Shown piece after piece: positions 1-64,000 of a stretch of 64,000 nt of DNA (position 1 is its first letter; each line of letters starts with the position of its first letter). The stretch is from Akanthomyces muscarius (taxonomy: Eukaryota; Ascomycota; Sordariomycetes; Hypocreales; Cordycipitaceae): the NCBI RefSeq assembly GCF_028009165.1, contig NW_026611614.1, forward strand, positions 434,001 through 498,000. Direction: 5' to 3'. The translations under genes and the position numbers were made by a program. The notes beneath the pieces were generated by a model that saw only the letters and a program-made list of their open reading frames with translations, was not told the DNA's origin and did not search any database.

Positions 1-2
1 TA

Positions 3-245
3 CTGGAAAAAGCACCAGATGACATCACAGTCACTACAGACATTGTTGTGGAAAACAACGACGAATACGAAATTGAGAAAGTACTCAGAGCACGAGGAAA
101 CCACAAAAAACGCGAATATCTCATTAAATGGAAGGAATACCCTAACTCCGAGAACACCTGGGAACCAATCAAGAACCTGTCTGGCTGCTCGGAACTGCTT
201 GCGCAGTTCCACCGAAAAGCAGAGACTCATCCCACATCCAGTTAG
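3..245 (+). CDS. Retrotransposon polyprotein, C-terminal chromodomain (5' partial)
   Basis: Open from the window edge, this encodes the last 80 residues of a polyprotein. The chromodomain is clear: a strand reading EIEKVLRARG, then REYLIKWKEY, then the hallmark NTWEP and a helix ending LLAQFHRK. The aromatic cage residues can be placed at the Y before EIEK, the W of IKWK and the W of TWEP. In chromoviruses this domain follows the integrase and binds modified H3 tails, directing insertion into heterochromatin. The stop at 243-245 is followed by about 680 bp before the 3' LTR, space taken up by the antisense ORF. No frameshift is seen in the visible part. Confidence 0.85.
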   Translation: MEKAPDDITVTTDIVVENNDEYEIEKVLRARGNHKKREYLIKWKEYPNSENTWEPIKNLSGCSELLAQFHRKAETHPTSS

Positions 246-719
246 GATCCTCCAAAGCAATCATAGACCCAGGAGGCTCGTCTAGGCTGTCCAAAGCCAG
301 CGCCTCCTGACGAAGCATACGAGACTGCGTCTCTGTGAAATGATCCAGCTTGGACGCGATGTTGATTTCCTCCTGTTGTGCCTGAGCCAAGGCGGAGTAT
401 GCCGCCGCAGCAGCGGCTGCAAGACGGCCAACCTCCTGACGCTTGCGCTGCGCCTCCTGACGAAGACGCTCCTTCTGTGATTCGATATGGTCGAACTCCT
501 CGGTCGAGAAGTTACCATCGCAGTGAGGGGTTTGCTTCTTCAGACAAGCCGAACATTTCGTGTACCCTTCAGAACAAAACAAAGAGAGTTCCTCTCCCGA
601 CAAGGTGTACATCGACCCATGTCGAAAAGTTGAAGGCCGACTTTTTCAATTCGAGAAATAAGATCGTGGCGGCGCTGAGTGGAGGAACGATAGGATTTAC
701 TAACGCGTGCGTTAGACAT
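169..719 (-). pseudogene. Antisense zinc-cluster/coiled-coil ORF of the gypsy element, frameshifted
   Basis: An ORF runs opposite to the retroelement, between the chromodomain and the LTR. Two overlapping frames together make one protein. The first (from the ATG at 719) has a basic Ser/Arg-rich start and a cluster CTPC; the second has CSACLKKQTPHC, a long alanine-rich coiled coil and the segment MLRQEALALDSLDE. The frames join near 575 in a T run on the coding strand, where one missing base would explain the shift. From memory, antisense ORFs with the same order (two Cys clusters, then a coiled coil) occur in other fungal gypsy elements; this was not checked. The end overlaps the chromodomain reading frame by about 75 bp. 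The shift could be decay, a sequencing error in the homopolymer, or programmed. Confidence 0.55.
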
Positions 720-910
720 GGTCAAGCCATGAAGAAAAAAGGATGCAGGAGGGAAGTTGCTCACCGGCGGCTGAAACCTGTGCGGAGGCCTGTTGTAGCG
801 GCCTTGAGGACAAGACCAATGGAGGAGGAGTATTATGTTACAAACGCAAAGAAGCCTGGCCGGCGGAACGGCGGCCAGCGGAAGTGACGCAACTGCTAGG
901 AAGCCCGATT

Positions 911-925
911 AGGAAAGAGGGGCAG
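911..925 (+). other. Polypurine tract of the gypsy element
   Basis: The tract AGGAAAGAGGGGCAG lies immediately before the TGTCACGTG start of the LTR, which is where the plus-strand primer tract sits in LTR retrotransposons. Confidence 0.7.
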
Positions 926-1230
926 TGTCACGTGACTGCTCACCTTGATCAGTCTGCTCAGCCTGCTCAGCACTGAGCACACTGAGCAAGGAGAGCATCA
1001 CCGAGCAATAGAGATTGGTTCTAGTATATTAAGGAGCCCAAAGGCCACAGCTAGTCTAGATAGTTTAGATCTCTATTGATCAATCTAAGCAATAGTTTCA
1101 CTATTGAGAGTTCTACTCTTAACGACCGTTTATCGCCTACTGCTCAAGATCGTGCTACCCTGTAGCCTCAGCCTGACTCACTTCCTAAGAAACAGACCTA
1201 CTGTGACTTAGTAAATAAGCCATCGTTACA
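926..1230 (+). repeat. 3' LTR of the gypsy element (305 bp)
   Basis: The LTR starts TGTCACGTGACT directly after the polypurine tract and ends ATCGTTACA. The 5' LTR is outside the window, so LTR-LTR identity, and therefore age, cannot be estimated. Confidence 0.8.
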
Positions 1231-1477
1231 CAAGGCTGGAAGTTGCGGATACTGGTACTAAAAAGTCTATAAGACTATATATTAGTGATATAATTAATAT
1301 GAATATTATAATTAGCTATAAGTAGTTATTTATACAATCCTTTTTACTATTTCTACAGTGAAAGGCGAAATTAGCGCCCCAGGTTTTTTTTTAGATATTT
1401 ATTTTAGGCGCAGCGGTTTTGTACGCTTCTTGCAGCACTGCCCCACCCTCCTTTACCGCTGGTCGATTGAGACGTCC
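1231..1477. other. AT-rich gene-free gap
   Basis: This is mostly A+T with TA-rich runs up to about 1400 and no coding signal. It is probably decayed repeat between two LTRs. Confidence 0.5.
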
Positions 1478-1702
1478 TGTCAGGGTCGGCGGGCAGCGGG
1501 TAGGACGGGGAGCACACAGGCGCGTTGAATTAGATCTATTGCTACGGATAGGCACTCCTCAGGTAGGGCAGGCTCTATATACAAGACGTAGCTCGAAGAG
1601 CTACGATCAGAAATCTACAGAGGATTCAGCTAAATGCAGGGTCCAACGCGTGGACACGTGACTGGGGTGCAGGGTAGGTCCATGACTGGACCAGCTGTGA
1701 CA
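1478..1702 (-). repeat. Solo LTR, family A (225 bp), copy 1
   Basis: In reverse orientation it starts TGTCACAGCTGGTCC and ends GACCCTGACA. It is the same length as the copy at 33476-33700 and clearly homologous to it along its length. Its flanks (CGTCC and CCTTC) do not match, so it has been rearranged since insertion. It abuts a fragment of LTR family B exactly at 1703. Confidence 0.8.
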
Positions 1703-1959
1703 CCTTCGACCTACGATAACGACTCATTGTTAAGGCCCCCGCCACAACGCGCAAGACGCGAATTCGACCTACGCAGAGCAACTCAACCTAAATTAACTTA
1801 ATTCTTAAAGATCGCGATTGATCGCTCAAAGGCGCCTTTTATTATACCAATATTCAACACACAACCCTCACAGGAGTAATACCTTGATATTGGAGCATGT
1901 GGAATATTTCTACGAGTCAGCGCACGGCTTTGCTTGGTGTTTGTGTTCCCAGAATCACA
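1703..1959 (+). repeat. LTR family B, 3' fragment
   Basis: Starts CCTTCGACCTACGATAACG and ends CCCAGAATCACA. It matches the second half of the full copy at 17682-18130. The first half is missing, cut at the boundary with LTR A. Confidence 0.75.
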
Positions 1960-2295
1960 CCAAGGAAAAAGATACTTAAAACTAGATCGAGTGCGTGACT
2001 CACTCATCTAAGTGACTTACTTATTATAAGGTGCTATCGGCGAAGAGCTTCAGTCACTAGATGATCCTTGGGTTTTTAGAATGATGGTGGAATTATCGCT
2101 GCCTTTTCGCTACTCCCTCGTCGGCAGCCCGCAGCTATATAGTAGCTTCTTCGCACGTGATACCTCTGGTTGCCTATAACCTCCTACCAACCAGCGTGCC
2201 CTACGGGTGCCCTGACACTTATTAACTATATTATTTTACTAATTTGTCAAATAGTTAAAAATAAATAACTATGAAAATGAAAACTAGTACCATAG
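1960..2295. other. Gene-free spacer between LTR fragments
   Basis: No coding signal is seen. AT-rich runs occur at 2219-2285. Confidence 0.4.
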
Positions 2296-2748
2296 TGTGA
2301 TTCTAGGAACACAAGCACCAAGCAAGCCGTACGCTGGCTCGTAGAAATACTCCGTATACTCTAAATATCAAGGTATTACTCCCATGAGGGTAGTGTGTTA
2401 ATTATCAGTATAATGGAAGGCGTCTTCAAGTGATCAATCGCGATCTTTAAGACTTAAGTCAATTGGGGTTAAGTTGCTTTGTGTAGGTCTATTTCGCTTC
2501 TCGCGCGTTATGCTGAGGGCTTCAACATTAAGTCATTATCGTAGGTCGAAGGAGAATGCCTGGAAGGGCAATTCCTGCCCATAAACGCAGGGCTTTACAA
2601 TCAATTAATCGCAGTATTTTAAAAATGTAACTAAGTTAGGGAAAAAAGGTTGTTGTTTTTGCTACCTGCTACAGGGTATTACGCTTTTATAGTTACAATA
2701 CAAGGGCACTGTAGCGCGCGCGTATTAAGCGCGTTATCTGGTATCACA
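2296..2748 (-). repeat. LTR family B, full-length reverse copy (453 bp)
   Basis: On the plus strand it runs from TGTGATTCTAGGAAC to GTATCACA and is the reverse complement of the 17682 copy. Flanks CATAG and GTAGT give at best a degenerate duplication. Many differences from the other copies are transitions, consistent with decay or repeat-induced mutation. Confidence 0.75.
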
Positions 2749-2944
2749 GTAGTTATTATACCTAAGGAAAAGGTAGTTACTTATAAAGACAATAATGTCT
2801 AATTTATTATTATTAGGTATGGAACTATTAATATATTCAAGAAAGTATTTTCTGTTTGCAGTGGTGTGCGCGTTGGGAGTAGTGGGGGCTTGGCACATGT
2901 ACTTCTCCGCACCATAACTATGTCGGATAGATTTTGTGGCCTCG

Positions 2945-5900
2945 TCATACTCCAAGCTGGTTATAGCCTCGGGATGCCCGCGAGCGTGATTCATGATGAT
3001 TGTAGGCTTCACAAAATCGCAAAATAGAAAATATAGTTTTGGCAACCCCGGCTGACGCTCTTCTTTTCAGTTCAATAGGTTCAGGGAAGTCCTCCCCCAC
3101 CAAGCCGATAAGATATTCCTGAAAATTATCCGGAGAGCGCATGTCGATAAGGTCCAAAAACTCCGTGTGGGAAGGCCATTTGGCATCACCGAAGCTATCC
3201 CAAGCCTGGTCAAATCTCAGCCTAATTCTGCTCAGGATCTCCTCATAGTATGACTGCGCAAACTGGCGCTTTTGGTAGCGCTCTACACAATGTAGAACGG
3301 CTGTGAGGCATTTTGAGCTGATGGATCTTTTCTGTTGTGCGGGCACGTAGCCTTTCAGTGTGTAAATCAAACCCTCTAGTCCCATTCTCCCCATTTTCTT
3401 GCGCTCCACAGAGCTCACAATGCTTAAAAACATGTCTACTTCCTGCTCACACCTCCGCAGATTAGTTAGCTTTCGCGCAACCGTCGATCGCAGTTTTCTT
3501 AGTTTCTTCATCATGCCTTGACGAAGCTTGATGTGCTCGCTTTCCCTTTCTGCTGTGTGCTTGGAGACGAGGTTGCGCAGCCCATTGATCACTGCCGTAT
3601 TGAGTTGTTTGAGTTCGCTATTCGTAACGACGTCTGCTTTGGTCAGATTCGGATGATGCATTGTATTACCCAGCATAGCTTGAGCGAGTGCTGAGCTTAT
3701 CTGCCTGGTAACCTGCGCAATATCTTGGCTCAGTTGCTGAAGCTGCTGCGATGGCGTAACATAACTCCTATAATTAAGTGAGCCAGATGGCGAGCAATGA
3801 CGAGTGGGCGGAGATTCATTGCAGCTTTGCCAATCCTCGACCTCACCACCCTCAGAGCCTGAGATCCATGGCCGTTCTTCCCGGAATATAGCAGTGGGAT
3901 AGCTTCGTTGCCTATCATTAGGCCCTGGGGCTTGCCGCTGACCATAAAATTTTGAGTCTTGTCGACAATCAGGGGAAAAGGGACTTCGTAATATGTCTTC
4001 CGTTGTATCCCTGCACTCGTCGTTGTCAGGGGTCTGCCTGCAGGATGCTGGTTTCATCGCCCTGTAGACGCTGCGATGAGCGGCATCTTGCTGGGGCCCG
4101 TAATCTGTTCGAGTTTGGGGGATGCCGGCCTGCGAAGAGACGATCGTAACGTGGATGCTATGAGGCGAGCTTGGGGCAGCTTCCTTCTTTGAAACGTCTT
4201 TGACTCCCGTTCCAGTATTTCCTGAGCCTAGACAAAACCCGCCTGACGGGATCTCTGTCTGAGTTGCACTACTCCGCGAAACATATTTATGTGTCGTTCT
4301 CCCTTGCATAGCATTACTCTGTGAGGCGTTTCCTTGTGAGACATTCCTTTGTGGAGTGTTTCTCTGCGGCAACAATCTGACGTGCGGCCCCGGCATGCTC
4401 CTCCCGGCAGCGTTTTCCGATACAGTACTTTTCTGTGCAACATAGTTGCGTATTGAAGTTCTGTTATGTGAAGCTTCATTTGCTGAGGCATTCATATTTG
4501 TGTTTCTTACTGGCAGACTACTAAACTGCGCAGACTTGTGCGTCGAGGTAGGCCTTTCTCGACTGGAAGCTTTATATACACTAGCGTCTGACTGCCGACT
4601 TCGTCCTGGAGTGCCTTGGAACGGTGCATCTTTGTCTTTTGAGCTGGGCCCCATCCGAGAAGAGACATTGACGAGGTTTGTAGCTTCATTATATGAATTT
4701 TCAGTCTGTGGGTTATTACCGGAAATGCCGCCGGACTGTGCAGCTTCGTCTAATGGTACATCTGTGCTAATGCACGGCTGCTGTTTCGTCTCCCATGGCT
4801 TAGACCTCGCAATCGGAGGATATGTGACAGATTTCTTTCGGTCGGAAACTAGGACATCTGTGTTACCATCTAAGGGGCCTTGAGTTTCTGGGTGGGCCAG
4901 TGGGCTCTGAAAGATGCGTCCTTCTAAGTCAACGATCTTGTGGTCGTTTTTTTCAATCTTGCTTTGTAATTCCACGATATCCTGTGAATTCTCTTTAACC
5001 TGCCCTTTTAATTTCACGAGGCTCTGTGAAATTTCTTTAATCTGCCCCTGTGATTCCAAGTTATTTCGCTTCTCTTCCTCAAACCTCCCTTCCAACTCCA
5101 CGATCTTGCTCTCGTCGTTCTTTCCCTCGAGCTTCTCACTTAATTCCACAATTTGGTCGTTCTTTTTCTGAATCTTCCTTTCTAAGTCCGCGATCTTGCT
5201 CTCGTCGTTCTTTCCCTCAAGCTTCCCCCTTAACTCCACAATTTCGTCGTTCTTTTCCTCAATCTTCCTTTCTAACTCCACGATCTTGCTCTCATCGTTC
5301 TTCTTCTGAATCTTCCTTTCTAACTCCACGATCTTGCTCTCATCGTTCTTCTTCTGAATCTTCCTTTCTAACTCCACGATCTTGCTCTCATCGTTCTTCT
5401 TCTGAATCTTCCTTTCTAACTCCACGATCTTGCTCTCGTCGTTCTTTCCCTCAAGCTTCCCCCTTAACTCCACAATTTCGTCGTTCTTTTCCTCAATCTT
5501 CCTTTCTAACTCCACGATCTTGCTCTCGTCGTTCTTTTCCTCAATCTTCCTTTCCAACTCCACGACGTTATTATTATATTTCTCATTCTGTTCTCGTAAT
5601 TCCATCATTTCCTTTGTAACTTCTGTAACCTGCCTTTGTGATTCCACGATATTTTTATTCATTTCCTGAATCTTCCCGACTGACTCCGTGATATTTTGGT
5701 CCCTTTCCTTAATCTCTCCTTTTAATTTCGCTATTACAAAGTCCTTGTTCCCAATTATCTTTTGCGAGATAGCTATCTTGAGGCAGTAGTATTCGTAATC
5801 GAGCATGTCGCCTATTTCAGAACGAATAGTCTCCCGAAACCTGATTAATAGTGCTCCAAATTCTCCAATAAATTCAGGCGTCCCAATGTTAGGCATATTT

Positions 5901-8900
5901 TCCCATTGGTGTTGTATGGGTTGGCAAAAGAGTGACTGCCGCCAGGGACTGAGCAGCCTAAACCAATGCTGGATAAGTACTTCATTAACACTCCCTAAAT
6001 CAACGGTAGCACCCAGATCGACCTTAGGAGCCTTGAAGAAAGCCGATAGAATCGCGTTTGCTGATTCTGGTAGCAAGTCTGGCAGGACCTGCCCGTCCTG
6101 AACTAGTGATAGTAGCCGGAGGTAGTACTCTTCTTCGTGGCCCGGCGCTTCTATGCACTCGATGATTTGATTCGCGGTTTCCTCGCCAATGGCGGCTATG
6201 CGCTGAGATAGGTTCTTATGCTTTTGTCTTTCACCCTTTATTGGGTTCGGTTTGAGCGACTTTCTCAGGTACTCATTGGGCCCGGATGGGACGAGCAACT
6301 CACCGCGGTGCCTTGCATCTGTATTGCTTGGTACTAGTGCGTTGTTCTGGGGACGCATGGAACTGATCCTCAAATTTTTTCGCGGCGAATATTGCTTGAG
6401 CCTGGTGTCAGAGCTTCTACTCTTGATAGCGAGTGTACGCTTTTCACCAACCCTCACAGCGTTGTGCGGCTGCACTGAAATCTGCTTCTGCAAATCGACG
6501 AAGGCAACTTGCAGCACACTATTGAACGTTTGGAAGCCCGCTTCTGATGCAAGATGGCAATCATCGAATTTTGCGACCACACCACAACCACGCATGCCGT
6601 CTTTGACAATTTTGATCGTCATATCTACTGCAGATATTTGCCGTTCCATACTGGCCTGGAAACCTTGCACATCAAAGTCCGTTGAGCTTGTGGCTAGATC
6701 TATGCTGCTTTGTATTTTCGCGCATACCGAGCGTAGATGTTGTAGCTCAATGGTCTGCTCGCGCAGGACTTCGGCATAGGGCGTGCCCATTAAAGGAGAG
6801 ACTTCAATGTAGTCACTCTCGAAAGCTGACGGATCATACGTTGTCGCTGCCATTTCTTCTACCTCGAACGTTCTTCGCGGCTGAACAAGACTCTTATCCA
6901 AGACGATAGCGTCCGTATCAGGCTTCGTGATACATCCAATCGAAGGAGGAAGTGCACGAGTGTCGGCAATTTGGCACCGTTCGCGGCCGACGAGTTCCTG
7001 ATCCAAAGAGAATTCAGGATGGATGATAATCTGTTGACCGTTATAGCCCTGTTGACCGCGTTTGCCGACAGCGTTTGCACGTTTTATCAGCGCGCTTTGC
7101 GCAGAATATAGTGAAGCCCGGTTCGACTTGCGACTTGCTATGATAAGCTCTGTCACACCTTTTGACTCTTGAGTAACAAGCTGCCTATCATGATTTTGTA
7201 GTTTGCTTCGCTCACAAGACTCGCTACCTGGACTCACTATAGCTTCTGTAAGAGCACCTGTCATCTCTATATCGATATTATTGTCTTTGACTGCATTGAT
7301 CGGATTTTGTATAAGGCTGCCGTGAAATTGGTTGTTGTCAGATATGTCATTCGGATTGACTGAACATTCTATCCCATTTGTATGTTCTGACGGGATTAAT
7401 ATTGACTGTGTCGAGTTCTCCATATGAGCATTCTCCCCTGCGTGTTTATCGACTCGATCCGCAACTTCATCCTCTTCTTTCTCTGAACCACCCAAGTCCG
7501 TTTCATTATCCCCTTTCCTTCTCTTAGTTGGACGAGATTCTACTATATCGCCACCCCTTGTCCTTTTTCCCGTTTCTTTTGCCTGTGGTGTAGCCCGCTC
7601 CAGGGTACTATCTGGATTTCTCATAAATTCATTCTTCTTATATCTATCGGGAGACCTCTGAACTGTCATATCCATAAACTCCGTTTCATCGGTGCTCGTA
7701 GAATTTGTCTCGAATCTGTGTTGGCGTAGTATATCTTTGTCCTCGTTTATAATAGGCTCGTCTATAGGTTTTCCTCCTATAGAGTTTCCGATCGTAGAGT
7801 CTTTATGACCAATTTCCTTGCATTTTTCGTTGTATTTGTAATTACTAATATGACCCTTGTCCACGTGATTATCGTTCGTGGAATCCATGTTTACATCTAG
7901 CCTGAGTACTCCAGTTGGTATCTCTGAGTCGTCCTCCGGATCGTCTAAAGATGGGCAGTTTTCTGACCGTATATCTTGATTCAAATGAAGAGGCTGCGAG
8001 AACTCATATAGTGCATTCGAGTCATACAGATGCGTTGCTACGCCCTCAACAATGTCTTCTAGCTGTATGTCTAGTTCCCTATTGTCGCTATTTGGCTGAA
8101 GATTTGTTGGGGAAATTTGTTTTGTTTCTTGTATATTGATGCTTGGATGCTCGATGTTATTACTTGTAGTCCCTTGTTTCATAGGTTCTTCGTTCATAAG
8201 ATTCTGGCTTGTAGCGTCTTGTCCTGTAGAAACTTCTTTTCTAGTGTCTTGATCCACAGCTTCTATATATGCAGGCTTCGTTACAAGAATATCATTTGTG
8301 TGATGCCCACTCTTGCGGCTGTTACTGATAGTATTGCTATTTAATGCTTCGGGCTCAACTGTTTCGTATGGAGTTAACAAGTCAGTACCTGAATCATCTA
8401 AAGAGGCAGCATCCGACAATGTAATTGTCTCACAAGTCTGCGTGAAATCGACCTCCTGTTCGGCTTTTTGGTTTCGTGCTTTTTGCTCGTCTTTTTCTTT
8501 TTGCTCGTCTATTATTTGTTGTTTTTCTGATTCTTCTTGCTCGTCTAGCTCGCCCATCTCAGCGCTACTCGTCTTTGGAAATTCTTGATTTGTGATCATA
8601 ACGCCTTCACCCTCCTTCATGGGGCTCTCGTTTGTGGCTCCTCTCTCCATGAGACTCATAGGCCTCTTATTCAGCCGGGGACTTCTCCTTGGTTTAGCGT
8701 CGACTGCATACAGTAGTGTGGCAGGCTTCTTCAACTGCTCTGTCTCTTGATTTATTGAGACATTCCTGTCGTTGGGATTCTCAGCCACTTTTGTATCCCG
8801 TTCAAAGACTCCATGCTTTGCACGCCTTTGAAATGGTTGTTGGTCTGATATAATACAATCATCTTCAGGGCCATCAGCTGATTCGATCGCCTGGCGATGA

Positions 8901-9049
8901 GCTTTTGTAAGCGAGGATGGTCGGCTGCGCTCCGCTGCCTCACTTTGAATTGCTACATTGTTATCCTGGTTCTGTTCAGGGACGTTCAATATGCTTGGCT
9001 GAGACTGGGCAGTAAGTTCGTGGTCTTCAGACTGCACCTTCTCATCCAT
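2945..9049 (-). CDS. Giant hypothetical protein with 16-residue coiled-coil repeats (2,034 aa)
   Basis: One uninterrupted reading frame of 2,034 codons. The family is not recognised. Residues 1-650 are acidic, Ser/Thr/Asn-rich and probably disordered, with an RRSPRLNKR-type basic patch near 120. Residues about 740-900 look folded (an aromatic-rich segment starting FESDYIEV). A long coiled coil covers about 1080-1390; within it residues 1160-1320 are near-identical 16-residue units of the type KIVELERKIQKKNDES. Residues 1390-1800 are again low complexity, and the last 220 look helical. The size, charge and coiled coil suggest a structural or chromosome-associated protein, but nothing fixes a function. 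The final 30 codons may be read-through of a small intron, so the true C-terminus is uncertain. The upstream intergenic sequence was not analysed for promoter elements. Confidence 0.75.
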   Translation of the reverse strand: MDEKVQSEDHELTAQSQPSILNVPEQNQDNNVAIQSEAAERSRPSSLTKAHRQAIESADGPEDDCIISDQQPFQRRAKHGVFERDTKVAENPNDRNVSINQETEQLKKPATLLYAVDAKPRRSPRLNKRPMSLMERGATNESPMKEGEGVMITNQEFPKTSSAEMGELDEQEESEKQQIIDEQKEKDEQKARNQKAEQEVDFTQTCETITLSDAASLDDSGTDLLTPYETVEPEALNSNTISNSRKSGHHTNDILVTKPAYIEAVDQDTRKEVSTGQDATSQNLMNEEPMKQGTTSNNIEHPSINIQETKQISPTNLQPNSDNRELDIQLEDIVEGVATHLYDSNALYEFSQPLHLNQDIRSENCPSLDDPEDDSEIPTGVLRLDVNMDSTNDNHVDKGHISNYKYNEKCKEIGHKDSTIGNSIGGKPIDEPIINEDKDILRQHRFETNSTSTDETEFMDMTVQRSPDRYKKNEFMRNPDSTLERATPQAKETGKRTRGGDIVESRPTKRRKGDNETDLGGSEKEEDEVADRVDKHAGENAHMENSTQSILIPSEHTNGIECSVNPNDISDNNQFHGSLIQNPINAVKDNNIDIEMTGALTEAIVSPGSESCERSKLQNHDRQLVTQESKGVTELIIASRKSNRASLYSAQSALIKRANAVGKRGQQGYNGQQIIIHPEFSLDQELVGRERCQIADTRALPPSIGCITKPDTDAIVLDKSLVQPRRTFEVEEMAATTYDPSAFESDYIEVSPLMGTPYAEVLREQTIELQHLRSVCAKIQSSIDLATSSTDFDVQGFQASMERQISAVDMTIKIVKDGMRGCGVVAKFDDCHLASEAGFQTFNSVLQVAFVDLQKQISVQPHNAVRVGEKRTLAIKSRSSDTRLKQYSPRKNLRISSMRPQNNALVPSNTDARHRGELLVPSGPNEYLRKSLKPNPIKGERQKHKNLSQRIAAIGEETANQIIECIEAPGHEEEYYLRLLSLVQDGQVLPDLLPESANAILSAFFKAPKVDLGATVDLGSVNEVLIQHWFRLLSPWRQSLFCQPIQHQWENMPNIGTPEFIGEFGALLIRFRETIRSEIGDMLDYEYYCLKIAISQKIIGNKDFVIAKLKGEIKERDQNITESVGKIQEMNKNIVESQRQVTEVTKEMMELREQNEKYNNNVVELERKIEEKNDESKIVELERKIEEKNDEIVELRGKLEGKNDESKIVELERKIQKKNDESKIVELERKIQKKNDESKIVELERKIQKKNDESKIVELERKIEEKNDEIVELRGKLEGKNDESKIADLERKIQKKNDQIVELSEKLEGKNDESKIVELEGRFEEEKRNNLESQGQIKEISQSLVKLKGQVKENSQDIVELQSKIEKNDHKIVDLEGRIFQSPLAHPETQGPLDGNTDVLVSDRKKSVTYPPIARSKPWETKQQPCISTDVPLDEAAQSGGISGNNPQTENSYNEATNLVNVSSRMGPSSKDKDAPFQGTPGRSRQSDASVYKASSRERPTSTHKSAQFSSLPVRNTNMNASANEASHNRTSIRNYVAQKSTVSENAAGRSMPGPHVRLLPQRNTPQRNVSQGNASQSNAMQGRTTHKYVSRSSATQTEIPSGGFCLGSGNTGTGVKDVSKKEAAPSSPHSIHVTIVSSQAGIPQTRTDYGPQQDAAHRSVYRAMKPASCRQTPDNDECRDTTEDILRSPFSPDCRQDSKFYGQRQAPGPNDRQRSYPTAIFREERPWISGSEGGEVEDWQSCNESPPTRHCSPSGSLNYRSYVTPSQQLQQLSQDIAQVTRQISSALAQAMLGNTMHHPNLTKADVVTNSELKQLNTAVINGLRNLVSKHTAERESEHIKLRQGMMKKLRKLRSTVARKLTNLRRCEQEVDMFLSIVSSVERKKMGRMGLEGLIYTLKGYVPAQQKRSISSKCLTAVLHCVERYQKRQFAQSYYEEILSRIRLRFDQAWDSFGDAKWPSHTEFLDLIDMRSPDNFQEYLIGLVGEDFPEPIELKRRASAGVAKTIFSILRFCEAYNHHESRSRASRGYNQLGV
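5085..5570. repeat. Coding minisatellite, 48-bp units
   Basis: Direct repeats of about 48 bp (some truncated to 30-42 bp, all keeping frame) encode the KIVELERKI-type coiled-coil units of the 2,034-aa protein. At least four copies between 5230 and 5450 are nearly identical, suggesting recent expansion or homogenisation. Confidence 0.85.
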
Positions 9050-11040
9050 GAGAGTGTAGGATGAGCTAATACATAGATATGTACTTGTAAATTGATATCA
9101 ATTATAGGACAAAAATCAACGACGCTATTTATAGCTACTATCAGATAGGCATAAGCTCAAGTAGAGCGCCTATCCCGTCATACTTATCACGAATGCCGGC
9201 AAGCTTCCTATGTTTGATAAGCAGCTGCGGGCCGCTAGCTTCTAGACGGAATTGTAGTTTGTAAAGTACTTGCAGCTGTTGGGCTTGGTTCTTGCGTGCG
9301 ACACGTTTCTGCTCTAGCCGCGGCTGATTTCGTTTGTGAAGAATGCTGGCCTGGTATGCGCTTCATACGGGCTGGGCAATAATAATCCATCGAATGCAAA
9401 GGTCAGTAGCAGACTTTTTTGGGACGGCTACGGGAGGGGGGAGGTCGATGGTATGCAAGTTATATTCTTGCTAGCGGCTGACATTGTAGACACAAGTGCA
9501 CAAGGTGAAGCTCATTGCATAGGCATTGAGCAAGCATCAGGCGGAGGCATGAGCTTGCATATTCTTAGATTAGTAAAAACGACATTGTGTACCTTTGAGA
9601 TAGTTGCTGCTGTCAAGGCACCGCACTTATACGCAGTCTGGCTGGTTTGCTAGCACTCCCAGTCTGACGTGCATTACACTAGATACCCACGCGTCACGCC
9701 TTTATGGATGGAACTTTGAATGTCGTCCGTCATTCACTGCCATTTAATTTGCAGAGTAATTCCATGCCACCGCAATCGACATGATCTGATCTGCGTGGCC
9801 GAGATGTGTCACAGCATGATAGCTGGCAACAAAGCTTTTGGCAGTCGACGGTCCCGTCCAATATCGCGGGCGGGACGGGAAAAAACTCAGGTTGAGTCAG
9901 GTCTGGGGCTCTAGCCTGCGGCTTGATCATACTTACACATCCGAGACCGGCAGTCCAGCAAACAAAGCAGTGTTCTTTTAGGACTTGGTGCCGAGAGAAC
10001 GGGCCGCCGTGTCTCCCTTTGAAAACTTTCCAATGCGGAGCCTATGAGATGGACAGGATGGAGGACGATCCTCGCCCTTTTAGGTTTCACGTTGAAAAAG
10101 CGGAGCGGGGGGTTGCAGAATGTCTCACCTGTGTGCAACGGGAGACGTGATGCAGCAGCACAGATACATTAACGCGTAGCCACTCTGGTAGAGGTTACTT
10201 CCACAACATGCAGCACAAAGGCGGTTTGAGTGTCACTCTTTGCTGCTGCTCAAAAAAAAAAAAATTTGGGCGGATCTCGCGCTCGCCACTAGACCCGTCT
10301 ATTACCCTGTATCGTTTTTTCGTTTTTTCCTAGGCAAATACTGTTGACAGGTGCCAACGGCACTGGAAGAACGTTCTTCCGTATTCAGGAAGAAACATTT
10401 TCCTGTTTCGCCGAAAGCCGCAACAGAGCATTAATTGGTTGCACATATCAAAATCACGGCTGAGTTCAGCTGCTTCTCTCCCCACCAACAAGTCTCGGGT
10501 ACTCACCTAGCGGCGCTGCTTCGTACACTAAAATGGCTGCCGCTATAATCTTGTTATTAACCAAAAGTGTGACAGTCGTTTCGCTCTTATCAACTGCGTA
10601 TTGATGCTACTCTACATAATTCGTCTACCCCTGAAAAGGTTGGCCATCCGGTGTTATCGGCAACGCGGTTGATAGGCCCAAAGCACAACTGACAAAAAAA
10701 GAGGTAGCAGCTGTTAACTTAAGTCTGGTGGGGTAGACGGTAGAAGCTAGTCCTATATAGGTATAAGTTGTTCTCGTCTCCTCAGAATCTGTTCTCGTTT
10801 TATTACTGAGTAGCAGCCCTCAGTCACTGGTGCGCACCCCACTACGAAGGAGTGGGACCGTGGTGGTGGCTAGAAGTAGTCACAATGACAACTGCTACTC
10901 CAGTCGTTTCATTTGTTGTCTCTCATGATGTGTATATATACTTGAACGAATCTCTACATGGCATTCAGCAGCTTTACACTGAGCAAATCATTTCTATCAA
11001 ACTATTTAAATATCCAACGCGCCATATTAGCTGTTTCCAA
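9050..11040. other. Gene-free interval, about 2 kb
   Basis: Only short reading frames without homology or codon bias are present. There are poly(A) runs near 10252 and 10316. It probably contains promoter sequence for the flanking genes; no conserved element was recognised. Confidence 0.4.
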
Positions 11041-11463
11041 ATGAGCACGAACATAGACGATTCACGAGGGGATAAGACAGCTTCAAGAAGGGAGAACAAT
11101 CGACTTGCCCAGCAGAGGTTCCGAGAAAAGGCTAAGAGGAGGGAGCCTGAGCTTGAACGGGAGACTGCAACCGCCCATGAAGAAATTGCGGCCTTGTTGA
11201 AGGAGCAACAGGACCTGTGCCAGGAACGAGACGCCGTCGACCAGACACTGAAAAGCGCCACTATCCTTCGCGGTAGATTATCCAACGCGATGGTAGAGGA
11301 CGAATGGGGCCGTGTATGCGCCTTGGCTACCGATGTGTCACTCACTATCGACCTCATTAAGAGACACAAACAAACTGGGGTCACTTTGTCTCCACCAGAC
11401 CCCCGCGATACGCATCGTACGAGTCGAGTCCTTTGTGATTCCAACAGTTATAGCTTTACGTAA
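11041..11463 (+). CDS. Small bZIP-like transcription factor (140 aa)
   Basis: Residues 12-33 form a basic region with the bZIP core N-x2-A-Q-x-R-x-R (NRLAQQRFR), closest to the fungal Yap/AP-1 type, followed by a Glu/Leu-rich helix to about residue 65 that could be a short zipper. The tail (110-140) is polar. The frame is open further upstream to 10852, but those residues are hydrophobic and unlike a bZIP N-terminus, so the ATG at 11041 is preferred. No intron is needed. Leucine heptads are irregular, so dimerisation is less sure than DNA binding. It would act in the nucleus; targets are unknown. Confidence 0.65.
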   Translation: MSTNIDDSRGDKTASRRENNRLAQQRFREKAKRREPELERETATAHEEIAALLKEQQDLCQERDAVDQTLKSATILRGRLSNAMVEDEWGRVCALATDVSLTIDLIKRHKQTGVTLSPPDPRDTHRTSRVLCDSNSYSFT

Positions 11464-13434
11464 TTTGTTCTGCTCCTTGCAAACGTTACAGTAACTGCTA
11501 GGAAAGTACGATTTGGACTGAAAGCGGACTCATTAATAAATATATTTTGTCTCTAAATGGACTTCAGGAATTAAGCCACTTACTTGGACAGCAAACTAGG
11601 CGAGTCGCCCGTCTCATGTTACTATACAATAGCAGTTAGCCTGAGACAAGTTCCGATTCCGTTGTTCTAAAATTTCAGTTTATTCGTATCAAGCAGGTTG
11701 CAGCGATGGAATCTTCGGCGTGCGCAATCTGGGTCATAATACGAATGTGTATTCTCAGTCAGGTTTCTCTGCTATGTCGTGGCTCATGAAGCAATACGTA
11801 CGTAGCCATATCATGAGTTGGGAAAACCGATTAATAAGCTACTCAATCGGTAAAGAAAAAAAGGCCTAAACTTCCATTATTTATATCGATCTTCATTTCA
11901 CCAGTCATCGCTACCATAATAGTATCTCTCCCGTTAAAGTGTGTGCTAGGACGTTTCCCAAAGAGTTACTCCATTCAAAAAGCTAAAGTCGATGCTTGGA
12001 AGTAAGCGAGCTTCTTTGCGCCAGCTTAAGAGTTATTAAAGAAACATTTTTTTTCTTTCTATGCTGACCAAATATACCGGTGCCCAAGTTCATTTTCGAC
12101 GCGACAAAAGACTTTGTTTGCATCATGATGCCCGTTAGCAGGCTCTCGGAGCCTTCTTCCTCACCAAGGCCGAGAGAGGCACCAGGGCCCCTACGGCGAC
12201 CACTGTTGCTGCGAGAAGAGAACATCGAGGTATAACCCTAAGCTCTCGGAGCCTTCTTGAAGACAAAACTAAGATCAAGAAGCCGAAATGGACTGTATGT
12301 ATTTGTCGCCTATCTCACACGAAACCATGAGTCTAGCTTGCTAACACCTTTATCTACGCCTTTTCTTAATCGTGGCTCTTGCCTCTTCAATAAGGGAAAA
12401 GTCGTCCTATACGGAGATGTTGGTATAATTTGTCAAGAAATGTCACCACCAATTTCCCCACGCAGCTCTGCTTCGGGTTCTAGCAATCATCAACGTGGCG
12501 GGCTAAAGTTTCCACACTCTGGGAATCTTCTTTGCATAATACCAAATATGATAGGACAAAAGACCATCGTGCTGGTGCAACATTTGAAAGCTGTTGGAAA
12601 AACTTATAATTACCCCGATCCGAAATTCACGATAATCTAGAATGACCTTGAGCAGCTGAAGAAGACAACTAGCAGCCCTGAGCAGCTGATACGAATATAA
12701 GAGATCAATTCATATATTCAATCGACGATCGATCAAGCTAATAGTAAAGAATCTTATTGATAACACTATAAAACAGACAAAGCGGTCAAGTTTAGAGTTT
12801 TTGAATCGAGTTAGAAAGAGCGTAAGATAAGGCAATTGATTGGTAAGTAAATATATAAAAATGCATGGCCGCAAAACGAGTTGTAATTAGAGGCTATAGA
12901 GAACTTCCTAGCTATCCTGCCCGCTTCATTGCTCCACGCAAAAACAACCAGTCTCCAACCACATGCCGACAGCATATTATGCGAAGTACACTCGCTACAA
13001 CAACTTGTTAAAGCGCTTCATATTTAGTATTTATCAACAACCTCTGATGATTATAGCAATCCGCCACACATTGGTCGTCGGCCCCTAGGCCGACTGCTGT
13101 CGCCTCTCAAGTGCTAAGGAGCGCATCAATATTTCCACGATTTTTTTTGTATACCCTTCATGACAACAACGCAATGTAATAGCTTTTCGAGACTGGGCTA
13201 GACATCGCTACTCAGTAGTAAAGTCACCCAAACTCTGTTGCTGCTCGCTGCTCGCTACTCAAGCACGCTCAATTCGAGGCTGTTTCGCAACCCCAGATCC
13301 GTTCTGCATTCTTGATCTTGGCGATATAGCCAGACACATTTCTTCATCAAATATGTAGCACATCTAGTACCCTCCGATCAGTGTCAGAACTGTTGTCATA
13401 TAAGAGAATAGGCCGTTGTACTATACGTACCCGA
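11464..13434. other. Gene-free interval, about 2 kb
   Basis: A 16-bp direct repeat CTCTCGGAGCCTTCTT occurs near 12145 and 12243. Weak ORFs lie on both strands around 12.0-12.6 kb and none could be supported. Confidence 0.4.
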
Positions 13435-13686
13435 CTATGGGGATTTATGTAGTCTTGCGCGACAATCAGCCATGTGATTTTCCAATTTGCCACTAAGAAC
13501 ATGAACCGTAATTTCTGCTTGCAAGAGGTCCCGGCGTAGTTTTTCGTTGTCCTTCTCCAACTCCTTATTTATCCCATCTAACGCTTTCAATTTCCGATAT
13601 AAAGCATTGACACAGGCAGTATAAGCAATTGTCAGTCTTCCGTATCGGACACTGGCATCAGTGCGGGACAACTCGACGTTGGTCAT
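13435..13686 (-). CDS. Small coiled-coil protein (83 aa)
   Basis: A single-exon frame starting MTNVELSRTD. Residues 25-70 form a charged amphipathic helix (ALDGINKELEKDNEKLRRDL) predicted to coil; two cysteines bracket the helical part. No family is recognised. Regular heptads and an ATG start support a real gene, but the length leaves doubt. It resembles the 124-aa protein at 20885 only in being short and coiled. Confidence 0.45.
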   Translation of the reverse strand: MTNVELSRTDASVRYGRLTIAYTACVNALYRKLKALDGINKELEKDNEKLRRDLLQAEITVHVLSGKLENHMADCRARLHKSP

Positions 13687-14126
13687 AGTTCAGTGGAAAG
13701 GCTAGTTCAATTGATTATAGTGGTGCATAATTCGTAAGTTAGTGAAGGAGAAAGCGGTTGAAGAGGATCTATTTATATAAATTCGTACTTGGACACTATT
13801 GTACATTCCGGGGCGAACCGATAACGTCGACGACCTATATTCGGACCACCTATATAGTACCACTAAAAACAACTAATACTCTGATCTTGAGTGACTCGTG
13901 TACTCGATGTACTCGATACTCGTGAGTCGGGTGACTTAATGCTAGCGTCGACTATGAAAACTAGCCGTGTGCTTTGCCCCTATGGTAGTAGTTTGGGGAA
14001 GCTAGTGGAACTTGTTGCAGTTTGCATACAGGCATGGAAGAATATAGCGTGTATAAAGGAAAGATATCTAATAGATAGAAGGAAGGAAGACCAAACTCGT
14101 TATCACGGCCCAGGGGGTTGTCGTCG
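13687..14126. other. Gene-free spacer
   Basis: No coding signal. Short tandem 'actcg' motifs lie near 13890-13930. Confidence 0.35.
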
Positions 14127-16791
14127 CTAGGCCCCTACCTGGCTGTCGTACACGTCCGCATACACTGGCAAGTGACTGCGCATGCGTAGGGCGCTCACGG
14201 CCCCACGGACTGCCACGTCGCCGCCGACCACGAAAATGGCCTGCGCCTGTCTAGACTCTGCCTCTGCCATAACCTCTCGTGCGACCGTTTCGGGGGTTTC
14301 GTGGTGCGGCACTTGGCGGAGCTCCTGCATTGCGCCGAGTTTCTTTGAAAGTTTGGCAAGATCCTGCTCCGCTGCCCACCAGACCAGGAACCGCGGCGTC
14401 GTGCCGGCCACGGCCAGGATGGCCTTGCCGATGGCAAGTATGACAACGCTCTGAAAGAAGTGCGTTGCACTCAGCACGCGACGTATGGGGAGCTGTTGTA
14501 ACCAAATGGTGTGGCGTTGGGCTGGCTGCAGGCCGGGTCCTGCAAAATCACGCCCTACAAGAGCCGTCCAAGCGTGGCCGTCACCATTGGAAGCAATAGC
14601 AACAGCGCAATGCCAGTTGCTTGTCAAGGGGCTGCTTGCCGTGACCCAGCGCCGGGCGCCAAAGGACAACGCGCGGCGGCCGCGAACCTCCCACAACTCA
14701 TGATCAGCAATGGGCCGCCGATAGCAAGCTGTCGTCTTCCGCAAGGTCATCCACGGGATGCCCAGGCCGATGAGCGGGACAAGAAGCACCCAGACATCCG
14801 CCGAGCCAAAAATGCGACGGCCAAGTGTCCAGAGCCCCTGCTCTCGACTCACGATTCGCTGGAACACGGCAGTCACCAGCGTCATGAGCCACACGGCCAA
14901 GCTGCCTGACTTGTGTATGTGGCGCAAGACTCTGCTCTGGCCTCGCGACCGGGAATACCTCAGCAGCTGCACAGAGGCTAGCATCACTGCAACGTAGGCT
15001 ACCAACAGCGTCCAGACAACCACGGCGGCGACAAACGATGACGTGACCGGGCCCGAGTCCTCACTAGCCCATCTTGAAACAGATTTTGCAATGGCAAACC
15101 ATAGTAACCAGCACATGGCCCAGACACCCAATGCTACGTGCAGCATAGTGCGATCACAGAAGACGTCCGCCATTCGGTGCTTTACCCACAGTGGCAGAAA
15201 CCCTGCTAGCGCCCCATCGCACATACATGGGCGTAGCAGCAAATATGCAAAGCTGACAGCGGCATCCTGCTGCGATAGCATGGCTAGGCAAATGTTAGCA
15301 GCAGCAAGAGAGTATGCGCTCTTGGTCTGCTGAATCGCAATTGGGACCAGGGTTAAATTCGTAACTGTAATTACCACCGACGCCAGAGGTACCATGCGCA
15401 GCCGGCGAAAGAAAGTGCTGACACCGGTGTCGTGGATAGCCCCAGCTGATAGGCGAACCTCGCGCTCGAGTGCTGAAATGTCGGCAGAACCGTCAGAGAG
15501 GATCCGCACTTGGGGTCGTTCGTGAAAGACGAGCTTTCCGTAGAGTAGTGGCCAGTTCTCGAAGAGACTGTTCTTCAACGTTGGTAGGTCAACGTAGCCA
15601 TCTAAAATGATGAAGCTGTGTAACTTGTTCGATACGCTCAATGTTACCGCAAAGAGTACGCCTCTCTCATGCATCATGGATTTTGTGGCTGAGTCGCAGT
15701 CTCCGTTGGTGTCTCTCACGAGCGCGCGTTGACGAGACTGCCACAGGCAAACGTGCACCTGTTCGCCTTCCCAGAGAGTCTTAAGGGCCGTCGATACATC
15801 ACTGTCGGGGCCGGTCGCCAGAGCGTGCAGTTCTGGAAACTCGGCGCGACGGTAAGTCGCTAAGAGGGCAGGACTGCACACAAGAACTTTGATCTATTGT
15901 ATGTTAGAGACCTTTTGCAGTGAGAGTTGAAGGATTGGGAGCGAAACAGACATGATTAATTCCATTGTAATGATGCACATCACGGAGAACCAGGGTTCCG
16001 CCATGGCATAGGCAGGCTAATACTGCTAGAAGGGCTTCCTTTGGTCAGCAAAGTTTGGTTTCAAAAGCATTGCCAGAACTGTGTTTCGTACAGAGCTCCA
16101 ATTGACAGTTGAGCACCAACACATTATCACCGGGCTTGATGCAGAGATCTTGCCCAAATCGCCCAACATTGCTCAGAAACTCTGCATGCGTCGTGACTTT
16201 CAGGTGCAGGTCTTCCACTTCGTCAACATGGGCCGCGACTTTTGTTGATTTTGCTACCTGACTTGTTAGGTAGTGTATACTGACAGCAGCGCCTTCTGGC
16301 CGAGCTTCGTCTAGAAATGGCTGGCCACTTCTAGTATCCCATTCCTCAGGTCCGATCTGGATAAATCGTACTCCTTTGATGTATTTTGGTGTTTCAACCT
16401 TTGACGTATACGCTACGTACTCGGTTTTGAAGGCTTGGCAAATGCGGGCCAGGCATTCAGTTGCGAAAGGTCTCTCAGCCTGAAGGATAATGCAATGTAA
16501 GCCGCATGACATAATGCCAAGAAGTACCGTGATAGCGTCAGAAGCATCTCTTGTGTAAAGTAGGATGACGCGTTTGGTGTTCTCCCTTAAATTACATTTG
16601 AGATACGCAGCAGTGGTTTGGGCTCTGAACGCGAGCAAACCGTACGTGGTGTCGCCATTAGTATCTCGGATTGCGACAGAGTTAGGGCTCGCTTTGTTGT
16701 AGAATTCTGAGGTCAGAGTTTTTGAAGAACCAGGCACTGGCGAAGGCGACAATTTTCTCGAAGACGGCATGGTACGGAAATAGAGTTGCAA
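14127..16791 (-). CDS. TmpL-like membrane protein: degenerate adenylation domain + TM region + FNR-like domain
   Basis: Model: exons 16791-16092, 16025-15952, 15893-14127 (846 aa; an in-frame ATG at 16770 could also start it). Intron 1 (66 nt, GTACGA, CTGAC, CTAG) removes an otherwise in-frame TGA at 16047-16045; intron 2 (58 nt) has CTAAC and TAG. Residues 1-260 match the first half of an AMP-binding domain. About 417-650 is a polytopic membrane region, and 650-846 a ferredoxin-reductase-like end with a WHCAVAIAS segment and a C-terminal PVYADVYDS. This order is that of fungal TmpL-type proteins, linked to redox homeostasis. Oddities: the phosphate loop expected as TSGSTGKPKG reads TSQVAKSTKV, roughly 150-180 residues of the adenylation core are absent, and the glycine-rich nucleotide loop is not evident. 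It may be a regulatory relic or a decaying gene with an intact frame. Confidence 0.7.
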
Positions 16792-17077
16792 GATAGCGTA
16801 GTAGGCTTATGTTGGTTGTAATATCAGGGAAAATCATTCTCAGCGCGGGGCAAGGCAACCTTTAAATACCTAGAATTGGTTGAGTATTAGTCTAGTAACC
16901 TGAGCACAGACCGAAGCCGGAACTGGTTTGTGATCAACGTTGAGCGAAAAGTGCGTTCAGCCACAGACGTCCAGTGGCTTCTTCGGCATAAATACTTCTA
17001 AGTTTCCTCGGAGCCGTTATTTTGAATGATCGATATGCGTTACTCTCTTTTTAAACTGATTGAGCGGTAGACGCTAA

Positions 17078-17463
17078 TGTGATGCCGGATAATGCGCTCG
17101 ATGCGAGCGCGCCACTGCATTCTTACATTGCAACTATAAAAGCCTGGTACCCTGTAGCAGGTAGTGAGAATTCAACCTTTTTTCCCTAGTATAATACATT
17201 TTTAAAATACTGCAATTGATTGATTATAAAGCCTTGTATCTGCGGGCAGGAATTGCCCTTCTGGGCATTCTCCTTCGACCCACGATAACGACTTAATGTT
17301 AAGGCCCCCCGCCACAATCCGCGAGACACGAAATCAACCTGCGCGAGGCAACTCAACCCGGATTAACTTGATTCTCGAACATCGCGATTAATCACTTAAA
17401 GGCGCACTCTATTATATTAATACTCAACACACCACCCTCACGGAGCAATACCCTAGAATACAC
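17078..17463 (+). repeat. LTR family B, internally deleted copy
   Basis: Starts TGTGATGCCGGATAATGC and carries the same TATAAAAG box and CTTCGACCCACGATAACG segment as the full copy, but loses about 70-80 bp before the 3' end. Confidence 0.7.
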
Positions 17464-17681
17464 TAAGAAATCTGTTCCCTTTTTTTCTTTTTCTTAGCTC
17501 TTTAAAAGTCACTCATCTAGGACCTAATAGCGAGACTTTTAATGCATATTAATATTGACTTATCTTTAAGTGTAATTACCTAACGTTACAATTTCAATAG
17601 TTATGATATAAAATTAGCTATAAAAGGCCATCTAAGGTAACTACTTTAATATTATTGTTATTCATTATTACCCTAACTAGT

Positions 17682-18130
17682 GTGATGCCGGATAACGCGC
17701 TCAATGCGTGCGCGCCACACTGCCCTTGTATTGTAACTATAAAAGCCTGGTACCCTGTAGCAGGTAGCAGAATTTCAACCTTTTTTCCCTTAACATAATA
17801 CATTTTTGAAATACTGCGATTGATTGATTGCAAAGCCCTGTATTTGCGGGCAGGAATTACCCTTCCGGGCATTCTCCTTCGACCTACGATAACGACTCAT
17901 TGTTGAGGCCCCCGCCACAACGCGCGAGACGCGAACTCGACCTACGCAGAGCAACTCAACCTGAATTGACTTAATTCTTAAAGATCGCGATTGATCACTC
18001 GAAGGCGCCTTTTGTTATACCGATATTCAACACACAACCCTCACGAGTAATACCTTGATATTAGAGCATGTGGAATATTTCTACGAGTCAGCGCACGGCT
18101 TTGCTTGGTGTTTGTGTTCCCAGAATCACA
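17682..18130 (+). repeat. LTR family B, full-length copy (449 bp)
   Basis: TGTGATGCC...CAGAATCACA with a TATAAAAG box about 60 bp from the 5' end, which sets its orientation. Flanked by CTAG on both sides (ACTAG if one base is shared), a probable target-site duplication. No internal retroelement sequence adjoins it, so it is a solo LTR. Confidence 0.75.
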
Positions 18131-18151
18131 CTAGGCTTAGCCTATCCAGTA

Positions 18152-18396
18152 TGTCACGGGTTAGACCCTGAAGGTGACTCGGGCTGAAGCCCTCGTTGCA
18201 TCGTCACGATGAGGTGGACCGCGACCGCGCGGTCACGATACCCATGTCCAACGGTTACCTACTCAACCACGCCATGGTCAGTGCGTCGACGATATTTCAG
18301 GATAGATCCAGGGGATCTCTCCTCTTAATTCTTTAATTCTTCCTCTTTGTAATAAGATCGTTAGTTAGATTGAATAAATCTTTCCAAACCCTCACA
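18152..18396 (+). repeat. Solo LTR, family D (245 bp) with 5-bp TSD
   Basis: Starts TGTCACGGGTTAGACCC and ends AAACCCTCACA. The flanking CAGTA at 18147-18151 and 18397-18401 is an exact five-base target-site duplication, showing a clean solo LTR left by LTR-LTR recombination. Confidence 0.8.
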
Positions 18397-18903
18397 CAGT
18401 ACTTCTATAGGTAATAATAAGGGGAGGGAAAACTAGAGTGCCCAGGGAAAACCTCCCCTTCTATCTATTCCGGTGCTAGTTCGGTTCAGCGTATAGGTGA
18501 GGTCATTGCGAACCCCTTCTCTCAATATTTTAAAGTGCCGTCTTTATGTACATGCCCGCAGCCGTGCTGGTCCGGGCCGGGGGCGCCTTAGGGCGGTGAC
18601 GGGCTCGGCAGCGTGTTTCGTGGCTGGGGGGGAGGGTGGTTAGGGGGTCGTGCGGTGCGCGAAGAGTTTTGATCGAATTGTCGATAAAGTCGCCCGTAAC
18701 TACCGCCGGCTAGTAGCTGATGACGAATATAGCGTAAAGCTTGAGTTACCACTACACTATCAAGCATACTAGTGCATGATGAAAGTAACAAAAATCAGAG
18801 AGTGGCATAATATACTATAATAGATAGTCTTCTAAATTATATACTACTTAGCTTTACTACCTCTCTTTGTCACATGTGTGCGTTCTAGTTTGGGAAGACG
18901 TGA
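18397..18903. other. Gene-free interval
   Basis: Holds an inverted repeat (GGGGAGG...CCTCCCC, 18421-18460) and a GC-rich stretch at 18550-18660. No gene could be supported. Confidence 0.4.
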
Positions 18904-19470
18904 CTATTTCATGTGCGATAGTACATCACGCCATGCAAAGGCCAGTGCTATTAACACTGCCTCCTCGCGGACTATCGCATAGTGCTCCTTCGGTGTCTCT
19001 CCATAATCCGGCTTTGTCTGGACAGACATGGGCTCCTCAGGAGACACTGCTTTCAAGAATTGTAGATCATAAGAGCCGCCAAACATGTTGCATTTCTTTG
19101 CAACAGCAATTTCTTCCCCTCCTGACTCGATAGCAAGCGGACATCCGAAGGTTCGAGTGTCTACGCTGCAGCGAAGTGGCATGGCCGAGCCTTCCACGTC
19201 GAATGTCCCTCTATCTGCATAGCCCTGGCCATCTTCGACGCCGGCGAGAGACAGGTTGAGATAGTCTGATGAAGACATCAGACTATCTGTAAGAACTTTT
19301 TTAATCTGTATCTTGTTGCTGGACTGTTCGAAATGTACGTGGTACTCCGTAGTGCCGTTTCTGGATTTGATGTGAGCTTGGCCCTGTACCAGTACAGCCG
19401 TCTTATACGTTTCTCCGTCTGGCCCTGTAGCCACCACATCTTCTTGTCCCACGATTACTCTGTACTCCAT
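18904..19470 (-). CDS. Hypothetical protein, 188 aa, single exon
   Basis: Starts MEYRVIVGQEDVV. It is predominantly beta-rich with a Gly/Glu-rich turn (ESGGEEIAVAKKCNMFGGSY) at about 115-135 and a hydrophobic C-terminal helix with EEAVLIALAFAWRDVL. The beta-strand run followed by a final hydrophobic helix is reminiscent of tubby/LURP-like barrels, but the match is by shape only. Three cysteines lie in the middle. Both flanks are gene-poor. No signal peptide is visible, so it is probably cytosolic or membrane-peripheral. Confidence 0.6.
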   Translation of the reverse strand: MEYRVIVGQEDVVATGPDGETYKTAVLVQGQAHIKSRNGTTEYHVHFEQSSNKIQIKKVLTDSLMSSSDYLNLSLAGVEDGQGYADRGTFDVEGSAMPLRCSVDTRTFGCPLAIESGGEEIAVAKKCNMFGGSYDLQFLKAVSPEEPMSVQTKPDYGETPKEHYAIVREEAVLIALAFAWRDVLSHMK

Positions 19471-20884
19471 CTTGCTTGATAATAGTTCCTTTTGAACTGG
19501 AGTAGGGCTACTGGGTAATACACGGCTTATATAGAGTCTGTCTGCACAGTCATATTATTAGTGCTACGCTACTATAGGATGCGTCACTATATACTGTAGG
19601 GGACACATCTAGCTGTGCACTGTAGGCAGGCAGTTTGGCAGAGGAATTATTAGTCAGAAGAGGTGGCTTCTCCACCCACACAGAACTTAGCCTCATCATC
19701 ATCGCCAATACAACCAATTGATCCTCATTAATTCTCTCCCTGTGCGCTTTATTTTAGAGCCTTGATGCACAAGCGTCTAGGCCCTAGCTAAGCAGGAGTA
19801 AAGGCTCTACCGCAAAGCTGAAGCCATTTCAGTCCACGTACGTGCATAGTTCTGGCAGGGACTTTGATATGGCTGGATCTGCCTCATGGGTCCCTCGCAG
19901 GCACCCAGCAGCGGACCCCACGCTCTGGCAGCAGCTCTAGCGGAAGCCGTCGGGATAATCCTGACACATCTGCTTCGTGTCTATCATGCCATGGCATAGC
20001 TCGTCGTGATCGTCGTGATCATTCCACATGTCCGAGGCATAATCCGGCTCTTGCATGCCTATGCCTAGGAACCATGGTACGTACCACTTTGGTATGTGCA
20101 TTCCTTCTCACGCGGCTGGCTCGTGTTGAAGGCCCTGCTGCACTATACGCATAGCGCTATCCTTGACGCGGCAGCAACCTTGCGCTGCGCACGTTTTAAT
20201 CCGCAGTGAGTGAGTGGACAAGCCTTACTGCTTTAGAGGTGGCCATGGCGATCATACAACGCAGAGAGAGCAATCTACAGCGGATGACTAATGATATGAG
20301 TTACTCGCCACGTTAGGGGCACTATGTGTGTCTATCTATGAGCGTAGTTGTGGAAAATCTACTATGTATAGTACTGTATACCGAGGGGGAGCTAGGTAAA
20401 GATCTAGCGAGGAGCTTCTTCTGGCGCTAATAATGCTAATAGGCGGGTAGAGTAATGATGAGAGCAGGATGTGAGTAGTTAAAAGTCTACTACCAATCTA
20501 GAACAAGATGATCAGCTACCGGTATGACATTTTACCTACTCTTGAGCTTAAGAGTACTATAGTAACGCGCATGTCTACTCTACCCGTCAACGCGCCACGC
20601 TTTCCTTGTTGATAAGCAACAGCGTGATGACCTCTCCCCAGCATAGTAACATGGAGAGAGGGCGAGAGAGAGATAGTTGCCGTTTGACACGATCGAAGCA
20701 CATCAGTAAGAACCATATATAATATATGTCGTGGCAGGGCGCTAACGGCGAGCGGATAAGCGGCTGTGCATCGTTGTGAGCCCTTCCGAGGTGCGGTTGA
20801 GCCCTCGGCTGCTAGACGGGTATAGCTGAAAAACATGCCCTAGGCATGAGAAAGTGTTTGATCTCGTTTTTTTTTTTTCAGAAA
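19471..20884. other. Gene-free interval, 1.4 kb
   Basis: No supported gene. Several reading frames at 20516-21071 on the minus strand are low-quality and overlap the gene at 20885. Confidence 0.4.
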
Positions 20885-21318
20885 ATGAGCAATCATTCAA
20901 CCAGTACATATCAACTACTAGCCCGACAAGTCGGGAAGACCTTTGAGGTGGTCTTGGCAGACGCTGGTGAGGATCACGCCAGCAGGACAGTGTCAGTAAG
21001 GAAACTCGAGAGCGACGTATATCCTGGGGGCTGACTATTTTCCAAATTGTGTAGTCCCCGAGGAGACTCACTGCCGAAGTTAAGCGGCTGCAGGGGGAGA
21101 GTCAGGCACTTTCAGAGCAAGTTCAACAGCTGTCGGACGCCCTAGAGATGGAAAGCGAGCAGAGGCTTGTCGCTGAAGTGGAAGGCACCGTCGTGGAGCG
21201 CACAGACGAAGTGCGACAATACCAGACAGCGCTAACAAAATGCTTCCGGGAGCTGGACAGGGCGCTGCCCGCGCTTAATATCCTACGGCAGGTCACAGTA
21301 GAAGCTGTAGAAACGTAG
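20885..21318 (+). CDS. Small coiled-coil protein, two exons (124 aa)
   Basis: Exon 1 is 20885-20995 (37 codons), exon 2 is 21055-21318. The 59-nt intron has GTAAGG, CTGAC 19 nt before the acceptor, and GTAG. The junction is in phase 0 and restores one open frame. Residues 42-85 are a Gln/Glu/Leu-rich coiled coil (LTAEVKRLQGESQALSEQV); the rest is helical. No family is recognised. An upstream in-frame ATG at 20846 adds a phenylalanine run encoded by a poly(T) tract and is probably not used. Canonical splice signals support a real gene; function is unknown. Confidence 0.6.
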
Positions 21319-21904
21319 CACGTCGTCTAGAGCGCAGGAGAGTGGAAGAAAAGCCTCAGGTAAAGATAATGTAAGCTTTGCCTGAGAAACGGCATGGTGT
21401 TATTAGTATCAACTGAGAACACAGTACCGCGCTTGGGATACATATTGTAGGACTAGGTAGAGGACAAGTTTCTAACCTTGTATTAGGGTCTAGTATGTCT
21501 TACTATTACTTATATGTAAGTCAAATCAATTGCCTGTTTTCTCGTCTATGCTTCTCAGCGTAATTGACGTATCCTCGTTTATAAACTGTCGCACGTACGA
21601 TTCTATTTGTTCTTTAAATGCCTCTATGCCGGTCATCCGGCCACAGCTGGCCGTCTCGTTCCACCTCCTTCGCTTGCTAGGTCGTTTAGCCCTTAATAGT
21701 CTTTATTATTATAATTTATTTACTAACAATATTATATTACGGCAGAAAAAAATGTGCTAGCGAGAGTAAATAATAAGAACTAAGCGCTATCTCCTACCTA
21801 CAGGCAGGAACCAAGCAAATCTATTAGCAGTAATAATCTAGCCTAACACTCTATATTAAGCTTTACTATAATAACTGTCCAAACAAAAACTTTAAAACTA
21901 AACA
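21319..21904. other. Gene-free interval
   Basis: AT-rich with no supported gene; it probably contains the 3' ends of the two flanking genes. Confidence 0.4.
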
Positions 21905-22543
21905 CTAGTATTTCATATATTCCCACTCATATTCTAGGCTAGCCTCGAAATGAGTACTATTAGGTGTCTGGCATGTTTCGGGAAATAACACAAAATCTTC
22001 GGATAGTGTCACGAAATCATTCTCGAATGCCTGGCTGCCGATATTCAAGTGAACGTCTGCCTCGGTGATGAATTCAACGCTCTGCAGCCCAGAAGTGAGG
22101 CCAAAGTCCCCAAAGCCCGTCAAATGATTCTCGTTGGTCTTTGGCTCAGTGCCGGAGCCCAAGTGGATGTCTTGCACGGACGCTCTCGGCTCCGCCACAG
22201 AACTGCGGCTCATCAGCAGCGAGCTAGGTTCAGAATCGAGCACTGTCCCATCCGAGCAGGTCAGAGCGAGGTTTGAGGCCGATGTTTCAGAGCAATGTAT
22301 CTTATTCGTGCGCTGTTCTTTCGGCCAGAGCTCTGGGATGGCTCTGTATAGCATTTTAGTCAACTTCAGCTGCTATTGAATATGTATGGCGTGGATCAAT
22401 TGCCGTGAATGACATCCATACTTTTCAGTTTTGTCCTCTGAATTGAGCTCGCTTTTGTGAGAGGTCTTCCGCTTGAGCCCTCTGCGACGAGGCAAGGCCT
22501 TGCGCGAAGAGCGGCGGGCTGCGGCGGCTGGTCTCGTAGACAT
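21905..22543 (-). CDS. Basic-head/acidic-tail protein of unknown function (186 aa, two exons)
   Basis: Exons 22543-22422 and 22343-21905 are joined across a 78-nt intron (GTATGG, TGACTAA, TACAG). The first 41 residues are strongly basic with RRSSRKALPRRRGLKRK, a good bipartite nuclear signal and histone-tail-like in composition. The remaining 145 are Ser/Glu/Asp-rich, ending with an aromatic/acidic tail EASLEYEWEYMKY. No known domain is seen. A nuclear adaptor or activator is possible but only inferred from composition. The acceptor was chosen because other AG sites put a stop in frame. Confidence 0.55.
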
Positions 22544-23497
22544 GTTGGTCTCACGTCGGCATATTATTTAAGTGCCTGTTTTGGGTGTTGACCACGACTT
22601 GGTATTTATAAGCTTGAAGATACTTGCTGGGACTGCGAAGGAGCCGCAAAAGTTTATACACTGTTCTCCAAGAGGATCAAGCAGTATGTAGTTACTGTGA
22701 CGCACGTGTCCCACATTCCACGCCCTGGCTTGTACAATATGACCCCTGTTTTTTTATTGGTGTGGTACTTGCTCCGCACGAGTAGAAAAAGACATGTAGC
22801 GGTTTTCCTATATATGTACTAATCCCGGGAAATGAAGTCTCTAACTGTTCGCTTTTGCTCTATATTATCCTGACCTCTAGCACTCAGATTTACTGTCTAA
22901 CCCGATCAAAGTAACACGCTAACAAAAATACAGGTATTATAGTTAAGTAATAGAGAAAGATGAGACATTTCGGATGGAGACAAGTAGAGCAAGAATCTCG
23001 CACTATGCAGTTCTTTTAGAAATTTACCTGTAGAAGAAGGCTGTAGGAATGGCAAGAAAACAAGAAAAGGTTTTAGTGTTTCCGGTGTGGTTTGTTGCGG
23101 CGCACTATCTAACCACGGTGGTGTCAAGCACCCACTTGTGGCTGCACGACACATGAAATTGTTGTGGGAGCGGTCTGCATAGTGCGAAGAAAAGGTTACG
23201 CACACTAGGAACTTTCATGGAGCTGAAAAATACTCTCGGCGCTACGCGTTACCACGCTCCGGGGCGACGTTTTGCGGGTGCCGAATTCCCTGCAGCAACT
23301 TGTTTTTCTGCATATTCATCTCTGAAATGAGCCGAGGCGGTCCAAATTCCGCTGAGGGGAGAGTTGGACAACGTCGGACGCTTATAGTAGTAGTAGTAGT
23401 AGTGTATTTTTCGTCCAGCGGCCCTTGGCCGCTCAGGTTCTCTACCCTAATGAGAGGCACAGGACGTGTTGAGCTAACCTATTCAGAATTCCCATCA
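22544..23497. other. Gene-free interval with TAG microsatellite
   Basis: Contains a short trinucleotide array of TAG around 23384-23402. No supported gene. Confidence 0.4.
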
Positions 23498-23770
23498 CTT
23501 CAAGACGCCCAGCTCTTCTTATGCTACAATACACGTGTCTATGGCCTCTCCCTGTGGCCGCTATTCGCCCGATTGGAACTCCCACCGCCTTAGGATCTGC
23601 CCAGCGCCTCTTGCCCTGCAGTACAAGCGTCTATGACCCTCCCTCCGACGGCCGCCATACTCTCCTTTGAAACTCTCACCACTCCAGGAGCTGCTCAGCG
23701 CTTCTTCTGCCGCACCACAAGTGTCTATGGCCACTCCCATCCATGGCCGCCATTCTTCCAAGTTCGTCCA
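23498..23770 (+). repeat. Degenerate tandem repeat, three units of about 93 bp
   Basis: Three successive segments starting near 23498, 23589 and 23683 share a layout: CCCAGC..TTCTT, then GTCTATG, then GGCCGC(C/T)AT. Unit lengths differ by a base or two, which shifts frame between units, so the array does not now encode a continuous repeat protein. Confidence 0.55.
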
Positions 23771-24489
23771 GCATGGCATCAGCTCAAAGGCATCCACGTT
23801 CAGGCCCTTCACCCGTCAGCGGGCTCCGGGGTAATTGGTCAACCCATGCGTTTCTAGTCAGGAGTCTCTCACCCCTACGTCAACACTGCTGCCGCAGTTT
23901 ATGCTCCAGTAATCAAGCAATATAAACAGCGTAGGGGTGGCGGCAGTCTGGTCATGCAGCTTACCTTCAGGGTGAAAACCCTCCGCAACTAGCCACCGTT
24001 GTTTAGAAGGGCAGGCCTTCCAATACCCATGACTCTTTGGTTACGAAGGAAGCCACGAGGTCCAAGTGGACAAGTAGTCAATGCCGGCTTCGCAGAGGAC
24101 GATGAACTGCTCCTCAAGTCATCCTCTGTGCTGTTAGTGCCACGATGGGCGCTGACGGCGACAAGCGAGGCATGTGGCCTGTAAAAACCAGACCCACTAA
24201 CAGGCCGCTAACTTGACAGCTCGAAAAGTGGAGGAATTTTTACAGGGGAGAGTTGACACAACGTCGGACGCGTGCGCACGTGATGGGAAGTATAGGGTAG
24301 GCTTCTAGAGTAGGCTGTGATAATTTCTAGCTTTAGATTAATATAACTATCACGAAACAAAGCACAAGTACAGTAGTGTATTTTCTTCTGGCCACTGTGT
24401 CGCTGACTTGCGCTTTGACGGCTGTGCGCATCAACGCCTACTGACCTACCAACAGATGCAACGCGCCAGACTCGAATGGAAAGATGCTG

Positions 24490-24590
24490 CACTACTGGCT
24501 ACCAAGTGTCTGGTTCACGAATAGCAGCACAAGAGGGCGTGGAAGCTGCAGGGTCATCCGCTATGAGTGGTACAGAGCAGAAAGGAACAG
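24490..24590 (-). repeat. Dispersed diverged repeat R1, inverted copy
   Basis: The reverse complement aligns with 29650-29750, including CTATTCG(T)TGAACCAGACAC and CCCTGCAGC. Most differences are transitions. Confidence 0.5.
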
Positions 24591-25416
24591 TCCGTGGAGC
24601 AAAACCCCGACGAAATTGAACATCTTGTACAACAACCATTACACCGCGGCCGTAGTCAAGCCACAGCCATAGTCCTCGCGTTGGCGGCGCGGCCTCTACG
24701 CGATCGCGAGCGGAGTCCAAGAATCTACGATCTCTTCCCCGTAAGCGCATCACTGTAGCTCTCGGGCGACAGATTCAACGCGCAACGACTTTTTAGCAGT
24801 GGGTTACCACCGTTAAAGGAGACCCGTAAATTTTTGCAACGTCGACCTGAATAGTCTGACTGAGCACCGGAGCTTGTCCGCAAGTCCGCGAGACTAGTTC
24901 GTTTCGTTTAGTGCCCACGCGCAGGGATGTCCTTCGACCAGGAGAGCATTTCTCGAGATTGGGTGGACTGTCTCCTTCTCGCAGCCTTTCTACAAGAGGC
25001 CCGGAGCGATGGAGTCGGGCGCGGACGGCTGTCTACCCGGGCCATGCGAAGCTGAGTACAACCTGTGCGGCTTATCTGATCGGTGACAACTTGCTTACGT
25101 GAGGTTGACCGAACTTTACCGTGACAGCCAAAATTTTGTGGCGCTTGCTTGTGGCGTGTCGGCTTTTGAATGGCATGTCTGTGGAGCTTCAAGCGCTTTG
25201 AATTCCGGACCCGACGGTGGACGTTTGCAGCCCGAGGCGCATGAGACAGGCAAACCTGATGGCGTGCCGGAAATTGTGACTTTGCTGTTTGTTGGAGCCA
25301 CAGCAAGCTCTGCGCCAAGATAGGGTGGCGCGTACGTCGGCGTTGACACCGTTTTCTACGCATGAACACGAATTTTCCGTCATCTGATGGAACCCCTCAT
25401 GCAGCCTGGCAACGAA

Positions 25417-25513
25417 GCCCTGCAGCCTGATTTACACAGCGTCTGAGCGCGCAGAATCGGTGGGCCCAGCCCACCCTGCGGTCGGCCATCCCTTTGTGTG
25501 CCGTAAGCCTACA
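25417..25513 (+). repeat. Dispersed repeat R1, short direct copy
   Basis: Its first 17 bases (GCCCTGCAGCCTGATTT) recur at 29682 and its last 28 bases recur exactly at 30779-30806. The two ends are 52 bp apart here and about 1,080 bp apart in the other copy, as if the middle had been deleted. Confidence 0.5.
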
Positions 25514-26340
25514 GCCAGGTCACTGTACCCAGTGCCCAGCTATACCAAGAGATACAGCTTTCCACTGCAAATAATCCCTGAAGCGCGGTAGGGCGTCACT
25601 GGAATCATGTGGCGGCACCCCCACCACATCCCTGTTCCGCGTCGGGCTTCGCAGTTATTGGCCTTATTGCAATGCCTTCACAGCTTGTTGCATTTCCTGA
25701 CCTAACAGAGCTATAGCTCATAAACCATGCCAAAATGACTAGCAAAAGAGAATCGGCAGAGAGGCTGAAGCATGCATGCATGGCTTCTTGTTATATTGTG
25801 GCGGCAGGGCCGATAGGGATTTTAGCCAACCCTAGTTTCTGGAGGAAGTTGCCTGGTGCAGCAGTAGTTTCGCAAAAGACATGGGGCACTTCATAGCTGC
25901 CAAGACAATCTGATTGTGAGCTTCGACAAGCTTAGTGGATACTGAAGTAGAACTCCAGTTACAGCTTTTCGCATCGACAACGTCACTGCCAATAATTATG
26001 GTACATTGGTACCGTATTCAGACTTGTCACTTTGCAAGAACTAGCCATGGTAGAAGTGGATAACATCGAGGCATGTTCTGACTGTTTGCATACCACTGCT
26101 GCAGCTCAGTAGGATATCTTGTTACTCTAGCAATATACTAAATCGGATACCGATAGTCGCAAACTGCCGATATCATTCACTAGAAGAATTACCACATACA
26201 CTATACCAGAAACCATTTGCAAGGTGTACATCAAGTGTGCCGCCATGGACAATGATAAGCTCGAGTCCCATTGCGAATCCACGGACAGGGCCGTGCCCTT
26301 GCCCATACGAGCGGTGCGGGTCATCCAGCTGAAGGCATGC

Positions 26341-28053
26341 CTATACGTGGAATTCTTGTTTACCAGCCTCATCCGACTCAATAGACGCGTCGCAAGCGAG
26401 CAGTGTCAGGAGAAATCCGACGCAGCTAAAGCCGGTCAGACCAAAAAACACAGTGCGAAACGATTGTTCATACGTGGTCAGGATATTGACCAGCTCGGCA
26501 GGCGAGAGACCCAACTCTCTCAGTAGCGGCACTGAGCCCAAGGCCTGAGTTTCTTGCAACAGACAGCGAAGCGCTGGCGGCATGCCGTTGAGGGTAGCCA
26601 CCGAGCTGCTGACCTGGTTGCTAAACGCGGCGGCGGAGACGGCGAGCCCAACTGCTGCGCCGAAGAGCCGAAAAGAAACCAGAATGCCTACTGCGTGGCC
26701 ATGGGCGTCAGGCTGCGTGCTAGCCTGCATCATGATCGGCAGGGCCGTGAACAAAGACCCAAGACCGATCGCCACCATAGCCTCGAAACCAACCGTCTGC
26801 GCAAAGGTCGTATGCGCTCCCCACAGCGTGCAGAGACCGAGACCGAGACTCGCAAAGAGCCAAGACAGCCTGACTGCCCAGACGTAGCGGCGCGTCCATT
26901 CGACGCCCGCGGCCGCGATACCCGTGAATGCCATCAGAATGACGTAAAATGGAAGAAGGGACACGGACGATCGAAGAGCAGCCTCCGGGCGGACGGACTG
27001 GAAGAACATCGTGAGGTGGAAGATGAGTGTGTAGAAGATCATGCCGTGCACGAAGCTGAGGGCTAGGGCACAGGCAGCGGTGCGGGTACGGAAGATGCGG
27101 TAGGGGAGAATGGGCTGGGCAGCCCCCGACTCATAGCAAGCCGAGGCGCCAAGAACCGCGACGCCGACGAAAAGCGGAAGCAGCGTCCTCCAGGAGTCGC
27201 TGGGGTACAAGGCGCCCGCCCAGCTCAAGGGCAGTGTCAGGGCGATGACACCGACAACGAACAGAGCGAGGCCGCGCCAGTCGAAGCCTGCAAGCTGCTG
27301 CACGGGACCGCCCTCGAGCGGCTTCAGAGTGAGGCAGAATATGGATAACGGAAGACAGAGAGCGATGAAGGGCAGGTTTATCCAGCCGATCCATCGCCAG
27401 GACGCATATTCGCCCAGCAGCGCGCCCACGACGGGGCCGAGGACGCTCCCTAACGCGAACGGGATGGAGACCAGGCCGATGTAGAAGGCGCGTTCCCCTA
27501 GTGTGGTGACGTCGGCGATGAGGATCTCGTTCAGGACGTCAATGCCTCCGCACCCGGATCCTTGCAGCGCACGGGCGAGGATAAGGACGGGAAGGGACTG
27601 CGCGGTCGCGAAGAGGACAGACCCAGCGGCGAAGAGGAAGAAAGCAGTGTAAAGCTGTATCTTGCGTTCGATCAGCTCCGAAAGGGCCATGTACACGGGC
27701 AGCATAACCGTAATAACCAGCAGAAACGAGGCATTCGCCCAGAACGCCTCCAGGTACGTTCCATCAAACTCCTCCGCTATGATCTAAATCTTGTGTCAGC
27801 TGGTTGTTACAGGTTCGGGCTACGCCGTGGGCGGCGGACTCACAGGTATAACAACTGCCAACACCGTGGCGTCGATGGAGACGATGAAGACCATCAGCAG
27901 GATGGACAAAAGAGCAAGATGGAACTTGACTGGTTTCTGGAATTTCTGTCGAGCGTTGAAGTCTTTCAGATCATAGTCAACTAGTGATGAGGGGGTCTCT
28001 AGCGTAGCGTGGTGCGGCGTTGCCGCGCTGGCCTTGTTAGCCTTGCTGGTCAT
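26341..28053 (-). CDS. MFS drug/toxin efflux transporter, DHA2 family (550 aa)
   Basis: Exon 1 is 28053-27844 (70 codons) and exon 2 is 27783-26341. The 60-nt intron has GTGAGT, GCTGACAC and TTTAG, in phase 0. After a 54-residue cytosolic N-terminus, TM1 (LALLSILLMVFIVSIDATV) begins about 14 membrane segments, the number expected for DHA2. Family motifs include the ARALQGSGCGG loop and the antiporter motif C region LGSVLGPVVGALLGEYASWR after helix 5. It would pump small hydrophobic compounds out across the plasma membrane by proton antiport. Length is normal and no lesion is seen. An in-frame upstream ATG (28185) would add a Cys/Arg-rich stretch and is unlikely. There is no biosynthetic core gene nearby; the methyltransferase 4 kb away is the only possible partner. 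Confidence 0.9.
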
Positions 28054-31000
28054 CTTGGCCGTGTTGAGTTCCTGCAATGGCACCGTTTGGCGAGTAAGCT
28101 GGGCGCGACAGCACACACGAGTCGTCCATGCACAATGCAAAATGCTGCCAGTGGTCGTCTCAGGTCGCTCAGTGCGCAACCGCATTGCGTATTATATGGG
28201 CGGGTTTTGTCTGCTGTCAATGGAGTCAACGGCAGGAGCTGTTTCGGGCTCTTCAAAACCCGCCACTCGTTCCATGGCTGAACAGCCACCCCCAACCGTC
28301 ATACATAGCCAGATTTGGCTCCAGTATCACGGCGAGGGCATGACATGGATAGAAAAAAGAAGGTACTTGCCCCACGGTGCAGTAGGAGCAAAACTTCCAT
28401 ATTTTTATGCTCGCGTTTCCCGCTTCAGCCAACACACATGCGAAATTACCTACAGAATGGGGGGGCTGATGCAACGGCAAGTCTGCGCGGCTGGGTTCGC
28501 TGGCCGTTGGACGGGGTCACGGAGCAAACCATAGAGCATAGAACCATGGGCGGACGACCGTTCCTGGGTTCGCGCGCGGATACAACGTCGAGAGCAACGT
28601 ACGCCACTTGCATCAGCTTATTCAACAAAAGAGTGCCTGTAGGTCCACTTCAAACTTCCTTTTCAGCAATGGCTGTGACAAATCGCGAGACTCGTAGCCA
28701 TTCGGAACTCCTTCTCCCACCCTCTTGAGAGCCGCCGTTGCACCCACGCCCATTTCATGTTTCTCTCACGGCGCCCTGAAGCTCCCCATACACCTAGTTC
28801 ATCAACCTTAAGCCTGAGTGTTCTTATGTTATGGTGTGGAAGCGCCACCATGACTCAAACCCCATGCGACAGAATTTCCAATTTCGCGTAGTCCTTGAAG
28901 AACGGTCGCATCCTGCTCAGGCAGCGCCACTCCACCTCCAATCCGCAGCACTTTCGTGCCGCTATGTAGGATTCGCTTGCACACTCGATGCCGCACTTTC
29001 CGGTCGTCTTTGACAATGTTTACTGGCTTGGCACTCGCGCGTTCTCCGCTGCTTGCCTCCGTCGATGTTTGTCGGGCTTCTCGTGGTGGCCTCACGGTAT
29101 TTTCGCGGACTAGACTCTACTGTTACCGAGTAGACAAGGCGCGTATTACGCAATTACAGGAGCAGGGCTGGTGAGGCGTCTCGATGATAGCTTTTCGCGC
29201 CAGACTTCATCCGGGAACACGCATTGCGGACACGCCGCTCCGGCTAGAGATCAATGCATTTCGCCGGGGTGTAAACGAACGAACGAGCTAGGCGGGTCGA
29301 CATCTGGGGCGGGGGTGAGGGTCAAGCTCTGGATAGGGTAGCCCTTTCGATACGTCGACCAGACCAAGTAGACCCCCCCGGGCAGTGGTTCCATGGGTCG
29401 ATAGCACCAGGCCCGTGACCACTTAGAGCGACGCCACGATGGCACAGAGCTGTCTGGCAGATCTGCCGCCGATAGTGCCACAGCGGTGCGGACGGCTCGT
29501 GGGGAAGACGTCGTGGATTTTCCCGATCAATCATCAACGGCTTGTAACCGTCATACCACCGCCGCCATATTTAGTTTATGGGCTGGCGGCACGATGCAAG
29601 AAGAGGGTTGCAGGAAGGCTAAGCTTGTCTGTGTACTGAGCGCAAAATTCTTCCGTAGGCTCTGTGTCATGAGGAATTGGCGCCCTGCAGCCTGATTTGC
29701 GTCCCTTTACTACTATTCGTTGAACCAGACACCTGGTAACCAGTGAGATGTTAGTACACCCTTTCGTTCCCTCATCTGCACGAGAGTGGGTGAGGCGGAA
29801 ATTGCAGCCATGACCCCGCCATGAGTCGAATGGGGAGCTAGAGTACTGCCCTTTTTTTTTCTTTTGCCTCCGCTGCGGAGCTAATCCACGGGGCTGTGAA
29901 AGAACCTACTACTCCAATCAGGTGCTTTCATCTATGCTAGAGAAATGCTATTGACCTAAGCTACGGTGAGCTTCCACAGCAAGAACGCGAGGAACATTTC
30001 TTGCGCTAGACTAGTCGTGCTACGAGCTGCCCAGCCACTCATGACCTTTAAGAAGCGTGGGTGGTGGCCCCGGTTGCGGCTCCACCATGACTCGCTTCAG
30101 CCTAGCACTAGCATCATTAGTCCCAACACACTGCATCGAGGACAAAAGCCCGTGTTCGTCCAAATGCAGTGGAAACCCGTTAGCGTGGTGGTGTTCTCGA
30201 ACAGAGGCGGGGACAGTACCGTCCCTGTCACCAGCAACAACGTCGATGTGCTGGATTCTATCGGCGTTCGCATGCTTCGCGAAACAGAGAACAGACCCGA
30301 AGCGCAAATAAACGAGCGACGGCAAATGTGAGATTCCTTCTGTGCTCTATTGTTGCCCGAGCGCTTTACGTCAATGAGGACTTAGAGCTGAAGACCCGAC
30401 GAGCGGGTCCAGGCAGTTTGTTGGTCAATACGGAGTAGTCTGCGCCTCACGTTGGTTAGCAGATGGCCCGCGACGCCTACGTGGATGTCGTGTCCACTCC
30501 TACCTCTGGTATACCAAGCATCACCCGAATCGCGTTCGGCGCGACGTGCGTAGAAGAATGCACGTCAACATAGCCTATAGAAGGACGAGGGAACAGGCAG
30601 CGTAGCGCACGCGGTGTTGGGCCGAAACGTTCTCATGATTCCGATGGCGACCTCAATGCGTCGTTGAGTGGCGAATAAACTGCCGCGGGGAAAGTTGTCA
30701 GGCCTGCCGACTGGCGCAGAAAATCACCCGTTGCTCGCAACAATCTACTCGGTAGCGCCCATACCCTCCTATTTTGACCCATCCCTTTGTGTGCCGTAAG
30801 CCTACACTCTTGTACTTTGCAAGGATGTTAGCGAATGAGAGGCTCTGAAAACATATGGTACCAAGGTTACGCAGCGATCCGCACCAAAACTGACGTACCG
30901 CCAGTACAGCACACTATTGCTTCACGTATACGGCGGAGTAACCGCAAAGGATCGATCAACGCCGAAGCTACTATTTGGACTCAATTGCTTGTGATGGCTC

Positions 31001-31098
31001 TGGCCACAACGCAGCTGCACCACTACGAGGCATGAACGCGCTTACCCTGCGAGCTGTTGCAAAACGATGAAAAAAAGAAGAGAACCATTGGGAACTAG
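28054..31098. other. Gene-free interval, 3 kb
   Basis: Many short overlapping frames on both strands, none with a recognisable product. It contains the long copy of dispersed repeat R1 (29640-30806). Confidence 0.4.
29640..30806 (+). repeat. Dispersed repeat R1, long copy
   Basis: Bounded by the two segments that also bound the short copy (29682-29698 and 30779-30806), with the 29650-29750 portion also found inverted at 24490-24590. A weak frame inside (30020-30325, minus) has no recognisable product. The element type is unknown: no terminal inverted repeat or duplication was found. Confidence 0.4.
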
Positions 31099-31320
31099 CT
31101 ACCCCAGCGCTGTCGCGCCGTCCCGAAGCACTTTGCCGTTCGGTTGGGAGACCGCCTCTCGCTGTGGAGCCTCGCTGCGTACTACAAACAAGGCTGCGTA
31201 ATGGGCATCATTGAGCAGAACCTTTTGTGCATCCACTGGAAAGTTGTGGATGCTGAGAAGTTCTTCGGATAATGGTAACGAGCGCGTGAGCGTACTGCCA
31301 ATTGGTTTCGTGGTGGACAT
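31099..31320 (-). CDS. Short hypothetical ORF (73 aa)
   Basis: Starts MSTTKPIGSTLTRSL and is helical in its middle (LSIHNFPVDAQKVLLNDAHY). No homology is recognised. It lies 57 bp downstream of the next ORF on the same strand; no splice pair joins them in frame. Kept only as a low-confidence call. Confidence 0.25.
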   Translation of the reverse strand: MSTTKPIGSTLTRSLPLSEELLSIHNFPVDAQKVLLNDAHYAALFVVRSEAPQREAVSQPNGKVLRDGATALG

Positions 31321-31377
31321 TTAGAGGGTAGTAATTCTGAAGGTAAAAACCGCCGAAAGAAGAGCCGCTTTCTCTAG

Positions 31378-31623
31378 TCAGAGCACGTGGTTCTCGATTT
31401 GATCGAAGAAGTGGTTACTAGCGCTAGTTTCAAGCACTTCACAGTAAGAAGGAAACCCCGACCTTGAGGAGGATGCGCCGACGTCCGTGAAGGCATTTTT
31501 GATAATAGCTCCAGTCAAGTCTAAGTCGAATAACTTCCCGTGGCACCAGTTGGTGCCCATGAGAACCGTCATTATGGCATCGCCGAAAATAGGCATGGTT
31601 AATATACCTTTCTTCTCCCTCAC
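31378..31623 (-). CDS. Short hypothetical ORF (81 aa)
   Basis: Contains MPIFGDAIMTVLMGTNWCHG followed by a polar tail. The second ATG (residue 10) may be the start. Not recognised; it could be a relic exon. Confidence 0.25.
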   Translation of the reverse strand: MREKKGILTMPIFGDAIMTVLMGTNWCHGKLFDLDLTGAIIKNAFTDVGASSSRSGFPSYCEVLETSASNHFFDQIENHVL

Positions 31624-32200
31624 AAGCGCGGAATATGCCTCGACTTATTGACGTGTGTGACTCTCTGTGATACGTGTACGTAGTAGTGAAGCCAGGTGGC
31701 TTAAGCCGCTAGTAATAGCTTCTTACGCGGGAACCAAGACAGTGTACCACTGAAATGCGTTCAAAAGGTAAGGCTTAGACGAGGGTAAGAGGTTATCCTG
31801 TAGTGTTTTGCGAATACCGAGAGAACTAAAGACATTAACAGTACCGCGTAGGTCCTTTCGGGTCACTATATACAATCAAGCTGTTATGGACTGGCCCTAG
31901 GGCGTCTGCGAATAGGCGTCACAATTGTTGATGAATTATCTAGAGAATTGAAGAATTACATGCGGAACTGGCGCAGGTGGGGTTATGTAAGGAGTTGCTT
32001 CGTATTGACTACCAGCTATCTATTGAATAAGGTCTCAAAGTTGCTAGCAAACGGAAAATAACCGCTCATGGCTATTTCTAAACGCGGGGCATCAGCGTGG
32101 AGAATGAAGGTCAATGTAGCCTGAGGAAGACTATTGATATCGTCCTCCATAACTATCCTGAATACTTTGAGTTTGAGTAACCCACATTCTCACCCACCAC
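31624..32200. other. Gene-free interval
   Basis: No supported gene; likely 3' flank of the methyltransferase gene. Confidence 0.4.
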
Positions 32201-33094
32201 TTAGGTCGCCTTGTTGGTTTTTTTTGTTGCGCTTATAGAGAGATATCGCCAGTATTTTTGACCTCTATACATATAAGCTCCCGCAATAGTGTTGACGAAG
32301 GATGCTTGCAAGCCAAACAGTTGAACAAAAAAGTTTGGTATAAACGCCATCATCCAAAATAGGCGCAGCATAGGCCGCACATTCTCAGAATAATCCTTAA
32401 CCACCACGTTTTCAAAGCCGACACGCTTAAGCCGCTCCTCAAAGTAACCGTACTTTGCTTCTCCCCATGTCGGTATAGCACCATACCGAGTTACCTGTTC
32501 CTTGGCCTGTAACAAGTGTGGAGCTATTTCCTCTGAGATACCGTGTTCGTAGTCGTGCAGGACAATCTTGCCGCCGGGTTTCAGAATCCGGTGGAATTCT
32601 TCCAATGCTTTCTCAGCATCGTGGGCATGGGCTAGCGTCTCCATGGTGTAGACCCCATCGAATGATCCAGGCTCCAATGTCTTGAGATTATGGAAATCCA
32701 TTTCCTCAAGTGTGATATTCCCCTTCAGTGCTTCATCAGATCTATCAAGATTCTGCTTGGCCATATCCAGGTGCTCTTTCATGTAATCAATGCCAGTCAC
32801 GCGCAACCCTTTACTAGCCATGTGCAAGGCAACGTGACCAGCACCGCAGCCAGCATCAAGAACTCGCGAGCCGCGAGAGAGACCTAAACTTTTAAACAGT
32901 TCATCTTCCATCTCCCGAAGTGCTTTGCTGAGAGGTAACATCCTCCAGGTGTCTTTCTTCCAGTATCCGCAGTGGCGGGTATCGCCAAGTACCAGGCGAT
33001 AGCCGACTCTTGATTCCCGCGACCGAAAGTAAGCTTGTAAGGCGTCATAATGGTTTTTGACGGTATCGATCGAGGTAGGGTTAGATTTCGCCAT
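32201..33094 (-). CDS. SAM-dependent class I methyltransferase (297 aa)
   Basis: A single-exon Rossmann methyltransferase. SAM-binding motif I is VLDAGCGAGHVALHM (residues 78-92), the acidic ribose-binding residue is in GIDY (101-104), the catalytic-side segment SFDGVYTMETLAHAHD is at 144-159, and LKPGGKIVLHDYEHG at 171-185. The arrangement is like sterol/tocopherol C-methyltransferases and small-molecule methyltransferases of fungal secondary metabolism. The C-terminal 60 residues are hydrophobic (FIPNFFVQLFGLQASF), suggesting a lipid-like substrate or membrane contact. The frame is open 95 codons further upstream to 33379, but that segment is unlike the family, so the ATG at 33094 is chosen. 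It sits 380 bp from a solo LTR and has no obvious cluster partners except the DHA2 pump. Confidence 0.85.
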   Translation of the reverse strand: MAKSNPTSIDTVKNHYDALQAYFRSRESRVGYRLVLGDTRHCGYWKKDTWRMLPLSKALREMEDELFKSLGLSRGSRVLDAGCGAGHVALHMASKGLRVTGIDYMKEHLDMAKQNLDRSDEALKGNITLEEMDFHNLKTLEPGSFDGVYTMETLAHAHDAEKALEEFHRILKPGGKIVLHDYEHGISEEIAPHLLQAKEQVTRYGAIPTWGEAKYGYFEERLKRVGFENVVVKDYSENVRPMLRLFWMMAFIPNFFVQLFGLQASFVNTIAGAYMYRGQKYWRYLSISATKKTNKAT

Positions 33095-33475
33095 TTGAAA
33101 ACTTTCTGGGCTGTGAAGAAGCCACGTATTTCGACTCTGTAGTATCAAGCTTTGCGTCTCAGCAAGTGGTTCTTTAGTACATGATTCCGGCGGTATGGCG
33201 GCTGCGCCTATAATATATAAATCTGTGATCGAGTCACGGTCATCACCCCTGCCGGGGGCGTTCGTGTGACTCGAACCCACGAGAGTCATTTTACGTCTTT
33301 GGCGGCAGGGCTTGTGTGGAAAGATGTCTTCATATTCATAACCCTGCATAATATCGTATTCTAGATAGATAGGTACCAAGAGGGATGCAAGGGCCCCGAG
33401 CCAAAATCAAGCTACAAGCTACCCCTGCTTTATTGAACAAAGATTAAACCTAGTGGCAAAGAGCTATCCCTTTGG

Positions 33476-33700
33476 TGTCACAGATGGTCCAGTCATGGAC
33501 CTACCCTGCACCCCACTCACTTGTCCGCGCGTTGGACCGTGCATTTAGCTGAATCCTCTGTAGATTTCTGATCGTAGCTCTTCGAGCTACGTCTTGTACA
33601 TAGAGCCTGCCCTACCTGAGGAGTGCCTATCCGTAGCAATAGATCTAATTCAACACGCCTGTGTGCTTCCCGTCCTACCCGCTGCCCACCGACCCTAACA
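33476..33700 (+). repeat. Solo LTR, family A (225 bp) with exact TSD
   Basis: TGTCACAGATGG...ACCCTAACA, flanked by TTTGG at 33471-33475 and 33701-33705, an exact 5-bp duplication. It is homologous over its full length to 1478-1702 in the opposite orientation. Confidence 0.85.
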
Positions 33701-33705
33701 TTTGG

Positions 33706-34306
33706 TAGTGTAGGAGGACGCTTTAAGTAACTTACGAGGTTCCTAACCAACCAATGTCACAATCCACCAGGTACCTTGGGCCAGCACGGAAGCAGCTATG
33801 GCTGGGTATCTATAGCGCAGATAAGTACTGTACTGTACCAGCTAGTATATAGCTAAACTAGTAGATATCCCTGCTGAATGTGTATCTTTAGGTATCAATT
33901 GTGGTGGGTCAGATGACCTTAAACCTCCTCCTCGACTATTAGAGAGATAATGCTATCCCTACCTCTTTATTAGTGTAATACCTATCCTACTCGAGGTATA
34001 AGAAGACACTTAGTGACTTGCGTATATATATAATAAACCTGGAAATGTAAGTTTCTAGATATATACCTTTAACCTATACTATTCTAGTTCCAGAACTCTT
34101 ATTTACTATACTAACTTAATTAAAGCTGTAATTATGAGTTTAAGACTAGAACTAGAACAAGTCCTTGATTGCATGATTCTTGTATAACTATCAAAAACGC
34201 TTGGGTACCACATTGGCAGGGCCGCAGCGCCTCCCCTGCTAGCAGCCTCAAGTGTCCGGAAATTAACTAAAGAGACCAGAAAAAGACTGAGTCACGCTTC
34301 ATACTG
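33706..34306. other. AT-rich gene-free interval
   Basis: TA-rich decayed sequence, especially 34020-34200. A sequence starting TGTCACAATCCACC near 33755 could be one edge of another LTR, but no matching end was found. Confidence 0.4.
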
Positions 34307-34607
34307 CATTTTTAAAATACTGCAATTGATTAATTATAAGGACTGCTTTTGCAGACAGGAACTACCCTTGCCGGCATTCTACTTCCGCCCACGATAACGA
34401 CTCAATGTTGAGGCCACGGGCGTACACGCCACAACGGACGAGATACGGAAATCGACCTACGCAGAGCAACTCAGCCCGAATTGACTTAATCCTTGAAGAT
34501 CGCGATTGAACACTCGAAGACGCTCAACGCACCACCCTCACGGGAGTAATGCCTTGATGCTGGAGCAGCGCACGGCTTGTCTTTGGTGTTGTGCTCCTAG
34601 AATCACA
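34307..34607 (+). repeat. LTR family B, 3' part
   Basis: Begins at the CATTTTTAAAATACTGCAATTG segment and runs to CTAGAATCACA, with a short internal deletion relative to the full copy. Confidence 0.65.
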
Positions 34608-34739
34608 CTATTATCTATAAATTCAATAGAAGTAATTAATCATCTAGAGATAACAAATCCATCAAGGTAAAATCTGCTAGTGTGCGGGCTCTATCGACGT
34701 TATTGTGGCTGCGAGGCTGGTAACCGCCACAACATCTAA

Positions 34740-36249
34740 CTATGCCAGGAGCTTTTCGCCGCTTTCTTCGTAGATGCGCTCGAGGCACTCGCCAAGACAC
34801 CAACTGAGAACCAAGCAGCCGCCAGCAAAGAAGCACACACCAAACCGCCCTCCGTCACTCGCCTGTATGATGAAAGCACACACAGGACCACCGCTGAGTA
34901 ATCTATGTAGCAATGTGTTAACCTCGGCCAGATCAATATTCCACTTCAAGGACTTACCCTAGGCATGGTAATGCGGTATTTATGACCAGGTTTCCACTAA
35001 ACGCGTCGTCAGCTTTCTTGTCGTCTCGGCATCAGCAAAACGTACCTTTGTAGCTGATGCTTCGCAAATTCCGTGACAAGGATGTGTCCTGTGAAAAGGC
35101 CTAGAGAGGCTGCGGCAACTCCCATCAACACGGTGGTGACCATAATCGGAAAGGTCAGCGTCAGAAGTCCGACCACACCCGTCTCTACCAGGAGCAGACG
35201 CCCACTGTATAATCAGCGCCTGTCCGAGGACTACCTACAGAGAGGGAGAAAGCTTGGCACGTACCTCGAAACCCATCGGCCCAAATACAGTGAAGAAAAA
35301 TGTCCTATGACAGCAAATCCTTGGAAGACCGCGGGTAGATAGTCGCATATTCCGCCCAAAGCCGAGTCGGCCCCCCAAAATGCTAAATAAGTCAGAGGCA
35401 TGGACAGTCCCATGTAGAGAAACAATGAAGAGCCGACCTTCAGCAGCTTTCTGCACAGAGTCTTCGGCTGGGCTGGTTCAGGCTCGCCCGGTAATGACGA
35501 TGAGCCGCAAAGACACATGATCATTAACGAGCATGAGAGTAAGGAAGCCGTAATAACGGCAATGATACGGTGCGCCGCAGACGCCACAGCATACACGGTG
35601 AGCAACTTAACGACGACCGACCAAAACAAAGCACCAAACAGGGAGCCGGAGGGAATTAGCAAAGCCAGTACAGATCCTTCGAGATATTGAGTGCCAAAGC
35701 TAGTCGTTGTGGCGTGCCTGAATACATTAGTGGCAAAGTTCATTCAAAGAGCAAAACGGCGCTTACAAAATGCCTGCACCGACGGCGAACATCAATCCCT
35801 GAGCAATAATAATCTCAGCTATAGACCGCGCCAGGCTGCACCAAATCCACGCTGCCACACACAAAAGCGCACCAGCCATCATTATCTTTTTTTGAGGCGG
35901 AATGTTCACATGGGACACGCAAAGGAAAACTGAAAGCTGAAAAAAAACACGTCAGATGATTGAACAGAGAAGGACCATAAAGCCGGACCATACCTGCAAG
36001 CTTCCGATCAGAGCAATGGTGGCGCTATTTTGCGAGGGGAACAGGGATCGCTGGTACCAGTCTTGAAAAACGGAAAAACAAATCACAACGCCTAGAAGCA
36101 CGTCAGATTTACAGCAGGTAACGATGGAAGAAAGACAATGTATAACCAGTCGTAGCAAAGTTGCAGAGAGACGCTGAGATGACAAAAAGCCGATACTTTG
36201 CGTTCGAGGGCGCGGGGGAACCCTCGGGGGAGCTGTCGCCTGCAGACAT
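34740..36249 (-). CDS. MFS transporter, monocarboxylate-transporter-like, seven exons (394 aa)
   Basis: Exons 36249-36147, 36091-35994, 35936-35767, 35717-35265, 35204-35046, 34996-34958 and 34902-34740. All six introns are 49-60 nt with GT...AG; most have a clear CTGAC-type branch site. The joined frame has about 12 membrane segments. After a short polar N-terminus comes FSVFQDWYQRSLFP and ATIALIGSLQ, the signature of fungal monocarboxylate-permease-like transporters; later segments include SGSLFGALFW and LLSGGPVCAFIIQ. At 394 residues it is shorter than the usual 420-500, mostly through short loops. Every intron has the same position and phase as in the gene at 47999-49724, so the two are paralogues. 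Substrate unknown; plasma or organelle membrane. Confidence 0.8.
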
Positions 36250-36776
36250 GACGACGACGAGGCAACTGGATTAACTGCTGGAAATGAAAGATATTGGGAC
36301 CATGGAAAATAATTTGACGATGTGATGCATACAATCAAGATATAAGAATTTGTAAGATAACGGACTGTAGTCGACGTGGTGATAGGGGCCGAGGAGGAAC
36401 GTACGGGCCTTTTTATTAATACCAGATCATTAAACAGTCTGGGCCAGTCATCCACAGAACCCATTCTTCGGCGTCAAGAGGCGGGCCGCCTTGTTGGTCG
36501 AAACCCACTCACACTCCTAGACACAACACAGTCGCACTATCACAGACCGCCGAAAACGTCACACAGACCGCACTCTGGGGTTACACAACATGGGCAGAAT
36601 TTTCCGATTTTTTCACACTTGACCCACCCTTCGCCCTGGCCGGACAAACACCGAGAGCAGTGGGAAGCCATCAAGGTCCCCCAGGCAGCCGCACACTGCG
36701 CAGAAGTAGTACTGTAACGCAGGCACTCATCTATCAACAGACGACCGACCCTAATTGTACCCGGGGTTTACCTTAT
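36250..36776. other. Gene-free upstream region of the MFS gene
   Basis: No supported coding sequence; frames here are overlapping shadows. Probably the promoter of the minus-strand transporter. Confidence 0.4.
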
Positions 36777-37300
36777 CCTAGGCACTCTAGTATTTTTCCC
36801 TAGCTATAATTTATAAGTACTATAGGTTATAGGTTAACTAATAACTAGTCTACTACTATATTAATAATAATAATATACTGAGCTAGTTAACGTTAACTAG
36901 TATAATACTAACTACGTTATATATGTATCTTTTATAAAAATAACGTAGTTATAAAAGATTATTTTTAGAAAATCCTTTAACTAGTTAGTTATATAAATAA
37001 TCACCTATTTCAAACTAATACTGTAGTATACAAAGAAATCTCTATAAAACTTCTAAATATTATCCTATAAGATCTATTATTATAGTCTACTTTCATACCC
37101 TATGAAATGTAAATACCTTAACTAACTCTATAATAATAATATATATGTAAATATATTGTATGTCTAGCTAAACAACCTATAGATTAGGGTATATAGCTAG
37201 CTTTTTCTTTTATTTCTTTATACTAATACTATACTTGATAATTTTGCCTCAATAGAGAAAGAGTCATATTTGCTTACTTTGTAACTAAAAGTTTATTTGC
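36777..37300. other. Extremely AT-rich, RIP-like block
   Basis: About 520 bp dominated by TA-rich words, with almost no CpG or CpA, bounded on both sides by ordinary composition. This is the expected result of repeat-induced point mutation on an old transposon; the original element is no longer recognisable. Confidence 0.55.
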
Positions 37301-37697
37301 CTCCAAGTCGAGCAAAAAAGCTTGAGAATAAGACTTGCAGGGGTGACTGGCTAGTTCAAACCCCGTTTTTGGGGTTCCTGCAAAGAGATTTGGTAAAAAG
37401 AAAAGAAATCAGATATCCATACGGTAATAAGGAAGACTTGTCTATCTAGACCTAATGCCATCTATAAGGTTTCAAGCAAGCACCCCCTCACAAACGCTGA
37501 ACCACGACCTAACATGCTATACAACAAGCGGCCAGTACTTGGTCGCCTGGCGTTACCGCACCACAGGGACAAGGGCGAAGTGGGGTCAGAGTGTGACGAA
37601 ACACGTTTACTCTTCACGTTTCCTGTATATAATGGCTGTCGGACTGTAAACCAAGGCTACAACTTTCTTGCCAGTGATAACATACTCTATTATCATT
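37301..37697. other. Short gene-free leader before the 7TM gene
   Basis: A GC hairpin (AACCCCGTTTTTGGGGTT, with CTTGCAGG/CCTGCAA around it) lies near 37339-37385. No tRNA could be folded around it. Confidence 0.35.
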
Positions 37698-38895
37698 ATG
37701 TTCTCCATCTCGGAGAAAGGCCAGTTACTGTTCATTGTCCAACTCGTTTGTCTCTACGCCGTTTGGACGGTTACGGCTCTCCGCGTGCTGGCGCGGTTCC
37801 GACGACAGAACGGGGCGGTGAGCTATTGTATGGAATATGCGTTTATGGACGCTGCTGTTGTAGGTTCTCTTTTCCCACGGACTACATTGGGAGATCTATG
37901 GTTCTCATCTGCTACCTCCACCAGATCCTCTATACAACCCTAGCAGTTGTCGCACTAAATGGCGTCGCTGCGGGCGGTATAGGCAAGCATGTTGACGACA
38001 TCACTGTGACTGAGGCCACCATCGCCTTTCGTGCGTGGTTCATATGCGAGCTGCTCTATGGACCGCTAAGTGCTGCCGTCCGGACCTCGATCCTGTTGGT
38101 CCTTCTGCGCCTGAAACCTTCGCGGCTTGATAAGATGGTGCTCTACACCTGTCTGGCCGTCATGTATCTTTTTACTACTGTCTACTTTCTTCTTAATTTA
38201 TTTCAGTGCAGTCCGCCGTCCTTCTTCTGGCGCCAATTTGGAGAGGTAGACCTCGAAGGCTCCTGCGCACACCCTGACATGGTGCCAAAGGCAGCCATTG
38301 CTCACAGCGCGGTCTCCGCACCGAGCGACTGGCTCACAGCGTTGATGGCAGTGAAACTGATGCGACAAAGCATGCGGGAATGGCGCAAACAAATGACCCT
38401 TGTCATCTTCCTCACCCTCGGTGCTCTGTAAGTGCTTCATAGTAGTACTCTTATTTTTCATCTTTTCAATTTGTGCTAACAAGATTCTGTATTGTCATCA
38501 GTGCGGGAGCTGTCATGATTGCACGAATACCGTTCGTGCAACTGCTCGAAATTACGCCTGATTTCCTATATCGCACGGTGTATGTTGCCCTACAGAGAAG
38601 ACACCCCCCTCAAAAAAAGTAAGGCGTGCTGATCAAGTGCAGGGATGTAGCAATGTGGTCCGTAATTGAACCTTGCGTCGGGATTGTTGCGGGGAGCCTG
38701 CCCTTCGTCCGAGTGCTATTTGGCAAGAGAAAGCCCAAGTCAGACAGTCGCTCCAGGAGGGCAATTGAGATACCGGAGCTGGAAGGTATCCAGGTCCATA
38801 CCACCTGGGAGGTGCGATCAGACTCCATAGACCGACAATGTGCCCTGACAGCCAATAATGTATCCGCCACCAGCGTCTCGCATCATGTTTTCTAG
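37698..38895 (+). CDS. Rhodopsin-like 7TM (PTH11-related) integral membrane protein (331 aa)
   Basis: Exons 37698-37859, 37925-38427, 38502-38579 and 38643-38895. Introns are 65, 74 and 63 nt with GTAGGT, GTAAGT and GTATGT donors and CAG acceptors; junctions are in frame. The fungal rhodopsin domain is clear: TM1 with ALRVLARFRR, an ...GGIGKH loop, WFICELLYGPLSAAVRTSILL (TM3), and the late signature DFLYRT-VDVAMWSVIEPCVGI. The usual Gly/Asp after TM1 is replaced by CMEYAFMDAAV. The C-terminal tail (280-331) is polar. PTH11-like proteins are candidate plasma-membrane receptors; many carry an N-terminal CFEM domain, absent here. An ATG at 37668 would add ten residues. A CFEM gene starts 125 bp downstream on the same strand. 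Confidence 0.85.
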
Positions 38896-39019
38896 TCTTA
38901 CATGGAAAACACACATAAATACCAGCCCCTTTTCCCTCCCTTTCAGAACTCGTTATTTAGAGCCTAATGTCAAACAACAACTGTGTGGTAAAGAAATTTT
39001 CCGCACTGTCATAGATAAC

Positions 39020-39447
39020 ATGAAGGTAGCAAAATTCGGTACTGTTGCTACTCCGTTGCATGCCACAAGCGGCTTCAGCCTGGACAGTCTACCAGTGTGC
39101 AGTGTAAGTATGATCATTTCTACTGCCTTTCCGATACTCCGAACGAATTAATATCTCAGGTGCCGTGCCTCATGGTTGCTCTCCACAGCGTTGGCTGTGA
39201 TTTAGACGACCTCGCTTGTAGTTGCGATGCTGGGCACATGTCTGCCATCAAGACCAACGCAACACTTTGTCTCATCGGACACTGCAGCGCCGCGGACGTC
39301 TTAAAAGCAAAAGCAGAGGCCGATTTAGTTTGTGTCAACAGATCTGATGCCGCTGCGCTACGCAGCGCATCGTTTTCCTACAAGCAGAGCGTTATATTTA
39401 CGGCACTGGCATTTGCTATGGAACTATGGAGGTTGTGTTTGGTCTAA
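39020..39447 (+). CDS. Small CFEM-domain protein (123 aa)
   Basis: Exon 1 is 39020-39103 and exon 2 is 39160-39447; the 56-nt intron has GTAAGT and CTCAG. The CFEM domain covers residues 24-88 with all eight cysteines in order: PVCSVPC, VGCDLDDLACSC, LCLIGHC and LVC. The Asp in CDLDD is the residue that in characterised CFEM proteins coordinates haem iron. The C-terminus is hydrophobic (SVIFTALAFAMELW), fitting either a GPI-attachment signal or the first helix of a truncated PTH11 receptor. The N-terminus (MKVAKFGTVATPLHA) is a poor signal peptide, so an upstream exon may be missing. It lies just downstream of the 7TM gene. Confidence 0.75.
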
Positions 39448-39562
39448 GCGTATATGATGACGCAGTATGACTTGCTATAACTCAGCTTCTTTTTCCGTAT
39501 TTTCTCACTATATAAATTTTGAAATGGGCCCCTGTGGCTACCACCGATTTTCATCAGCAATC

Positions 39563-40009
39563 ATGAAAACCGATAAAGCCTTGCCGCCGCTACCCCTTTG
39601 CACCAGGCCGTTCCGCCGTGCAATTACCTCGTCAAGCGATATATTATATCCGACGCCCGAAAAAAGCCCCTTCTGTCCAGATATATTGTACGAGGCTAGA
39701 CGGCTGGCGGAAGCTAGCAACTTCAGCAGCGTTTCCATCAGAAAGCTCCTGCTGCAAAGGCAGATACTGCCCAGCGTGAATGGCCTTTTACGAAGTTTTA
39801 AAGACGATCAGGTGCAATTCTGCATTTTGAAACGTAAGGCGAAATACACTCTTTTGATGGGGGGGCTTACCTTGGCACGGTACGATCCAATTATCCTTAG
39901 CCATGATGCGGAAACGCTTATGGAGATGGTAGTTGGCGGAAGGATTACATCATCTTTGGAAGTTGAAAGGACATTTAATGGACGAATATATCAAAATAAT
40001 CCCCAATAG
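39563..40009 (+). CDS. Hypothetical protein, 148 aa
   Basis: A single exon starting MKTDKALPPLPLCTRPF, with a Pro-rich head and a helical middle (YEARRLAEASNFSSVSIRKL). A TATATAAATT box lies about 55 bp upstream of the ATG, which supports transcription. The frame continues upstream to 39467, but through the TATA region. No family is recognised and there is no signal peptide. Confidence 0.5.
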   Translation: MKTDKALPPLPLCTRPFRRAITSSSDILYPTPEKSPFCPDILYEARRLAEASNFSSVSIRKLLLQRQILPSVNGLLRSFKDDQVQFCILKRKAKYTLLMGGLTLARYDPIILSHDAETLMEMVVGGRITSSLEVERTFNGRIYQNNPQ

Positions 40010-40021
40010 CTAGCGTGTCAT

Positions 40022-40615
40022 TCATAATTCTGCAACTACCATGCGACGAGAAGCATAGGCTAGTTCTGCTTCTAAAAGGCCTCGTGCTTCAGAGTCCCCC
40101 AACGTGTCGGCAATCATCCAGGCGCTACTCAGATGAATCAGGTAGCACACCGCAGACAGTTGATTGCGACTTAATTCTGAGAGGTCAACGGACGATGGTG
40201 CCCTCCTCCCGCAGAACGAACCGACCGCGCCCTGAAGCCTGTCCAGTGCGCACGCCAAGACGCTTGCGCCCTCCCACCGCTGATCATTGCCACTGCGAAT
40301 GCCGTCGGACCCGAGCGTAGCCAGCCGCAAGCACATTGCCTTGAACCAAGCGTGTGTGATTTCTGGCATTGCGATATTATTCGAAGTGCTTATTGCTAAA
40401 CCTGACAAGACGCCACTGGCCCGAAAGAAGGGACGAATGCGGGCATCATGACACAAAGCAGCGTGCAGCGTTCCCAAGAGACGAAAGGCTTCATATTCGA
40501 GGACCCAAACTGAAGATTGGTCTCTGTCTCGCCGCGATGCGAGCTGCAGGGCGAGAAAGTACGCAGGACAATAGTCGCTCCTTGGCAGCGCAGATTTGCG
40601 AATCCACAGTCTCAT
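40022..40615 (-). CDS. Hypothetical helical protein, 197 aa
   Basis: A single open frame, mostly alpha-helical, with several Ala/Leu-rich amphipathic helices (ASVLACALDRLQGAV, SEARGLLEAELAYASRR). No catalytic motif is seen. It ends 12 bp from the stop of the plus-strand gene at 40009, so the two genes converge tail to tail. It could be a fragment of a larger fungal-specific protein. Codon use looks coding and the frame is long for chance. Confidence 0.45.
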   Translation of the reverse strand: MRLWIRKSALPRSDYCPAYFLALQLASRRDRDQSSVWVLEYEAFRLLGTLHAALCHDARIRPFFRASGVLSGLAISTSNNIAMPEITHAWFKAMCLRLATLGSDGIRSGNDQRWEGASVLACALDRLQGAVGSFCGRRAPSSVDLSELSRNQLSAVCYLIHLSSAWMIADTLGDSEARGLLEAELAYASRRMVVAEL

Positions 40616-40789
40616 GATAAGGGAAGAAGTGGAAGGAAGCTGGCCTTGTAACGCGCCTCATCTCCAGCGGATACATCATCAATATATGTGTTTATTAGAT
40701 TTTCAACGTATTGATGCTAATCCTAATTCTACACTCCACTTTTAAGCTGAACCAGATTCTTGTCTAAACCATGACCATTTGATATTTGA

Positions 40790-41344
40790 CTAGCAGGACA
40801 GATCTGATGAATACCTGGGGTGCGCCCACCCACGGTGGTAGGCCCGTCCAAGGTGGTAGTCTCGCCCGCGGTGATATTCTCGTCCACGGTGGTAGTCTCG
40901 CCCACGGTGGTAGTTCTGTCCACGGCGGTATTCTTGGCCTCGGTGGTAGTCTCTCGAATCTTGCGCTCGGTCGCGGTAGTTCTGGCCGCGGTCCTTCCTG
41001 TAGGGCTCTATTTGTAGCGTGCATTGATATTTTGTCCAATGCTTCCCATGAAACTGTGAAAGAGCTGTTGTTGCAGCTTCCTCTGACGACATTATAACCT
41101 TTGCGGTACGGAGGCGAATTATTTCACATTCTTTCACCTCTCCGCACTGCTCAAACCGGTCCCTCAGGATATTCTTGTCAACCATGGAAGAGAGCCCTGT
41201 AACAAATAACTCATTTGTTGGTTCGTTCCTACCAGACGTCCGGTGGCAAGTGTGCTCTTGGCACTGCTGTGGCGGTAGAGTGGGCGCTGAATCTGTGCTC
41301 AGCGTTGCCTGCATATGCATAGAATAGTCGGAAGGGTCGTCCAT
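40790..41344 (-). CDS. RRM RNA-binding protein with YHRGR repeats (184 aa)
   Basis: Start chosen at MDDPSDYSMHM; 14 further codons are open upstream. An RRM occupies about residues 45-120, with RNP2-like LFVTGLSS and a degenerate RNP1 strand TAKVIMS. The C-terminal 60 residues are tandem YHRGR(D/E) units, an RGG-like, Arg/Tyr-rich tail of the kind that binds RNA and promotes condensates. Architecture is like small glycine/arginine-rich RNA-binding proteins. RNP1 lacks the usual aromatic pair, so RNA contact may rely on the tail. Nuclear or cytoplasmic mRNA binding is inferred. Confidence 0.7.
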   Translation of the reverse strand: MDDPSDYSMHMQATLSTDSAPTLPPQQCQEHTCHRTSGRNEPTNELFVTGLSSMVDKNILRDRFEQCGEVKECEIIRLRTAKVIMSSEEAATTALSQFHGKHWTKYQCTLQIEPYRKDRGQNYRDRAQDSRDYHRGQEYRRGQNYHRGRDYHRGREYHRGRDYHLGRAYHRGWAHPRYSSDLSC

Positions 41345-41623
41345 AGTGCATACAATGAATGGGATCCAGAGCATACATATACTCATCTACGCTTTGTAAA
41401 CATGACTTGTAACTTGTCATCCGGATCACTATCTAGCAGCAAGTTACAATGGTCGAGTCAGTCGTGACAGTCGTTCAAGCCCAAAAACCGTGCCATATTT
41501 TGCAAACGCAACTAACACAATTAATGACGCCCGAGAGAAATCCAGACTTCTGTTCAGCTTTTTGACTATATAAATTGAATAGAAAGCTGTAGGCGAAAAC
41601 TGTAGGCTGCTCCTCACCTCAGC

Positions 41624-42721
41624 ATGAACAACAAACACAGCAGGATAAGCCAGCCCATCCGAGGAAGGGGCAACGACAACCCGCCATCACTTGACTCACT
41701 ACCCGCTGAAATTGTAGTGCTCATTGCCAACTATTGCGGCGATGCAAGCCACCGAAAGTTTTTCAGCACCTGTCGCAGACTTCGGAGCTTGCTCTCGTGC
41801 GGGGCCGCCCGTCTTTACAGGCACATTAGGATTGCACCGACGCGAGACTCGGTATCTGACCACCTAGCTGCTCTGCTACGCACCGCATGGTTACACCCTC
41901 ACATAGTGTTAGTAAAACTGCCAGATAAGTAGATTGAACCATGGCCTGACACATCTAAGAACTTTGACGCTGGACTTCGTAAACCAGCAGCAAGATGCCA
42001 TGGTGATTGGTCATCTGCACCGCCTCCTTGCCGCCCTGCGTATTCAGAGCCTATCAATAAAACCGACGAGTAACGACAGTTTAATCCCAACTGTCAAAGA
42101 GACCGAGTTCATGAGGCTGGGACCGACGGTGTCGATTCCATTTCTTGCCTTGGGCCAAGCTGCTGCCGTTGCCAGCCTGCTTACCCCGAATAGCACGAAA
42201 GTATTGTCTTATTATGGTGGCATTTATAGCTCTACATTTACGGTCTTGTCCAGAATACAATCTTCAGTCCAAGACTTAACGCTTCGTCTTGGTCGGCATT
42301 CTTTCAACGCCCGCGGTGGAGCCCACGTAGCTGCTAGCTTCCCACAGGTTAGCACTCTGACGCTCTTGGCACATCGACGGCGGAAACAAGGTGACCCAAC
42401 AGTAATGAGCCCCTCGTTTGCTTCCACCCAGCCTTCAGCTTCTTAAATACTAATGGCGGAAATTCGTTTTAGTCCTTTTTAAAATCTCTGTGCACAATGA
42501 AAGAGCTCGTTTATTTACGCCTTGAGCACTGTGTGTCTGCGGCGAACAATGTATTTGGGGATCTGAGGCCCAACACCAAACAGGTATATCCAGGATCTTT
42601 TTTGCACACAATATTCACTCTATTTCCCAGACTTCAGAATATTGTTATTTTTTGCCGTTGCCATACTCCAAGAACCTGTATTGCAGCAACGCAAGTTGGG
42701 AAACCTTGTGCACGGCCATAG
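41624..42721 (+). CDS. F-box protein with LRR-like C-terminus (324 aa, three exons)
   Basis: Exons 41624-41907, 41960-42401 and 42473-42721. Introns are 52 nt (GTTAGT, CTGAC, TAAG) and 71 nt (GTAATG, ACTAAT, TTTTAG). The F-box spans residues 22-58 (LDSLPAEIVVLIANYCG...FFSTCRRLRSLL). Downstream are irregular leucine-rich strands such as LRTLTLDF, ISTLTLLAH-like and LVYLRLEHC. F-box proteins connect substrates to an SCF ubiquitin ligase through Skp1; the LRR part selects the target. Another GTATAT/CAG pair in exon 3 is possible, but splicing it would remove an LRR strand (FPRLQNIVIF), so it was left unspliced. Confidence 0.75.
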
Positions 42722-43039
42722 TGCTCTGCCATTGTTACTTTGTTTATATCAATGATGCAAATCGAGATTTTGGTTTGAACGTGAGTTAATGCTGCCAAAG
42801 TAAATGATTGACTTGTCTAAAAACGACAGCTAATTATTCAGACCGAAGTTGGTAGTTGTGAATAGTGCAGCGTTGCTCTTCCTGTGTAATATAAAAGCAA
42901 GCTACATAGTGCTAAACTGAAACTACCCTACCAAGTGCCCTGCTTCTACGACTAGTATGCTTACTCTAATCCTCCATAGACAAATTCTTGTACGCTGTTT
43001 GGACGTACTCTAATGCTCTCTGGTTGGACGAGACATGTG
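42722..43039. other. Gene-free spacer
   Basis: No coding signal. Confidence 0.35.
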
Positions 43040-44320
43040 TTATTTTTTTACCCTCTGTCTCGATCCAGACCCCTCCGCACCAGCTTTCGATGGAGCTCTC
43101 TCTGCGGCGCTACTCCTCGTAATACCCCTTGTGGAAGTCTGCGTGGTAGACCGCGGGATTATGTTTTTAGCGGTGTCTTGAAACGCGGCCGTACTCTTCG
43201 TTGTGATAGCCTTCCACGCGGCAGCTTCCGTGGCAGCAGTATTTGTGGTAGAGGCTTTCATGGCAATCTCCTTCTCAATACTCCCTGCCGCAGAATCATC
43301 CACCGTAGCATTCGTCAGAGTTCCCTTCGTAGTAGATCTTTTCGTGAGAACCCCCGAGGAAGCCCTCGTGGTAGGCCTTGTGATACTCTTCATCGAGTCG
43401 GCCTTGCGCGCAGCAGCTTTCGGGACAATAGTAGTCGTGGTAATGTCCTGCAGGGCTGGACTTTCGATTCTCGTTGTCGCAATATTCCCTGTTACGGCAG
43501 CCTTCAACCCGGTACCGTTCGCAGCACCAGACTTCTTCGTAGTACCTGCTTTCGTGGCACCAGCCTTGGCAGCGGGGTTTGTGATAGCCTCTGTCGTCAT
43601 ATTCCCCGTCTTTGCAGCCTTTAACTGGGTAACCTTTATGGGTCCAGCCTTCACAGCACGAGCGTTCGAAGTATCAGGCTTTGCGGTGGTTTTGACGGCG
43701 GTGGTCTTCGTTAGTAGCGCTCCTCCGGAAGCCTTCGTGATGGGCCCCGCGATACGCTCCGTCGCCTTTGGCACGACGAGTTTCGACGCGGCAGCCTTCG
43801 GGGAAACAGCCTTTGGGGAAACAGCCTTTGGGGAAACAGCCTTAATGGCACCGGCCGTTTTAATGGGACTAGCACTCATGGTACCAGGTTTTGCGAGAGC
43901 TCTCTCGATTCTATTGTTGGCCATCATAGAAGTCTTCGTGGTAGTCCTCGCTGTATTCTCTATCGAAGTGCTCTGGGTCACAGTGCCGTTCGCAGAGGGA
44001 CCCTTTGTGGGACCCTTCGCGGTCCCCTTCGTGTTCTCCTTTGTTGCGGAAGCCACGGGAAGCCTCATGAACGGGGGCGTGGGAGCAGGTGTGGCTGGCA
44101 TCGGGACACCCGATGTTGCAGTCCTCTTCGCAGTCTTCGCGGTGGCCTTTTTTATTGGAGGACTACAATGTTGTTCCCTCTGAGGTCCGCCCCAAGGACA
44201 GTTCTTCCCATGCGGTTGGCTGCTACTCTCATATAAACTAACTATTCCCTGTAGGTCACGATAGATACGAGACACATACTTTCGAAGCAGGATCTTTTCG
44301 CGGCGCTTCATTGTTGACAA
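43040..44320 (-). CDS. Lys/Ala/Thr-rich basic protein, linker-histone-like composition (426 aa)
   Basis: An open frame of 426 codons starting MSTMKRREKILLRKYV. After a 50-residue head it is almost entirely K, A, T, S, P and G, with repeated PKA and SPKAV units (AVSPKAVSPKAVSPKAAA) as in H1 C-terminal tails. No winged-helix globular H1 domain is visible, so it is not a canonical H1. Very high positive charge implies nucleic-acid or chromatin binding. The opposite strand is also open for 326 codons because of the repetitive composition; the minus strand is preferred for its start, stop context and basic character. It lies 1 kb from the H3-variant gene. Confidence 0.6.
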   Translation of the reverse strand: MSTMKRREKILLRKYVSRIYRDLQGIVSLYESSSQPHGKNCPWGGPQREQHCSPPIKKATAKTAKRTATSGVPMPATPAPTPPFMRLPVASATKENTKGTAKGPTKGPSANGTVTQSTSIENTARTTTKTSMMANNRIERALAKPGTMSASPIKTAGAIKAVSPKAVSPKAVSPKAAASKLVVPKATERIAGPITKASGGALLTKTTAVKTTAKPDTSNARAVKAGPIKVTQLKAAKTGNMTTEAITNPAAKAGATKAGTTKKSGAANGTGLKAAVTGNIATTRIESPALQDITTTTIVPKAAARKADSMKSITRPTTRASSGVLTKRSTTKGTLTNATVDDSAAGSIEKEIAMKASTTNTAATEAAAWKAITTKSTAAFQDTAKNIIPRSTTQTSTRGITRSSAAERAPSKAGAEGSGSRQRVKK

Positions 44321-44521
44321 GTGCTGTAAGTTCTCCTGGGCATAGGGAATATATATGTGATTTGAAGCTATGTGTAGTCTAACCCATCAATCTATGAATA
44401 GTCAAAAGCTTAGAAATGACTAAGAGACATCCAAATGAGGATCAGGCGAGCCCTGCTGCGCAGACTCCAGATTTAGACTCTTTACTCTCACACTCTGCAT
44501 TTTGCTTGCTTCCATTACCCT

Positions 44522-44941
44522 TCAATCGCATATCCTCAGTTTTTCTAGGCCCCCCAGCTCACTACTGGTTTGCCTCCGTCGCCTCTCCACTATGTCGTGC
44601 TTTGTATACACCCGACGCAGCATAAATTGGTGTATCGTGACAGATCTACAGCCTTTCGAGTCCCGTAAACCAATTCTTAGGTCTTCTGTGATGGCACAAG
44701 CGCAGTTAGGGCACTTTTTCTGCCCGGGGCCACGTCCTCGAATAAAATTTCGTAGACTTTGTGGGTGTATATTTGCTTTGCAACACGGAAGCGTGACTGA
44801 AGGAGGGCACAAAGCATCTATTAATAGGCCAGCCAAGTCAGTACACAGGCATCTTTGCAATTGGACAAAGGAGGATTGACGAGTCACCAGAATATGAAGC
44901 CATCGGAGGGAGAAAAGATACTTGTTTGAGTTGCCGATCAT
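44522..44941 (-). CDS. Hypothetical protein with RING-like zinc cluster (139 aa)
   Basis: Residues 30-95 hold cysteines and histidines in a zinc-finger-like order: CLC, LPCCKANIH, then KKCPNCAC, with IHPQSLRNFI between. The spacing is like a RING/SP-RING half-site, but the first C-x2-C pair is not standard. The C-terminal 40 residues are basic. No upstream exon could be joined with confidence. It might be an E3-type ubiquitin/SUMO ligase fragment; this is inference only. Confidence 0.4.
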   Translation of the reverse strand: MIGNSNKYLFSLRWLHILVTRQSSFVQLQRCLCTDLAGLLIDALCPPSVTLPCCKANIHPQSLRNFIRGRGPGQKKCPNCACAITEDLRIGLRDSKGCRSVTIHQFMLRRVYTKHDIVERRRRQTSSELGGLEKLRICD

Positions 44942-45344
44942 TTTTAGAACGGATACTACTACAACTTAAGTACTTTGACATCGATGTGATAAACATGGGC
45001 CGTGGCTTGCTAGGTTCCGATTATCTAACAATAGTCTTGGGTTTCACATTTTCCTTTTCCGACTTGGTTTTACTGAATCCCTACTATGAGCCGGCGGTGT
45101 GCTGTAAAGGATTTGCAAATACTTACCACTACTCTTTGTACGCTGGTCTTGATTAGCATCAAGCGTAATCGGCGACCGAATAAGTTGCGTAAGTGCAGGC
45201 CACTCTCGGAGACGATCATGTCGCTCGAGGATAGGAACGTGGTGAAATGATTGGTCATAGAAGTAAAGTACCAAAGGAAACAATTTAACCAAAAGGCTAT
45301 TTATCTATATCTAATACGCGACAGTCCTTGTCTTCAATGCAGAC

Positions 45345-45929
45345 ATGGCGAGAACAAAACAGGCCGCTCAAAGACGTGGAGGTTACGTCGCCTCGCACAA
45401 ACCCAAAAGGAACCGAACGGGAATGGAGACAGGCAGGGTTCAAAAACGAAGGCACAGACCGAAGTTGCTCGTAGGAACTGAAAGGCCTGAAAAAGACTCA
45501 GGGCTAGGGATTCCTAGGCGCAAGTTCCAGAGTATTGTACGCAAGAAATGCGTTTTGTAGAAAGATCAGCCGTGCTGATTTGGTGACTTGACAGGTTAAA
45601 GAGATTTGCTTGAAAAATAGGTACAGCAAGAAATTTCAGACTGCTGCTCTAGCCGAGCTTCAAATGAGCCTGGACAGTTTCTTTGTAGACTTCATGGAAG
45701 AGGCCAACCGGTGTGCAGCGCACGCCAACAGAGTCACAGTCCAGCTGGTAAGTGTTATAAAGCAGCGTTTGCGACGAGTCTAACAAGAGTATATCAATTG
45801 ATGTAGAAAGATGTACGACTGGCCAGGCTTGTGATGAATAAGACGAGAACACCAGTTCACGGTTCAACGCATTTAAAAAAGCCGGAGGCGGCCACCAGGT
45901 CCGAGAGCTCTGCCGGCGGTATGATATGA
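45345..45929 (+). CDS. Divergent histone H3 variant (155 aa, three exons)
   Basis: Exons 45345-45536, 45595-45747 and 45807-45929; introns are 58 nt (GTACGC, CTGAT, ACAG) and 59 nt (GTAAGT, TCTAAC, GTAG), both phase 0. The N-terminus begins MARTKQA like H3, keeping K4, but then departs: the K9/S10 region reads AAQRRGG and the K14 and K27 sites are lost. The histone fold is clear: FQSIVKEI aligns with FQRLVREI, LAELQMSLDSFFVDFMEEAN with alpha-2, CAAHANRVTVQLKDVRLARL with the end of alpha-2, loop 2 and alpha-3. Loop 1 has the H3 length, so it is not a typical CENP-A. A 23-residue Lys/Ser-rich extension follows the normal C-terminus. Canonical H3 is 136 residues. It could replace H3 in some nucleosomes, or be a decaying copy. 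Confidence 0.85.
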
Positions 45930-47998
45930 CGCCCCCCACGACATAGCAACTAGATGATTATCAGGTACGGGACAATTTACGGGACAATTGCTCGTGACGC
46001 GGCTGGCTCCCTCCTTGAACCAATCTCGTTGACGGCCAATCTTGGCGGGATGGTATATCCCTACAGCTAGTCAGTCCAAGAGCAACGCCCGCAAGAATGA
46101 CCCTATCTGGCTCGACAAGGCGGTGGAGAACTGACATCTGACGCTCAGCATCACGAGCAGAATATGCACTTGGACTGAATCAGGGGGTACATACGGGGAC
46201 AAGATTTGCCTACTTCCTCACCAGGTTAGGTTGCGAGGACAAGCACAGATCTTGAGAGGATATCGACAAGAATAGATATTATTAGTGATATTAATACATA
46301 AGACAAATATAATATTTACAATACATACTTGCCCCCCAAAACGAATCATTTACAGTGGGCAGCTGCTCCTGGTGCTGTCAAGTCCTGCGTAGAGGGATTG
46401 TTACCTTTGAGCACATCGCACAGAAAGAGTCATTTCCTCCTCGCGTTTCGCCTCTTTTACTTGGCACATATTTTACTAGATAATTGATAAATATGATCTC
46501 GGCACGATATTGGTAGCTTGAAGCCCGGCCACATCCCCCTCTACTGATGAAACAATAGTGTCATGCTCCTCATGGCGGGTGCACCAGGTTTCCCTGCTTT
46601 TGCTAGCATCAGAGCATACACCCCTGCGCCGAGCACTCGTGTCTCTGCTTGCTCATTGCCTTGTCACCTTTAGACTGGCATCCTGGTAAAAAGTCTGAAG
46701 TGAAAAGGAATTTGGAATCAACCGACGAGCCACACTCCAAGCGATGTCGGCCATTCTGTCTCCCTCCTGCCTAGCAATACGCAAGTGCCGAGGTCGCCAG
46801 CCGTTGCTTGCCGCTCCAACGTCCTCGAGTATTGGTGGCGTGCTCTCGCGGTGTCACACCGAGGTTCTGCATCACCTGCTAGACCGGAAAATTGACATGT
46901 CATGGTGGGTGCTGCAGATCGTGCGCTAGCTATTGGCCTCTGGCCAACTCGGTTGGTTGAGGCAATTTTACATTTTCCTTGCGGCCTGGGTCTTGATATT
47001 GCCCGGCCGTATCTATTCATGGCTTGTGACAGCTAAGAATTGTAAGCAACGTCTGAGTAGTCGTGCATCTCCACAAAACGACGCTCCCTGCCTCTGTGGC
47101 TCTTGTCGCGAGGTGCGAGTAGAGTTGAGCGAACTCGGAAAAAACGAAGGCAGCGGATCCAAGCCCCGCAACCGCGCATTCAGCTGAACAAGTCCATCTA
47201 TTTTTGCCATTCCGTTACTCACCGTGTGACCGTTTCCCTCCCGCTGGCGAGGTGGAGGCGGTTCGGGTCCCACGACGTCGGCATGTTGCATGAACAAATA
47301 CTCTGAAAAGAAGCGAGAACAGAGAAGATAAGGAACAACTGTGAACAGAACCTATTTCCATCGAATGGGCTGGCCTCGAAATACGCTGCATGTTGAGCTG
47401 CCTGCGCGAGCGCTAACGCTGCATACGCGGTCTGTCATGTGCCAATTTGCATTGTCAATCTCACTTCCGCAGGAGCAATAAGGCTGGACCGTTGGCTCCA
47501 ACAAAGCCGCCAAACCACGCCAGTGCCCGGGTGCGCCCCTCCCGGCCCGCGGCGCCCTGCCACAAATCACTCGAAGATGGGTCCCCGAATTCATTTCCCC
47601 ACTCATCGACTGATTCAGCTCGCAAGGCGAAATCCAGCAACGGCTGGGTTCCAGAATCGGCAGCCTTGGGCCCGCTCTCGATGCGCGAAGTGCCCGCCGG
47701 CCGGCCCGGTCGGTGTACTGGTGCAAGACAGGACGGATTCCGTCGGCCCAAGGAGGTGTCAAAAAAAAAAAAAGCGACCGGTCGACCACATCTACCACTC
47801 ACGAGGTTGAACGTAATAATAAGAGACATGTTGGGGAGAGAAAAAAAAGGGCTGTCTAGCCAATTGACTACCCGCTCATGACCTATTCTACTGATTTGGC
47901 TTAATCGTGACGGCATATAATAGAATGAATCTGGCATTTAATCAATAAATAAGAGAGCCTTTCTCGACCAGTCGCACGTTCTGTCACCCGCCTGACAG
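45930..47998. other. Gene-free interval, 2 kb
   Basis: AT-rich around 46270-46330. Frames in the GC-rich 47.35-47.94 kb part overlap on both strands and have no recognisable product. Probably 3' regions of the H3 variant and MFS genes plus spacer. Confidence 0.4.
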
Positions 47999-49724
47999 CT
48001 AGGTCAGAAACATGACCCTGCAGGTCAAGGTGACGGCCAACGCGAGCGTCCCTCCCCACAAGCTCGTCATGTAAGCCACGTTGCCCCCTGCCCATCCTCG
48101 ACGCGAATCCTCGGCGAACCCGCAGATAGGCCCCCCCAGTAGAAACCTGCAGACTCGCTCAGCTATTGTTGTCGACTTGTAGAAAAGGGAGTGGCTTATC
48201 TTACCCGAGACTGGATGCCAGAATGAGGACTGTTGCGCCGCGATCACCCCTGCTAATCATGGCTCTGGTCAATGATTCCGCGGTACCTTGGAGAAGAGGA
48301 GGGGGGGTGAATGGAGGGAGGACTTGAACGTACAGCTGAATGGACTGCAGAAAATGAAGAGGGGTTGTCGTCATGACTAGCGCCGGGAACATGCCGAAAA
48401 AGAAAAAAAAGACGAGCGTGATCGGGGTAGATGCTATGTACGGGATCAATACAGTGTGGAGGCCAGCGAGAGTGGCGAGGGCGACAAGGATCCATTTCCT
48501 GTTTTAGTGTCGAGGGTTATCAACTTGGCCCCAATTTGGATTCCGCCCGGTACACTTACCTGGAAACGGCATGCTCGATGTGCCCGACCAATAGCTCGCC
48601 CACCAGGCCTGCCGCGTACATGCAAGCCTGAACGAACCCTGCTGTGGCGGGCGCCACGCCTGCCCGCAGCGCCAACGGGGTGGCAAATGTGCAGGCCATC
48701 GAGGCACCAGCGTAGATGAGGAGTACGGAGAGTAGTAGGAGACAGTCCGCGAGCGCTGCCAAGGGCTTGTGGCCTTTGATTCGGTGCTGTCGGGTAGGCG
48801 TCTTTTCAACCTCTTCATCGTTGTCGCCGTGAACATGGTCGCGACGGGGCGCAGCGGGCGCAAGAGCACAAGAACAGACCATGAAGAAAAAGAAGACACA
48901 GGCCTCGCCTCGCTGCACCCACGCAGCACTGGTGTAACGCAGCAAAACCTGCGCAAACAGGGACCAGAAGAGTGCGCCAAACATGGCGCCGCAGCGACAC
49001 AGCTCAAGCGGCAACCTGGCGTCCTGACCCGAGTAGTGGCAGCGAACAAGCGTCATGGGTGGGTGATAGCTGCGCCGCTGTTAGCCCGAAGCGAGAGACA
49101 AGCGAGTTGCCGAGGGAGCAACGCTCGTCTAGCGTGGCTTTTGATGCGCCTCAAGGCGCCCATCACGACTAGGGCGCATACATCCGTCCAGGGGCGGCAA
49201 TGGTGTGGCGGGGTGGGGAAGCGCGCGAATAACTCACACAAGGGCCGAGCCAATCCCGAGCAAAAGTCCCTCGGATGTGACGGTCTGGACGTACGACGTT
49301 GAGAAGCTCGCCCACAACCGCCCCGCCATGCACAAGGCTGTCCCAACCGCCATGAGAGGCCGTGGAGGTACCCGGCACCACAGCTTTGGCATGACCGCGC
49401 CGAGTTGCAGGCAAGCCAACTTTGCACAAGCGCAAACAGAAAAGCGCCTTGTTAGCCCAGGAAACTGCAGTTGCTCCAGCCGCTTGGAAACACTTACTTG
49501 CAGGCTGCTGATCCACGCGACCTGAAAAAAAGATGCGCCCAGGGAAACGTGATGAAGCTGTTGAAGGATGCCATGACTCATGACAGCTCCTGTTTGGGCG
49601 GGTTAGCCTGGCATTGCGATTTTGAGGGACGCCGTCTACCTAGCGTGACAAAACTGGCAAGGGAGCTGGACAGCACTGCCGAAACTGGCGCGGGCGCTGT
49701 GATCTCGGTGTTGGATGAGCCCAT
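47999..49724 (-). CDS. MFS transporter, paralogue of the 34740 gene, seven exons (408 aa)
   Basis: Exons 49724-49640, 49589-49498, 49419-49238, 49069-48560, 48498-48334, 48249-48205 and 48146-47999. Introns run 50-168 nt, GT...AG; intron 2 uses an AAG acceptor. The protein has about 12 membrane helices; recognisable parts are ASFFQVAWISSLQ, LLLGIGSALVYHPP, GAMFGALFWSLF and LASSLGFLLGGPICGF. Intron phases (1, 0, 2, 2, 2, 2) and positions equal those of the paralogue 13 kb away, although the proteins are strongly diverged, which points to an old duplication. Substrate unknown. The promoter carries four 19-bp direct repeats 18-94 bp upstream of the ATG. Confidence 0.8.
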
Positions 49725-49742
49725 GGTGGAAACGAGACGTTT

Positions 49743-49818
49743 GCTGTGCAGAAGAATCTTCGCTGTGCAGAAGAATTTTCGCTGTGCAGAAGAATTTTCG
49801 CTGTGCAGAAGAATTCTC
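49743..49818. repeat. Four tandem 19-bp repeats in the MFS promoter
   Basis: Four head-to-tail copies of GCTGTGCAGAAGAATTTTC with one or two changes, directly upstream of the minus-strand ATG at 49724. They could be transcription-factor sites, part of the 5' UTR, or a simple minisatellite. Confidence 0.85.
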
Positions 49819-50169
49819 GCGTTGATTGCACCGACGAGACTTGGGTCAGGGCAAGTCAAGAGCTTTATGTACGCGCCTGAGTATCCAGTATCCGGCATCT
49901 TTTCTACCAGGTCAGATTATCCAGTGTCTGATGTCGCCCTACCGTGCCGTGCACCCTTTTTTGTCAATCTGCCCATGTCCGAAACCCTTTTGTGAGCCCT
50001 CATTCAAATCATGACTGCAGCTCGACAGGCCATGGCTGCGGATCAAAGGTTAAAAAAGGTCGCTTCATCCTCTTCTCTGGAAGATGTATGATATTTCGAT
50101 TGTAGAAGCCGCAAAACTGCCAGAATCAAGTCCACAACATCGATACCCGATATCCCCATGATCAACAAA

Positions 50170-51183
50170 ATGTACGCGTGGGTTTTTGGCCTGTTGGTAG
50201 CCCAGGCCATGGCCACGCAAATAGTCACAGTCACCTCAACTACGTACACGACGACGACTATCTGTCCCATCACCGAGACCTTCACCTCTCGGGGTCAGTA
50301 AGAGTCTAGCCCCTGCGCCTTGTTCAAGTCTTGTGTCTGACATGAAATCCCTTTTTTTTTTTAAATTGATTACAGAACATTCACACAGACCCGGATGACG
50401 ACGTCGACCATCACCGTGTCCACTCAAAAGACGGTCACTGTCACCGCGCCGCCCGTCACGCTGACCGAGTACAACAATGTCACCATCATCCAGAACGCCA
50501 CCAACTACGTCTCTGTGACGACTACTCCGCCTGCCGTCACGGTGGTAGATGTCTTGACGACAACGAATAAACTGACTGAATGGGAGGAGACTTCGATTCC
50601 GTCGGCCCCTGCAACGCCAACGAGCAACAGTCCCGCCACCACCATTACTGCCACTACCAGAAGCGGCGATGTTCGTCCCAAGACCCAACCGTCGGCCCCT
50701 GCAACGCCAACGAGCAACAGTCCCGCCACCACCACTACTGCCACTACCAGAAGCGGCGATGTTCGTCCCAAGACCCAATCGTCGGCGGACAGTGAAGTCA
50801 CAACGACGTCGCGTCCCTCTTGGACGGACAGTAGCGGCTTGCAGCCCGCTGAGGCGACAGGGGCGGCCTATTCTCGGACGGAGTCGCTCTCGACAGAAGA
50901 CCATTCTACATCTGCCGAAACAACAGGTCAAAAGCCGCAGTTTGGTCCAGAAGTCCACGCTACAGAAAGCAGGGATACGCCTCCGGCGACCACCAACACT
51001 TCGCCACCTTCATCTACCTCCACCAACACTGAGATTATCAGTAGTTCATCTACCTCCACCCACTCAGAGACTAGTCTGATTCCGACCACCAACGCCACTG
51101 GAGGCACTGTAGCTAGCTCGGCCGTCGCCGCCTCGTTCTGTGCGCTTCTCGTCGCCGTCTTGTTTGTGATCGGTCTAGTTTAG
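50170..51183 (+). CDS. GPI-anchored Ser/Thr-rich cell-wall protein (311 aa)
   Basis: Exons 50170-50297 and 50376-51183; the 78-nt intron has GTAAGA and TTACAG. A signal peptide MYAWVFGLLVAQAMA is followed by Thr/Val-rich segments (TVTSTTYTTTT, STITVSTQKTVTV) and a single Cys (ICPIT). The middle has two copies of a 30-residue unit starting PSAPATPTSN. The C-terminus is a small-residue stretch then a hydrophobic tail (ASFCALLVAVLFVIGLV), a typical GPI-attachment signal. Such heavily O-mannosylated proteins sit in the wall or at the plasma-membrane surface. No enzymatic domain is seen. Confidence 0.85.
50599..50778 (+). repeat. Two tandem 90-bp coding repeats
   Basis: Two nearly identical 90-bp units (50599-50688, 50689-50778) keep frame inside the wall-protein gene; they differ at a few positions such as ATT/ACT. 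Confidence 0.9.
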
Positions 51184-52075
51184 CATTGCTACATAGGTCC
51201 ACCCTGGTCGGACGGCGCACTAGTGGGCCCACGCAGAAGGAGACCGTCCAGCTTTGTTGGTCCATACGTTTAGATATAATTCTGATTTTGTATCCTCGAG
51301 CTGTGCCCTGGTGACCTGGCAAAATTTTGCTGTAACTCACACCCGCAGCTCAAAGAAGGTTCCACCATCGCTCTGAGGCGTAGGGCAAATGAGTTACGTA
51401 TGCTCCGTATGTTGCACCACCCACACCGGGAAGTTCGGTCTCAAATGAAGATGATTCTGGCAGCCATGAGCCAGGCTAAGCTGTGGAGCTGCTCTTCGTA
51501 CGGAGTACGACGGATACAAGGCGGCGGTTTTACACGATACCCACTACATCCAAGAGATTGAATGCCTGTATGCCTGCCCAAGAGAATGGCCTGTACTGAG
51601 TGTGATGCATAAGTCTATTACCCTTGTATGTACCTACAAGGAGAAACGCGAGCTAGCAGGGCTTCACGCCATCTCTGCCACCAAAATCGAGGTACAAACC
51701 CCCTGTCTTCAGCAAGGATTCCAATCTCTTAGCGCAAGAAGATACCTAGCCGGGGTATGAAACTTTCGCAACGCACCCAGTAACTTGAGTTGGTGGCAGA
51801 AACGGTTTTGCGTCTGCCAAGCTGCTACTGAGCAGAGATCTGCGGAGCTTATGCGTCCTGCCCAGTAGACCTCAGTACGGCCCGCGGCTGCACCGGAGAG
51901 CCCCTCTACAGAACGCTGGCGAAACAAAACATGCGGAAGATTCGTCCTTCGGTGATCATGTCTCAGAACGCCACCGGCGTGACGAGACGACCCGTGCGCT
52001 ACGAGGCGTGATCGTGTGAGACGAAAATTCTGCAAGGCGTTGGTTCTTCTCTTTGCTGCTATTTACCAGTATGTA
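51184..52075. other. Gene-free interval left of the Tc1 element
   Basis: A 108-codon minus-strand frame (51709-52035) has no recognisable product and was not called. Confidence 0.4.
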
Positions 52076-52103
52076 CAGTAAAAACCGAAATGGGTGTCGC
52101 GGG
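52076..52103 (+). repeat. Left terminal inverted repeat of the Tc1 element
   Basis: 28 bp identical to the reverse complement of 55265-55292; similarity ends at base 29. Confidence 0.9.
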
Positions 52104-52771
52104 TCGCACCTACACAACAATTTTAGTGGGCACCAGCTAAAAATAGCTTGTACCTGCTAAGTACCTTTTTGCCCGCTCGTAACAGGCTTAATGGCCGGTT
52201 GCTGCTTAATGCTCTACTAAACATCTATCAAGTCTTTATTGCTCATAGTCCTGCGTTCTACAGGGCAGAAAGCTTTTTGGCATGAAGCTGCGCCGAAATC
52301 GACTGCCTCGAATCACCTTCCTCATCTGTCCGTGGGCGCCTTGGCTAACCAGCAAATTTATGCATCTCAGCCCTACTGTACCCATATTTGGTGGCACTTG
52401 CCCCTGAAATGGTGGCATTTGCCCCTGAAATGGTGGGCGATCGCACAGGCGTTCCTAGATCTTTTCCCCCGCGAATGTCTTAGTGTCCACACCGTGCAAG
52501 ACTGCATGCCTTTTTTATTTCGATTTTCGCGATTTTCCTTTTATTTTTCAAATCATTTTGATTGAAACATCGTATGCTCACAACATTTTGGTCTGGAGAG
52601 TACACCCAGCCATGGAAACCCGTAGAAGTCGTTGGAAGCTAGTCTAGAGGCCACGTGTCCATGTTTGTCGCTGCTCCGCCCGCTCGCCCGCTCGCCCGCG
52701 CTACGCCCACAGTGGCGGCGTGCGTCGCTTGCCACTTCTCTTACCGTTTGCCACTTGCTGTGCGAGACCAA

Positions 52772-53929
52772 ATGGAAATGGAAGATCCTAATCTTGAGTT
52801 TTTGGACGAGTATGACCTTCGAACACCCGGACGAGACAGAAGTCCTAGCGTAAACACCTCTGCCGAGAAGCCCAACCGAGCCGACGCCGGAAAAACGAAG
52901 AGAAACCTCCCACTACTACGATTGAATAACTGGGAATCCGACAGGCAGTACGATAGGCGTAATCCTATTTGTATCCATTACGATTTCGTATGGAAGGTAT
53001 CCCTCAGGGACAATATTAGACGCCGACCGATCACCGGAAATGATCAGCCAGACGACGTTGTCCTTGCTCCAAGTGATTACTGGAAAGAAACATTCCAGTC
53101 ACAACTTGAAAGTACTATAGCAAATAATGAACGGCTTCCAGGACGAGAATACGCGTGCGATGAAACAATCGTCGTTATATCGGTCGAGAATACACGCGGC
53201 CGGGGCCTGAAAGATAAGGTATCAGGTCACAACATCAGATGGAATGCTGTTGACCAGCACATTGAACGCCTTAGCTGGTTGTTTCTGGCTGGCAAGAAGA
53301 TAACGTTTTCCTTGGAGTTCGTCTACCAGGAAGTCATCAGCGAGTCTGCCGCGCCCGCACATTCTGGGAAGAAAAAAAGAAAAACTCAGAGCGAGGTTCA
53401 GAGGGAGAGAATGAAGGCTGAGTCAGGCCTATGGAATCGCGTTTACAAGCGTCATCGCTGTAGAGGCAGATATTGTAAGAAAGGGCCACATTGCGCTGTG
53501 GACCGTCACGGAAATCACCACAAGCTGCATTATAAAGATCTCGAGGCCATCAATGACTATTTCAAAGATAATATGAAAGAGGGGGAAGCATTCGCTGATG
53601 TTGACGTCAGCGTTGCAATCCCTGACCACATCCTGGAACAGGTTCTGACTAGATCTGATAACTCCCCGGGCGATCCCGTCGAAGAGCTCAACAAATACTT
53701 CACTTTCCTCCTGGCCGAAGTGCAGAGTGACAGGAGCAGGGCAGAACTAGAAGTTGGTATGAAGTTTGCAAGAGAGCAGTGCTTCGAGTTGAACTCTATG
53801 GAGGAGCATCCTCAAATGGTCGTCACTGCCATGGTAAGGGGAAACGTGAAGATTGGCAGCGCCGTGCACTTGGTTGGCGGCATAAAGAGATACAAGAAAG
53901 CAGCAAGCATCATGAGACGAAGAGATTAG
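52772..53929 (+). CDS. Passenger protein of the Tc1 element, fungal family of unknown function (385 aa)
   Basis: The start is placed at MEMEDPNLEF; 39 more codons are open upstream but lie in GC-rich tandem sequence. Residues 65-190 are a mixed alpha/beta domain (ICIHYDFVWKVSL, VVLAPSDYWKETF, FLAGKKITFSLEFVYQ). At 199-204 is a GKKKRK nuclear signal; at 230-253 a compact Cys/His cluster C-x4-C-x5-C...HHKLH, zinc-finger-like; then helices to the end. I recall the order 'APSDYW', 'AGKK', 'GPxC' and 'HxKL' from a widespread family of uncharacterised fungal proteins, but cannot verify it here. It converges on the transposase gene with about 145 bp between stops. Whether it helps transposition, silencing escape, or is captured cargo is unknown. 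Confidence 0.75.
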   Translation: MEMEDPNLEFLDEYDLRTPGRDRSPSVNTSAEKPNRADAGKTKRNLPLLRLNNWESDRQYDRRNPICIHYDFVWKVSLRDNIRRRPITGNDQPDDVVLAPSDYWKETFQSQLESTIANNERLPGREYACDETIVVISVENTRGRGLKDKVSGHNIRWNAVDQHIERLSWLFLAGKKITFSLEFVYQEVISESAAPAHSGKKKRKTQSEVQRERMKAESGLWNRVYKRHRCRGRYCKKGPHCAVDRHGNHHKLHYKDLEAINDYFKDNMKEGEAFADVDVSVAIPDHILEQVLTRSDNSPGDPVEELNKYFTFLLAEVQSDRSRAELEVGMKFAREQCFELNSMEEHPQMVVTAMVRGNVKIGSAVHLVGGIKRYKKAASIMRRRD

Positions 53930-54075
53930 TGTGTAAACAGATTGTCAATTTCTTTCTTACAGTATGTCAGTCGTTAATTATAATATTTCTATTACTCTCC
54001 CGACAACCAACTACTTGTGCCGCCGTGTGTCGCCCTCGACTCTCTCATCCGCGAGAAAAATGCATGCCGAAAATA

Positions 54076-55059
54076 TTAGTACTCCGGATATGTGATGGGG
54101 ATTCCAGCATGGTGAAACAGCCGCTTAGCCAACTCATCATCATCTCCAACCACCTCGACACACCACTTCAAAAAGAAGCCGAAATCGTACTCCGCGGCCT
54201 GATGGTTTTCTCTATATGCCTTCTTGATGAAGGTCTTGAGGTTGGAAAAATACTCCTCAATTGGATTAAAATCCGGAGAATATGGAGACAGCTCAACATA
54301 TAGCACACCTGCCTCGTCGCACATTTTCTTGATTTTTGGCGAGCGATGGACTGATGCATTGTCCCTGATTATGACCGAATTTCGTCCAGGAAATGGTTCG
54401 CAAAAATGCAGAAGTTCGGTCATGAAGTCTTCGATCAAATACTTGTCAGTCGGGCCCTGGTATACCCGGTACATGAGTACACCGTTCTGGGTAAAGGCTG
54501 GCAGTATCTGCCAGCGCCTCCCGCGCTTCAACTTGTTGTATTTTATGGGTGTTTTGCCCTTTGGTGCCCGGCCTGAGCGACGGTGGCAGACTTGAGTATC
54601 ACAGCCTGACTCATCAAAGTAAACGATATGGAAAGACTCGACTTGAAGTTTTGCCAGTGTGTATAGATAATAGTCTCGAAGATCTTCGTCTCGCTGCTGG
54701 GCGATGCGACGCATTTTCTTTCGCGGCCAGTCCTTCAAAGCTCGACCGAGTGCGCTATGCGAGATCTCGACGTCGAACTTCTCCCGCAACAGCTGTACCA
54801 TCTCTTCAACGTGCAGCTCGGGATCATCAGTGAGTCTGTCACACAGGTATTTCTTCATGTCGGTTGTTATGCGGCTGCGGCGCCCCGCGCGGGCTCTACG
54901 TCGCGGCATTTCGGACTCGGGTCGTTCACGTTCGCGTTGGTATCGCTGGACAGTTCGAGCGCTACACAAGGTAGCAGAAACAATATGTTGAGTCGAGAAA
55001 CCCTTCTCTAACATAGCAAAGATTTGACTCCGGATTTCAGCATTTAATACTGGCGCCAT
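54076..55059 (-). CDS. Tc1-type DD34E transposase (327 aa)
   Basis: Residues 1-125 hold the DNA-binding part, with a helix-turn-helix (IRSQIFAMLEKGFSTQHIV) and a second HTH after the basic RRRARAGRR hinge. The catalytic triad is D149 (VYFDESG), D233 (IIRDNASVH) and E268 (DFNPIEEYF), giving the DD34E spacing of Tc1. SPYSPDFNPIE is the classic late motif. Length and frame are normal with no stop or shift, so the enzyme may be active. It catalyses cut-and-paste excision and insertion at TA. The gene starts about 205 bp inside the right TIR end. Confidence 0.92.
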   Translation of the reverse strand: MAPVLNAEIRSQIFAMLEKGFSTQHIVSATLCSARTVQRYQRERERPESEMPRRRARAGRRSRITTDMKKYLCDRLTDDPELHVEEMVQLLREKFDVEISHSALGRALKDWPRKKMRRIAQQRDEDLRDYYLYTLAKLQVESFHIVYFDESGCDTQVCHRRSGRAPKGKTPIKYNKLKRGRRWQILPAFTQNGVLMYRVYQGPTDKYLIEDFMTELLHFCEPFPGRNSVIIRDNASVHRSPKIKKMCDEAGVLYVELSPYSPDFNPIEEYFSNLKTFIKKAYRENHQAAEYDFGFFLKWCVEVVGDDDELAKRLFHHAGIPITYPEY

Positions 55060-55264
55060 GATTAGTTTTGTAACTGCCGTTTCTGGCGTGGTTGGTGGAA
55101 AGGGCAGAATCGAAGGAGGCTGTGGACAAGAACAACTTCCAGTGGTTAATTTTAGCGTCTGTTACAGGGGCATGGTGGAAATACAAGCGTGGTACCTGCA
55201 GTGTCAGCGGCCAAAAATAGCGAGTGGCCTTCCCCACCTTACTACTAAAACTAACTAAAAGTCG

Positions 55265-55292
55265 CCCGCGACACCCATTTCGGTTTTTACTG
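55265..55292 (-). repeat. Right terminal inverted repeat of the Tc1 element
   Basis: 28 bp, perfect inverse of the left end, followed by the TA target site at 55293-55294. Confidence 0.9.
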
Positions 55293-55905
55293 TACCGGTA
55301 CAGATTGCAAGTAAATTAGACTGTTGACTGGCAGGCTTGTGCCTTTCTTGGTGGTGTGGGGTGCTGTGCCTTATTATCCCTGCAAGTAAGTACCTTTCGG
55401 GTGCAGGGATTCTGAGACAGATTTGGAGACTTGCAGAGACCTAATCTTAAAATTTGCAGAACGGCCATGCCCACCAACAGCTGGTAGTTACCCTGGAAAG
55501 ACTGCATCTGTTGCACAACAGTTGAGGCCGAAAAGAGAGGATGAGCACGAGTATTGTTCTGGCATTAAATCATGAGATCAGTCTTGCAGCAGTCACATAC
55601 TGGTACATTCATGTTAAAGCACCACGATCTGAGCCTCTTTTCCGCGTTTACGGCCAAATTTGCCAGTCCAGGCCGCATTTCAAGGTCCAATCGTTCAAAT
55701 TGTTGCCGAGAAATACACTGCTTTCAGTCTATTGCCTGGTCATCTTAAAATAATGTTTTTGCCCAGTAGGATGTAGAAACGTTAAGGGGAAGGGAGAGTC
55801 AGTCTGCATGCTTGCTCAGACGATGTTGAGTGTCTATAAGAGCAGTGATCAGCTACATCCCCACGGGGGATCTTCTCACCACGCATAATACTTACAGATG
55901 CTGTC
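55293..55905. other. Gene-free spacer right of the transposon
   Basis: No supported gene. Confidence 0.4.
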
Positions 55906-56781
55906 ATGTTTCCACAAGCAGAATTCGTGCGTCCGAAACACAGACTCGTCGCCCGGCAAGAACCGAGTGGCCGCAAAATGGGGCAGGCTCTAAAGGCCGT
56001 GCGTCGGGCCTCCAGGCTATGGCAACAGTTCCCCAGCACGCGGTGGTCCTGGGCTGACATCAAGTCAGAAGACACCAGGAAGACTGAGGCGAAAGACTTG
56101 ATTGAGCCCTGCACTCGTGGACCTACAGACTTTTCTACAACAGCCTCGCCAACAGTGGCATCGTCTCCCTGTAGCGAACAAAGTCCACTACAGAGCAGAT
56201 ACAATGTCATACGGGACACTGGTGCTACCTGCAAAGGCGTGTGGCCACCCCAGCCGCTCGAAGCATTCTCGTTCATCACACCACTACCCGCACCGCCCGT
56301 CAAACTTACCGACACAGTGCAGGCCCAAATTCAAGCTTTTGCGCAGGCATACGAGTTTGACGTCTCATATGTTGTCAAATTGACTTTACGCGAATCGAGC
56401 GCCCGCGGAAACGCGGCGTCTGGCTTGCCCAATCTCCTCCACTCTTCCTCCACTGTTTACCTAGCCTCGGCCGGACTTGTTGCCATTCACGGGAGGGAAT
56501 TGCTCCCGAAAACATTGCAAATCTCACCCGCGTTTCACATGGATGTGATTTGCAAGCAATGGTGTCACAGCTTCTTCCCCGTCACCGAGGCCAACCGGCT
56601 TGAGTACGCGTGGGCAGCAGCGACCTACTCTGAGACCTGTGGTGGATATCTAGTCTTTGGGGCATGCAGGCTAATCATGCCGAACAGACCCTGGAGACTT
56701 GCTCTTGATGACAGCCGATCGAGAGACCTACAGCGGTTGGTGTCGAGCCTCAATATGTACATAGGTCGCAGCAGCACTTGA
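55906..56781 (+). CDS. Hypothetical protein, 291 aa, single exon
   Basis: The N-terminal 110 residues are basic then Ser/Thr/Pro-rich and likely disordered. Residues 135-291 look like one alpha/beta domain (AFAQAYEFDVSYVVKLTLRE, YLASAGLVAIHG, GGYLVFGACRLI), with a closing helix DLQRLVSSLNMYIG. The strand pattern recalls a GAF-like fold seen in some fungal proteins, but no diagnostic residue is known to me. No signal peptide or TM segment. Probably soluble; function unknown. Confidence 0.6.
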   Translation: MFPQAEFVRPKHRLVARQEPSGRKMGQALKAVRRASRLWQQFPSTRWSWADIKSEDTRKTEAKDLIEPCTRGPTDFSTTASPTVASSPCSEQSPLQSRYNVIRDTGATCKGVWPPQPLEAFSFITPLPAPPVKLTDTVQAQIQAFAQAYEFDVSYVVKLTLRESSARGNAASGLPNLLHSSSTVYLASAGLVAIHGRELLPKTLQISPAFHMDVICKQWCHSFFPVTEANRLEYAWAAATYSETCGGYLVFGACRLIMPNRPWRLALDDSRSRDLQRLVSSLNMYIGRSST

Positions 56782-57100
56782 TTGCGCACCCTCCTTTCTA
56801 GAGCTTCGGTATTTAGACGCCATGCTACAGGGTCGAATGTGGTTTCGACCGTAATCCTTAGAAGCGGGCAGTAGAAGTTTTGTCTCGTCGAAGTAGCTTG
56901 GGGCAATTTGCGAATTGGGTTCCTTAAGCCTACGATGCTCGTCATGACTACTACCTCATTCCACATATAAAGCAATCAAGTGAATAACTCAAGTGAATAT
57001 CATCTCTATATACCGCGGCTTCTATCCAGTAACTGATGCCCGTACTTATCTACCATCTGGCTTGCTCCAGCTCCGGGCATGGTAGTCCCCTCGACGAGTG
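56782..57100. other. Gene-free spacer
   Basis: No coding signal; promoter space of the DUF7514 gene. Confidence 0.35.
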
Positions 57101-58176
57101 ATGATACGTGACGACTCAGACTCGGACGGCGCAAGGCCGGCAGCAACACATAAGCAGAAAAGAGTCCGATTTGCCGAGCCACCACCTGGCAACACTCGGA
57201 GCTGGACATCGAGCCGGCCGCCCTTGGAAGCGGCTTGGGGCACACTGTTTACTCCTGGCGGCGAGCCTACTCGGCGCCTCGGGGACATTCTGCGCGGCTT
57301 GGCTGAATACATTGTAATGCGCTACCAATGAGAGAGACCCCCTCCCTGCTTGCCGCTGATTATTGAACTGCTAGACTCTAAACTTTTCGCCCAACAGTTC
57401 TCTGGTCTTTACGCCGGATAAATTGCTTATCTTTTATCGCCGGTTCAGGCAATATCGTGAAGTAGTCGATTGGGAGCGTACGTAATGCAGCAATCCGTCT
57501 TTATTAGCTGCCCAGTCCCCGAGTCCCCTGTCGATTCTCGTACTGACGCGCTCTAGGCCTGTTCGCCATGTCAGACCGAAGCCTCGAGGCGCTCTACCTC
57601 GAGTTGCAGTGTGATTACTACCTTGTGCAGAGGTCCGACATTCGGCCCAAGCGAGCAGCTAGCCTACCCGCGTTGACGCCACAAGGTTTTGTGGACTGGT
57701 GCACGCTTCTCCTCGGCGCTTTTCCGGAACAGGAAGCTGGCCGAATGCAGAACGTTGTTGCACAGCTGCCACTGGAGGCTCTCCCGCAAGGTCACACGGA
57801 AGGGCAGCGGCGCGCGCGCGAGAGATTGCCCAGGCGCATCCCAAAACGCCTTTTTCTCGACGTGGCTGACCCCAGGGCATTGAGGGTCGTGCTCGGCGCG
57901 CTATCAAGGGTTGCCGGCGCACCAACCACGCGCGGCTGCAGGGGCCCACAGAGTGATGGCAGGGAAGCAGATGTGATCACAGTTGAGGTGGACGGCGAGT
58001 CACGCCGTGCCTATGCATGCAGGAGGGTAAGACGCAGAGATGGGAGACATGAAGGGGAAGGGAGGCGAAGCCACCAATCCAGCCATGTGGTGCAAGACGA
58101 CTATGTGGCGGCCAGCAGAGACCGATGGAGAAATGAGGCAGATAGGTCGTGGCATCAGAGAAGGCGTCAACGATGA
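57101..58176 (+). CDS. DUF7514 family protein with RVxF motif (311 aa, three exons)
   Basis: Exons 57101-57313, 57375-57477 and 57557-58176; introns are 61 nt (GTAATG, CTGAT, GCTAG) and 79 nt (GTACGT, TCTAG). The DUF7514 core is recognisable: WGTLFTPGGEPTRRLGDILRGLAEYI, then SLVFTPDKLLIFYRRF, then LEALYLELQCDYYLVQR and PALTPQGFVDWCTLLLG. These proteins are common in Pezizomycotina and uncharacterised. The N-terminus has KRVRFAEP, a match to the RVxF docking motif for type-1 phosphatase, which may be chance. The C-terminal 60 residues are Arg-rich and could instead be intron sequence after the GTAAGA at 58027, so the true end is uncertain. Confidence 0.8.
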
Positions 58177-58707
58177 ACGGTGGAAATTCGAGGTACCAGG
58201 AAGTAGGGCTTTTTGGATTGGCGAGCGCAAGGTCAGCAATCGAGTTGGAGCAGGAAAGGACGGAAGTAGTCCGCCGCTGGTTAGCCGTAGCAGTGTGGCC
58301 AAGTGTACTCCAATTTTGCCTTGAGACCAATCGTCTCCACGATCTCGCTCGCAGCCTTACATACTGTGGTTCATGACCTGTCAATGTCAAGAGGCCCCGG
58401 CCCGGCCAGGAGGCAGAGAGGTGTGGTCCAGGGGGGGGGGAGGGGTTGCGAACCAAAGTTCTTCAGGGATGCAGACAGGGGCCAACACAAATCCTGCTGG
58501 GTGCAGACACGCTCCCGCATCTCTCCAATAATAATGGGTATGCACCTGTCCGCATATGGGCGACCTAGGTGCCTACCTAGGTAGATAATAACGTTAGATG
58601 GTCTTCTCCCCGCTCTCCATGTCATGCGAACCAACGAGCGTGCCTCGCAGTGTGGCGTCGACCTGCACCACAGGCCACACAACTGTAGAAGCCGACCGCG
58701 AACTTTT
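58177..58707. other. Gene-free interval
   Basis: Contains a G-run (58430-58446) and a short palindromic CCTAGGTGCCTACCTAGG stretch near 58564. No supported gene. Confidence 0.4.
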
Positions 58708-59456
58708 CTACCGCGACGGAGAAATATTTGGGCTTCGTGCTCGCTGGTCCTTGTATTCACTCAAAGTCGACGGTAGAATGGCCAACAATTGCCGATTGAC
58801 CTGTAGCCAGACGGCGCCTACAAATGCAATCGACAGCATCAGCGAGAAGGCACCCTGTGCAACGTCCACTAGTATCAATGGAGCATGCAGGCCAATAATG
58901 ACCAGCGCCAGGGCAAAGCAGGTGCCATATCTTGTGTTCAAATGCAACTGCTGCTCGGCCTCGAAAGGGCCCGACCGCAGCCCCGCTTCCGATGCGGCCG
59001 GGGCCACGGCCGCCCACAGGACTGCGACAAGACCAAGAAGGATAACAGCCTTGAGGTGGCTGGACCTTTTGTCCAGGCAACCAGGCCAGCACAGGGCCAA
59101 CCAACCGATTGAGATTAGCAGGAGACCAATGGCGAAAGCACAGCATGCGGATATGGCGTATGCCTTCAGTGTTCCGACATCATTGTCTATAGAACGTCGG
59201 GAGGACGATACCACGGACCCGTCAAGGAAAAGGCAGCTCCAGGTGTCCGAAGTAGTAGTGGAGTTGGCGCTGGTGATGGTGATCTTCAATTTGGCATGGT
59301 CATTAGTCGGCAACACAGGCTCTCCCTCCCCCGGTCACTTACGTTGAGGAATGAACAACGGCTTTCGCCGGGCACGGTGGATACCGTGTATCCGAAGCAG
59401 GTAGCCATGGACAGCCATGTCAGTAGCAGTCCCTGAGCGACTGCAAGCTTCGTCAT
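58708..59456 (-). CDS. Multi-span membrane protein with luminal first loop (229 aa)
   Basis: Exons 59456-59343 and 59283-58708; the 59-nt intron has GTAAGT, CTAAT and TGAAG. The first hydrophobic segment (LAVAQGLLLTWLSMATCFGY) is a signal anchor or cleaved signal; a loop with potential N-glycosylation sites (NIT, NST) and cysteines follows. Then come four helices: YAISACCAFAIGLLLISIGW, LKAVILLGLVAVLWAAV, FALALVIIGLHAPLILV and FSLMLSIAFVGAVWLQV. The plan resembles claudin/SUR7/PalI-type tetraspan proteins, but no motif fixes the family. The start upstream of 59456 (to 59549) would bury the signal segment and was not used. Confidence 0.65.
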
Positions 59457-60658
59457 AGATGCCCTTCCTTTCGGTACATCGTCAGAGGAGCCCGATGTGG
59501 TTTTATAGTCGTCAACCAACCAATTATAGATCACGTCCACGATCTTCACTTTCTAGGATACTTGGCTGGACGCAATATCTCATCATGACTTGCCTCGTCA
59601 AAGTGTGCCTCCCGAGCCGTCAGATATAGCGATGGAGAAAGCACCTGCTCCGCACATAAGAGAGCCTGCACACCGGAGCAGATGAGTCCACTTCGAAAAT
59701 GCAGGGCACTACGGCGGACATGGTTATTTCCTCTCTGCCATTTCTCGGCCCCCATAATCTACCTGTGTCCTCTTCTGTCAACAGACCCCGTCTAGGCATT
59801 ACCAGCGTCAAAGGATTGCAACCAGACTTTTCTCGCCAGGTCATAGACGCCGCTTCTAGTCATCTTGGAGAACAGAGTTATTCCCCTCGCAGTACAAGCT
59901 CACGGGTGCCCACTGCCACAATGGGTAGTAGCATACATGGTGATGTATCCATGAACATGTGCGAGCCTTCTGGCGGGCTTTCTACACAGGGATCAGTACT
60001 GGAAGCTAGCCTGTGGATATCGACAATACACCGTAGACGCTCTTGGAAGTTTACTACTGGTACTTTCGGTCTTTTGCGTTGGTGGCCAGTCTACCGCAGT
60101 GATTATTACCCCCCTTCACATTAGTGTGGGTTCTATTTCGACCCTGCACCATATTTACGGCACTGTAAGTCGCCGCCTAAATTAGGACTGCTCTTCACTT
60201 CTGCTTTAAAGCATGGCCTGAGGCATTGTTATGTCACACTATTTAAACGAAGCCGTCCGTACACACACCATTGGTAATGACTTGCGCTCCATGGCGTAAG
60301 AAATCCAGGCACGACAATTGGGCCTATGAGACTCGCTCTCCACGTATGCGGGCTGGCCGGACCATCTACGAGGGCCCCCTGAAAAAGCACCGCTCTCTGT
60401 TGGTCATGATGAGTCGGAGGGGTGTCCGTTCATCAAAGAGGTGGGGTTACTCGCGTAATACCCCCTCACACTTGTTTGGAAGTCGGAAAGTAGCGTAGTG
60501 ATAGGCATCCATTAAATCCATTACGCTCTGTCTTGCTGATTTCTCTTTCTTGACACTGCTGAAGAACTCTGCTCACTAACAATCTACACCATACCGAGAA
60601 ACTCAACGCGTACATATTTTGTACCATACTTCCCATCTCTAGTTCCGGTCACTACATT
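59457..60658. other. Gene-free interval, 1.2 kb
   Basis: Two frames (59699-60124 and 60271-60498, plus) are open but of ordinary composition and unsupported. Confidence 0.4.
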
Positions 60659-62134
60659 ATGCAGTCTTTTCAAGCACCCCCGAACGAACATCCCCAAGCA
60701 GCACCCTCGGGTCCGTCTTTCGAGACACAAGTACCCGCTAGTAATCAGTACCACCAGGTTCCTCCGACGCCATTTGCTCAGGCCACCGGGCAGCGGGCTG
60801 GTCAACAATTCCGCCAGCAACCTCCAATGACATTCGTTCAGACGACCGCGCAACCGGCTGGCCATCAATTCTCCCAGCCATATCCAAATGGCCACCAGTC
60901 TTCAACGTTTGGAGTCAATCAGGGTGTCAGTGACTCGGCTTACTACAAGCATCCGTTCAACCAGCATACCGTGCAGCCACTCTACGACAACCAGAGGACT
61001 AGAGCCAACCAAACTGCCACGCCCCAGTGCATCTCCCAAGCCGATACCGATGCCATCTCAAATGATGTTCGTCAAAAAGTGGAAATGACGCTGAAAAACA
61101 CTATGAAAGTGATTGATTCAGATATCCGGCGGGCCATTGCCGAGGATATGCGTGGTATGCAGCTCTTCAGTCAGCAAAGCATTAAGCGTGGCTTGGAGCA
61201 AGCGAAGTTTGAAAGGAACAACGAAATGGTCCATTTCAGTCGTCAAATCCACGAGAAAGCAGCCATGATGAACGAGGATATCACTGCCTGTGTGGAATAT
61301 CGCAAAAACTGCTTGGCAGGGCGTACAGAGATCATTTCTGTGAAAGGGGACTTGGCGCAGCTGCAAAAGCGCTATACAGAGACTCTGGGCCTCATGGAGA
61401 AGAGCTTGGGAGAGCACGTGGAACGTTTGGCAACAATTGAGAAAAACGATGAAAAGACCGCCAGTGATGCTACAATTCAGAGAAGTGAGATTGCACAGTC
61501 TCTGCAACACATTTCGGCCCAGCATGCTCAGGAGACTCAGCAGATCATACAGCAAATCCAGCACATCGAGCAAAACGATGAAAAGACCGCCAATGACGCT
61601 ACAATTCAGAGAAGTGAGATTGCACAGTCTCTGCAACACATTTTGGCTTCGCAGGCCCAGCATGCTCAGGAGACTCAGCAGATCATGCAGCAAATCCAGC
61701 ACATCGAGCAAAACGATAAAAAGACCGCCAATGACGCTACAATTCAGAGAAGTGAGATTGCACAGTCTCTGCAACATATTTCGGCTTCGCAGGCCCAGCA
61801 TGCTCAGGAGATCAAGCAAATTCAGCAGATCATACAGCAGATGCAGCAGATGCAGCACATGCAGCACATTCAGCAGAGCCAGCAGATGAAGGAGGCTCAG
61901 CCGAGGGAAGAGGCTCAGCAGAGGGAGGAGGCTCAGCAGAAGGAAGAGACTCAGCAGAGGGAAGAGACTCAGCAGAGGGGGGAGACTGGGCAGAGGGAGG
62001 AGACTGGGCAAGTTCCACAAGGGCAACGGAAGAAACGCAAAGGGAATGGGTTCAGCTTTTCAGATAGATTAATCCTACAGCAAGGGAAGGAGCGTAGGGC
62101 GACTACCAGAGCTGCGCAGAGGCGTCGGAACTAG
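60659..62134 (+). CDS. Gln-rich coiled-coil repeat protein (491 aa)
   Basis: A single exon starting MQSFQAPPNEHPQ. Residues 1-120 are Gln/Pro-rich with low complexity. A coiled coil begins near 125 and includes, from residue 259, three repeats of 43-46 residues built on IExNDEKTANDATIQRSEIA and SLQHI. A Gln/Met/His run and a Glu/Gln run follow (to about 455), then a basic tail QRKKRKGNG...RAAQRRRN acting as a likely nuclear signal. No family is recognised. The layout (Gln-rich head, long coil, basic tail) fits a nuclear scaffold or transcription-linked protein; function is not established. Confidence 0.7.
   Translation: MQSFQAPPNEHPQAAPSGPSFETQVPASNQYHQVPPTPFAQATGQRAGQQFRQQPPMTFVQTTAQPAGHQFSQPYPNGHQSSTFGVNQGVSDSAYYKHPFNQHTVQPLYDNQRTRANQTATPQCISQADTDAISNDVRQKVEMTLKNTMKVIDSDIRRAIAEDMRGMQLFSQQSIKRGLEQAKFERNNEMVHFSRQIHEKAAMMNEDITACVEYRKNCLAGRTEIISVKGDLAQLQKRYTETLGLMEKSLGEHVERLATIEKNDEKTASDATIQRSEIAQSLQHISAQHAQETQQIIQQIQHIEQNDEKTANDATIQRSEIAQSLQHILASQAQHAQETQQIMQQIQHIEQNDKKTANDATIQRSEIAQSLQHISASQAQHAQEIKQIQQIIQQMQQMQHMQHIQQSQQMKEAQPREEAQQREEAQQKEETQQREETQQRGETGQREETGQVPQGQRKKRKGNGFSFSDRLILQQGKERRATTRAAQRRRN
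61436..61840 (+). repeat. Coding tandem repeat, three units of 129-138 bp
   Basis: Units start at 61436, 61565 and 61703; unit 2 has a 9-bp in-frame insertion (SQA) shared with unit 3, so unit 3 and unit 2 are the more recent pair. Confidence 0.85.
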
Positions 62135-62720
62135 TGTGGCATATTTACTACAAATACAAACCGTACCCAACTATTAATTCTCTGTCCTTGCTCTGGCACA
62201 AACTACTGGACTGGCCCGAGCGCAGGTAAATGTCAATGAACCCTAGTCTTGCCGGGAGGAGAGTCGACGGATGATTTTAGCCCTGGTTTAAACTGTGGGA
62301 GGAACCGGAATCATGAACGCTCATCGGAAGCAAGCAGTTGACCGCGGAGGGGGGTGAAAAGAATGCGAACCGGGTCAGGTCCAGGGGTGAAGAGGGTCGA
62401 CGGGTCGTGGCGACACACTCGCGTTCCTTGTTTGATGGCTTGCATATACTGGTTGATCACTTCCCAATTCTGCTTTCCAATTATGGCTAGCGTATCAGAA
62501 GCTGATGTTGGGGGGACCAAACTGGTTTGGGAAAGCATAATCAATATTACTGCTTCGTCAGGACCAAATATTCAGCTACAAAAAGCCTGCGCCCGCCGCT
62601 TTCCACTGTCACCCCTCATCCAGTAACTACTCTTCTACAACCTGGGATCTCACGCCTTGACTCGTCACTAGCTTGTTGAACCTTCTATTTGTCCTCATCA
62701 CAGTCTTGTATCACGGCGCC
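62135..62720. other. Gene-free interval
   Basis: No supported gene; includes the promoter of the 62721 gene. Confidence 0.4.
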
Positions 62721-63483
62721 ATGTCGGAAACCACGACATTTGAGATTGGTTCAGGTACAAAAATAGTAAGCTACTTCTCATCCTTGTGCTACCGTCCGGG
62801 GCTGATTCATATACCGGCAGCGTATCACGGTGACTTCCTCCCGGGAACACCCTCAAGTTCAGAGCAACTATGCCGCACCTGTGGCCATGATGACGAACAA
62901 CCAACCCCAGTCGCTCTATAATCAGAGCACGGCTGATTACGAGGCTTGCGAGCAGATTCCACCAGCGGGGCTGCACCTATTGTATGGGCAGCAGCACCCG
63001 CAATATGGTCAGAACAACTGGTTGCCGAGCGTCGCGCAAGGTCCGACGCAACTTGCCTTAGGACCCCAGAACGACAGGGTCCCGAGTCGCGATTATACAA
63101 CTTATCTGCCTCCGATGGAACTGGCCCGAAACTTGTGGCACCAAGTCCCGCCCCAAGCCCAGACACACCAAGCCCAGACACACCAAGCCCAGACTCACCA
63201 AGCCCAGACTCACCAAGCCCAGACTCACCAAGCCCAGACCCCCCGATACCAGCATCAACAGCTGCATCAGCAGGAGATGCAGGCGCAGCGGCATGCGCAG
63301 GAACAGATGCAGCCGCAACAGTCGTCGCTGCTACAGCATCACCTCAACATGAGGCAATCGACCGCTGTCGACGACTCGTCATCCCCAGCAGGATCAGCAG
63401 CCTGCAACATCGCAGCTGCAGATTCTATGGAGCCTACTAGCGACGATGGGTTAGTTTCAAACATGAGGGCGCTTCAAAACTGA
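62721..63483 (+). CDS. Gln-rich protein with QAQTH repeats (235 aa, two exons)
   Basis: Exon 1 is 62721-62765 (15 codons), exon 2 is 62821-63483; the 55-nt intron has GTAAGC, GCTGATTC and GGCAG, phase 0. The protein is low complexity: Gln, Pro, His and Tyr-rich, with six tandem QAQTH units (the last QAQTP) and a Gln/Met-rich stretch, then a Ser/Ala tail. No globular domain. It resembles Gln-rich activation or aggregation-prone segments and is similar in style to the 491-aa protein upstream on the same strand. A second frame across the repeat is also open because the unit is 15 bp; the Gln frame has the better gene structure. Confidence 0.55.
63154..63243 (+). repeat. 15-bp coding minisatellite, six units
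   Basis: Six copies of CAAGCCCAGAC(A/T)CAC encoding QAQTH, the last ending in proline. The first two use ACA, the later ones ACT, showing local homogenisation. Confidence 0.9.
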
Positions 63484-64000
63484 AATAACAAAGCTAACTA
63501 AATGACAGAAGTTGGAATAATGCCTGAAGTACACTTATTGAGTGCTTCTATTGGCACTCAGGTGTCCAGGGCTGATGTATTCGTGATTTACTGCTTTCAA
63601 GAATTTCAGACTCAATGCATTGTTTTGTTTTAGCTAGAGACACATGTTTTTTTTTTCAAACCATTGCCCTTCGTCGGTCAGTATCTAGTGTGGTTGTGAT
63701 AGATCCTTCTAGCAGTGTCCCGTGCTACGACGCCTTCGGCTACTCTCGCTGACAGAATGGAAATAAACACATCTTTAGACGCCATGTATATGCATTATTT
63801 CCTTTGTGAGTAGTTTCGATAACCTAATAACCGCCTGTCCTTGACGTAACCGCATGAGGATTGGTACGTCCTCATATTATAGTCCAATCTCACTGCTCTT
63901 TGATGACTGCACCCTTGAGTGTCCGGATAGCAAAAAATTGGGCGGTTTGAATAGCAAGAATATTCCTTTTTGAACTCGCCAATTTGGCGCATCTGACAAT
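63484..64000. other. Window edge, no supported gene
   Basis: A minus-strand frame (63795-63992) may be the last exon of a gene that starts beyond the window, but nothing in it is recognisable. Confidence 0.3.

Follow-up and report, generated by a model that had tools for sequence, protein, structure and literature searches.

A divergent, intron-bearing histone H3 gene in Akanthomyces muscarius, probably encoding an H3-derived variant

An intact gene for a divergent H3

The stretch of DNA analyzed here (the window; 64,000 nucleotides, C7:434001-498000, where C7 is contig NW_026611614.1 of the 36.2 Mb, 12-contig assembly of Akanthomyces muscarius) carries, at positions 45345..45929 of its forward strand, what we take, with a probability of roughly 0.55, to be a bona fide, intact gene that encodes a rapidly evolving histone variant derived from H3 and whose product is still likely to form nucleosomes or tetramers. 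Few proteins are as conserved as histone H3; judged by the sequence features laid out below, the locus is probably a real H3 variant gene that was once under constraint.

The structure of three exons with canonical splice signals proposed in an earlier note on this DNA was reproduced exactly, including all GT-AG boundaries and the product of 155 amino acids (pI about 11). Exon 1 (45345..45536) encodes the tail (MARTKQ...), a rewritten alpha-N region and the start of alpha-1, ending with ...FQSI at the position of the canonical H3 intron. Intron 1 (45537..45594; 58 nt, GT-AG) coincides in position and phase (between L70 and V71, phase 0) with the single intron of the canonical H3 gene of the same genome (C5:1506.2-1506.7 kb, with a divergent H4 gene about 2 kb away). 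Exon 2 (45595..45747) starts with VKEI... and encodes the end of alpha-1, a loop 1 of H3 length, alpha-2, and loop 2 (HANRVTVQL); it is followed by intron 2 (45748..45806; 59 nt, GT-AG), which is absent from the canonical gene, and by exon 3 (45807..45929), which encodes KDVRLAR of alpha-3 and then a 31-residue C-terminal extension up to the stop codon. By eye, branch-like motifs are seen in both introns, CTGAT in the first and CTAAC in the second. The unspliced frame contains stops, so that splicing is required for the product. The start codon lies in the context GACATGG.

The product is related to H3. The Pfam profile search suggested in the earlier note yielded a match to the Histone family (PF00125) at 63.9 bits (cut-off 26.4), and a PDB search produced 174 distinct sequences at E≤0.001, with H3.3 on top (5.4e-16, residues 1-125; among the best 60 of the 174), in agreement with the claim that the full H3 fold is encoded. 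BLASTP comparison with the canonical H3 of the same genome gave 49 identical (38%) and 75 positive positions of 129, and the fold itself, 62 residues from FQ to LAR, aligns without gaps, with 28 identities. These scores, the canonical intron position and the collinearity up to residue 122 exclude a chance match, and the description of the gene as a divergent H3 paralog holds on the level of identity, the intron position and the placement with H3 in the tree discussed below. Because intron 1 lies exactly at the canonical H3 intron, the variant is a duplicate of genomic DNA rather than a retrocopy; as far as exon structure can tell, it is the result of duplication of an intron-containing H3 gene.

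A rewritten tail on a retained core

The divergence is distributed unevenly along the protein. In the alignment with the H3 of the same genome, residues 1-6 are almost unchanged (5/6 identical), whereas identity drops to 8/31 over residues 7-37 (with 4 gap positions) and 7/25 over residues 38-62 (3 gap positions); within the fold, it amounts to 5/16 in alpha-1, 1/6 in loop 1, 13/30 in alpha-2 and 9/14 in loop 2 and alpha-3 combined. The N-terminal ARTKQ, including K4, is retained, as claimed from the sequence before. The losses that had been listed, namely the K9/S10, K14 and K27 contexts, are seen as well: K9 and S10 are both replaced by R and K14 by V, and the context of K27 is lost, with an R opposite K27 in an alignment that inspires no confidence at this site. 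That list proved too short, however, given that K36 (replaced by Q), K79 (by R) and the alpha-N region, which has gained proline and glycine and lost residues, are gone too. Further replacements are K23 to P, K64 to R, and K115 to N; a lysine is aligned with each of K18, K37, K56, and K122. With 8/31 identity over residues 7-37 and with K9, K14 and K36 replaced, the protein is a variant and not a canonical H3.

The residues C110, H113, R116, V117, T118, D123, and L126, which we take to be central to the H3-H3' bundle of the tetramer and to the DNA contact of loop 2, are all aligned and identical between the variant and the H3 of the same genome. The C-terminal extension exists as described, but its supposed richness in lysine and serine is mild at best (3 K, 4 S, and 4 T among the 31 residues).

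Compared with the canonical H3, the variant thus combines the shared full fold, MARTKQ start and L70^V71 intron with 38% identity, a rewritten tail and alpha-N region, a second intron, the extension and, as detailed below, weak codon bias.

Signs of constraint, codon usage and possible decay

Among the 34 substitutions in the 62-residue core, 14 (41%) are BLOSUM-positive, compared with 25% on average under neutrality (P 0.02), and identity to H3 is higher at positions where H3 and CenH3 agree (22/41) than elsewhere (6/21; P 0.053). When the whole H3 frame was evolved neutrally to the same identity, 3.1% of the 2000 runs remained free of stops, compared with 25% for the 62-residue core alone. 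The pN/pS ratio between H3 and the variant is 0.56 (95% range 0.39-0.81), a value that the canonical branch, under strong constraint itself, confounds and drives; it is therefore not counted as proof. The other three comparisons, each weak singly, moderately favor past purifying selection on the variant protein. Codon usage (GC3 0.54 and 59 different codons, versus GC3 0.77 and 34 codons in the canonical H3 gene) is only weakly biased, which suggests a low expression level of the variant.

The alternative that fares best, itself rather unlikely in our estimate, is a decaying H3 paralog or a recently silenced pseudogene whose frame is still open by luck. Such decay would fit the very long branch of the variant in the tree, the weak codon bias, the failure to find a close homolog in the protein database, and the presence of a transposase and of weak, possibly fragmentary enzyme matches in the surroundings, but the 155 codons contain no stop, both introns are canonical and well formed, the substitution pattern is conservative, the start context is GACATGG, and the stop-free outcome was rare in the neutral runs of the whole frame; the lack of stops, the intact introns and the conservative substitutions make a pseudogene less likely. 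With regard to the database evidence, none of the 135 candidates was a homolog of the variant at E≤1e-3 in a search that requires shared 5-residue words; given that this search listed no canonical H3 either, it is taken to exclude close relatives alone.

Proposed function and significance

Under the preferred reading, that of a functional H3-derived variant, an intron-containing H3 gene would have been duplicated to give rise to the variant gene, whose product would be made at a low level or under special conditions and would most likely pair with H4 to form nucleosomes or (H3-H4)2 tetramers. We infer that the protein would be deposited into chromatin, with a possible effect on local silencing. 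Wherever it is deposited, K9, K14, K36, and K79 marks would not be writable and marking of K27 would be unlikely, whereas K4-type marking could still occur; the broken alpha-N helix would be expected to loosen DNA at the nucleosome ends. A more far-reaching scenario, which we consider improbable, is that there is no separate standard CenH3, or that a second H3-like histone marks its own chromosome: a low-level nucleosome, K4-competent and blind at K9, K27, and K36, would shield the encoding region from heterochromatin or aid the transmission of a selfish chromosome.

An intact H3 that lacks most of the modifiable sites and keeps ARTKQ offers a natural experiment on the marks that a nucleosome requires. 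If expressed, the variant would provide a handle on the escape of fungal regions, perhaps accessory chromosomes, from heterochromatin, and it also enlarges the small set of fungal H3 variants other than CenH3.

Is the gene carried by an accessory chromosome?

In Metarhizium robertsii, a horizontally transferred accessory chromosome carries genes for two putative histones and for a number of histone modifiers, according to a conference abstract (PMC10687773). By analogy with the role proposed there for the histones, the variant could belong to the chromatin genes of an accessory chromosome and aid the persistence or transfer of that chromosome; an accessory-chromosome home of the gene is possible, and the proposition as a whole appears quite doubtful. 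C7 (777,485 bp) has a telomere at base 1; its last 10 kb contain no telomeric array. The same contig encodes a SET-domain protein with a weak AWS match (C7:674401-674763), which, together with the extra histone, makes one small contig resemble the M. robertsii case as described in the accessible text (PMC10687773), with the difference that two putative histones are reported there and one histone match was found on C7 in the assembly-wide PF00125 search. The tRNA count on C7 (0 of 51 hits, with about 1.1 expected; 63 of 781 candidates scored) points weakly in the same direction. On the opposite side, C7 shows no enrichment of chromatin modifiers (SET, 1 of 30 matches; JmjC, 0 of 5 hits), and a NIF-type phosphatase domain at its right end, where 4 of 8 frames were scanned with Pfam, could belong to an ordinary core gene. 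Moreover, the telomeric end of C7 is 100% identical to those of C8 (over 4 kb) and C9 (over 6 kb), and C8 carries a tRNA and a Taf6-like frame (named by eye, below the Pfam cut-off), so that a foreign origin of C7 cannot be read from the shared end. The ends of C1, C3, C6, and C11 form a near-identical set, from which those of C7 and C9 diverge by several percent; the subtelomere-type argument for a foreign origin of C7 was abandoned given that the seemingly core contig C8 has the same end.

Several features of these contigs were recorded in passing. The in-frame stop in the SET gene of C7 is, by eye, compatible with a short GT-AG intron. At the left end of C7, an open reading frame of 1361 amino acids encoding a reverse transcriptase (L010:2806-6891) lies within a telomere-proximal repeat. 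Nine frames with a SET domain, all of the same score and each containing two TAGs, are located near the ends of C1, C2, C3 (two), C4, C5 (two), C6, and C11, six of them about 9.2 kb from the contig end.

Relation to the centromeric histone

The variant shares an H3-type fold combined with an altered tail with CenH3 (CENP-A). A strongly diverged centromeric H3 of A. muscarius is another, very improbable, identity for the variant. The case for it comes mostly from the rest of the genome. A PF00125 search of the assembly at E≤10, in which all 15 candidates were scored, gave 15 matches, namely H3, H4, a second H4, H2A, H2B, H2A.Z, the H3 variant and other histone-fold proteins (identities named by eye); neither this search nor two CenH3 queries (one of them a database protein) found a CenH3, the H3-like loci being the canonical H3 and the variant. 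CENP-C is present in the assembly; a search for the Scm3 family found no match anywhere in it, which is uninformative. That no CenH3 was found is most simply put down to a missing stretch, given the runs of N in the assembly (in C10, 7,500 of the initial 10,000 bases).

The protein itself looks like H3. In addition to the ARTKQ tail, it has a loop 1 (E73-F84) of 12 residues, as in H3, F at position 84, again as in H3, and no RRIRGxWG end; by contrast, the 12 fungal CenH3s that we aligned have a longer loop 1, W at position 84 and the RRIRGxWG terminus. Identity to a CenH3 is 29%, over a stretch read through the introns, versus 38% to H3. Phylogenetic analysis of the fold, a comparison called for in the earlier note, was performed on 18 sequences, namely the variant, three H3s (from the same genome, yeast and human) and 14 CenH3s; five H3-like database sequences, apparently chimeric gene models, were included in a first tree and dropped from the second. 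The variant, on a very long branch, grouped with its own and the yeast H3, separately from the human H3 and all 14 CenH3s (support 96/97). Forcing the variant together with CenH3 made the tree 2.24 log units worse, and the AU test did not reject this grouping (p-AU 0.098). Kinship with CenH3 is thus disfavored without being rejected. The earlier statement that loop 1 is not lengthened stands, and so does the H3-like aspect of the loop; the conclusion that the protein is not CENP-A-like had been reached too easily, considering that no CenH3 was found elsewhere and considering the AU result.

Known H3-like genes of fungi, transposons and RIP

Divergent H3-like genes are already known in fungi, and the variant is new in its details. 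In the available part of its description, H3L of Pyrenophora tritici-repentis is a divergent protein, neither H3 nor CenH3, with changes in the tail and helices; it is represented by ESTs and is carried in 26 copies by a hAT transposon (PMC3538342). The likeness to our variant, drawn from that description rather than from sequence, ends at the setting: the 5-kb variant locus was found in one copy in a genome search, the gene has introns, and the inverted repeats within 7 kb of it are weak (14-23 nt, 76-93% complementary), in place of the repeated transposon with terminal inverted repeats that characterizes transduplicated H3L. The extra H3 copies captured by hAT elements in Pseudocercospora fijiensis and its relatives are, in the accessible text, intronless, inactivated by RIP and present in hundreds of copies (PMC6710886), unlike the single, intron-bearing gene without a RIP signature described here. 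Capture of the variant by a transposon was dropped as an explanation given the single copy and the lack of good inverted repeats, and a RIP origin of its divergence was rejected because the RIP indices are ordinary (TA/AT of 1.0 at the locus and 0.89 in the window). No further described case was recognized among the entries listed from the open-license literature on fungal histone variants and accessory or supernumerary chromosomes or transposons.

Neighborhood of the variant gene

A neighboring open frame, at 43040..44311 on the reverse strand, is oriented divergently, its first ATG being 1034 nt from that of the variant, and would encode a basic protein of 423 amino acids (pI about 11), rich in Ala, Thr, and Lys and resembling a histone H1 tail, with no Pfam hit. 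A six-frame scan of the window with the H4, H2A, and H2B proteins of the same genome gave matches at chance level or of low complexity only, and no Rfam family matched the window at the gathering threshold. Among the 54 frames of at least 150 amino acids in the window, 30 were scanned with Pfam; the matches include a transporter, a methyltransferase, a rhodopsin-like protein, RRM, bZIP, DUF7514, and a transposase, with no clear housekeeping gene among these 30 frames. The transposase, a 361-amino acid frame at 54076-55161 on the reverse strand, combines DDE_3 and HTH_32 domains and is of the Tc1/mariner type. On the same strand, a 2050-amino acid frame (2945-9097) contains repeated, coiled-coil-like IVELERKIEEKNDESK units and matches no Pfam family above the cut-off, and two adjoining frames at 14127-16806 yield weak, below-cut-off matches to AMP-binding and DAGK-like domains, which may represent one interrupted or intron-split enzyme gene. 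For one neighboring protein, five relatives were listed at E≤1e-100, the three named ones being from Cordyceps, with 54-55% identity.
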